From a virus, in IMG/VR virus record IMGVR_UViG_3300041955_000768, positions 1 through 33,670 of that record: a DNA stretch of 33,670 bases; one strand, 5' to 3'. Of this stretch, positions 1-33,670 are shown one piece after another. The notes below the pieces were generated by a model, which had not been told where the DNA came from, did not search any database, and was given only the letters and a program-made list of their open reading frames with translations. The position numbers and the translations under genes were made by a program. How positions within the stretch are numbered: position 1 is the stretch's first letter; each line of letters begins with the position of its first letter.

Positions 1-128
1 AAAAAGATATTTGACACCGAGACCAGTGCATCTTGATCGTCCTTCGTGATCGCGGCGCTCTGTGCGCACGCGTTCGTGGCGAATGAGACCCCGACGCATG
101 TCAGGGCAACGATGGCGATTGAGCGCAT
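1..128 (-). CDS. Small exported protein, cut by the left edge
   Basis: Reading leftward from an ATG at 126-128 the frame stays open to the window edge (42 codons). It begins MRSIAIVALTCVGVSFATNA, a short basic start followed by a hydrophobic stretch, and then ACAQSAAI, which fits a Sec signal peptide cut after ACA. The Cys is not in a good lipobox. The start lies two bases after the stop of the repressor gene, so it is probably co-transcribed with it and expressed in the lysogen. This would suit a host-altering cargo gene, but the mature part is not visible, so no function can be given. Neither end of the protein beyond residue 42 is known. Confidence 0.6.
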   Translation of the reverse strand, partial: MRSIAIVALTCVGVSFATNACAQSAAITKDDQDALVSVSNIF

Positions 129-130
129 GG

Positions 131-454
131 CTAGGTGCCTGTCTTAAGCAGCGTCTGGATGATCTCGCGCGCCTGCTGCCGTATTCGTTCTGGCGCGTTG
201 CGAAGCATGTCATCCAAACTCGATTCGGCCTGTGGCAGTCTATATAGGTCGGCTTCCGTGCATTGCACGGCTTCGGCGAAGGCTCCCAAAAATCCTCCCG
301 GCAAGTCGCGTGCGCCGGTTTCATAGCGAGAGATCGAAGCCTTCGTTGTATCCAGCCGTTCGGCCAGTTCTTCCTGAGTCAACGTTCGGAATTTCCGCCA
401 TTCCTTCAAGTACGGGCGCTGCCGCGGGACCTTTGGGCCAATCTTTTCCACCAT
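131..454 (-). CDS. XRE-family phage repressor (CI-like)
   Basis: A 107-residue protein with a helix-turn-helix of the XRE/Cro-CI type at about residues 20-60: FRTLTQEELAERL, then TTKASISRYETGAR as turn and recognition helix. A short helical tail follows, with no LexA/CI-type autocleavage domain visible. It is divergent from a second XRE protein at 547, the usual CI/Cro arrangement. I place the start at 454 rather than at the upstream ATG at 529. A perfect TATAAT on the minus strand (461-466) ends six bases before this ATG, so the transcript would begin at or next to the start codon, as in leaderless lambda cI mRNA. The longer version would run through the operators. By inference it represses the rightward early operon and is autoregulated. 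Confidence 0.85.
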   Translation of the reverse strand: MVEKIGPKVPRQRPYLKEWRKFRTLTQEELAERLDTTKASISRYETGARDLPGGFLGAFAEAVQCTEADLYRLPQAESSLDDMLRNAPERIRQQAREIIQTLLKTGT

Positions 455-546
455 GGAAACATTATATTCACTTGCAAAATCAAAACGTTGTCCACTGTGG
501 AAACTTTCAATTGACTTGATTGTTTCCATGTTGGTAACTCAACGGC
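455..546. promoter_or_regulatory. Divergent operator/promoter region of the lysogeny switch
   Basis: The spacer carries TGGAAAC at 454-460 and 498-504 and its inverse GTTTCCA at 522-528. The middle copy is part of the palindrome TCCACTGTGGA (491-501), and the outer two extend to CATGGAAAC and GTTTCCATG. On the minus strand TATAAT (461-466) is an ideal -10 for the repressor with no good -35. On the plus strand TTGACT (511-516) is a good -35 for the cro-like gene, with a weak GTAACT at 534-539, which would start transcription at about 546. The outer operator copies lie in the repressor start region and in the rightward promoter spacer, so binding could shut either promoter. Confidence 0.7.
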
Positions 547-759
547 ATGTCGCTGCATCCGATTCGCAAGTTCCGGTTATCGAAGAAGCCGCCTGTTTCG
601 CTTGAACAGCTGGCCACGCTCGCGGGCACGACAAAGGCCACGATCTCGCGCATCGAGCGCGGCACGCGAATGCCTTCACTTGATCTCGCATCACGTCTGA
701 GCCGGGCGACTGGCATCCCGATCGACAGGTTTGTTAGGACCGCGGGGCAATCGTCATGA
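547..759 (+). CDS. Cro-like XRE DNA-binding protein
   Basis: A 70-residue protein that is almost entirely one helix-turn-helix: PVSLEQLATLAGTTKATISR, then IERGTRMPSLDLASRLSRAT. Its size and position opposite the repressor fit a Cro protein. The recognition segment (TTKAtISRiErGtR) nearly matches that of the repressor (TTKASISRYETGAR), so both probably read the same operators. No Shine-Dalgarno sequence precedes the ATG, and the predicted transcription start is at about 546, so this mRNA may be leaderless too. It could instead be an early activator; the sequence does not separate these roles. Confidence 0.8.
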   Translation: MSLHPIRKFRLSKKPPVSLEQLATLAGTTKATISRIERGTRMPSLDLASRLSRATGIPIDRFVRTAGQSS

Positions 760-793
760 TGTGGCGCCGCGGCAATTCAGTAGGAGTTGCGTC

Positions 794-1090
794 ATGCACG
801 AATCAGGTCCCGTCGATAGCCGCGCGTCAAATCTTGCCGGCGAACAATTGGGCAAATTCGGAAAAGCGCGAACAATTGTTCGCACCACGCATGCCCGCCT
901 CGCGCACCACGCGCGCCGTCTTCGCGCGTTTGGCCGCGCGGTTTGCGCGATCTGGCCTGTCAAACCGGCGCTTCACCTTTCGCAATGCGCACACGAATCC
1001 GAACGCAGCGCGCAATATCAGATCAACGGCGAGCGCAAGGCATCTGCCCGCGCCATGCACGCCGTTGATGGTGCGATGCTCGATGAATGA
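794..1090 (+). CDS. Small basic protein of unknown function
   Basis: A 98-residue basic protein rich in Arg, Ala and His. The start is supported by AGGAG (782-786) seven bases before the ATG, and its codons end mostly in G or C like those of neighbouring genes. A competing frame (756-1121) begins at an ATGA overlap with the cro-like gene but lacks such a ribosome site and looks less typical in codon choice. No domain is recognised. As the first gene after cro it could be an early regulator, but nothing in the sequence shows this. A perfect 16-bp palindrome lies inside it. Confidence 0.5.
   Translation: MHESGPVDSRASNLAGEQLGKFGKARTIVRTTHARLAHHARRLRAFGRAVCAIWPVKPALHLSQCAHESERSAQYQINGERKASARAMHAVDGAMLDE
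868..883. repeat. Perfect 16-bp palindrome with a nearby half copy
   Basis: GCGAACAATTGTTCGC reads the same on both strands. The half GCGAACAATTG also occurs 28 bp upstream at 840-850. The core GAAC-N4-GTTC has the form of the SOS box known from Gram-positive LexA, whereas alphaproteobacterial LexA usually binds directly repeated GTTC-N7-GTTC. The site lies inside a small gene, so chance is possible. Confidence 0.4.
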
Positions 1091-1114
1091 ATTCGAACAG
1101 GTGAAGGGCCGCAC

Positions 1115-1222
1115 ATGCTGAAGCTGATCGCCATTTGGTTCCTATTCAACGCTCTCGTTGTCGTCTGGATGACGCCGCCGCTGCCACGGCGTTCCAAGCG
1201 TGCAGATCGGAGATTGTCATGA
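1115..1222 (+). CDS. Tiny single-span membrane protein
   Basis: A 35-residue frame starting MLKLIAIWFLFNALVVVWMT, one hydrophobic helix, with a basic tail ending RRSKRADRRLS. This is a typical inner-membrane micro-protein topology with the positively charged end inside. Its stop overlaps the next start as ATGA (1219-1222), which argues that it is translated and coupled to the next gene. AAGGG at 1104-1108 precedes the ATG by six bases. Function is unknown. Confidence 0.5.
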   Translation: MLKLIAIWFLFNALVVVWMTPPLPRRSKRADRRLS

Positions 1223-1806
1223 CTTTGCATTCCGAAACTCGCGGCGCGCGATCGGATCATCGCATCAAAACGCGCGAATTCCAGTTGCGGCAGATCGCGG
1301 CCGATATCCTGCATCGGTGTCATTGCAATATTGAGCGGTCGGTCCCCTCTTTCGAAAAGGCGATCACGGATAACCCGGCGTTGCTTTTCGAAGTCTTGAA
1401 ATTTTATAACCCGTTGCTGCTCGGCGAAGCGTTGCGGTTTTATTTGGCCGAGCATGCAACAGGTAAGTTTCCCGCTGGCAATGACCGAAATCGCCGTGCG
1501 CCTTCGCGCCCGAGCACGTTTGTCGGCCAGCGGGAACCGTCTTCTTCGGCCCTCGCTGCAACACTGAGCGTTGCGAAGAATATGGCGCGAACCGTGCTGG
1601 ATACGTCGAAGACTAGCGATGGCCGCCCGTGGGGCGATGTTTGTGCCCATGAACTTGGTGGCATGGAGCGCGATGGGAAATTCGCCGCCGCGTTGCGCGA
1701 CAAGATCGGCGCGTTGAACGATAAGCAGCGAACTCTGCCGATCCGCGAACTGATCTCGCCGGATGGTTTCTCCGCCGTTTTGCGCCAGATGGAGTCGGTG
1801 GCATGA
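1219..1806 (+). CDS. Conserved-looking phage protein, unknown function
   Basis: A 195-residue soluble protein. I chose the start at 1219 because it forms an ATGA junction with the preceding mini-gene; the ATG at 1135 would read through that gene in another frame. The N-terminal half is helical, the middle is a Pro/Ser/Arg-rich linker, and the C-terminal part (LDTSKTSDGRPWGDVCAHEL, then IRELISPDGF) resembles, from memory, a short segment found in small proteins of rhizobial phages. It overlaps the following IS110-like gene by four bases, so the two are probably translated together. No function can be assigned. Confidence 0.65.
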   Translation: MTLHSETRGARSDHRIKTREFQLRQIAADILHRCHCNIERSVPSFEKAITDNPALLFEVLKFYNPLLLGEALRFYLAEHATGKFPAGNDRNRRAPSRPSTFVGQREPSSSALAATLSVAKNMARTVLDTSKTSDGRPWGDVCAHELGGMERDGKFAAALRDKIGALNDKQRTLPIRELISPDGFSAVLRQMESVA

Positions 1807-3044
1807 TCGAACACGCGATCGATCACATCCGCGCCTTGCATCGGCAGCGCTGTTTTGCGATGGCGCAGCGCATCGGAATTCGCAACCGACTTGGCGCCTT
1901 CATCCGGATCGGGCTCGGCTGGTCGCTGTCGCAAAGCGAAGCGGAACGCAAAAAAATCGCCACGGCCGCGGCAAAGCTGATCAAGGCCGGCGGCGGCGAA
2001 TGGGCCGATCTTGTCACCGGCACCGATAAATCATCGGAAGCCTGGGACATAATCGAAGCCTCTGCGCTGAAGCAGATGATCGCTTTGGCCAAAACGCTTC
2101 CGGTATGGGAAGCCTTCGGCAAGGATGTACGCGGCTTCGGCGCGGCATCGTTGGCTGTGATCATTGGCGAAGCCGGCGAACTTTCCAATTACTCATCCCG
2201 CGCCAAGCTTTGGAAGCGCATGGGCTTGGCCGTGATGAACGGCGTTCGTCAGGGCGGCCTGCCTTCGAGTGCTTCGAAGGATGACTGGATCGCTCACGGC
2301 TACAATCGGCAGCGCCGGTCGCGGATGTGGAATATCGGCGACACTTTGATCAAGGGAAATAAAGATCGCTATCGCGAGCTTTATCTGAAGCGCAAGCGTT
2401 ACGAAGTCGAACGCGATCCATCAATCAAGCCGATTGTGGCGCATCGCCGCGCGCAGCGGGTGATGGAAAAAGCCTTTCTTTGCGATCTTTGGATCGCATG
2501 GCGGCGCGCGGCCATTGATAATGTGGCGGATCATCCGCCCGAGATCTCCATGCCGCGCGCCGATCTTTCCTCCTCGCAAGAGGAACTGGCGCCCAGTTCG
2601 GCATTGGCGCGAAAATCGCCCTGCGTAGAAATGGCGCCATTCTCTCCATCCGCGCAAGCGGCGCCGGCGCCCTTGGATCACGTGGCGACTTCGCCCCCCA
2701 GAGGCTTGGCGCCGGCAAATCCTTCACCGCAAGGTGAGCCTGCGCCCACGTCAACTTTGGCGGCGGCGCCGCCCAAGCATAGGATGGCGCAGGTAATTCC
2801 TTCACCGCGAGGTGAGCCGGCGCCCAAATTTGGAATGGCGGCAAAAGCGCCCGCTTCCATCCTGGCGCCGGCAAATTCTTCCGCGCAAGCGGAGCCGGCG
2901 CCCAACATCCGATTGGCGGCGATGCCGCCCGGTGAAAGCGTGGCGCCGGCAGACTTAATCAGGCGATGCGAAAACTGCCGCCCTTGGGGAGATGCCTTCT
3001 TCCCGAAATCACCTGAACCGATGAAGCTGGTCAGACCGTCATGA
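1803..3044 (+). CDS. IS110-transposase C-terminal-domain-like protein with repeat tail
   Basis: A 413-residue protein. Residues ~1-240 resemble the C-terminal (Transposase_20) part of IS110/IS116/IS902 transposases: a helical lead, a helix-hairpin-helix-like stretch (GFGAASLAVIIGEAGELSNY, then LWKRMGLAV), then an R/Y-rich part (RSRMWNIGDTLI) and a final helix (AHRRAQRVMEKAF). The N-terminal RuvC-like DEDD domain of real IS110 enzymes is absent, and the catalytic Ser expected after the LGL motif appears replaced (MGLAVMNGVRQGG). So a DNA-binding role, not transposition, is likely. Residues ~255-385 are a low-complexity tail of ~26-residue repeats around S-x-Q/R-x-E-P-A-P. It starts at an ATGA overlap with the previous gene. 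There are no transposon ends or target duplication at its borders, so it is a resident phage gene rather than an insertion. Confidence 0.6.
   Translation: MIEHAIDHIRALHRQRCFAMAQRIGIRNRLGAFIRIGLGWSLSQSEAERKKIATAAAKLIKAGGGEWADLVTGTDKSSEAWDIIEASALKQMIALAKTLPVWEAFGKDVRGFGAASLAVIIGEAGELSNYSSRAKLWKRMGLAVMNGVRQGGLPSSASKDDWIAHGYNRQRRSRMWNIGDTLIKGNKDRYRELYLKRKRYEVERDPSIKPIVAHRRAQRVMEKAFLCDLWIAWRRAAIDNVADHPPEISMPRADLSSSQEELAPSSALARKSPCVEMAPFSPSAQAAPAPLDHVATSPPRGLAPANPSPQGEPAPTSTLAAAPPKHRMAQVIPSPRGEPAPKFGMAAKAPASILAPANSSAQAEPAPNIRLAAMPPGESVAPADLIRRCENCRPWGDAFFPKSPEPMKLVRPS
2571..2893 (+). repeat. Five in-frame repeats, each with a GNRA-capped hairpin
   Basis: Repeat cores start at 2571, 2649, 2724, 2802 and 2880 (spacing 78, 75, 78, 78). 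Each core is arm-loop-arm: TCCTC-GCAA-GAGGA, CCGC-GCAA-GCGG, TCACC-GCAA-GGTGA, TCACC-GCGA-GGTGA and TCCGC-GCAA-GCGGA. The loops are all GNRA. The arms differ in sequence but every four inner pairs are Watson-Crick, so two pair positions covary. The codons read S-x-Q/R-x-E/A. Other perfect palindromes lie between them: 2525-2539, 2583-2599 and 2630-2641. The units look like small REP-type palindromes amplified in frame. Confidence 0.75.
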
Positions 3045-3349
3045 TGCCAGATCAACAACAGCGCCGCGACTATCTCAAATCCTTCGGCGTGAAAATGTCG
3101 CCGCTTGTTCCGGACGTCGAACAGCAAAGTCCGGCGATGCGCGACGTGCTTCGCCAGTACGATCTACCGTCCGCGTTCGATCTTTTCGAAATCACTTGCG
3201 AAGCCGCGATCCGCGCCTTGCCGCCGGCGATGCAGGAAGCGGTGAAGATCGAAGCCACCAATCTTCGCGACATGATTGTGGCCAACGCGGCGGCATCCGC
3301 GCTCGCCTATTCGATGACAGTGCTGCGGCTGGTCGCGCCGTCGCGCTGA
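3041..3349 (+). CDS. Small helical protein of unknown function
   Basis: A 102-residue protein, predominantly helical with an Ala-rich C-terminal third (VANAAASALAYSMTVLRLVA). The start overlaps the stop of the IS110-like gene (TCATGATG), so it is likely translated from the same message. No motif, signal peptide or metal site is visible. The stop is followed by a 76-bp gap before the next start. Confidence 0.6.
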   Translation: MMPDQQQRRDYLKSFGVKMSPLVPDVEQQSPAMRDVLRQYDLPSAFDLFEITCEAAIRALPPAMQEAVKIEATNLRDMIVANAAASALAYSMTVLRLVAPSR

Positions 3350-3425
3350 AAGTTTTTCAGCGTTTAGTTCGAGTCGTAGCGTGCTGCGTGTCCGGGCTTT
3401 CCGAACCGATGGTGGACGATTCACT

Positions 3426-3650
3426 ATGCTGCCCCATTGCCCGCATCTCGATCATGCCGCCGCGACGCTGCTTTGCGTTGGGTTGATGCTTTTCGTCTGC
3501 GTGCTTTTCGTGGGCTCACTGGCGGCCCTGGCGGCGCTCAACGTCTGGCCGCTGCAGCAACGGCACATGCGCAAGGGCGGCATGAATCCCGCGCCGAAGA
3601 ATTTCGTTCGGCCTGCGCCGCCGGCGCCCTTCCGGCCGGAGCCGCGATGA
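3426..3650 (+). CDS. Single-span membrane protein with Pro-rich tail
   Basis: A 74-residue protein. After a short His/Cys-containing start comes one long hydrophobic segment (TLLCVGLMLFVCVLFVGSLA, continuing AALAALNVW), then a basic, Pro-rich tail (NFVRPAPPAPFRPEPR). The start at 3426 is chosen over 3381 because it puts the membrane helix near the N-terminus; the ribosome site is weak in either case. The stop overlaps the ParB-like gene start (ATGA, 3647-3650). Function is unknown. Confidence 0.5.
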   Translation: MLPHCPHLDHAAATLLCVGLMLFVCVLFVGSLAALAALNVWPLQQRHMRKGGMNPAPKNFVRPAPPAPFRPEPR

Positions 3651-4498
3651 CGGCGCTTCGCAAAATCGACGCATCGATTTTCAAGAAGGCGGTCGGCACA
3701 TTGCCGCCGCTCGATTGCGGCCAGGTCCCCCAGCTGTGCTGGATCGATATCGATCAGCTTGTGGTCGATCCGGCCTATCAACGCGACATTGGCGGCGCAG
3801 GAAAGAAGAACATCGCCAAGATCGCCCGCGAATTCGAATGGGCGCGCTTTTCGCCCGTGATCGTTGCGCCGCACGGCAAGGACCGTTTCGCCATCGTTGA
3901 CGGCCAGCATCGCACGACGGCCGCCGCGCTGCGCGAGCATAAGAAGGTGCCGTGTCAGGTGATCTCGGCCGATACGGCCAAGCAAGCGATCGCCTTCGCT
4001 TCCATCAATGCCAACGTCACGAAAATGAGCACGATGCAGCTTCACGCTGCGCGCGTCGCCGCCGGCGATCCGGATGCCGTTCGGCTGAAGAAAGTCTGCG
4101 AGGCTGGCGGCGTCACGCTGCTTCGATATCCGATCGAGGCGAGCAAACAAAAGCCGGGGCAAACGATGGCGGTCGTGCAATTGCGCCAGGCGCTCGACCG
4201 CTATGGCGAAAAGGCATTGCGCATTGCGCTGCAGTGCATCACGCGCACGCGCCACGGCAATCCGGGGATGGTGCGCGGCTTGCTCGTGCTTTCCTTGTGC
4301 AGCGTGTTCGACTCTGAACGCGGCTGGCTCAATCATCCGCAGATCGTGACCGCGTTCCAGGCGTTCGATTTTGCGGCGGCGTTCAAGAGTGCAGGTCATT
4401 CCGCCGGCGGCTTCAGTCAGCAGGCTTTCAGGACGGCGCTTGTCAAGCTGATCACTGAGTTTCTGACGAAGGCGGTCGGCATGGGGGGGGGCAGATGA
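3647..4498 (+). CDS. ParB N-terminal-domain protein (DGQHRT type)
   Basis: A 283-residue protein with a ParB/Srx-like fold at residues ~25-130: IDIDQLVVDPAYQRDIGG, then FAIVDGQHRTTAAAL, the nucleotide-binding motif of this fold, and VPCQVIS. The rest is helical. There is no recognisable ParB central helix-turn-helix, so it is not a classical partition protein; such stand-alone domains occur in phages as NTP-binding or nuclease-like proteins and in DNA-modification loci. The start at 3647 makes an ATGA overlap; the open frame upstream to 3437 is in the shadow of another gene. The gene ends with a run of nine G (4483-4491) encoding Gly-Gly-Gly. It is one of four ParB-domain proteins in the window. 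Confidence 0.75.
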   Translation: MTALRKIDASIFKKAVGTLPPLDCGQVPQLCWIDIDQLVVDPAYQRDIGGAGKKNIAKIAREFEWARFSPVIVAPHGKDRFAIVDGQHRTTAAALREHKKVPCQVISADTAKQAIAFASINANVTKMSTMQLHAARVAAGDPDAVRLKKVCEAGGVTLLRYPIEASKQKPGQTMAVVQLRQALDRYGEKALRIALQCITRTRHGNPGMVRGLLVLSLCSVFDSERGWLNHPQIVTAFQAFDFAAAFKSAGHSAGGFSQQAFRTALVKLITEFLTKAVGMGGGR

Positions 4499-4500
4499 TG

Positions 4501-4776
4501 CTATCCCCGCACCGCGCCAATCAACCGTTCGAACGTTCGCTTCATGATGGCGACCGCGATCCGCGCGCTGCGCGCCTGCTGATCCTGCGCGATGAAGTCG
4601 CTGCCGTTCGCCGTCTTGATCTCGTGCAGCACGCGGCTGCGGGCGTCTTCCAGGAAGGCCAGCGCCGCCTGGTCGTCATCGGGCAGCAGCTGCAGCAGCA
4701 GGCGTTCGAAATGGCCTTGCGCGGTATCGATCGCGTTCTTCGTCGCCCAATCCTGCACTTCAGCCAGGTGATCCAT
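4501..4776 (-). CDS. Leftward small helical protein inside the rightward early region
   Basis: A 91-residue protein starting MDHLAEVQDWATKNAIDTAQ and continuing with amphipathic helices (FERLLLQLLPDDDQAALAFL). GAGGGG lies five to ten bases upstream of the ATG on the minus strand, and nearly all codons end in G or C, which is typical for this phage. An open frame on the plus strand (4495-4806) also fits between its neighbours with overlaps, but its protein looks unnatural (Arg/Leu/Gln-rich, mirrored codons). I therefore prefer the minus gene. It would be the only leftward gene outside the lysogeny switch. Function is unknown. Confidence 0.65.
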   Translation of the reverse strand: MDHLAEVQDWATKNAIDTAQGHFERLLLQLLPDDDQAALAFLEDARSRVLHEIKTANGSDFIAQDQQARSARIAVAIMKRTFERLIGAVRG

Positions 4777-4802
4777 CTTTTTCCCCTCGCGAGGGCTGTG
4801 CG

Positions 4803-5282
4803 ATGACGCAAGCCCGCGATGCCGTTTATCTCGCCGGCCCGGCAGTCTTGCGGCCGGATGCCGATGCGATCGGCCTAGCGCTGAAGGCTATGTGCGAGGC
4901 CGAAGGATTGGAAGCCCTGTGGCAGGGCGACAACAAGATCGATCCACACGATTTGACGGCGCCGGCGCGGCAGCTATTCAACGCCAATGTGGCGATGATC
5001 AAGCGCGCCCGCGCTGTGGTCGCCGACATATCGCCGTTCCGCGGGCCACATATGGATTGCGGCACCGCGGCCGAGATTGGCCGCGCCGGCGCCTGGCGAA
5101 AGCCGATCTTCGCTTACACCGAAGATTGTGATGGGCTATTGATTGAGAATTTCGGCCTTCCCGAAAACCTGATGATCGCCTGCGAAATCGAACCGGACGT
5201 GGCGCCGTCCGCTGCGATCGCGATCAAGCGCTGTGCCCGGCACCTGCGCTATCTGCGCTCGCGTTCGCTGGAGCAAGTGTGA
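4803..5282 (+). CDS. Nucleoside 2-deoxyribosyltransferase
   Basis: A 159-residue protein of the usual length for the family. VYLAGPAVLRPDA near the N-terminus is the substrate-binding start. VADISPFRGPHMDCGTAAEI in the middle supplies the conserved acidic residues and the Glu of the GTAxEIG segment, the expected nucleophile region. KPIFAYTED and ENLMIA complete the fold. The enzyme moves deoxyribose between bases, or removes a base from a deoxynucleotide, in the cytoplasm. In a phage it would adjust nucleotide pools or clear nucleotides with unwanted bases. It overlaps the next gene by one base (TGATG) and sits directly before an HD-type nucleotidase pair. Confidence 0.85.
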   Translation: MTQARDAVYLAGPAVLRPDADAIGLALKAMCEAEGLEALWQGDNKIDPHDLTAPARQLFNANVAMIKRARAVVADISPFRGPHMDCGTAAEIGRAGAWRKPIFAYTEDCDGLLIENFGLPENLMIACEIEPDVAPSAAIAIKRCARHLRYLRSRSLEQV

Positions 5283-5623
5283 TGCAGTCAGCGCCCTTTG
5301 CCCCACTGGAAGCGCTGCCCGATGAAGCGGGCCTGCAGCTGCACGATTTTTTCAAGCGTGCGGAAATCCTCGCGGTCGCCGTGCCGCGCGACCTCCACGT
5401 GGAAACGAAACGCCTGATCCAGGCGTTTGCCGTCGCGCTCGCCGACAAGGCGCGCGATGCCGAAGTCAAGCACGGCTTCGGCGACGATTGGCTTTCCAAT
5501 CTCACCGAAACCGGATGCCGCATTGATCTGCTGGGCCATCTGGCCAAGGGCGATCCGCGCGACGTGGCCATTTATTGCGCGTTCATGTGGGCGCGCGGCT
5601 GGGCAACGAAGGGCGCGCAATGA
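5282..5623 (+). CDS. Small phage protein with KGDPRDVA motif
   Basis: A 113-residue helical protein whose C-terminal part reads RIDLLGHLAKGDPRDVAIYC, then AFMWARGW. I recognise this KGDPRDVAxYCAFMWxxGW segment from small phage proteins that are often encoded beside, or fused to, dNTP-hydrolysing enzymes. That fits here, since it lies between a deoxyribosyltransferase and an HD hydrolase with coupled starts (TGATG at 5280, ATGA at 5620). The ATG at 5282 is preferred over the GTG one codon upstream. No catalytic residues are apparent, so it may be an accessory subunit. Confidence 0.65.
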   Translation: MQSAPFAPLEALPDEAGLQLHDFFKRAEILAVAVPRDLHVETKRLIQAFAVALADKARDAEVKHGFGDDWLSNLTETGCRIDLLGHLAKGDPRDVAIYCAFMWARGWATKGAQ

Positions 5624-6282
5624 GCCTTCGCACCATGCACGTGTTGGTCGACGGCCGCTGCATCGATCTGGATGCGCCGGTTTTCTCGCCTGACGATCTG
5701 CCACTGTTGGCCGAAATGCTGGCCAAGGAAGCGCGCTTCAACGGCGCAACACCTGGCCTGCAGTATTCCGTTGGGGAACACAGCTGCCTCGGCAGCGACG
5801 CGATACTTGCCAGGCGCGATCTGCCGCCGGTGCTGGCCAAGCTCGCCGCTGCATATTTCCTGACTCACGATCTGGCAGAGTCCTTTTTCAAGGACGACAC
5901 GACGCCGAAGAAAAACACGATCGCGGAGCGCATCCAAAGGCGGTGCGGCGTCATAGCGGCTTCAATTATCGGCGTTCTTGACGAACTGGCAGACGATCAC
6001 GAAGCGGCGCTGCAGAACGCTACGGGCTTGCCTTGGCCGCCGCCGGCGGAAGTGCGCAAGATCGTCAAGCATACCGATGTGACAATGTTCGTCACCGAAT
6101 GGCGCGATCTGATGGGGCTGAAGCCTGCCGATCATCCCGATTGGTCGCCCTATGTCGACGTGGCGCCGTTACCGCAAAAGATCAAAACGCCGTGCTGGAC
6201 CTGGCAGGTCGCGAAGAATTCATGGATGCGCCGCGCAACGCAGCTGCTGCCGGCATTGCAAGCCGCCGGGGGTAAAAAATGA
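5620..6282 (+). CDS. YfbR-type HD phosphohydrolase
   Basis: A 220-residue protein with the HD-hydrolase layout: YSVGEHSCLGSD supplies the first His, FLTHDLAESFFKDDTTPKK the His-Asp pair and following acidic residues, and VKHTDVTMFVTEW a candidate last Asp. Its relatives remove phosphate from deoxynucleoside mono- or triphosphates using a divalent metal. The same fold also includes DatZ of 2-aminoadenine phages, but no PurZ is seen in the window, so the substrate is open. The start at 5620 overlaps the previous stop (ATGA). Together with the deoxyribosyltransferase it likely shapes deoxynucleotide pools during infection. Confidence 0.75.
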   Translation: MSLRTMHVLVDGRCIDLDAPVFSPDDLPLLAEMLAKEARFNGATPGLQYSVGEHSCLGSDAILARRDLPPVLAKLAAAYFLTHDLAESFFKDDTTPKKNTIAERIQRRCGVIAASIIGVLDELADDHEAALQNATGLPWPPPAEVRKIVKHTDVTMFVTEWRDLMGLKPADHPDWSPYVDVAPLPQKIKTPCWTWQVAKNSWMRRATQLLPALQAAGGKK

Positions 6283-6647
6283 AGCGCAGCGCCGCACCGG
6301 CCATCGTCGCCATCGCGATCATTCTTGCCGGCGCTGCCAGCGCCCTGCCGATCGTGCGCCTAGCGTCCGGCGCCGCCGGCGGTGCGATCTCGCCGGACGA
6401 TATCAATCCGGCCAGCGTTCTGCCGCAGCCGTCCATCGAAGAACGCGATCGCGACGATACCGACCAGGCGGCCGATGGCGAAGACTGCACGATCTACGAA
6501 ACCCGCGTCCAGGCGCCGCCGCTGATCGATTGGCGCTGTGCGGAAGAAACAGCGGCCATGGATGGCGGCGATGATCTCGCCAAGAACTTTGCCCGCGCGT
6601 TGCTCGCCGTGCGCGATCACGACTACGAGGAAAGGCGGTCGCGATGA
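6279..6647 (+). CDS. Exported or membrane-anchored small protein
   Basis: A 122-residue protein with a lysine/arginine start and a hydrophobic helix (APAIVAIAIILAGAASALPI), either a signal peptide or an anchor. The rest is acidic and hydrophilic with two Cys (EDCTIYET and DWRCAEE) that could form a disulfide in the periplasm. Both ends overlap neighbours through ATGA junctions. No family is recognised; a host-envelope role is a guess from topology only. Confidence 0.6.
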   Translation: MKRSAAPAIVAIAIILAGAASALPIVRLASGAAGGAISPDDINPASVLPQPSIEERDRDDTDQAADGEDCTIYETRVQAPPLIDWRCAEETAAMDGGDDLAKNFARALLAVRDHDYEERRSR

Positions 6648-7030
6648 CGGTCGCCACCGGCAATTCCACGATGGACGCGGCCATGCTGTTGGATGAAATC
6701 GGCAGCTTCGGCGAACGCGTGACCGCGCAAGCGCCAATCGTATGGTTCGATGACGCGATCGAAGAAGCGCGGCTGTGCTGCGAAGCCTTGGGCGAACAGC
6801 TGGAAGACATGATCAGGCGCGGCGTTCCGGCCGTGCGCTTCCTTGACGGTTTTGCCCCGCTGTTGCTGCAGGCCATTGATCGGCTGCTGGCGTGCCACGT
6901 CACGCGCGATGCCCGATCGAAACGCTTTGCGGGGCTGGTGGCGTTTCTCGTTCCATGCGTCCGCGATGACAACCGCGCCGCGTTGGATTGGCTTGCTGAA
7001 GTATCACGTGATGAGAGGGTAACGCGATGA
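6644..7030 (+). CDS. Small helical protein of unknown function
   Basis: A 128-residue, acidic, mostly helical protein with no signal peptide or metal motif. It is held in the operon by ATGA overlaps on both sides, and the following gene is the ParB/MT-A70 fusion. A long antisense frame over this region is a codon-bias shadow. No function can be proposed. Confidence 0.6.
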   Translation: MTVATGNSTMDAAMLLDEIGSFGERVTAQAPIVWFDDAIEEARLCCEALGEQLEDMIRRGVPAVRFLDGFAPLLLQAIDRLLACHVTRDARSKRFAGLVAFLVPCVRDDNRAALDWLAEVSRDERVTR

Positions 7031-9468
7031 AGAAGAGTAAGCGAAAAATACCGGCGAAACAAAAATCTTCCGGCGGCGCGATCACAGTGCCGGCGGGTTG
7101 GCGCCCTGGCCTCACGCGGCGCGCGGCGGGTTTCGAACAGCCGACGCGGCCCGTGGGCAAGATCAAGGTAGGCAAGCGCCATCGCAAGGATTTTGGAGAT
7201 CTGAAAGGGCTTGCCGCTGATATCAACGAGCACGGCCTGCTGCAGCCGATCGTGGTCAATGAACATAATCAATTGATCGCCGGCGAGCGGCGCCTCAAAG
7301 CGTGGCAATTCTCCCGCTTCCGCGATCAGCCCATTCCGGTTCACGCCGTCCCGTTGGCCGATCTGGTCGCCGGCGAATGGGCGGAAAACGATCCGGCGCT
7401 GCGCAAGGATTTCAAGCTGACGGAAGCGGTTGCGATCCGCAAAGCCATCGAAGCGAAGCTGAAGCCTGAAGCGCGCGCGCGCCTGGCGCAAGCTGGCGCT
7501 GCCGGCGGCCGCGGCGCCGGCGGTATCGAAGGCGAGAAAATCAACGTCGCCGAACGCGCTTCGCAATTTACCGGCAAAAGCCGCCGCACGCTCGATAAGG
7601 CGGAAGCGGTCGATGACGCGGCGAAGCGCGATCCGGCCCGCTTCGGCAAGTTGAAGGAAGACATGGATCGCACCGGGCGTGCCGACGCGCCCTACAAGCG
7701 CCTGCAGAACCTGCTGGCGGCCGACGCCATGCGCGAGGCGCCGGCGCCGATGCCGGGCAACGGGCCTTATGTGGCCGGCATCGTTGATATCCCATGGGCC
7801 GGCGAACCGGATGACGATGATCCGGATCGGCGCGCGCGCGGCTACTATCCCTATCCCACCATGACCACGGCGCAGGCCGTGGCCTTCATGAAGGACAAGG
7901 TCGAGCCGATCCTGGCGCCGGCCTGCACGATCGGATTCTGGATCACGAATTACCATCTGGAATTCGGCCATCATCTGCCGGTGCTGGAAGCGCTTGGCAT
8001 GAAGCCGCGCGCGATCCTGACGGGAACGAAAGACCTGATCGGCCGCGGCCAGGTGTCGCGCGGCACCACCGAGCACCTGGTGCTGGCCTCGCGCGGCGAT
8101 GTGGTGATCCTGACATTCCCACGCACGGATTTCCCTTTCAAGGTCGACAAGAAGAATCATTCGCGCAAGCCGCAGGATTGGTTCGATCGCTTCGTCAAGC
8201 ATGTGCCGGCGTCGCGCTATTTCTCACTGTTCGAAACCGTCAAGCGCGGCAAGCTTTGGGATTGCCACGGCGATAAAATGCCGGAAGCGCCGGCGCCGGT
8301 GATGCCTGCGGCTGCAATCGATCTCGCGCTGGGCGATCAGCTGGCGGTCCTGGAAGCGGCGGCGTCCGGCGCGATCGGTCCCGGCGCCAAGGGCAAGATC
8401 ATCGATCAGCTGCAAAAGCAAAAGCTGCTGATCGGATCGGCGAAAAAGCCGCTGCGCATCACACAGGCTGGCCGCGACAAGCTTTCGCAGCTGCGCGCCG
8501 AACGCCGGCACGGTGAAGAACTGGCGGCGCTCCCTGAAGGCGTTGAAGCGCTGCAGCCGCTTTACGATGACGCAATCCGGCAACTGCATGGCGCGATGAT
8601 CGATGCGCAGGCCGCCCCGGCAGCGCGGCGCATGGGGATCGCTCATTGGGCAAAGCGGATTGATTTGATCGAACAGCGCGCCAATGGCGGAACGAGTTTC
8701 GGCGTGGCTGTGAACAAGGCGCTTGAAAGCCTGCGCATCAAAGCCGCCGCGCCGATCGGCATTGAACCAATGTGGGGCCAGCGCGGAACGTTTACGATCG
8801 ACGTCGATGGCGTGCCTTGCATTGTGGAAGCCGATGATGGGATCAGCGTTGACGCTTATGCATGTGATCCCGACAAGCCGTTTTGTTCTGAAACTGGCTT
8901 CCTGTGTCTCTCACCATTAGTCGATCTTGCCGACGAGTGTGAAGATGGCGACGCGCCGGCGGCCGAAACAATCGGCCAGTTCGCGGTGCGACTAATCCGC
9001 GACGAGATGGCTTTCAAAACCGATCCGAAGTCGGGCAAGAGAATGCCGCGCAAAGGCGCTCCGCTCAATCGCAAACAGTGCCATCGGCTGCCGAAGTCCT
9101 GGAAGGAAAACAGCGGTAGTCCAGTCGAAATCGGCGCTAAGGCCGCGCGGACAATCTTGAACAAGATTAAACCCGCGCCCGCGGTCGCCACGGCGGCAGA
9201 TGCTATCCGCAAGGAAGTGGCCCGCGCGCTCGCCGAAGATTTTCCGAACGGCGCTGAAGGCCACACGATCAAACAAACAATCGATTGGTCGGGCGGCGTG
9301 CCGGGAATGAGCGTGGCGACGTGCCAGTGCGGCGAAAGCTGGCGTGCCGCGCGCGATCTCCCTTTATCCGGTCATGAAGAACTGGATAAGCACATCGTTG
9401 CGCATTGGCGGAAGGTGGCCGCTGAAGGCGCGCAGGTCCGGCCGCCGCATGCACAGGCGGCCGAATGA
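7027..9468 (+). CDS. ParB-domain / MT-A70-like adenine methyltransferase fusion
   Basis: An 813-residue multidomain protein. Residues ~38-125 are a ParB-like domain (GLLQPIVVNEHNQLIAGERR), followed by GEWAENDPALRKDF and a helical part. Residues ~245-420 resemble an MT-A70 N6-adenine methyltransferase: VAGIVDIPWAG, GYYPYPTM, GFWITNYHLEFG, GTTEHLVLASRGDVV, HSRKPQDWF and RYFSLFE. The catalytic DPPW motif is DIPW here (codons at 7786-7797), an unusual change. A helical segment follows (~430-560), then a region with acidic and Cys residues, then a C-terminal part with a possible zinc site (CQCGESW, then HIVAHW). Such proteins mark phage DNA against host nucleases, but this one may be weak or inactive. 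It starts at an ATGA overlap and shares its ParB part with the protein at 17806. Confidence 0.75.
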   Translation: MKKSKRKIPAKQKSSGGAITVPAGWRPGLTRRAAGFEQPTRPVGKIKVGKRHRKDFGDLKGLAADINEHGLLQPIVVNEHNQLIAGERRLKAWQFSRFRDQPIPVHAVPLADLVAGEWAENDPALRKDFKLTEAVAIRKAIEAKLKPEARARLAQAGAAGGRGAGGIEGEKINVAERASQFTGKSRRTLDKAEAVDDAAKRDPARFGKLKEDMDRTGRADAPYKRLQNLLAADAMREAPAPMPGNGPYVAGIVDIPWAGEPDDDDPDRRARGYYPYPTMTTAQAVAFMKDKVEPILAPACTIGFWITNYHLEFGHHLPVLEALGMKPRAILTGTKDLIGRGQVSRGTTEHLVLASRGDVVILTFPRTDFPFKVDKKNHSRKPQDWFDRFVKHVPASRYFSLFETVKRGKLWDCHGDKMPEAPAPVMPAAAIDLALGDQLAVLEAAASGAIGPGAKGKIIDQLQKQKLLIGSAKKPLRITQAGRDKLSQLRAERRHGEELAALPEGVEALQPLYDDAIRQLHGAMIDAQAAPAARRMGIAHWAKRIDLIEQRANGGTSFGVAVNKALESLRIKAAAPIGIEPMWGQRGTFTIDVDGVPCIVEADDGISVDAYACDPDKPFCSETGFLCLSPLVDLADECEDGDAPAAETIGQFAVRLIRDEMAFKTDPKSGKRMPRKGAPLNRKQCHRLPKSWKENSGSPVEIGAKAARTILNKIKPAPAVATAADAIRKEVARALAEDFPNGAEGHTIKQTIDWSGGVPGMSVATCQCGESWRAARDLPLSGHEELDKHIVAHWRKVAAEGAQVRPPHAQAAE

Positions 9469-9647
9469 TGAACGAAGCGCAGGAAACCGCAGCAGCTGCA
9501 AGCCGCCTGGCGCTGCTGTTCAGCCACTGCCCGAAACGATCCGACGGGATCAAAGGCCACGCGTGGAAGCGTGCCGATTTTAGTTCAATGACCACGGCTT
9601 GCCGTTTCTGCGGCGAACCGTGGCCCTATCTTGATCAGGCGAAGTGA
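9465..9647 (+). CDS. Small protein with CxxC motif
   Basis: A 60-residue protein starting at the TGATG junction with the fusion gene. It carries HCPKRSDG, HAWKRADF and, near the end, TACRFCGEPWPY, so three Cys and a His could bind zinc as a minimal ribbon. Proteins of this type in phages are usually unassigned. It overlaps the next start. Confidence 0.55.
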   Translation: MMNEAQETAAAASRLALLFSHCPKRSDGIKGHAWKRADFSSMTTACRFCGEPWPYLDQAK

Positions 9648-9862
9648 TGGTGACGCCCGCTGACGTCGAAGCCTGGAAGCGCAAGGTGCGCGCGTCGCGG
9701 CCGCGCGGCGTGTATGTGCCAGCGGCTGAAGCGCAGGGCTATTTGCATGCTGGCGCCGAAGTGCTGGATGACTGCGTGCCGGCGCCCGGCTTCGGCCCCG
9801 GCGAGCGCGCGCGCTACCGTGACGAAGTTCTGCTGCTGTTGCCGGACGAAGGGCAACGATGA
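9647..9862 (+). CDS. Small protein of unknown function
   Basis: A 71-residue protein. The ATG at 9647 overlaps the previous stop (TGATG) and is preferred over the GTG one codon earlier. The sequence is mixed charged and hydrophobic with a Gly/Pro-rich centre (VPAPGFGPGERARYRDEV). No family is recognised. Its stop overlaps the next gene. Confidence 0.55.
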   Translation: MVTPADVEAWKRKVRASRPRGVYVPAAEAQGYLHAGAEVLDDCVPAPGFGPGERARYRDEVLLLLPDEGQR

Positions 9863-10332
9863 TGGCGATGAAGGGCAGCATTGAAGAACGGATCGTGTTC
9901 GCCATCGCGCCAGACGGAACGGGCGACGGCATCCCGCTTGTGGTGCTGGGCGTGCCGCTGGGCGCCTGGAAATACATTCGCGAAGGCAAGACAAACACAT
10001 TCGATCTGACGAAGGGGCCGATGCCGATCCCGCTCAAGATCATGGTGTTCGGCGGAATGAGCCACGCCGAAGTGAAGGGCGTCCTGGAAAAGTACGCCTT
10101 CGCGCAAGGCGCGCAGGGCATCCTGGATGAAACGCGCACCGACTTTCGCATCGATGCCGCGCCGCAGTTCAAGCTGATCGATGCCGCCGTGCGGCTGCGC
10201 GACTTGCTGATCATTGAAGGCGATCCGCCAGGGCTTTCCGTGCCTGATGGAGTCGACTTAAGGGCGTTCACTGATGCGTTCGATGCTTTAAGCGAAGCGA
10301 TCTCTGCTGAAGCGAAGGATGCGGAAGGATGA
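9859..10332 (+). CDS. Conserved-looking protein of unknown function
   Basis: A 157-residue soluble protein. The N-terminal half has a beta-rich pattern (IVFAIAPDGTGDGIPLVVLG, VPLGAWKYIREGK, PIPLKIMVFGGMS); the C-terminal half is helical. It is coupled to both neighbours by ATGA overlaps. No catalytic motif is visible. Confidence 0.6.
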   Translation: MMAMKGSIEERIVFAIAPDGTGDGIPLVVLGVPLGAWKYIREGKTNTFDLTKGPMPIPLKIMVFGGMSHAEVKGVLEKYAFAQGAQGILDETRTDFRIDAAPQFKLIDAAVRLRDLLIIEGDPPGLSVPDGVDLRAFTDAFDALSEAISAEAKDAEG

Positions 10333-10739
10333 GCGGCAAGCCTTGGACGGCCGAACGTCGCGCGGCATGGGGACCGCAAATCCGCGCGCGTTGGCGCGCC
10401 GGCACTTATGCCAAGCGAAGGCTTCCGCGAGTTAACGAAAAGGATCGCGCCGCGCGATCTGCGCGCATGACCACGCTGAACGTGCGCATGCGGGATGATA
10501 AGCGCCTCAAGGCAAAGTGCATCCGTGGTCAAAAGCGAACGCGCAGGAATGGGGCTTATCGACAGGTGCAGGCAGCGGTGATGACGGACATTATGTCCCG
10601 TCCGGAAATGCGCCGCGCCGCGCGAGATCACTGCATTCGCATCAATAAAAATCCGCGGACACGGCGGCGACAGTGGGCGACGCGCCGCCGACGCGCCAGC
10701 GGCAAGCGTATCGCCGAAGCAAGGGGCGCAGAACGATGA
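10329..10739 (+). CDS. Very basic protein, possible nucleic-acid binder
   Basis: A 136-residue protein dominated by Arg and Lys, including the C-terminal RTRRRQWATRRRRASGKR. The start WTAERRAAWGPQIRARWRAG resembles short helical repeats seen in DNA-binding modules that accompany phage HNH endonucleases, but no HNH nuclease motif is present. Binding to DNA or RNA is inferred from charge alone. Joined by ATGA overlaps on both sides. Confidence 0.55.
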   Translation: MSGKPWTAERRAAWGPQIRARWRAGTYAKRRLPRVNEKDRAARSARMTTLNVRMRDDKRLKAKCIRGQKRTRRNGAYRQVQAAVMTDIMSRPEMRRAARDHCIRINKNPRTRRRQWATRRRRASGKRIAEARGAER

Positions 10740-10939
10740 TTGAAAACGCGATCATTCTGCACGATCTGGCCGGCCGTCCGGTCACAGTTCATGTGGATCA
10801 GATGGAATATCGCCGCGACGTTAACCCGGACCTTGGCGACAATCCGGCCGGCCATACTGTGATCCTGCTGGTGAGCGGCACGGTCGAAGTCAAGGAAACC
10901 GAAGCGCAGATCGCTGAACTGATAAAGGCGCTGCCATGA
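10736..10939 (+). CDS. Small beta-rich protein, FlbD-like pattern
   Basis: A 67-residue protein starting MIENAIILHDLAGRPVTVHV and ending VILLVSGTVEVKETEAQIAE. The order of short strands followed by an ET-containing helix resembles FlbD-like small proteins and many unnamed phage proteins. The similarity is only in pattern. The start at 10736 is fixed by an ATGA overlap. Confidence 0.55.
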   Translation: MIENAIILHDLAGRPVTVHVDQMEYRRDVNPDLGDNPAGHTVILLVSGTVEVKETEAQIAELIKALP

Positions 10940-11232
10940 CGGATCGGGGACGCTTCGGAGACAATGAACTGGCGCCGACTCGGCCGGCTCGCGGTGGCCA
11001 GCGTGTGACCGGCGCATCCGATTTGGTCGACCTCGATCTGATTTTGCACAACGATAATCCATCAAAAAAAGCCATCGCCGTTTCCGAACGCGGCGACACG
11101 GCTTTCGAGAATTGGAAATGGCTACCACGCTCGCAAATTGAATACGAACTTCGCGGCACCGGCACAAACGGCAGCCGCCTGGTGCGCGTCACGATGCCTG
11201 AGCATCTGGCCATCAATAAGGGGCTGGCCTGA
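10936..11232 (+). CDS. Protein of unknown function
   Basis: A 98-residue protein with a disordered Arg/Pro/Gly-rich start, then a short folded part (AFENWKWLPRSQIEYELRGT) ending in MPEHLAINKGLA. The layout is typical of small phage accessory proteins in which a W-L-P motif precedes a compact strand-helix region. ATGA and TGATG junctions couple it to its neighbours. Confidence 0.6.
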   Translation: MTDRGRFGDNELAPTRPARGGQRVTGASDLVDLDLILHNDNPSKKAIAVSERGDTAFENWKWLPRSQIEYELRGTGTNGSRLVRVTMPEHLAINKGLA

Positions 11233-11606
11233 TGACAGTTTACGTTGACGATATGATGCGGCCGTATCGCGGCATGATCATGTGCCATCTGATCGCCGAT
11301 ACGCTCGATGAACTGCACGCGATGGCCGATCGGGTGGGCGTCGCGCGCGAGCATTTCCAGAACCGCCGCGCCGGCCCGCACTATGACATTTCGAAGTCGC
11401 GCCGGCTGCTGGCGATCGACGCCGGCGCCGTCGAGATCACGCTGCGCCAGTGCGCCTGCATGATGGCGCGCTGGCGCGCGACACGGCAGCTGGGCACGCC
11501 GGAAACCGCGATCACTTGGCGCCGCTTCCGCGTGCTGACGTATCCGAATTCGGTTCCCGTGCCGGAGCCGGCAGGTATCCCGTGGCCGGCGGCGATGGAG
11601 TCCTGA
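11232..11606 (+). CDS. DUF4031 family protein
   Basis: A 124-residue protein recognised by the ordered motifs MTVYVDDMMRPYRGMIMCHL, IADTLDELHAMADRVGV, HYDISKSRR and GAVEITLRQCA. The family is small, widespread in phages and bacteria, and without established function; its conserved Asp, His and Tyr residues suggest an enzyme. It begins at a TGATG overlap and is followed after one base by the hypermodification-type gene. Confidence 0.8.
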   Translation: MTVYVDDMMRPYRGMIMCHLIADTLDELHAMADRVGVAREHFQNRRAGPHYDISKSRRLLAIDAGAVEITLRQCACMMARWRATRQLGTPETAITWRRFRVLTYPNSVPVPEPAGIPWPAAMES

Positions 11607-11607
11607 T

Positions 11608-12465
11608 ATGGCAACGCCCGATTATTCGCCGCTGTTCTTTTGGGTCCGCGAGCGCGAGAAAATCCGCAGCAGCAAGGATTGCAATTGCCCGTGGCCGTGG
11701 ACCGATGATGCGATCCTTTCCACGTATCGCTTTTGCAACGTGCGCCGCGAAGACGATCGGGTGACGAAGTGGATCGATCAATTCATCCGCCTGCCCTTCG
11801 CCGGCCATCAATATCTGTGGTTGATGCTGTGCGTTGCGCGGCAGATCAATTGGCCTGAAACGCTGGCCGACTTGATCTCAAATGGTGCGTGGCCGGATTA
11901 TCAGAAGTTTGACCCTGCGGAAATTGCGATCATCCTCAATCGCCGCAAGCTTAATGGCCAGAAAATCTATACCGGCGCTTACATGATATCGGCGCCTGCG
12001 CAAAAGGGCGCTGACAAGCAACGCTATATCGCTGAAGTCGTGATCGGCGACCTGTGGCGCCGCCGGGACCTTTTTCGCCTGGCGCCATACACGCTGCAGG
12101 GTAAACACGAGTGGATCACGCGTTCGAATGGTTGGGGCCAGTTCATGGCTTATCAGGCCGTGGTCGATATGCGCTTCACCGGGCTGTTGCGCGACGCGCA
12201 GGATGTAGCGACGTGGGCAGCTGCTGGCCCCGGCACAATCCGCGGGCTTAACCGGCTTCACGGCCGCAACGTCGACGGCGGCCTTCCGCAAGCACAGGCG
12301 CTGGCCGAAATGCGCGCGATCTACAAGGTGGTGGTCGCTGAAACCGGCGTGCAGATGGATTTCAGCGACGTTCCAAACATCCTTTGTGAAACCGACAAGT
12401 ATCTGCGGGTCAAGCGCGGCGAAGGCAAGCCGCGCGCGCTTTACATTGCGGGGCCGGGCTGGTGA
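11608..12465 (+). CDS. Thymine-hypermodification helical protein (5-hmdU kinase helical / aGPT-PPlase type)
   Basis: A 285-residue protein with the signature of this family: FFWVREREKIRSSKDC, PWTDDAILSTYRFCNVRRED, then VTKWIDQ, and further helical blocks ending KYLRVKRGEGKPR. In phages with hypermodified thymine, such helical glycosylase-like domains act after a hydroxymethyl-dU kinase, exchanging the pyrophosphate on the base for an amine or amino acid. Here the helical protein stands alone with no kinase P-loop. No thymidylate-synthase-like hydroxymethylase is in the window, so the precursor must come from outside or the reaction differs. The ATG lies one base after the DUF4031 stop. Confidence 0.7.
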   Translation: MATPDYSPLFFWVREREKIRSSKDCNCPWPWTDDAILSTYRFCNVRREDDRVTKWIDQFIRLPFAGHQYLWLMLCVARQINWPETLADLISNGAWPDYQKFDPAEIAIILNRRKLNGQKIYTGAYMISAPAQKGADKQRYIAEVVIGDLWRRRDLFRLAPYTLQGKHEWITRSNGWGQFMAYQAVVDMRFTGLLRDAQDVATWAAAGPGTIRGLNRLHGRNVDGGLPQAQALAEMRAIYKVVVAETGVQMDFSDVPNILCETDKYLRVKRGEGKPRALYIAGPGW

Positions 12466-12737
12466 TGACGCCGATCCTGTCCTTCAAGCGCGGCGAGCAT
12501 GACGGCGAGACCGTCACGCTGGGCGAAGTCGTGATCGGGCACGTCGCGCCTTTCATCGGCTGCGGCAACACGCGCGCGATCTTCACGGTGTGGTTGCCGG
12601 AATGCCGGCATTCGCAGCGGCCGGCATCATCCCTGGAGTCGGCTCGCGCCAATGTCGTCAGTGAAGTGGAAAAGTGGTTGTGCCGGGCCGGCATCTTTTA
12701 TCCCGGCCAAGCCGTGGAAGTGCAAAAGCCATGCTGA
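12465..12737 (+). CDS. Small phage protein of unknown function
   Basis: A 90-residue protein. The ATG at 12465 shares a base with the previous stop (TGATG). It is beta-rich in the first half (TVTLGEVVIGHVAPFI) with a helical end (SARANVVSEVEKWLCRAGIF). The position between the hypermodification gene and a zinc-motif protein suggests no clear role. The stop lies inside an ATGCTGA overlap with the next gene. Confidence 0.6.
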   Translation: MTPILSFKRGEHDGETVTLGEVVIGHVAPFIGCGNTRAIFTVWLPECRHSQRPASSLESARANVVSEVEKWLCRAGIFYPGQAVEVQKPC

Positions 12738-13225
12738 CAGCGGCAGATGCGGTGACGGATGGTGAGCACATCGCGGCGGTTCGCGACGATCCCACCGTCG
12801 CGGCTGTGCTGGCGCGGTTTCCCGGCGCCGAAATAACCGACATTCGCCAGCCGCCGGCGCCCGCTGCAGCGCCGGCGGCGGCTGAAGTGAAGGTGCTTGC
12901 CAACTGCGAGGCCCACGAAGTCCAGGACGCGATGCAGTGCCAGCGCTGTGGCCTGGCGTGGGATATCGCCGATCAGCGACCATCCTGCGAACCGATGACA
13001 TTCAAGCGCCTGGCGCAAGCTGCGGCCGATGCGGCCGACTATCTGGAACAATCGGAAGCGGCGTGGACCGCCGGCGATCCGGATGATCCCGATCTGGCGA
13101 AGCGGCCGCTGCGCCGCTTCCGCCTGCAATCGAACCTGAAGCGGGCACAAGAATTCCGCGCGCTGGCGCGGATGGTTGATGCGTTCAAGGCAATGAAGGA
13201 ACAGCGCCAGGAGTACCGGCGATGA
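12731..13225 (+). CDS. Protein with FPGA segment and Cys cluster
   Basis: A 164-residue protein. Residues ~16-38 read DDPTVAAVLARFPGAEITDI, a segment that also occurs in other phage replication-region proteins as I recall. An Ala/Pro linker leads to a putative zinc site (NCEAHEVQDAMQCQRCGLAW, then C). The C-terminus is a long charged helix ending in MKEQRQEYRR. The start is set by the overlap with the preceding gene. Nucleic-acid binding is plausible but unproven. Confidence 0.55.
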   Translation: MLTAADAVTDGEHIAAVRDDPTVAAVLARFPGAEITDIRQPPAPAAAPAAAEVKVLANCEAHEVQDAMQCQRCGLAWDIADQRPSCEPMTFKRLAQAAADAADYLEQSEAAWTAGDPDDPDLAKRPLRRFRLQSNLKRAQEFRALARMVDAFKAMKEQRQEYRR

Positions 13226-13638
13226 CTGAATGTTGCGGGAAGTATCGGTGGGACGCGCCAGCGGATGCGCCGGGACAGGGGTCAATGTGTGCCTCTTGTC
13301 CGCATCGCAAAAACCGCTGCAGCTGGTGCGGGTCAGGGCCGCATGACAACTGGAGGAACTGCGCACGGCCGCTGATGCGCGAGGCTTCGCCGGATGGCAA
13401 ATGTCCCTTAATGCGGATTGTGGTCGTCGATCGGCGCCTGGCATGGCCGCTGCGCTTTTGGCGGGCAGTTCGCGCGCTGATCCATCGGCCGAAGCTGAAG
13501 CTTCGCACGCGCCCGGCCGCCTTCAGGGTAAAAACGCCTGGCGGATGGAGATATTTCGAAAACGAAGAAACCGCGCAGCGCATCGCCGGGGAAGGACGCT
13601 ATCAAGGGCTGTACGTTCGCGATGGGGGTCGGCGATGA
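13222..13638 (+). CDS. Cys-rich small protein
   Basis: A 138-residue protein whose first 65 residues contain about ten Cys (ECCGKY, MCASCPHRKNRCSWCGSG, NCARPL, KCPL), fitting two zinc ribbons. A basic middle follows, then TPGGWRYFENEETA and GLYVRDG, a compact domain often found at the end of small phage proteins. Overlaps (ATGA) join it to both neighbours just upstream of the primase. Confidence 0.6.
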   Translation: MTECCGKYRWDAPADAPGQGSMCASCPHRKNRCSWCGSGPHDNWRNCARPLMREASPDGKCPLMRIVVVDRRLAWPLRFWRAVRALIHRPKLKLRTRPAAFRVKTPGGWRYFENEETAQRIAGEGRYQGLYVRDGGRR

Positions 13639-13928
13639 CTGAAAGGAAGAGAACGATGGCAGGTGGCGCGCAGATCGGGCGCCTGGCGCTGCGCCATGAA
13701 GGCAATTTTTGGAACGCCTATTATGCGCTGCAGGGCACGATGGATGGCGCCGTGCTGCTGGGCTCGATCGCCATGGCCATCGCGATCATGCCAGATCGCA
13801 AATGCGCGTTCATGACTTTAATGAAGGAAGCCGTCGCCGATATCATCGAAGAAGAAACCGGCGTGCGGCCGATCTGGCCAAACGGGCCGCAGCCCGCGCC
13901 GGAAGCTGAAAAGGCCGGGCACGGATGA
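13635..13928 (+). CDS. Small helical protein upstream of the primase
   Basis: A 97-residue protein with LRHEGNFWNAYYALQGTMDG and a central hydrophobic helix (AVLLGSIAMAIAIM) followed by MKEAVADIIEEETGVRPIW. I chose 13635 from the ATGA overlap; an in-frame ATG at 13656 has a better ribosome site (AGGAAGAG) and could be the real start, 90 residues. I recall similar short proteins preceding phage primases, but their job is unknown. Confidence 0.6.
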   Translation: MTERKRTMAGGAQIGRLALRHEGNFWNAYYALQGTMDGAVLLGSIAMAIAIMPDRKCAFMTLMKEAVADIIEEETGVRPIWPNGPQPAPEAEKAGHG

Positions 13929-15103
13929 TCTCCGAAGCCGCCCTTATCGAACTGAAGCACCGCAATCCTTGCTACAAGATCGCGGCGAAATGGGTATCGC
14001 TGCGCAAGAAAGGCAAAGGCTTCGTTGGCCCCTGCCCGCTGCATTCGAAAAATCCCGGCGCCAAGGATTCAACCGCGTTCGAATGCAACGATGACGGCTG
14101 GGTCTGCGCGTTCTGCGAAGACGGCGGCGACGTGATCAAGCTGGCGCAGCTACGCGAGGGATTGGACTTCACCGGCGCAATCTCATTCCTTGGCGGCACA
14201 ACCGAGCCCGATCCGGCACGGGCGAAACAGATCGAAGCGGATCAGCGCAAGCGGCGCGAGGCGGCCGACAAGGAACAGAACGAATGGCGACGCAAAGCGA
14301 TCGCGAGCGCGCAGAACATCTGGCGGCGTGGCCAGCCGTGGCGCGGATCGCCGGTTGAAACCTATCTGCGCGAACGGCGCGGGCTCACAACGCTGCCTGA
14401 CGATCTTGATCTGCGTTACGCGCCGAAGCTGGTCTATTGCTATGGCGATGAAGTGGACGATCTGACTGGCGAAAAGCGCGCACGCGTCATCCACACCGGC
14501 CCGGCAATGCTGGCGCAGATCATCGATCCATCGAGCGGCGAATTCCGCGCCGTGCATCGCACCTATCTGGATCTCCAGCAGCCGAAAGGAAAGGCGCTGA
14601 TCCACGATCCGGAAACCCTTGAACCACTGAAGGTAAAGAAGGGGCTGGGATCGAAGAATGGCAATGTGATCCGCCTAGCCGGCGACGCCACGCCGCGCCA
14701 GCTGGTCATGGGCGAAGGCATCGAAACCACGCTTAGCGTGTGGCTGGCGATGCACGCTGAAGGCCGCGATGACGAAGGCCGGGCGTTCTGGTGTGCGGTC
14801 GATTTACCGAACATGGGCGGCAAGTCGGTCGAAAGCGCGCGCCATCCCACGCTGAAGTCGGCGAAGGGCCGGGCGCTGGGCGTGCCTGGTCCGCAGCCCG
14901 ATCTGACCGATCCCGGCATCGCCATCCCTGACGGCGTGACTGACGTGCTGCTGCTGGGCGATGGTGATAGCGATCGCTTCACCACGGCATGCACGTTGGC
15001 GCGCGCCGCAGCGCGCTTCGCTCGCGACGGTCGAACTGTGCGCGCCGCGTGGGCGCCTGACGGGATGGACTTTAACGACATGATCATGGGGCGAAGCGAA
15101 TGA
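13925..15103 (+). CDS. DNA primase with zinc finger and Toprim domain
   Basis: A 392-residue protein. A CHC2-type zinc finger lies near residues 36-70 (GPCPLH, then WVCAFCEDGGD). A linker with coiled-coil character follows (~95-130). The Toprim catalytic core is at ~260-380: RQLVMGEGIETTLSVWL gives the Glu motif and DVLLLGDGDSD the Asp motif, which bind catalytic metal. It would lay down RNA primers at the phage fork. The separate D5-like protein at 15585 supplies the helicase. The start is set by an ATGA overlap. Confidence 0.85.
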   Translation: MISEAALIELKHRNPCYKIAAKWVSLRKKGKGFVGPCPLHSKNPGAKDSTAFECNDDGWVCAFCEDGGDVIKLAQLREGLDFTGAISFLGGTTEPDPARAKQIEADQRKRREAADKEQNEWRRKAIASAQNIWRRGQPWRGSPVETYLRERRGLTTLPDDLDLRYAPKLVYCYGDEVDDLTGEKRARVIHTGPAMLAQIIDPSSGEFRAVHRTYLDLQQPKGKALIHDPETLEPLKVKKGLGSKNGNVIRLAGDATPRQLVMGEGIETTLSVWLAMHAEGRDDEGRAFWCAVDLPNMGGKSVESARHPTLKSAKGRALGVPGPQPDLTDPGIAIPDGVTDVLLLGDGDSDRFTTACTLARAAARFARDGRTVRAAWAPDGMDFNDMIMGRSE

Positions 15104-15342
15104 CCGCGGCTGATATGGGCTATTGGCATCGCCGCGCATCCCTTCCCGGATGCTTTACCTTGTGGCGTCCTGGCAATGATTGCCTGATCGCGCTGCAGCC
15201 GCTGCGGCTTCTCACGGATGCCGAAAAGGCCGCGGCTGAAGGCGCGCTGGGCCTCGCGTTGAAGCGCCTTAGCGCCACGGGCAATGCACGGCTGCGGTCA
15301 TCTGACGATCTGCTGCCGCGAGTCGATCCGGTGCGCGAATGA
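15100..15342 (+). CDS. Small protein of unknown function
   Basis: An 80-residue protein coupled to the primase by an ATGA overlap. It begins with WHRRASLPGCFTLWRPGND and ends in an acidic helix and linker. No motif is recognised. Its place between the primase and the primase-helicase suggests a replication accessory role only by position. Confidence 0.55.
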   Translation: MTAADMGYWHRRASLPGCFTLWRPGNDCLIALQPLRLLTDAEKAAAEGALGLALKRLSATGNARLRSSDDLLPRVDPVRE

Positions 15343-15581
15343 AGCGCATCCCGCTCGCCATATTCTGTTCGCCTATTCTCGCTGAACAACTGCAGCGCCG
15401 CGGCGGCGTGAAGGCCGCTGACGCGACCGAACAAGCCCTAGCGAAGACAATGGGCGTGCCACTTTACTTCGATCCATCGATGCCGTCCGCGTCATTCGAC
15501 GTGGGCTACAATGCGAGTGAAATTCGTGAGCGTCTGGTGCGTATCCGATCGGCTGAAGCAGACAACAAAAACAAGCCATAG
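15339..15581 (+). CDS. Small protein of unknown function
   Basis: An 80-residue protein starting MKRIPLAIFCSPILAEQLQR. A short hydrophobic start without clear export signal is followed by a mixed helical region and the lysine-rich end ADNKNKP. It begins at an ATGA overlap and stops three bases before the primase-helicase start, where the chain of overlaps ends. Confidence 0.55.
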   Translation: MKRIPLAIFCSPILAEQLQRRGGVKAADATEQALAKTMGVPLYFDPSMPSASFDVGYNASEIRERLVRIRSAEADNKNKP

Positions 15582-15584
15582 CAG

Positions 15585-17477
15585 ATGCAGGACGCGTTCT
15601 CACGCATTGTCGCCATCGTGGATGCCGCGGGGCCGGCGGAAGCGCCGGCGATCCCGGCTGATCCAGGAAAGAAAGTCGCGCCGCGGAAGCGGCGCGCCCG
15701 ATCATCTATTCCTGCCGCGGCCGCACCCGCGGCCGCACCTGGTGGAGATCCTTCGCATCCTCCCAGCGCCCCTGCTGCTGCGGCCGCCCCTGCCGCGCCT
15801 GCCACATCTGTGCAAGAAAAAAACACATCCTCCCAAAAGGGAGGTTTGCCGGCGGAACAATCGGCCGATCTGGAAACGGCGGACGGCGGCGGCGGTGATG
15901 ACGAACCGCCGGAAGATGGCGATAATGAATTCGGCCGCGATGACGATCTGAACCGCAAGCTGGCGTTCTACCCGCAAACCGATTTGGGCAACGCCGAACG
16001 CTTCCGCGAGCGCTATCGCGGCAAGCTGTTGTGGTGCCCGGCGCTGGGCTGGCTGTGGTGGGATGGCAAGAGGTGGTCGCGCCACGGCGCCGAAGAACGC
16101 GTGAAGACCGCCGAGCACGACACCGTGCGCGCCATCCAGGCCGAAGCGGCCGCGATCCGCGGCACGGCCCGCGATGAACTGCTGGGCATCAAGAAAATTC
16201 TAGGCGTCGAACACGAATGGCATGTCTCGGATTCGCTCGCGGCGTGGGGACGCCAGGCCGAATACGTCAAGCACATGGGCCAGATCGCCAAACGCGCGGC
16301 GGCCTACCTGTTCGTCGCCACGGAAGAACTTGACGCCGATCCGTTCAAGTTCAACACCGAAAAGGGCACGCTGGTTTTTCGCAAGGTTGCCGATGCCGAT
16401 TATGTGAGTTTCAAGAAGCACGATCCCGACGACCTGATCACGAAGCTGGCGCCCGTGGTTTACGATCCCAAGGCGACCTGTCCGCGGTTTCTTGAATTCC
16501 TAAACTTCGTGCAGCCGGACGAAGCCTATCGCCGCTTCCTGGCGCGCTGGCGCGGGCTATCGCTCACGGGCGACGCCGGCGAGCAAGCGCTGTGCATCTT
16601 TTGGGGTACCGGCAAAAACGGCAAGTCGACCTTCGAAGATGTTTGCGCCCGCATCGAGGGCGACTATTCCGAAACCGTGCCGATCGAAACCTTTCTCAAT
16701 GAAGGCCGTCAGCGCAACGCCGGCCAGGCGACGCCCGATCTCGCGATGCTGCCGGGCGTGCGATCGCTGCGCGCATCGGAACCGAACCGCGGCGCCAAGC
16801 TTGACGAAGCGCTGATCAAAGCGGTGACCGGCGGCGAACGCATCATGTGCCGGCACCTGAACAAGGAATTCTTCGGCTTTTATCCGCAGTTCAAGCTGAC
16901 GATCCAGGGCAACCATAAACCGAACATCACCGGCACCGACGAAGGCATCTGGCGGCGTCCGCTGCTGGTGCCATGGCTGGTGACCGTGCCGAAGGAAAAG
17001 CGTGATCTGCATTTAGGCGACAAGCTGCGCGCCGAAGCGTCCGGCATCTTGAACTGGATGCTGGATGGCCTGCGCGATTGGATGGATCGCGGCGTCGATG
17101 CGCCGGCCGGCATCATCGAAGCCACGGCGGACTATCGCCGCGACAACGATCCGCTGGGCCGCTTCCTGGAAGCCTGCGTGACGCACGAGGCCGGCGGCCG
17201 CGTGCAGTCCAGCGTCATGCACGAAGTGTTTTGCGCGTGGGCCAAGGCGAACGGTGCGTCGGAATGGTCCAACAAGGGATTGACGAATGCGCTGAAGGAA
17301 CGCGGCTTCGTCTCTAAGCATTCCGGCGTCATGTGGTGGCTCAACGTTCGGCTGACGGCGAGCGTGAACGATTTCATCGATCACCTCGGTAAGCCGCTGC
17401 GCAAAACCGGGGACGGCGATGCCGAGTCGCCGCCGGCTGTCAAGCCTGACGGGGATGGCGATGAAGTTTGTGTCTAA
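15585..17477 (+). CDS. D5/P4-type primase-helicase
   Basis: A 630-residue protein. Residues ~1-115 are an Ala/Pro- then acid-rich linker. The D5-like core follows (CPALGWLWWDGKRW at ~145). The SF3 helicase has its Walker A at ~340 (FWGTGKNGKSTFEDV), LRASEPNRGAKLDEALIK as the acidic motif region, and the motif C sensor at ~440 (IQGNHKPNI). The C-terminus is a winged-helix-like segment (EWSNKGLTNALKERGF). It would unwind phage DNA at the origin and likely acts with the Toprim primase upstream. A slippery A-AAA-AAC (15818-15824) followed by the hairpin CCTCCC-AAAA-GGGAGG lies in the linker. Two CATCCTCCCA iteron-like sites also occur in the gene (15756, 15826). Confidence 0.85.
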   Translation: MQDAFSRIVAIVDAAGPAEAPAIPADPGKKVAPRKRRARSSIPAAAAPAAAPGGDPSHPPSAPAAAAAPAAPATSVQEKNTSSQKGGLPAEQSADLETADGGGGDDEPPEDGDNEFGRDDDLNRKLAFYPQTDLGNAERFRERYRGKLLWCPALGWLWWDGKRWSRHGAEERVKTAEHDTVRAIQAEAAAIRGTARDELLGIKKILGVEHEWHVSDSLAAWGRQAEYVKHMGQIAKRAAAYLFVATEELDADPFKFNTEKGTLVFRKVADADYVSFKKHDPDDLITKLAPVVYDPKATCPRFLEFLNFVQPDEAYRRFLARWRGLSLTGDAGEQALCIFWGTGKNGKSTFEDVCARIEGDYSETVPIETFLNEGRQRNAGQATPDLAMLPGVRSLRASEPNRGAKLDEALIKAVTGGERIMCRHLNKEFFGFYPQFKLTIQGNHKPNITGTDEGIWRRPLLVPWLVTVPKEKRDLHLGDKLRAEASGILNWMLDGLRDWMDRGVDAPAGIIEATADYRRDNDPLGRFLEACVTHEAGGRVQSSVMHEVFCAWAKANGASEWSNKGLTNALKERGFVSKHSGVMWWLNVRLTASVNDFIDHLGKPLRKTGDGDAESPPAVKPDGDGDEVCV

Positions 17478-17554
17478 CCTCCCATCCTACCAGATTTGGC
17501 AGGTTGTCGCGTCGCGTAACGTCTTGAACTTTCAACGTTTGGGAGGATGAGGTT

Positions 17555-17644
17555 GGATAAACAGGGTTTTGGTGCGCTCTGACTCACGCGTATGTGTGTG
17601 CGCGCATGTACGGAAGGCTTCATACACCAAAACCTTGTTTATCC
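17555..17644. repeat. Split 20-bp inverted repeat
   Basis: The left arm GGATAAACAGGGTTTTGGTG (17555-17574) pairs with the right arm CACCAAAACCTTGTTTATCC (17625-17644) over 20 positions with one G-T mismatch, which would be a G-U pair in RNA. The 50-bp loop holds an alternating TGTGTGTGCGCGC stretch. The arms could fold in RNA as an untranslated leader or in DNA as an origin cruciform. The right arm runs into a pair of iterons. Confidence 0.7.
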
Positions 17645-17666
17645 TACCATCCTACCAAAAGCTTCT

Positions 17667-17692
17667 AAAAGTCCTTTGTTTTTGGGCTTTTT
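17667..17692 (+). terminator. Weak rightward intrinsic terminator
   Basis: AAAAGTCC (17667-17674) pairs with GGGCTTTT (17684-17691), including one U-G pair, over a T-rich loop and runs into a short T stretch. It would end transcription after the primase-helicase. The stem is short, so termination may be partial. Confidence 0.4.
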
Positions 17693-17743
17693 CGTGTGGG
17701 AGGGTTTCGGACCTGCGTTTCGGTCCTTACGCATCCTCCCAAG

Positions 17744-17776
17744 AGCAAGCCTTTGCGAAATTCGCAAAGGCTTGCT
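17744..17776. repeat. 33-bp near-perfect palindrome upstream of the ParB-like gene
   Basis: AGCAAGCCTTTGCGAA, one A, then TTCGCAAAGGCTTGCT: 16 fully paired positions around a single centre base. It ends 29 bp before the start of the ParB-domain gene at 17806. There is no T run, so it is not an ordinary terminator. It could be an operator for that protein, a centromere-like site, or an RNA structure at its leader. Confidence 0.75.
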
Positions 17777-17805
17777 GGTGATGCGGTTGAACATAGGAGC
17801 GGATC

Positions 17806-18627
17806 ATGGAACTGCAGGCGACAATGGAAGTTCGCGCGATCAAAGTAGGCAAACGATTTCGGCGTGATCTCGGGGATATCAAAAGCCTGGCGGTGAGTTT
17901 CGATGAAATCGGGATGCTACAGCCCGTCGTCGTTGACACCGATGATAATTTGATTGCCGGGAGGCGCCGGATCGAAGCTTGGAAGAAATCTAAATATGCC
18001 GACAAGCCGATTCCCATTTACCGCGTCGATCTGAAACAAATTATCCGCGGCGAGTGGGCTGAAAACGATCCGGCGTTACGCAAAACGTTTACGCCGAGCG
18101 AAGCTGTTGCAATAGGCCGGGCGCTTCGAAATATTTTGCTGCCGATCGCACGCGATAATAAAGCGAAAGGAGGTCACCGGATAAAAATTGCCGTGCCGAT
18201 GAACGTCCGCGATCGTGCTGCGCAGCTGTGCGGGATGTCACCGAAGACGTTTGCAAAAGCCCTAACCGTCGTCACCGAGGCAGAGCGCAATCCTGCATTA
18301 GCTCCCCTCGTCGCTGAAATGGATCGCACCGGCAAGGTGGATGGTGCTTATCGCAAGCTTCCGAACAATGACGCAACTTTCACGCGCGATATAAACGGAA
18401 GAACAAAAAAGATTTCTTCGATCTTTTATGAAACAAAGATCGGAAAGGTGCCGTTGGTGAAACTCACTGCACCGGAGCTGCGTTGGCTGGGCGGTTTTTT
18501 CGGTGAGTTGATGAAGCATATTCCTATCGCACCCTGCGAAGGGATGAGCGCGGCGCAGCTTTTCACTTCAGCCGAAGTGCGAGCCGCGCTTGATGCGGCG
18601 CGCTGTTCACGGGAGCAGCAAATATGA
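17806..18627 (+). CDS. ParB-domain protein
   Basis: A 273-residue protein with a strong ribosome site (AGGAG, seven bases before the ATG). Residues ~10-75 form a ParB-like domain (GMLQPVVVDTDDNLIAGRRR), followed by GEWAENDPALRKTFTPSEAV, which closely matches the fusion protein at 7027, so the two are paralogues. A helix-turn-helix candidate lies at ~125-150 (VRDRAAQLCGMSPKTFAKAL), so this one looks like a DNA-binding ParB/Spo0J-type protein, unlike the DGQHRT protein at 3647. The G/C content at third positions is lower than its neighbours by eye. It directly follows the iteron and palindrome region, which suggests it binds there. Confidence 0.75.
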   Translation: MELQATMEVRAIKVGKRFRRDLGDIKSLAVSFDEIGMLQPVVVDTDDNLIAGRRRIEAWKKSKYADKPIPIYRVDLKQIIRGEWAENDPALRKTFTPSEAVAIGRALRNILLPIARDNKAKGGHRIKIAVPMNVRDRAAQLCGMSPKTFAKALTVVTEAERNPALAPLVAEMDRTGKVDGAYRKLPNNDATFTRDINGRTKKISSIFYETKIGKVPLVKLTAPELRWLGGFFGELMKHIPIAPCEGMSAAQLFTSAEVRAALDAARCSREQQI

Positions 18628-20078
18628 GCGATGATGCAGCGACGCTGATCTATTCGGGAACCGCGGAATGGAATGCCTGGCTCAACCGCTATCAAACAAC
18701 CTGGCCGAAGCAGCACCTGGCGATGATGAACGCTATGGCCGCGGTCACGCAGCGACGCGCGCGGTGGCTGCTGGCGCTGCTTCTTGAAATCTTTTCCAGC
18801 GACATTCCCAGCGAAGACGTGACGATCGATCAAAGCGAACAACGAACGACCGTGCTGATCCGCGGCAGCGTGCAGCGCGAGTTCACCATGCGGGCGATGT
18901 TCGCCGTGCCGTCGCCGATGCCGCCAGTGACCCCGGCCGCCGCGCCGCACTTGCGCCGCGTTGGCGGCGTCGATGGCCGTGATCATGCCTTCGATGGTTT
19001 GTTCGATGCCGTGAGGCCGGCTCCGCCTGCCGTGCTAAAGCTTGATCCTGAAACGGCTGCGATCCGGGAAGGCGCGCGAACGCTGCGCATGACGGAACGC
19101 CAGGCGCGCGATGATGCTGAATTCGAAACCACGCGCCAGCGACGCGCCCGCGCGGCCGTGGAAGAGGCCACGCTCGCGGCTGCACTCGAAGCGGCAAAGG
19201 GCAACCTGGTGCCCGACGTCGAAGCATCGGAACTTTTGGACACGATCTTGATTGACGATCCGGAAGAAAGCTACGAACAGGAATTGATCGGTGCCGGCCC
19301 GGCGATGAAGACACCGAAGAAGAACGTTCCGCAGCGGCGCCGCGTGATCGCCGTGCGCGATGACGTGGTAGGCAAGATGGCCAAGCGCGGCCAGCTGCAT
19401 GAAGTGAAGCCGCCGGCGCAGCTCGCCGAGCTATGCCGGCGCCGCGATGGCCTGGAAGCGGCGCTGGATGCCCTGCCCGCCATCGATAAGCTGACGGCGC
19501 CAGGCGAGCGCAAACGCGTTGAGCGGCGCGCGCGCCAGATCGAAATCGAATTGCGCGGCGTGATCGATGAAATCGCCGCGATCCAGAACGAGGCCAACGC
19601 GCGCGCCGAAGAAGAAAAACAGATGCACCTGAACGCGGCGCGCTTTTACGAGAAACTTTATCTGGCCGTTGAGATCGGCGGCGCGCGCGCCATCGATCCG
19701 TTCCGCGAGGTTGTCGACGGCGGCCGCTTCATCACGCCTGACACCGATATCCGCATGGCTTCGGCGCGACGGTTGGCGAAGATCGATGCAGCGCTGGGCA
19801 GCGATGCCGTCAATCTGGTGCGTGCCGTGCTGGTCCAAAAATGGGAAATCGGCCAGGTCGCCGACGCGCAGGGCAACGATACCGTGCGCCATCAACGGCA
19901 TCTGCGCCGGCGCCTGCGCGATAGCCTGGATGAGATTGCGCGCTTCATGCCGGAAACGCCCCGGCCGGCCGGCTTCCGATCGGCGCAGGACGTGTATGCG
20001 ACGCTGGCCATGGTGGCCTCGAACGTGAATGCCCATGGCGTGCTGGTAGCGGCCATCGAAGCCGCCCGAAAACCCTGA
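18624..20078 (+). CDS. Large helical protein of unknown function
   Basis: A 484-residue protein coupled to the ParB gene by an ATGA overlap. It has an N-terminal helical region with a conserved look (AEWNAWLNRYQTTWPKQHLA), a disordered Pro-rich part (~95-130), long Arg/Glu/Ala coiled-coil stretches (~145-320), and a compact helical C-terminus (AVNLVRAVLVQKWEIGQVAD). No catalytic motif or membrane segment is visible. As a long cytoplasmic protein next to a ParB protein and before the packaging genes it could be a regulator or scaffold, but this is a guess. Confidence 0.65.
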   Translation: MSDDAATLIYSGTAEWNAWLNRYQTTWPKQHLAMMNAMAAVTQRRARWLLALLLEIFSSDIPSEDVTIDQSEQRTTVLIRGSVQREFTMRAMFAVPSPMPPVTPAAAPHLRRVGGVDGRDHAFDGLFDAVRPAPPAVLKLDPETAAIREGARTLRMTERQARDDAEFETTRQRRARAAVEEATLAAALEAAKGNLVPDVEASELLDTILIDDPEESYEQELIGAGPAMKTPKKNVPQRRRVIAVRDDVVGKMAKRGQLHEVKPPAQLAELCRRRDGLEAALDALPAIDKLTAPGERKRVERRARQIEIELRGVIDEIAAIQNEANARAEEEKQMHLNAARFYEKLYLAVEIGGARAIDPFREVVDGGRFITPDTDIRMASARRLAKIDAALGSDAVNLVRAVLVQKWEIGQVADAQGNDTVRHQRHLRRRLRDSLDEIARFMPETPRPAGFRSAQDVYATLAMVASNVNAHGVLVAAIEAARKP

Positions 20079-20158
20079 TTCGCAGTGCTTTCTTGCCCCT
20101 TGACGATATGTCGGGAACGCATCAAGCTTTGCCCATAGCCGTTTTCCCGATTCGGGAT

Positions 20159-20185
20159 GCCCTGGCCCTGCGGCCGGGGCATTTT
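20159..20185 (+). terminator. Intrinsic terminator
   Basis: GCCCTGGCC-CTGC-GGCCGGGGC (20159-20180) forms a nine-pair stem with one U-G pair and is followed by ATTTT. It sits 80 bp after the 18624 gene and 25 bp before the next start, marking the end of the early operon. The 131-bp gap also holds the palindrome TCCCGATTCGGGA (20145-20157) and TTGACG at 20100-20105, a possible -35 without a clear -10. Confidence 0.65.
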
Positions 20186-20209
20186 GGCCTCTGAAGGGAC
20201 GCAACAGCC

Positions 20210-20407
20210 ATGGCAGTCACCGCAGCGCTGAAGGATGCCACCGGCAAGTTGACCGGATCGAAGAAGCCCAGCGGACTTGATCGGCTGCTGGAGTCGCACG
20301 CCGAACTGCTGTTACTGATCGAACGCAACTATGAGCGCACCGGCGATCTGGAACTGAAGCCGATCATCCAGCGCGCGAAAGACGCTGCGCGCCACGCTCG
20401 CGATTAA
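20210..20407 (+). CDS. Small helical protein
   Basis: A 65-residue protein (MAVTAALKDATGKLTGSKKP, then a helix with ESHAELLLLIERNYE). GAAGGGACG lies ahead of the ATG, giving a fair ribosome site. It is the first gene after the terminator and may begin the packaging/head operon. No family is recognised. Confidence 0.55.
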   Translation: MAVTAALKDATGKLTGSKKPSGLDRLLESHAELLLLIERNYERTGDLELKPIIQRAKDAARHARD

Positions 20408-20415
20408 CACGCCCG

Positions 20416-21021
20416 ATGGAATTGCGGCTCGACGTCTCGGAATTCGAAGCGCGCGCGAGACAGCTTGACGGCGCTGAAGATCAAATCCCGTTCGCCTTGT
20501 CGCTTGCGCTCAATAGCGCGGTGCAGGATGCGCGCGGTGTTCTGATCCAGGACACTTGGCCGAAGAGTATCACGCAGCGCAACACGTCCTTCATCGCATG
20601 GGCGCTGGGCATGGTGTTCTCCACGAAGCGAAACCTTCGCGTTGAAATCAACGATGAGCGCGCCAGCGCAACGGGCAGCGGTCACCTGTCGCTGCACATG
20701 CGCGGCGGTGCCAGGACGGCGCGCAAGGCGCGGCTGGCGATACCGCCCAAGGGTACCGTGCAGCGTGGGCCGCACGGCGTGCGCAAGGATCAGCTGCCAG
20801 CTGCGATCATTGCGCGCACGCCGGCGCGCGCCTTGCGCATCACGGCCAAGGGCATCTTCGTTGGCATCAAGGGCAGACTGCAGCTGAAGTACATCTTCAG
20901 GCAAAGCGTGCGGCAACCTGCTGACGTTCCGTTCGCGGACGCCTTCCGTGACGCCATAGCGAAGGCCACGCGGGCGTCATTCGCGGCCGCGATGCGGCGC
21001 GCCATGTCAACGCGGCGTTGA
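20416..21021 (+). CDS. Phage structural protein, possibly minor tail Z or gp10-like
   Basis: A 201-residue basic protein. The layout (LALNSAVQDARGVLIQDTWP, ITQRNTSFI, LRVEINDERASATGSGHLSL, ARLAIPPKG, KGIFVGIKGRLQLKYIF and a final helical part) resembles tail/head-completion proteins of lambdoid phages such as GpZ or HK97 gp10, as judged by pattern only. It sits alone before the terminase genes, an unusual place for such a protein. Ribosome-binding signals are weak. Confidence 0.4.
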   Translation: MELRLDVSEFEARARQLDGAEDQIPFALSLALNSAVQDARGVLIQDTWPKSITQRNTSFIAWALGMVFSTKRNLRVEINDERASATGSGHLSLHMRGGARTARKARLAIPPKGTVQRGPHGVRKDQLPAAIIARTPARALRITAKGIFVGIKGRLQLKYIFRQSVRQPADVPFADAFRDAIAKATRASFAAAMRRAMSTRR

Positions 21022-21065
21022 CGCCTACGCTTCGGCTGCTGTGAAGGCGCGGGGCACCCCAAAAT

Positions 21066-21085
21066 CCCTGGGGTCCTTCCCAGGG
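21066..21085. terminator. Strong hairpin in the gap before the terminase region
   Basis: CCCTGGG-GTCCTT-CCCAGGG pairs over seven positions. GGGGCACCCC lies next to it upstream (21051-21060). There is no T run, so it may be a structured site rather than a terminator. Placed just before the packaging genes it could be part of a cos or pac site, but nothing in the sequence proves this. Confidence 0.35.
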
Positions 21086-21095
21086 CCGGCACCCT

Positions 21096-21290
21096 ATGCG
21101 GGTCACGCGCCAGTGTGGGGCCTGCCTAGCGCCGGAATGGCCTAGGGGGACTCAGCACTCCAAAGATGCCGACATGCAGCCCGTGGAATGGGCTGCGGCG
21201 CGCCAGGCAGACTCCTACGGCAGCCTGGCGCGGCTTGACCGTTTCAATCGAATCCAGATCGGAAAGCGCATCCATGGCACGCCGCCGTGA
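21096..21290 (+). CDS. Possible small protein before the ParB-methyltransferase gene
   Basis: A 64-residue frame with two close Cys (QCGACLAPEW) and a polar C-terminal half ending in RIQIGKRIHGTPP. Codon choice is acceptable, but no ribosome site precedes the ATG. It overlaps the next gene by 17 bp. It may instead be untranslated sequence of a packaging site. Confidence 0.35.
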   Translation: MRVTRQCGACLAPEWPRGTQHSKDADMQPVEWAAARQADSYGSLARLDRFNRIQIGKRIHGTPP

Positions 21291-22137
21291 CTCTACAGCC
21301 CGCACTGTACGCAAGCTGCCCAAGGGGGGGGACTCAGTACCGGCGGTAGGGGGGACTTATAGCGCCGGCGAATGGCCAGCCTGGAACGTGCAGCGTAAGC
21401 CGATCGCGTGGCTGAAGCCAAATCCGCGCAACGCGAAAAAGCATGGGCCTGAACAGATTGCGCAGCTGCGCGCGTCCTTCCGGCAGTTCGGCTGGACGAT
21501 GCCTGCGCTGGCGCGGGATGATGGCATGCTTATCGCCGGCCACGGCCGGATTGAAGCTGCCAAGCTGGAAGGCGCGACAGAAGCGCCGGTTATCATCCCG
21601 GCCGGATGGACCGCCGATCAGTTCCGCGCCTATGCGCTCGCCGACAATCGGATCGCGGAAAATTCCGATTGGGACGAAGAACTGCTGGCACTGGAACTGG
21701 CCGATCTGAAAGTGGCCGGCGCCGATCTGTCGCTTGATCTTGGCTTCAGCGCCAAGGAACTGACGCGCATCCTGGCGCCGGCGCCCACGCCAGGCCAAAA
21801 CGATCCGAACGCCGCGCCGGAAAAACCGGAAGCGCCGATCGCGAGCGGTGACAACATATCGACGTTTAATCTCGACGAGCCATTGCCTGCTCGCCAGGAT
21901 GATTCAAACGAACCGAAAGCACCAATCTCGCGGGCCGGCGATGTGTGGCTTCTCGGGTGTCACAGATTGTTGTGCAGTGCTTCCACGAAGGGCGCGGTAA
22001 GTGAGCTCGGCGCTGACGTCGCGGTGAAAAGCTGGCAAGCCTTTGCCGGTGAGAAAGCAATACTGGAAGGTGACGGCCGCAACTTCGATGCGATCGCCGT
22101 CGATCGCGGCACGGCCGCGGCTGTTGTGGCCGCGTAG
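21274..22137 (+). CDS. ParB-methyltransferase protein lacking its methyltransferase core
   Basis: A 287-residue protein. Residues ~35-125 are a ParB-like domain (PIAWLKPNPRNAKKHGPEQI, GMLIAGHGRIEAAKL) followed by the usual ALADNRIAENSDWDEELLAL. Next comes GDVWLLGCHRLLCSAST, which in full-length phage ParB-methylases starts an N4/N6 methyltransferase domain. The SAM and catalytic parts (DPPY and the FxGxG region) are missing. After about 14 residues the sequence jumps to SWQAFAGEKAILEGDG and FDAIA, which resembles the normal C-terminal end of those enzymes. So it looks like an in-frame internal deletion joining both ends. It probably has no methyltransferase activity. I chose 21274; the frame is open back to 21166, but that part looks unnatural. 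Confidence 0.7.
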   Translation: MARRRDSTARTVRKLPKGGDSVPAVGGTYSAGEWPAWNVQRKPIAWLKPNPRNAKKHGPEQIAQLRASFRQFGWTMPALARDDGMLIAGHGRIEAAKLEGATEAPVIIPAGWTADQFRAYALADNRIAENSDWDEELLALELADLKVAGADLSLDLGFSAKELTRILAPAPTPGQNDPNAAPEKPEAPIASGDNISTFNLDEPLPARQDDSNEPKAPISRAGDVWLLGCHRLLCSASTKGAVSELGADVAVKSWQAFAGEKAILEGDGRNFDAIAVDRGTAAAVVAA

Positions 22138-22144
22138 TCGCGCG

Positions 22145-22891
22145 ATGGCTGAAGGTCAACAGGAAAGCGGCATTATCAGCAGCGCGCTCGGCGCGGCGCT
22201 GTTGCAGATCGAACCGAAAGATTTTAGAGCGCTTGAACGCAAAGGTTTTTTCGTTCCGAGTAGCAAGGATCAATTTCGCCTGGTCGAAGTGGTGCGCGGT
22301 TATATCCGCTTCCTGCAAAAAGAACGCGCTGCCACGGGGCGCACGTCGGCGGAAGCGGCGGCCCACATCGACCTAGGCGAGCGGCGTTTTTTCGAATTAT
22401 TGAATGACGGATCGATCACGCGCGCTGAAAGCTATGATCTGGATGCCGTGCGTGTTCAATACATCCGTCATCTGCGCAAGGTCGCATCGGGCCGAGGATC
22501 AAATCCAAATATCGATCTGGGAACCGAACGCGCACTGCTGACGCGCGAGCAAGCCGAAGCGGTTTCGATGCGTAATCGCCTGGCGCGCGGCGAACTTGTC
22601 GTGATCGAAGAAGTCGCGCGGCAGGTTGAGGGTGAATATGCCGTGGTCCGGCAATTGTTGCTGGCGATCCCCGGCAAGATGGCCGATGTGCTGGAAGGAA
22701 TGAGCCGCGAGCAACGCGAGGCGGCCATAGCAAAGGAAATCACAGAGGCGTTGAATGAACTTCACACCCCCGGCAACCGCGCGGTCGATGGCGAGCGCGA
22801 AGCCGCTGCCGATCGGCCGGCTGGAACTGAAGGCGCGCTTGCGCCTGTGCCGCCGGGCGCTGAAGCCGCCGCCGCGCCTGTCGCTGATTGA
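22145..22891 (+). CDS. Terminase small subunit (Nu1-like)
   Basis: A 248-residue protein. A winged-helix-like N-terminus (GFFVPSSKDQFRLVEVVRGY) and a second DNA-binding part (HIDLGERRFFELLNDGSITR) lead to the helical core (LLTREQAEAVSMRNRLARGE, VVRQLLLAIPGKMADVL) typical of Nu1-type small terminases. The tail is Ala/Pro-rich. It recognises the packaging site and partners with the GpA-type large subunit next to it. The start at 22145 replaces an open frame from 22043 whose first part overlaps the previous gene. The end overlaps the large subunit by 137 bp. Confidence 0.85.
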   Translation: MAEGQQESGIISSALGAALLQIEPKDFRALERKGFFVPSSKDQFRLVEVVRGYIRFLQKERAATGRTSAEAAAHIDLGERRFFELLNDGSITRAESYDLDAVRVQYIRHLRKVASGRGSNPNIDLGTERALLTREQAEAVSMRNRLARGELVVIEEVARQVEGEYAVVRQLLLAIPGKMADVLEGMSREQREAAIAKEITEALNELHTPGNRAVDGEREAAADRPAGTEGALAPVPPGAEAAAAPVAD

Positions 22892-25800
22892 GTGGGCGGA
22901 TACCTATCGTTACGTCGCCGACAAAACTTCTGCCAGTCCCGGCAAGTGGCGCACAGCAACGCAGCCGGTTGCATTTGGGCCTATGGCCGCGATCACGGAA
23001 GGCGATACGCATACCGTGACCGTGATGGCCGGCACGCAGGTCGTTAAAACCGAATTCCTGATCAACGTCGCCGGCTACTACATCCACCAGGACCCTTCGC
23101 CGGTCCTGCTGGTGCAGCCGACACAAAGCGCTGCGCAGTCATTTTCCAAGGAACGGTTTGCGCCCACGATCGAAGCGACGCCGGCGCTGCGCGACCTGGT
23201 GCAGGTGCCGCGCTCGCGCGATAGTGAAAACACGATCACGCATAAGGCTTATCCCGGCGGATCGCTGGATTTTGTCGGCGCCAATTCGCCCACCGATCTC
23301 GCGTCGCGGCCGAAGCGGATCATCTTGTGCGATGAGGTTGACAAGTATCCGCCGTCCGCGGGCGCCGAAGGTGATCCGCTCAAGCTCGCGGAAGAACGCG
23401 CATCGACCTACAAGGCGCTCAATCGCGCCAAGTTCGCGCGCACCTGTTCGCCCACGGTCGAAGGCGCGTCGCGTATCGGCCGTGAATACAAGGCTTCGGA
23501 TCGGCGCAAGTGCTACGTCGCGTGTCCCTTTTGCGAATTCGAACAGGTTCTAACCTGGTCGCATGTTCGCTGGGATCGCGACGCGACCGCCGCACACCTT
23601 CCCGAAACAGCAGCGATCGTTTGCGAAAAGTGTGGGACGATCTGGTCGGAACGCGATCGTGCCGCCGCGCTGGATGGGTTGGCGGGTGCGCCGGCGTTCG
23701 GCTGGCGCCAGACAAAGCCTTTCAGTTGCTGCGGCGAAGAACAGGTGCCGGAAGCGTGGGACGATCGCGGCCGCGCGCGTTGCACGCTGTGCGGCAGTCA
23801 GGCATCCTACAATGGCCACGCCGGCTTCCACATTTCGAAGCTTTACAGCAAGCGCCATCGCCTCGCGGAAATCGTGCAGGAATTCCTGGATGCGCAGGGC
23901 AATCCGGAACTGCTGAAGAAGTTTACGAACACGGCGCTGGCCGAAGAGTGGAAGCAGCAGGTCGGCGAAGGCTTCAGCAACGATGATCTGAAGTCCCGCG
24001 CCGAAGTGTACGGGCCGGAAAGTCTGCCGGACGCGATCCGCGCGGTGACCGCCTATACTGACGTGCAGGGCGATCGGCTGGAAACGCAGCTGATCGGATG
24101 GGGACCTGACGAAGAATCCTGGCCGTTCCAGTACACGGTCATCAATCTTGATCCGGCGCAGCCCGCGGCATGGGCCGAACTGGATCGGCTGCTGCTAAGC
24201 GTGTTCAAGACGGTCACGGGTCGCGTGCTGCGCGTCGCCGCCGCCGGCGTCGATGCGCGCTATCAAACCGCGCAGGTGCTGGATTTCTGCCGGCGCCGGC
24301 GCAGCCGCCGCGTCTTCCCCTGCATGGGCACCGCTGGCCCGCGGCCGCTGTGGCCAAGCCGCGCCAGCCGCACGAAGACAAACGAACCGATCTATTTGAC
24401 GGGAGTCGATTCGGGCAAAGAGTCGCTGATGGCGCGGCTGAAGATCGAACCGCCGGCGCCTGGCGAGCGTAAGCCCGGCTTCATTCATTTCCCGGTCGCC
24501 GATCCCGCCGCCGGCACCGACGGATTCAATGCGGCCTATTTCGAACAGTTGACTGCGGAACGCCGCGAAGTACGATTGCGCATGGGCCAGCCTTATAGTG
24601 TTTGGATTTTGCCGCCCGGCAAACGCAACGAATGCTTCAGCGCCGATACTGAAGTGCTGACCGATAGGGGCTGGAAGCTGTTTTCCGAACTAGATAGATC
24701 GGAAGCTGTCGCCACGGTCAATCTGTCTAATGATCTGATAGAGTATCAGCCTCCTACAGCATACATCGATCGCGCTTATAGCGGCGAAATGGTCGCGCTT
24801 CATGGTAGGCGCATTGATGCGCTAGTGACGCCGAACCACCGAATGATCACTTGCTCGGCGCGAAGCATTTGGAAGGGTCGCGAAAGGCCGCGCGATATAT
24901 TGGCTAAGGACCTGAAGGATTTCCACGGCCTAAAATATTCTTCTCGCTGGATTGGTGATGACAATCTAATCTTCGTGCCCGCTCCTGTCAGCAAACAGGG
25001 CCGAGAAATTACCTCGGCCTTAACATTAGATCGCGGCGATCTCGCGGAGTTTTTTGGCTGGTATATTTGCGAGGGATGTTCATGGAAGTCCCCTCACGAT
25101 GTGCGGACCATAATTTCACAAAATGAAGGGCCGAAGGCTGAAACGATTCGTTCTCTTCTGAGACGGCTGCCGTGGCGTTTTAGAGAAAGCAAAAGGGGCG
25201 ATTGCGTCAACTTTATAATCAATTCGCGTCAGGCATTCGATTTGGTTCAATCTTGCGGCGCCGGCGCGCCTAATAAAAGAGTTCCGCGTTGGATTCTCGA
25301 ATCCTCTCCCAAGGTTCTGGAGCGATTTTTCGCGGCCTGCGTTGCTGGCGATGGTTGGACTGACGACGCTGGGCATCGCACCGTTGCTACGACAAGCAGG
25401 GGATTCGCTGACGATCTGCAGGAATGTCTTGTCAAAATGGGCCGCGGTTCCACCAATAAAATAGTTCAACCGGACTCATCCATAATCAGGCTTCGCGGCG
25501 AGCGTTGGAATTGCCTCCCTCAGTATCATGTCAATGAAATTAGAACCAAACACATTTGGCTGAAGGGCGCGGATGAAAACGGTGGTTCAATTATCGGCCG
25601 CGTGAATTATGTCGGACGCGTTTATTGTATTACCGTGCCGAACGGCACTTTGATTTGTCGTCGCAACAGAAAGACTTTTATTGCCGGCAATTGTCTCGAT
25701 ACTTATGTGGGCGCGCTCGCCGTGCGCAGATCTCTGCCGCGCTACATCGAACGCGGGTTGGAATTTGCAATTGCCAATAAGCAGGCGGGAGCGCCGACTC

Positions 25801-26009
25801 CAGCCGCGCCGGCGGCGGACGGCGCCGCGGAAGTTATCGCCGGCGCGGCGGCCGTGGTTGCGAACGTTCCATTGATCGCTGATCCTGTCACCGAAGAAGA
25901 CGCAAGCGGCGCCGAACGGGTTGCGCATCAGGAATTCGCGGCCGCGCAGCCGCGGCCGGACTTCATCCGCGCGCGGCCGAATTGGTTAAGGCGCGATCGG
26001 GAGGTGTGA
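22755..26009 (+). CDS. Terminase large subunit (GpA-like), intein-interrupted
   Basis: A 1084-residue reading frame. The N-extein is residues 1-626 (22755-24632) and the C-extein 980-1084 (25692-26006), so the spliced protein has 731 residues, normal for GpA terminases. The ATPase shows a Walker A-like segment at ~90 (AGTQVVKTEF) and Walker B at ~188 (IILCDEVDKYP). Two Cys pairs fit a zinc module (CPFC, CEKCG), with more at CTLCG. The nuclease domain starts near YTDVQGDRLETQLIGW and continues with VDARYQ. The conserved NE-CLD segment near its end is where the intein sits. The ATG at 22755 is preceded by GAGG. It packages phage DNA into the prohead at the portal. Confidence 0.9.
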   Translation: MNFTPPATARSMASAKPLPIGRLELKARLRLCRRALKPPPRLSLIEWADTYRYVADKTSASPGKWRTATQPVAFGPMAAITEGDTHTVTVMAGTQVVKTEFLINVAGYYIHQDPSPVLLVQPTQSAAQSFSKERFAPTIEATPALRDLVQVPRSRDSENTITHKAYPGGSLDFVGANSPTDLASRPKRIILCDEVDKYPPSAGAEGDPLKLAEERASTYKALNRAKFARTCSPTVEGASRIGREYKASDRRKCYVACPFCEFEQVLTWSHVRWDRDATAAHLPETAAIVCEKCGTIWSERDRAAALDGLAGAPAFGWRQTKPFSCCGEEQVPEAWDDRGRARCTLCGSQASYNGHAGFHISKLYSKRHRLAEIVQEFLDAQGNPELLKKFTNTALAEEWKQQVGEGFSNDDLKSRAEVYGPESLPDAIRAVTAYTDVQGDRLETQLIGWGPDEESWPFQYTVINLDPAQPAAWAELDRLLLSVFKTVTGRVLRVAAAGVDARYQTAQVLDFCRRRRSRRVFPCMGTAGPRPLWPSRASRTKTNEPIYLTGVDSGKESLMARLKIEPPAPGERKPGFIHFPVADPAAGTDGFNAAYFEQLTAERREVRLRMGQPYSVWILPPGKRNECFSADTEVLTDRGWKLFSELDRSEAVATVNLSNDLIEYQPPTAYIDRAYSGEMVALHGRRIDALVTPNHRMITCSARSIWKGRERPRDILAKDLKDFHGLKYSSRWIGDDNLIFVPAPVSKQGREITSALTLDRGDLAEFFGWYICEGCSWKSPHDVRTIISQNEGPKAETIRSLLRRLPWRFRESKRGDCVNFIINSRQAFDLVQSCGAGAPNKRVPRWILESSPKVLERFFAACVAGDGWTDDAGHRTVATTSRGFADDLQECLVKMGRGSTNKIVQPDSSIIRLRGERWNCLPQYHVNEIRTKHIWLKGADENGGSIIGRVNYVGRVYCITVPNGTLICRRNRKTFIAGNCLDTYVGALAVRRSLPRYIERGLEFAIANKQAGAPTPAAPAADGAAEVIAGAAAVVANVPLIADPVTEEDASGAERVAHQEFAAAQPRPDFIRARPNWLRRDREV
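24633..25691 (+). mobile_element. Intein with LAGLIDADG homing endonuclease
   Basis: A 353-residue insert in frame within the terminase. It begins at Cys (CFSADTEVLTDRG, splicing block A), has block B (ALVTPNHRM), and ends with GRVYCITVPNG, ICRRN and TFIAGN, followed by the +1 Cys. The residue before the final Asn is Gly instead of the classic His, a variant common in phage inteins. Two LAGLIDADG-type motifs lie at 25041-25076 (LAEFFGWYICEG) and 25317-25358 (LERFFAACVAGDGW), each with the acidic residue. It splices itself out and, by inference, homes into intein-free terminase genes. The DNA is visibly poorer in G/C than the flanking exteins, supporting transfer. Confidence 0.9.
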
Positions 26010-26010
26010 T

Positions 26011-26250
26011 GTGCCGCGGGAAATCCTTGTGCGGGATATCAAGACCTTCAAGCTGAAGGCGCGGGGCGATGCCGGCAGCGGCCGCACGCATCTGCTGAAG
26101 GCATTCGCCGGCTTTGCAAAGCAGTTCGGCGTCGAAGTGACGCTTTGCAATGAAGATCATCACGTAGTGGTGACAACCACGAAGGCGCAGCGTGTTGCGC
26201 TTTTTCTTTTCAATCGCCGCGCGGCGAAGAACCAAACATCGGGGAAGTAA
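26011..26250 (+). CDS. Small basic protein after the terminase
   Basis: A 79-residue protein read from a GTG start, chosen because GGAGGTG ends four bases upstream and lies across the terminase stop. It opens MPREILVRDIKTFKLKARGD and ends RRAAKNQTSGK, with a central helix and strands. Proteins of this size between terminase and head-tail joining genes are usual in lambda-like modules. No family is recognised. Confidence 0.6.
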   Translation: MPREILVRDIKTFKLKARGDAGSGRTHLLKAFAGFAKQFGVEVTLCNEDHHVVVTTTKAQRVALFLFNRRAAKNQTSGK

Positions 26251-26254
26251 GCAG

Positions 26255-26500
26255 ATGGCATTTACGCAAGGCCAGCTGACGGCGATCGAAAATGCCATCG
26301 CATCGGGCGCGACTCGCGTCAGCTATGACGGAAAATCGGTGGATTATGGCACGCTCGATAATCTGCTTCGCATCCGCAACATCATCATGCGCGCGCTTGG
26401 CCTGGCGCCGGCGAATTCGGCAACGGTCATGGTCGCGCACGATCGCGGCTTCCCCGGCCCTTCGACGTGGGGCGACGATGGCTTGACCAGCGGTTTCTGA
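26255..26500 (+). CDS. gpW-like head-tail joining protein
   Basis: An 81-residue protein. FTQGQLTAIENAIASGATRV and SYDGKSVDYGTLDNLLRIRN match the gpW-type layout (helix, two-strand hairpin, helix) by eye, and the length and place between terminase and portal fit. It would close the portal ring before tail attachment. GGGGAAG precedes the ATG at 26255; the longer frame from 26192 overlaps the previous gene. Confidence 0.75.
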   Translation: MAFTQGQLTAIENAIASGATRVSYDGKSVDYGTLDNLLRIRNIIMRALGLAPANSATVMVAHDRGFPGPSTWGDDGLTSGF

Positions 26501-26503
26501 TTT

Positions 26504-28132
26504 ATGAACCGCCTGGATCGACTGATCGGATATTTTGCGCCACGATCGGCGATAACGCGCATCCGCGCGCGCGAAGCTATCCGTGCTTATGAAGGCGCTT
26601 CCGTTGGCCGCCGGTCATCGGCCTGGAAGACCTTGCACACGGCGGCGAACGCGGAGATCCAGCTGGCGCTGCGGCCGCTGCGCGATCGCTCGCGCGATCT
26701 CGCGCGCAATACGCCGCATGCGCCGCGCATGATGGATATTTTTGTTGGTCACACGATCGGCAATGGCCTGGTGCCTGTTCCGGCCACCGGCAGCGATCGC
26801 ATCGACAAGAGCGTGCAGCAGCTGTGGGAGGATTGGTGTGCGCAGGCCGACGTGACCGGCCAGCTGCACTTCGGCGCGCTGCAGGCGCTGGCGCTGCGCT
26901 CCACCATCGAGTCCGGCGAAGTGGTGTCGCGCTTCATCGATATCCCGATCGATGAAAAGATAAACGGCAAGACCGTTGCCGTGCCGATGCAGCTGCAGCT
27001 TTTGGAATCCGATTACATCGATCAGTTCCGCGATGGCCTTTACGCTGACGCCCGCGAGGCCAACGATAGCCGTCTGGTGCGCACGCGGCTGGGCGTTGGC
27101 CTCGGCGACTATGACAAGCGCATCGGCTTGTGGCTGTGGCCCTATCATCCCGGCGAAATCACGACGCTGAATATGCGGCCGCTGATTTCGAAATTCGTGC
27201 CGGCCGATGAACTGGTCCATATGTTCAAGGTGCTGCGGCCTGGCCAGGTGCGCGGCGTGCCGTGGTTCGCGCCGATCCTGACGACCGCGCGCGAACTCGC
27301 CGATTTCATCGATGCGGCGAACGTGAAGGCGCGCATCGAAGCGTGCTTCGCGGGCTTCATCGAAAACGATGATCAAACCGTTCCGTTGCTTGATCCATCG
27401 CAGGCCGGCACCGCGGCGACGATCGATGTTGCCAATCCGCAAGCCATGGTCACTTCCTTTGAACCTGGGATGATCAAGGAACTGCGCCAGGGCCAGGAAA
27501 TCAAGTTCGCGCAGCCGACTTCGAACACGCAGATCGATCCGATGCTGATCTATAATCTGCAGGCGATGGCCGCCGGCGTTGGCTGCACTTACGATCAGGC
27601 GACGGGCGATCTGCGCCAGGCCAGCTATATCAGCCTGCGCGCCGGCAAGCTGGATTTCTGGCGCCTGGTATCGCAGCTGCAGGCCCATACCGTGCTGCCA
27701 ATGATGTGCAAGCCGGTATGGGAACGCTTCATTTCGCGCGCCGTGCTGGCCGGGCGCCTGGCGCCGCGGCGCGAAGGCTATCCCTGCACTTGGGTTACGC
27801 CGGCGCGCGAGGCGATCAATCCGAAGGACGATCTGGATGCGGAGCGCAACGAGGTGCGCGCCGGCCGGATGACGCCGCAGGAATTCATCGCGTCGAAGGG
27901 CGGCAACTGGCGCCGCACCATCGATGACACGGCGGCGTTCTTCAAACGCAGCGATGAAGCGCAACTGAAATTCGATATCGATCCGCGTTACGTGGATCAG
28001 CACGGCCGCCAGCCGCCGGCGACGGCGCGCGCCGCATCCGATGCGGACAGTGAGGATGACGCGACCGATGCGGCAGCCGATGCCGCGCGCGCGGCAGAGA
28101 ATGCGGGCAACGTCGCTCGCCTTCGGCGATAA
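26504..28132 (+). CDS. Lambda-family portal protein
   Basis: A 542-residue protein of the lambda gpB type: start with Arg-rich helix (AREAIRAYEGA), then ARNTPHAPRMMDIFVGHTIG, QLWEDWCAQADVTGQLHFGA, and PADELVHMFKVLRPGQVRGV, all typical of that family. The end is an Ala/Asp-rich tail. It forms the dodecameric ring through which DNA enters the head. It sits directly after the gpW-like gene and before the prohead protease, the canonical order. Confidence 0.9.
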   Translation: MNRLDRLIGYFAPRSAITRIRAREAIRAYEGASVGRRSSAWKTLHTAANAEIQLALRPLRDRSRDLARNTPHAPRMMDIFVGHTIGNGLVPVPATGSDRIDKSVQQLWEDWCAQADVTGQLHFGALQALALRSTIESGEVVSRFIDIPIDEKINGKTVAVPMQLQLLESDYIDQFRDGLYADAREANDSRLVRTRLGVGLGDYDKRIGLWLWPYHPGEITTLNMRPLISKFVPADELVHMFKVLRPGQVRGVPWFAPILTTARELADFIDAANVKARIEACFAGFIENDDQTVPLLDPSQAGTAATIDVANPQAMVTSFEPGMIKELRQGQEIKFAQPTSNTQIDPMLIYNLQAMAAGVGCTYDQATGDLRQASYISLRAGKLDFWRLVSQLQAHTVLPMMCKPVWERFISRAVLAGRLAPRREGYPCTWVTPAREAINPKDDLDAERNEVRAGRMTPQEFIASKGGNWRRTIDDTAAFFKRSDEAQLKFDIDPRYVDQHGRQPPATARAASDADSEDDATDAAADAARAAENAGNVARLRR

Positions 28133-28147
28133 AGCGGAGCGAACAAA

Positions 28148-29065
28148 ATGCCGTGGACTTCAGATGATGCCGGCGATCATACGCATCACGCCGACACCGC
28201 TTCGAAGAAAAAGGCGTGGGCGGATACCGCCAATGCTGCGTTGAAGGCCGGCAAATCGGAAGCCGACGCCATCAAGGAAGCCAATGCCGTGGTTCTGAAA
28301 ATGAGCGCTGACGGTCGCGCCGCCGCGATCAGGCAGATGCTCAAGGGCACTGCGATCGAAACCCGCTTCGCCACGTTCAAGCCGTCGACCTATGACGCCA
28401 AGGCGCGCACGGTCGAAGTGGTCATGTCAACCGGCGCCGCGGTCGAGCGCTATTACGGCACCGAAGTTCTTTTGATCGAAGCCGGTGCCATCAATCTGGA
28501 ACGTCTCGCCAGCTGCGGCGTGCCGGTTATCGATAGTCACAATGTCTTCGGCATCGGCGGCGTATTCGGCAATCTGCAGCGCGCATGGCTCGATGCCGGG
28601 CAGCTGCTGGGCCTTTTGCTGTTCGACGATAGCGAAGCCGGCCGCAAGGCCGAAGGGCTTGTGGCGCGCGGCATGATCCGCGCCGTTTCGATCGGCTACC
28701 GCGTTGACGAATGGAAGATCACCGATCCGGACGGCAACGTGATCGATCCGGAAAAAGAACGCATGCAGTGGGATGTGAAATACACCTTCACTGCGATCCG
28801 CTGGACCTTGTTCGAAGTGTCGCTGGTTTCCGTGCCGGCGGATCAGGATGCCGTGTTTCGGTCGCACGCCGGCGCCGGCGGCATTGAACATTTCAATCCC
28901 GAATTGTTGGCGCAATCGCGCGCCGTCACGCTGCGCAGCGGCAATCTTTCCATCACTTACGAATTCGGCGCGCGCGGCGCACCTATCGCCGCCGGCGACG
29001 CATCTTCGAATGATGCCGCACTGGCCCGTATGCGAGCGCGGCAAGCGATCGCTGCGCGTTCCTAA
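28148..29065 (+). CDS. Prohead protease (S78 type) with N-terminal extension
   Basis: A 305-residue protein. Residues 1-55 are an extension starting PWTSDDAGDHTHHADT, a ChaB-like pattern, often fused to phage proteases. The protease core follows: VPVIDSHNVFGIGGVFGN supplies the catalytic His (about residue 128) and MIRAVSIGYRVDEW the Ser (about 180); FEVSLVSVPADQDAVF ends the core. It cleaves the capsid protein's N-terminal scaffold part during maturation. GGAG lies eight bases before the ATG. The capsid gene follows 112 bp later. Confidence 0.85.
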   Translation: MPWTSDDAGDHTHHADTASKKKAWADTANAALKAGKSEADAIKEANAVVLKMSADGRAAAIRQMLKGTAIETRFATFKPSTYDAKARTVEVVMSTGAAVERYYGTEVLLIEAGAINLERLASCGVPVIDSHNVFGIGGVFGNLQRAWLDAGQLLGLLLFDDSEAGRKAEGLVARGMIRAVSIGYRVDEWKITDPDGNVIDPEKERMQWDVKYTFTAIRWTLFEVSLVSVPADQDAVFRSHAGAGGIEHFNPELLAQSRAVTLRSGNLSITYEFGARGAPIAAGDASSNDAALARMRARQAIAARS

Positions 29066-29177
29066 AAGTCAGTTCATCAAGCTTTAGTTCTGCGTCGCCT
29101 CATTGGCCCTTCGGCAAGGCAATCGGGTCGCGCTTGGCAAAAACCTTGGCGCCCTCTTCACAAAAGCGAGGATAGCT

Positions 29178-30908
29178 ATGAAGAAAAAGCTAAAGGAATT
29201 GCGCGCGAAGAAAACGCGCCTGGAGGGTGAGGCGGCGGCGAAGCTGAAGCTGATCACTCCCGAAACCGGCAAGGAAGATGCCACCCGCATCGAAGGTGAA
29301 CACGCCACCTTGACGACTCAGATCGCGGAAGCGTCCGGCGAAATCACCGCGCTCGAAAAGAAACTTGCGGCGCGCCGCGAGGAACGCCGCCAGGCTCTTG
29401 CCGTTCTGACCCGCGCCGGCGACGAAGACGGCGACGCGGACGATGACGACGACGCCGACGATGACGACGACGACGCCGATGACGACGACGACGCCGGCAA
29501 GAAGAAGCGCAAGAAGCGCAAGGGCAAGGGCCGCGACCACAATGAAGACGACGAAGGCGACGACAACGATCGTCAGTTGCCCACGACGCTGACCCGATCG
29601 CAGCTTGTCGACTTGACAACGATCGATCGGCAGGCGCGCGACCTTAAAATCGACTTGAACCTGCAGGACGCGATCCAGCGCAACGAAACGCCGGATGCCA
29701 TGCGCAAGCGCCTCTTCGACGAACTTGCCAAACGTTCGAAGCAAGACCGCCCGACCGGCACTGTCTTCGAACACGTGCAAGTCGGCCGCGACGAACTCGA
29801 TGGCCGGTCGGCCGCGATGGAAGTCGCGCTGATCACGCGCATTCTCAATTCCCGGCGCGACGTGCGTATCGACTACAAGCCGAAGGATGTGAAGGAGGCG
29901 GCCCGCATCGAAGGGCTGCGCGCTCAAGCCCAGCAGTACATGGGTATGAGCCTGATCGAAATCGCGGGCGCTTGCATCAACTATCGCGGCCGCGGTCTGA
30001 TCAGTGCCGGCATGGCTACGGATATCCTGACGCGCGCGTTCGAATCGACTTCGGATTTTCCGAACATCTTCCAGAACGTGCTGAACAAGTCGCTGCTGGC
30101 GCGTTACGAGTTGCACATGCCGACCTATCGCGAGATCGCGATCGAGCGGCCGTTCAACGATTTCCGCCCGCATCCGCAGATCAGGGCCGGTGAGTTTCCG
30201 CAACTGCAGAAGGTGACGGAAACCGGCGAACTGAAATACGGCACCACCAGCGACGACGGCGAGACTTTGAGCGTGACGCCTTATGGCATCGTGTTCACGA
30301 TCTCGCGGCAGATGCTGGTGAATGACGATCTCGGCGCCATCGATCAGATTTTGGGATCGGCGGGCGATTCCGTGCTGGTGTTCGAAAACAACACGTTCTT
30401 CACGATGTTTAATTCGAATCCCACGCTGCTGCAGGACAATACGGCCGTGTTCGCGGCCGGCCACGGCAATCTGGTCGGGAGCGGTTCCGGTGCTGCGCCC
30501 AGCGTGTCGACGATCGGCACCGCACGCCAGGCGTTGCGGGGGATGAAGTCCTTGACGGGCCTTTATCTGAACGTTCCGCCTCGCATCATCCTGACGGGGC
30601 CGGCGCAGGAAACGGTCGCCGACCAGATGGTGGCGTCGATCACGCCGACCTTGACCACCAGCGTCAATCCGTTCAGTGGCCGTCTGCGATCGGTATCGGA
30701 TGCGAATATCACCGGCACTGCGTGGTATCTCGCTGCCGAACCGGGCCGCGTGCCGTGCTTCGCCTATGGCTTCTTGAACGGTGCCAGCGGCCCGCGGGTG
30801 CGCACCTTTGAACCGTTCGGCGTGCAGGGTATCAAGATCTCGATGGAGCACGACTTCGGCTGCGGCGCCATCGATTACCGCGGCTTCTACGAAAACTACG
30901 GCAGCTAG
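29178..30908 (+). CDS. Major capsid protein with scaffold region and Asp-rich linker
   Basis: A 576-residue protein read from 29178 (GAGGA seven bases upstream). Residues ~1-80 are a coiled coil (KKLKELRAKKTRLEGEAAAK), the likely scaffold part removed by the protease. An Asp-rich linker of three DDDDD-type runs (~85-108) is followed by a Lys/Arg block (KKKRKKRKGKGR). The HK97-type capsid fold follows (TDILTRAFESTSDFPNIFQN, ETLSVTPYGIVFTISRQML, SGPRVRTFEPFGVQGIKISM). Size and place fit an HK97-fold capsid processed by the S78 protease. The antisense open frame across it is a shadow. Confidence 0.9.
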   Translation: MKKKLKELRAKKTRLEGEAAAKLKLITPETGKEDATRIEGEHATLTTQIAEASGEITALEKKLAARREERRQALAVLTRAGDEDGDADDDDDADDDDDDADDDDDAGKKKRKKRKGKGRDHNEDDEGDDNDRQLPTTLTRSQLVDLTTIDRQARDLKIDLNLQDAIQRNETPDAMRKRLFDELAKRSKQDRPTGTVFEHVQVGRDELDGRSAAMEVALITRILNSRRDVRIDYKPKDVKEAARIEGLRAQAQQYMGMSLIEIAGACINYRGRGLISAGMATDILTRAFESTSDFPNIFQNVLNKSLLARYELHMPTYREIAIERPFNDFRPHPQIRAGEFPQLQKVTETGELKYGTTSDDGETLSVTPYGIVFTISRQMLVNDDLGAIDQILGSAGDSVLVFENNTFFTMFNSNPTLLQDNTAVFAAGHGNLVGSGSGAAPSVSTIGTARQALRGMKSLTGLYLNVPPRIILTGPAQETVADQMVASITPTLTTSVNPFSGRLRSVSDANITGTAWYLAAEPGRVPCFAYGFLNGASGPRVRTFEPFGVQGIKISMEHDFGCGAIDYRGFYENYGS

Positions 30909-30932
30909 GCGCAAGCCAAGCAACGGCCCTTC

Positions 30933-30965
30933 CGCGCGCCGCCTCGCATCGCCGGGCGGCGCGCG
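30933..30965 (+). other. Intercistronic hairpin after the capsid gene
   Basis: CGCGCGCCGCC (30933-30943) pairs fully with GGCGGCGCGCG (30955-30965), eleven G-C pairs around an 11-base loop. No T run follows, so it is not a standard terminator. It may protect the capsid mRNA end or lower expression of downstream genes. The stem lies in the 93-bp gap between the capsid and the DUF2190 gene. Confidence 0.6.
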
Positions 30966-31001
30966 TCCCCTCCCCGATTCAATCCACAAGGAACATCCGT
31001 C

Positions 31002-31340
31002 ATGAAAAATCAGGTTCAGCAGGGCGACGCCATCGATATCACTGCGCCGACCGGTGGCACCGTTTCCGGCAATCCCTATCTGATCGGCGCGGCGCTCTTC
31101 GGCGTCGCCGGCATCACGGCTTCGGCCGGCCAGCCAAGCGAGTTGTGGCGCAAGGGCGTCTTCACGCTGCCGAAGATTTCGGCGCAGGCGTGGTCGATCG
31201 GCGACGTGCTCTATTGGTCGCCGAACAACCTGGCCGTTACCAATGTCAACTCGTCCAGCGATATCAAGGTCGGTATCGCGGGCGCGGCCGCGGCGAATCC
31301 AAGCGCCACCGGTACGGTGATCTTGACTGGCCAGTGCTAA
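31002..31340 (+). CDS. DUF2190-family capsid decoration-like protein
   Basis: A 112-residue beta-rich protein: MKNQVQQGDAIDITAPTGG, LIGAALFGVAG, GVFTLPKISAQAW and GDVLYWSPNNLAVT follow the pattern of DUF2190, found right after capsid genes in many phages and thought to decorate or stabilise the head. AAGGAACA is the ribosome site. The next gene starts on the base after its stop. Confidence 0.8.
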   Translation: MKNQVQQGDAIDITAPTGGTVSGNPYLIGAALFGVAGITASAGQPSELWRKGVFTLPKISAQAWSIGDVLYWSPNNLAVTNVNSSSDIKVGIAGAAAANPSATGTVILTGQC

Positions 31341-31991
31341 ATGCAATTTGGTACGGCCGGGCCGCTGTGGCAGCCCGGCCGTGTGGTGTTTCTGGTGGGC
31401 GGCGGCGCATCGCTTCGCGGTTTCGACTTCACACGCCTGGCGCCGATCGGCGAAGTAATCGGCATAAATCAGTCGATGTTCAACGTGGAATGCAGCTGCG
31501 GCATTTCCATCGATCATCCTTTCGTGCGCAACCGGGCCGCCGAACTTAAAGCCTTTGCGAGCGCGCGTGAACTTTACCTGGCGGTCGGCGATCGCTGGTT
31601 TGAAGTCCTGGAAGAAGTGCCGGGCGCGATCTATCTGCGGCAGGGCGAAGAACCTTTGTCTGCCGATCCTGGCGCACTGGCGACCGGCGGCACGTCCGGT
31701 TACGCCGCGCTCAATCTCGCGGTGCTCAAGGGTGCGCGGCTGATCGTGCTGCTGGGCTATGACTACGGCCTGGTGGGCGGCAAGCATCACTATCACGATG
31801 CCTATCCGTGGCATCACGTCGCCAATGATCAAAGCTGGTCGCGCTGGGCGCGAAATTTCAATGCCATGGCGCCGCGGCTGCGAGCGCGAGGCACTTACGT
31901 TCTGAACGCGTCGCCGGCGAGCGCGATTGAGTGCTTCCCGAAATGCGATATCGAAACGGCGCTGCAATGGGCTTCGCGCGTAGCAAGCTAG
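31341..31991 (+). CDS. MptE/DUF115-like protein
   Basis: A 216-residue protein. VVFLVGGGASLRGFDFTRL is a nucleotide-binding glycine-rich start, EVIGINQSM and the later TGGTSGYAALNLAVLKGARL, VLLGYDYG and HHYHDAYPW match by pattern the DUF115 / MptE-like fold, also seen in flagellin-modifying sugar transferases. It would act with the neighbouring glycosyltransferase-like protein. The gene begins directly after the DUF2190 stop with no clear ribosome site of its own, so it is probably translated by coupling. Confidence 0.65.
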   Translation: MQFGTAGPLWQPGRVVFLVGGGASLRGFDFTRLAPIGEVIGINQSMFNVECSCGISIDHPFVRNRAAELKAFASARELYLAVGDRWFEVLEEVPGAIYLRQGEEPLSADPGALATGGTSGYAALNLAVLKGARLIVLLGYDYGLVGGKHHYHDAYPWHHVANDQSWSRWARNFNAMAPRLRARGTYVLNASPASAIECFPKCDIETALQWASRVAS

Positions 31992-32004
31992 AAAGGCAAT
32001 CATC

Positions 32005-32208
32005 ATGGCTCTTCCATCGGCAAACACCATCATGCGCTTGCGATATCTGGAAAGCGAAAAGGGCGGCGTGCTGCGCATCGATTCCACGACGCCGGGATTT
32101 TCCGGCGTGAAAGCCTATGACGGTTCGCTTGCCATCGGCCCGAACGCGACGCTTGCGCAAATCGAAACGCATTGCGCGACCGTCGACCCCATCACTTCCG
32201 CGGTCTAG
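32005..32208 (+). CDS. Small protein of unknown function
   Basis: A 67-residue protein with AAAGG before the ATG at 32005. The centre (YLESEKGGVLRIDSTTPGFS) is beta-like, and the end mixes short helices. No family is recognised. It lies between the two sugar-related genes. Confidence 0.5.
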   Translation: MALPSANTIMRLRYLESEKGGVLRIDSTTPGFSGVKAYDGSLAIGPNATLAQIETHCATVDPITSAV

Positions 32209-32217
32209 TTTTTCGTT

Positions 32218-33138
32218 ATGTCCGCGCGTGAAGTGTTCATTGCCATCCCGGCTTGGGGCAGAGAGTACGTTAATCTCGCGGTGCGCTACACGATCCCGGC
32301 CACGCTTGCGGCCTTGCGCGCCTGGCGATCGGATTATGCAGCGCATTTCTTGGTTCACACGTATGAGCGCGATGCTTTTGCAGTCGCGCTGCGCGGCCAG
32401 CACGTTGAATACCGCGATCCGCAAGCTGGTCCTGGCCACGACGGCCAATGGGTCGCCTTTAAGCAGGCGCATCGCGACGCGATTGCGTGGGCGCCGCAAG
32501 GCGCGCTGCTGGCGCTTTTGAATTCCGATATCGTGGTGTCAATCGAAACCTTCGCCGCGGTCGACGCGGCGCTGCAGGGCAAAAAAACGGTCGGGGTTTC
32601 GGTCGGCATCCGCACGCTTATCGATGGCAACGTGCCGCCGATTGGCGCCGATGCCGAAACGTTGTCGCACTATATCTGGGCGCATCGTCATCCGATCACC
32701 GAAGAGTGCATTTGGGGCAGCGGCCGGACACATCATCCGACGATTTTATTCTTCGGTCATACTCCGCAAGCGCCGACTTCCACTCCCGTCGTGTCGATGC
32801 ACTGCTTTCATCTAACGCCGATGTTCATCATCAAGGATCGCCCGCTGGATTTCAAAGGCACGATCGATGATGACGTGCTGGAAGCCTATGGCGAAGATCA
32901 GGTCGTGTATTTTAACAAGCGTGAATTCGCGGTTTGCGAATTGTCGCCGGCAAACAAGAGACATCCTGCGCGCAATCCGCTGAACGTTGCGGAGGTGGTT
33001 GAGTTTGGCAGGCAGCGGTTTCGCGGTTCACACGTGCGAAATTTTCGGCAGCGCTTTGCCGTGCTGGGCAATGCCGATCGCAATCACCAGGCCGCGGATG
33101 CAATCCTTGAAGGTCTTAAGCCGCACTTTCCACAATGA
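32218..33138 (+). CDS. Glycosyltransferase-like protein
   Basis: A 306-residue protein. A Rossmann-like start (VFIAIPAWGREYVNLAVRYT), a middle LLALLNSDIVVSIETF with the acidic residue at the sugar-nucleotide or metal site (~101), and MHCFHLTPMFIIKDRPLDFK, IDDDVLEAYG give a GT-A-type layout. It may glycosylate capsid or tail proteins, or host surface sugars, but the donor and acceptor cannot be read from the sequence. The ATG at 32218 has no strong ribosome site. Its stop overlaps the next start (ATGA). Confidence 0.65.
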   Translation: MSAREVFIAIPAWGREYVNLAVRYTIPATLAALRAWRSDYAAHFLVHTYERDAFAVALRGQHVEYRDPQAGPGHDGQWVAFKQAHRDAIAWAPQGALLALLNSDIVVSIETFAAVDAALQGKKTVGVSVGIRTLIDGNVPPIGADAETLSHYIWAHRHPITEECIWGSGRTHHPTILFFGHTPQAPTSTPVVSMHCFHLTPMFIIKDRPLDFKGTIDDDVLEAYGEDQVVYFNKREFAVCELSPANKRHPARNPLNVAEVVEFGRQRFRGSHVRNFRQRFAVLGNADRNHQAADAILEGLKPHFPQ

Positions 33139-33670
33139 GTGTGCTAAAGGCCTATTACGATCTGAAGTGCGCGCCTCCGACCTACGATATCGTTGCGTTT
33201 TTATGCGAAGTGGAACGGCAACGCCGCCGCCGCGGATGCGATGCGGTAGCGATCGAAATCCTGCCCGGTCCCGTTGGCGGCTTCCGCGACGATCGATTAT
33301 GGCCGCATAGCGTCGCTGAACGTCGCGAACTACTTTTCCGCGTTGCGATCCCGATGGCGCAGATGCTGCCGCGCGCAAGCGTAAAGCTTTGCGAGGAACG
33401 GCCGGCCAATCCGGCGCCGCATTCGATCGGCTGGCAGCAGAGTCTTTACGGCTTGCGGCTGCAGATCAATTGCATGGCGGATGGCGTTCGCCCGCTGCGG
33501 CCGTCTGGCGAAGCGCTACGCGATCCGCGCCGGGTCACCATGACGCTGCGCGAGGCGGAACACTGGCCGCAACGCAACAGCAATGTGGAGCAGTGGCGCA
33601 CGGCTGGCGAGATCATCGCGGCGCGCGGCTTTGACGTTGTGGTGGTGCGCGAAACACGGTTTGCCGATAT
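33135..33670 (+). CDS. Protein of unknown function, cut by the right edge
   Basis: The frame opens at the ATGA overlap with the glycosyltransferase-like gene and stays open to the window end, at least 178 residues. It starts MSVLKAYYDLKCAPPTYDIV and includes VTMTLREAEHWPQRNSNVEQ and FDVVVVRETRFAD. The alternation of helices and strands resembles sugar-nucleotide or pyruvyl-transfer enzymes, and the neighbours are sugar-related, so a role in the same pathway is possible. The end is not visible. Confidence 0.6.
   Translation, partial: MSVLKAYYDLKCAPPTYDIVAFLCEVERQRRRRGCDAVAIEILPGPVGGFRDDRLWPHSVAERRELLFRVAIPMAQMLPRASVKLCEERPANPAPHSIGWQQSLYGLRLQINCMADGVRPLRPSGEALRDPRRVTMTLREAEHWPQRNSNVEQWRTAGEIIAARGFDVVVVRETRFAD

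What the first reader, a model, noticed from the sequence alone, without database searches (positions are those of the whole stretch)
2571..2893. Coding repeats with covarying GNRA hairpins
Five in-frame units, 75-78 bp apart, each form a stem of four to five pairs with GCAA or GCGA loop. Stem sequences change (CCTC/GAGG, CCGC/GCGG, CACC/GGTG) but keep full pairing, so two positions covary. Protein selection alone does not predict this. More palindromes lie between the units. This suggests a structured RNA or single-stranded DNA embedded in the gene.
Basis: seen in the sequence. Interest (0 to 1): 0.8.

Follow-up and report, generated by a model that had tools for sequence, protein, structure and literature searches.

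The report
Guide-RNA array inside phage TasA gene
A bacterial virus carries six small guide-RNA hairpins of the recently described TIGR-Tas kind inside the protein-coding part of the very gene that makes the guide-using protein, so one message appears to serve both as protein recipe and as guide store.

Summary
Five GNRA-capped hairpins with varying, fully paired stems lie in frame at 2571-2893. They are linkers of a larger structure: six stem-loop guide units (2502-2950), each arm-CA-9 nt spacer A-TG..CCN loop-9 nt spacer B-TG-arm. That is the anatomy of a TIGR stem-loop array. The host gene (1803-3044) is tasA, a nuclease-less Tas (Nop-domain) protein by NCBIfam, PDB sequence and fold searches. 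Among 126 relatives, 105 carry such units. Units chosen by loop motif alone still have covarying stems (score 0.68; shuffled 0.19; slid about 0.16), lie on the sense strand (316 versus 38), and favour G·U over A·C (32 versus 10). TIGR stem-loop arrays were published in 2025, so the kind is known. New, as far as the readable text shows, is that units lie inside the tas reading frame: six in this phage's C-terminal tail, at least one C-terminally in 30 of 126 loci, and in 12 loci between the coiled-coil helix and the Nop core. GNRA linker hairpins recur in 16 loci. I infer that the tas mRNA is also the guide precursor; this is untested. No targets were found.

The parts
1803..3044 (+). tasA gene, 413 aa: Nop-domain core (about aa 1-240, 1803-2522) plus a disordered C-terminal tail (about aa 241-413) that holds nearly the whole array; no nuclease domain seen
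   Evidence: NCBIfam TIGR_Tas_endo E 4.6e-23, aa 10-234; PDB profile hits TasR 9mty 5e-18 and TasH 21kl 4e-5; AF2 core pLDDT mostly about 90, tail below 50; Foldseek top nine chains are TasR/TasH
2502..2562 (+). guide unit 1: 11-bp stem; spacer A 2515-2523 TTGATAATG; loop repeat 2524-2541; spacer B 2542-2550 AGATCTCCA. The 5' arm lies in the codons of the conserved AWRRA end of the core
2571..2584 (+). linker hairpin TCCTC-GCAA-GAGGA
2587..2639 (+). guide unit 2: 7-bp stem; spacer A 2596-2604 GTTCGGCAT; loop 2605-2622; spacer B 2623-2631 GCGTAGAAA
2650..2661 (+). linker hairpin CCGC-GCAA-GCGG
2663..2716 (+). guide unit 3: 9-bp stem; spacer A 2674-2682 TGGATCACG; loop 2683-2697 (15 nt); spacer B 2698-2706 CCAGAGGCT
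2724..2737 (+). linker hairpin TCACC-GCAA-GGTGA
2738..2794 (+). guide unit 4: 9-bp stem; spacer A 2749-2757 CGTCAACTT; loop 2758-2775; spacer B 2776-2784 AGCATAGGA
2802..2815 (+). linker hairpin TCACC-GCGA-GGTGA
2816..2872 (+). guide unit 5: 9-bp stem; spacer A 2827-2835 AATTTGGAA; loop 2836-2853; spacer B 2854-2862 CTTCCATCC
2880..2893 (+). linker hairpin TCCGC-GCAA-GCGGA
2894..2950 (+). guide unit 6: 9-bp stem; spacer A 2905-2913 ACATCCGAT; loop 2914-2931; spacer B 2932-2940 GTGAAAGCG
3041..3349 (+). next ORF (102 aa), whose ATG overlaps the tasA stop codon (ATGA); supports translation of the tail to its end

Best explanation
The gene at 1803-3044 encodes TasA, a Nop-domain protein without a nuclease domain. 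Its C-terminal coding region is at the same time a six-unit TIGR stem-loop array. Each unit is a stem closing two 9-nt spacers set between box C (CCA-like) and box D (UG) motifs and separated by a small hairpin; GNRA-capped hairpins separate neighbouring units. Proposed working: the early phage transcript is translated through the array into a disordered tail. The same RNA folds into the six units, TasA binds them and a host RNase trims them into dual-spacer guides. The TasA-guide complex then binds target DNA, spacer A on one strand and spacer B on the other, and blocks or bends it without cutting. Because guide excision consumes the message, TasA output would be self-limiting. Shown here: Tas identity, unit anatomy, RNA-level selection, and units inside the reading frame. 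Inferred: processing, guide use, DNA binding, self-limitation.
For: Tas identity: NCBIfam TIGR_Tas_endo E 4.6e-23 over the whole model; PDB sequence; the only fold matches below E 0.01 are TasR and TasH. Units: 6 in the window; 105 of 126 relatives have some. Selected by loop motif only, 316 sense, 38 antisense and 3 reversed hits; 241 of the sense hits have flanks paired at 7 or more of 8 positions, none of the others; swapped flanks gave 4.1 against 112 of 162 in the first set. Covariation score 0.684, shuffled 0.189, slid 0.15-0.19; 185 two-sided changes vs 67. G-U 32 vs A-C 10. The same lay-out (box D UG, box C CCA, 8-12 nt spacers, palindromes in place of edge repeats, Nop-only TasA) is published (PMC12045711). 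Units in the reading frame: 30 of 126 loci C-terminally; 12 loci between helix 1 and the Nop core, flanked by conserved protein in the same frame. Stop codon overlapping the next start: 5 of 9 loci with two or more C-terminal units vs 15 of 96 with none, p 0.012.
Against: No RNA-seq and no target. A+rc(B) matches are no commoner than controls in 0.6 Mb of related loci, in the window or, for two guides, in 103 genomes of the family of one relative. The NCBIfam score (82.3) is below that model's curated cut-off (100). Box C of the window's loop repeats is loose (CCG, CCT, CCC, CCA). A tail this long without a stop is about a 1% event per locus by chance (noncoding-unit stop density 2.4%), so over 126 loci openness alone is weak. 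The excess of unit spacings divisible by three (41 of 70 in tas ORFs) is partly forced, because TGA at box D bars one frame.
Confidence: 0.8

Rival explanations
1. The TIGR array is real, but the tail is not usefully coding: tasA lost its original stop next to a noncoding downstream array and reads through it by luck.
For: Most relatives stop within about 30 codons of the core; expected run without a stop is about 40 codons; spacers inside tas ORFs have flat GC over codon positions (0.57/0.53/0.54) unlike the core (0.63/0.48/0.74).
Against: Twelve loci have units between two conserved parts of the protein; in the window the other two forward frames have 4 and 7 stops and the ORF has none; the tail's stop overlaps the next gene's ATG.
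Confidence: 0.15
2. The hairpins are a DNA feature: inverted operator or origin iterons bound by a dimeric protein, as in the lambda O gene.
For: Inverted arms, early phage gene, repeated sites.
Against: Arms differ from unit to unit (105 distinct 8-mers among 128 units) while pairing is kept; single mismatches favour G-U over A-C 32 to 10; units lie on the sense strand; GNRA tetraloops; fixed 9-nt spacers between box motifs.
Confidence: 0.03
3. A degenerate Ala/Pro repeat whose palindromes come from tandem duplication plus template-switch correction, without function.
For: Units are 67-88% alike at 75-78 bp; GC-rich codons favour pairing.
Against: Codon shuffles do not reproduce the stems; unrelated phages keep the same loop motif and spacing with different stems and spacers.
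Confidence: 0.02

Closest known systems
TIGR-Tas stem-loop arrays with TasA (Faure et al. 2025, PMC12045711)
   Same: Nop-only Tas protein, phage setting, tandem stem-loops with variable palindromes, two short spacers between box C and box D, variable or hairpin loop between the spacers
   Different: Here all six units lie in frame inside the tas coding sequence, and GNRA-capped hairpins separate the units. [quoted passage not shown] its supplement could not be read
Dual-repeat TIGR arrays (TasR, TasH)
   Same: Alternating edge repeats (here 42-45 nt, beginning UG and mostly ending CCA) and loop repeats (15-18 nt) with 9-nt spacers
   Different: Both repeats are much longer than 8-12 nt and form hairpins; the array looks intermediate between the two published types
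IS110/IS1111 transposase with bridge RNA
   Same: Related Nop/Transposase_20-type domain; two-part guides; PHROGs calls the family 'transposase'
   Different: No DEDD RuvC domain; an array of units rather than one bridge RNA; Transposase_20 matches only weakly
TnpB and its omega RNA (PMC10278001)
   Same: Guide RNA made from the effector's own mRNA
   Different: Unrelated protein; one scaffold RNA, not six units inside the frame

Membership tests
Tas protein (TIGR-Tas) | Nop-domain sequence family | tested here: met
   NF052498 TIGR_Tas_endo E 4.6e-23, positions 2-215 of 215, though 82 bits is below the curated cut-off of 100; PDB TasR 5e-18
Tas protein (TIGR-Tas) | Nop-domain fold with coiled coil | tested here: met
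   AF2 core mostly about 90 pLDDT; the nine best PDB chains are TasR and TasH with probability 1.00; next match E 0.63
TasA subtype | no RuvC or HNH nuclease domain | tested here: met
   no Pfam domain; the NCBIfam match spans aa 10-234 and the rest is disordered
TIGR stem-loop array | tandem stem-loops with variable palindromic arms | tested here: met
   6 units; covariation across relatives
TIGR stem-loop array | two 8-12 nt spacers flanked by box C (CCA) and box D (UG) | tested here: met
   all six units have 9-nt spacers between CCA-like and TG motifs, some box C letters deviating
TIGR stem-loop array | processed into single-unit guide RNAs bound by Tas | not testable with these tools
   no RNA data
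TIGR-Tas | guides bind DNA, spacer A on one strand and spacer B on the other | tested here: inconclusive
   no target enrichment in related loci, the phage itself or 103 genomes
IS110 transposase | DEDD RuvC domain plus Transposase_20 domain | tested here: not met
   NF033542 20 bits, cut-off 140; no Pfam match for the window protein, and 6 of 11 family members match Transposase_20 only weakly (best E 0.0014)

The most novel reading that the evidence does not exclude
In this Tas clade guide arrays are routinely genic: the tas mRNA is both message and guide precursor, units are inserted in frame at the N-terminus, in the coiled-coil loop or at the C-terminus of the effector, spacers are exchanged without disturbing the protein, and guide excision destroys the message, giving a self-limiting effector with a fixed guide-to-protein ratio.
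Probability: 0.4. Interest if true: 0.85.

Novelty: new variant of a known kind. Interest (0 to 1): 0.7.

Why it matters
How TIGR arrays arise, are maintained and are processed is stated as open by their discoverers. A guide array inside the effector's reading frame fixes the transcription unit and strand of the precursor and predicts self-limiting expression. Relatives at 80-92% core identity that keep a unit at the same place in tas but with other spacers make spacer replacement directly testable. It also means that array finders that look only at intergenic DNA, and annotators who call these genes 'transposase', will miss such systems.

Tried and rejected
Rfam: no match. REP/RPE-type palindromic repeats: the hairpin pattern occurs only in this gene. 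Near relatives by linker-hairpin pattern: one viral contig, unrelated, a chance match. Targets: 308 guides as A+rc(B), gap 0-2, up to 2 mismatches, no excess over five control layouts; one 1-mismatch match of an L019 guide to window 947 is within chance. Two window guides against viral contigs gave 6 and 0 hits, judged chance and not read further; two against 103 genomes gave none. Spacing divisible by three as proof of translation: set aside, because TGA at box D forbids one frame and would itself raise the share to about one half. A first G-U versus A-C count was biased by how units were found and was redone symmetrically. The window's downstream ORF and parB-like gene have no relatives among the loci by tblastn.

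Full report
1. Observation. The five GNRA hairpins are present as described, in the frame of the 413-codon ORF 1803-3044. Their general pattern occurs only there in the 33.7-kb record. Codon-preserving shuffles of the region keep the protein but do not reproduce the GNRA hairpins (5 observed, mean 0.62, maximum 3), the folding energy (z = -5.8) or the larger stems (54 of 54 pairs, mean 39.4, maximum 45).

2. The host record. The window is an IMG/VR virus record with repressor- and Cro-like genes, ParB-like genes, primase, D5-type helicase, terminase, portal, prohead protease and capsid, so a temperate-type tailed phage. The relatives found in named bacterial contigs are mostly alphaproteobacterial. 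The ORF's core resembles 'transposase' PHROG 4285.

3. From the tail to the family. Relatives of the core usually lack the window's long tail. Yet most of the close ones have a 9-12 bp stem around a loop of exactly 30 (or 36-39) nt whose 5' arm falls in the codons of the conserved LW.AWRRA end of the core, or lies shortly after the stop codon. The loop-size histogram of all strong stems in these loci shows a sharp excess at 30 nt. The loops read CA-N9-TGNNNNCCA-N9-T and are repeated in arrays upstream, inside and downstream of the gene.

4. Identification. That is the lay-out published for TIGR-Tas: UG (box D) and CCA (box C) motifs, two 9-nt spacers, stem-loop arrays with variable palindromes in some Tas clades, and TasA proteins without nuclease (PMC12045711). 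The protein was then tested: NCBIfam TIGR_Tas_endo E 4.6e-23, PDB profile hits to TasR and TasH, AlphaFold core mostly about 90 pLDDT with a disordered tail, and Foldseek whose nine best PDB chains are TasR and TasH with the next at E 0.63. Scanning with the unit pattern then gave six units in the tail and one chance match elsewhere in the record.

5. RNA-level selection, tested without circularity. Choosing units by the loop motif alone gave 316 sense, 38 antisense and 3 reversed hits in 0.87 Mb. 241 of the sense hits, and none of the controls, have flanks paired at 7 or more of 8 positions. In an alignment of 70 such units from 70 loci, 82% of cells pair (shuffled 52%), 185 cells have changes on both sides (shuffled 67), and the covariation score is 0.684 (shuffled 0.189; slid 0.15-0.19). 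Single mismatches are G-U 32 and A-C 10, p = 9e-4, as expected for the sense RNA.

6. What the reported GNRA hairpins are. They are the linkers between guide units. The minimum-energy fold shows the guide stem-loops of units 1, 2, 4 and 5 with GNRA hairpins between units; the arms of units 3 and 6 are drawn into alternative pairings with neighbouring palindromic edges. In the relatives, 20 of 71 linkers of 10 nt or more have a GNRA hairpin of at least 4 bp, against 0.3 in shuffles. On the larger set, 19 of 28 hairpin tetraloops are GNRA, in 16 loci. Their role is unknown; separating units or marking processing sites are my guesses.

7. Units inside the reading frame. Thirty of 126 loci have at least one complete unit in the C-terminal part of tas, nine have two or more, and the window has most, with six and none upstream. 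In 12 loci units sit between the N-terminal coiled-coil helix and the Nop core, so conserved protein flanks them on both sides in one frame (for example L039, L043 and L057). Only one unit-like match lies inside 57 kb of conserved core, so the detection is clean. For tails with two or more units the stop codon overlaps the next gene's start in 5 of 9 loci, against 15 of 96 without units (p 0.012). Weaker points: tail length alone is not significant over 126 loci; spacings divisible by three are partly forced by TGA at box D; N-terminal units may precede the true start codon. Spacers inside tas ORFs show no codon-position GC pattern, as if their letters are set by guiding rather than by the peptide. 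Relatives with 80-92% identical cores keep a unit at the same C-terminal place with other spacers and compensated stems.

8. Mechanism and its limits. Shown: identity, anatomy, RNA selection, in-frame location. Established for the family (PMC12045711): Tas proteins bind processed guides; TasR and TasH use spacer A on one strand and spacer B on the other; what TasA does with target DNA is not known there. Inferred here: the tasA mRNA is the guide precursor, excision limits TasA output, and the complex blocks rather than cuts DNA. TnpB, which makes its guide from its own mRNA (PMC10278001), is a precedent for the principle. Targets were sought and not found.

9. Novelty. TIGR stem-loop arrays and TasA are known. 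Arrays inside the tas coding sequence and GNRA linker hairpins are not mentioned in the main text of the discovery paper as searched or in the one review held. Supplements and closed literature could not be read. I therefore call it a new variant of a known kind.

Noticed in passing
window 22755-26009: The terminase large subunit (GpA type) seems to carry an intein or similar insertion after about aa 628: the GpA nuclease match ends there, aa 624-705 and 923-987 resemble insert-bearing proteins (thymidylate synthase, PhoH, ribonucleotide reductase PHROGs), and terminase sequence resumes near CLDTYVGALAVRRSLPRYIERG.
   Followed up: partly
window 3437-4498: ParB-like gene (PHROG 1033, E 4e-22) two genes downstream of tasA; the discovery paper reports tasA-parB operons. 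No homologue lies near tas in the other loci by tblastn.
   Followed up: partly
window 11608-12465: Helical domain of 5-hmdU DNA kinase (E 4e-42), together with a nucleoside deoxyribosyltransferase at 4803-5282: possible DNA base hypermodification.
   Followed up: no
window 31341-31991: Match to a PHROG annotated as alpha-2,3-sialyltransferase (E 1e-26), next to an unassigned ORF 32218-33138 downstream of the capsid gene.
   Followed up: no
L183:1009-2200: A very regular array of 22 guide units with spacings of 48 and 60/63 nt; 20 of them lie in one 388-codon open frame that is not the tas frame.
   Followed up: partly
L065:31-2004: Sixteen units in front of the Nop core in one 658-codon open frame with tas; true start codon unknown.
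   Followed up: partly
L006 (MW960032.1 21119-29460): Tas-like phage proteins are annotated as transposase (PHROG 4285) or hypothetical (QWY83253.1); Rhizobium phage RHph_X2_25 has several such stem-loops around this gene, and no array is annotated there.
   Followed up: partly
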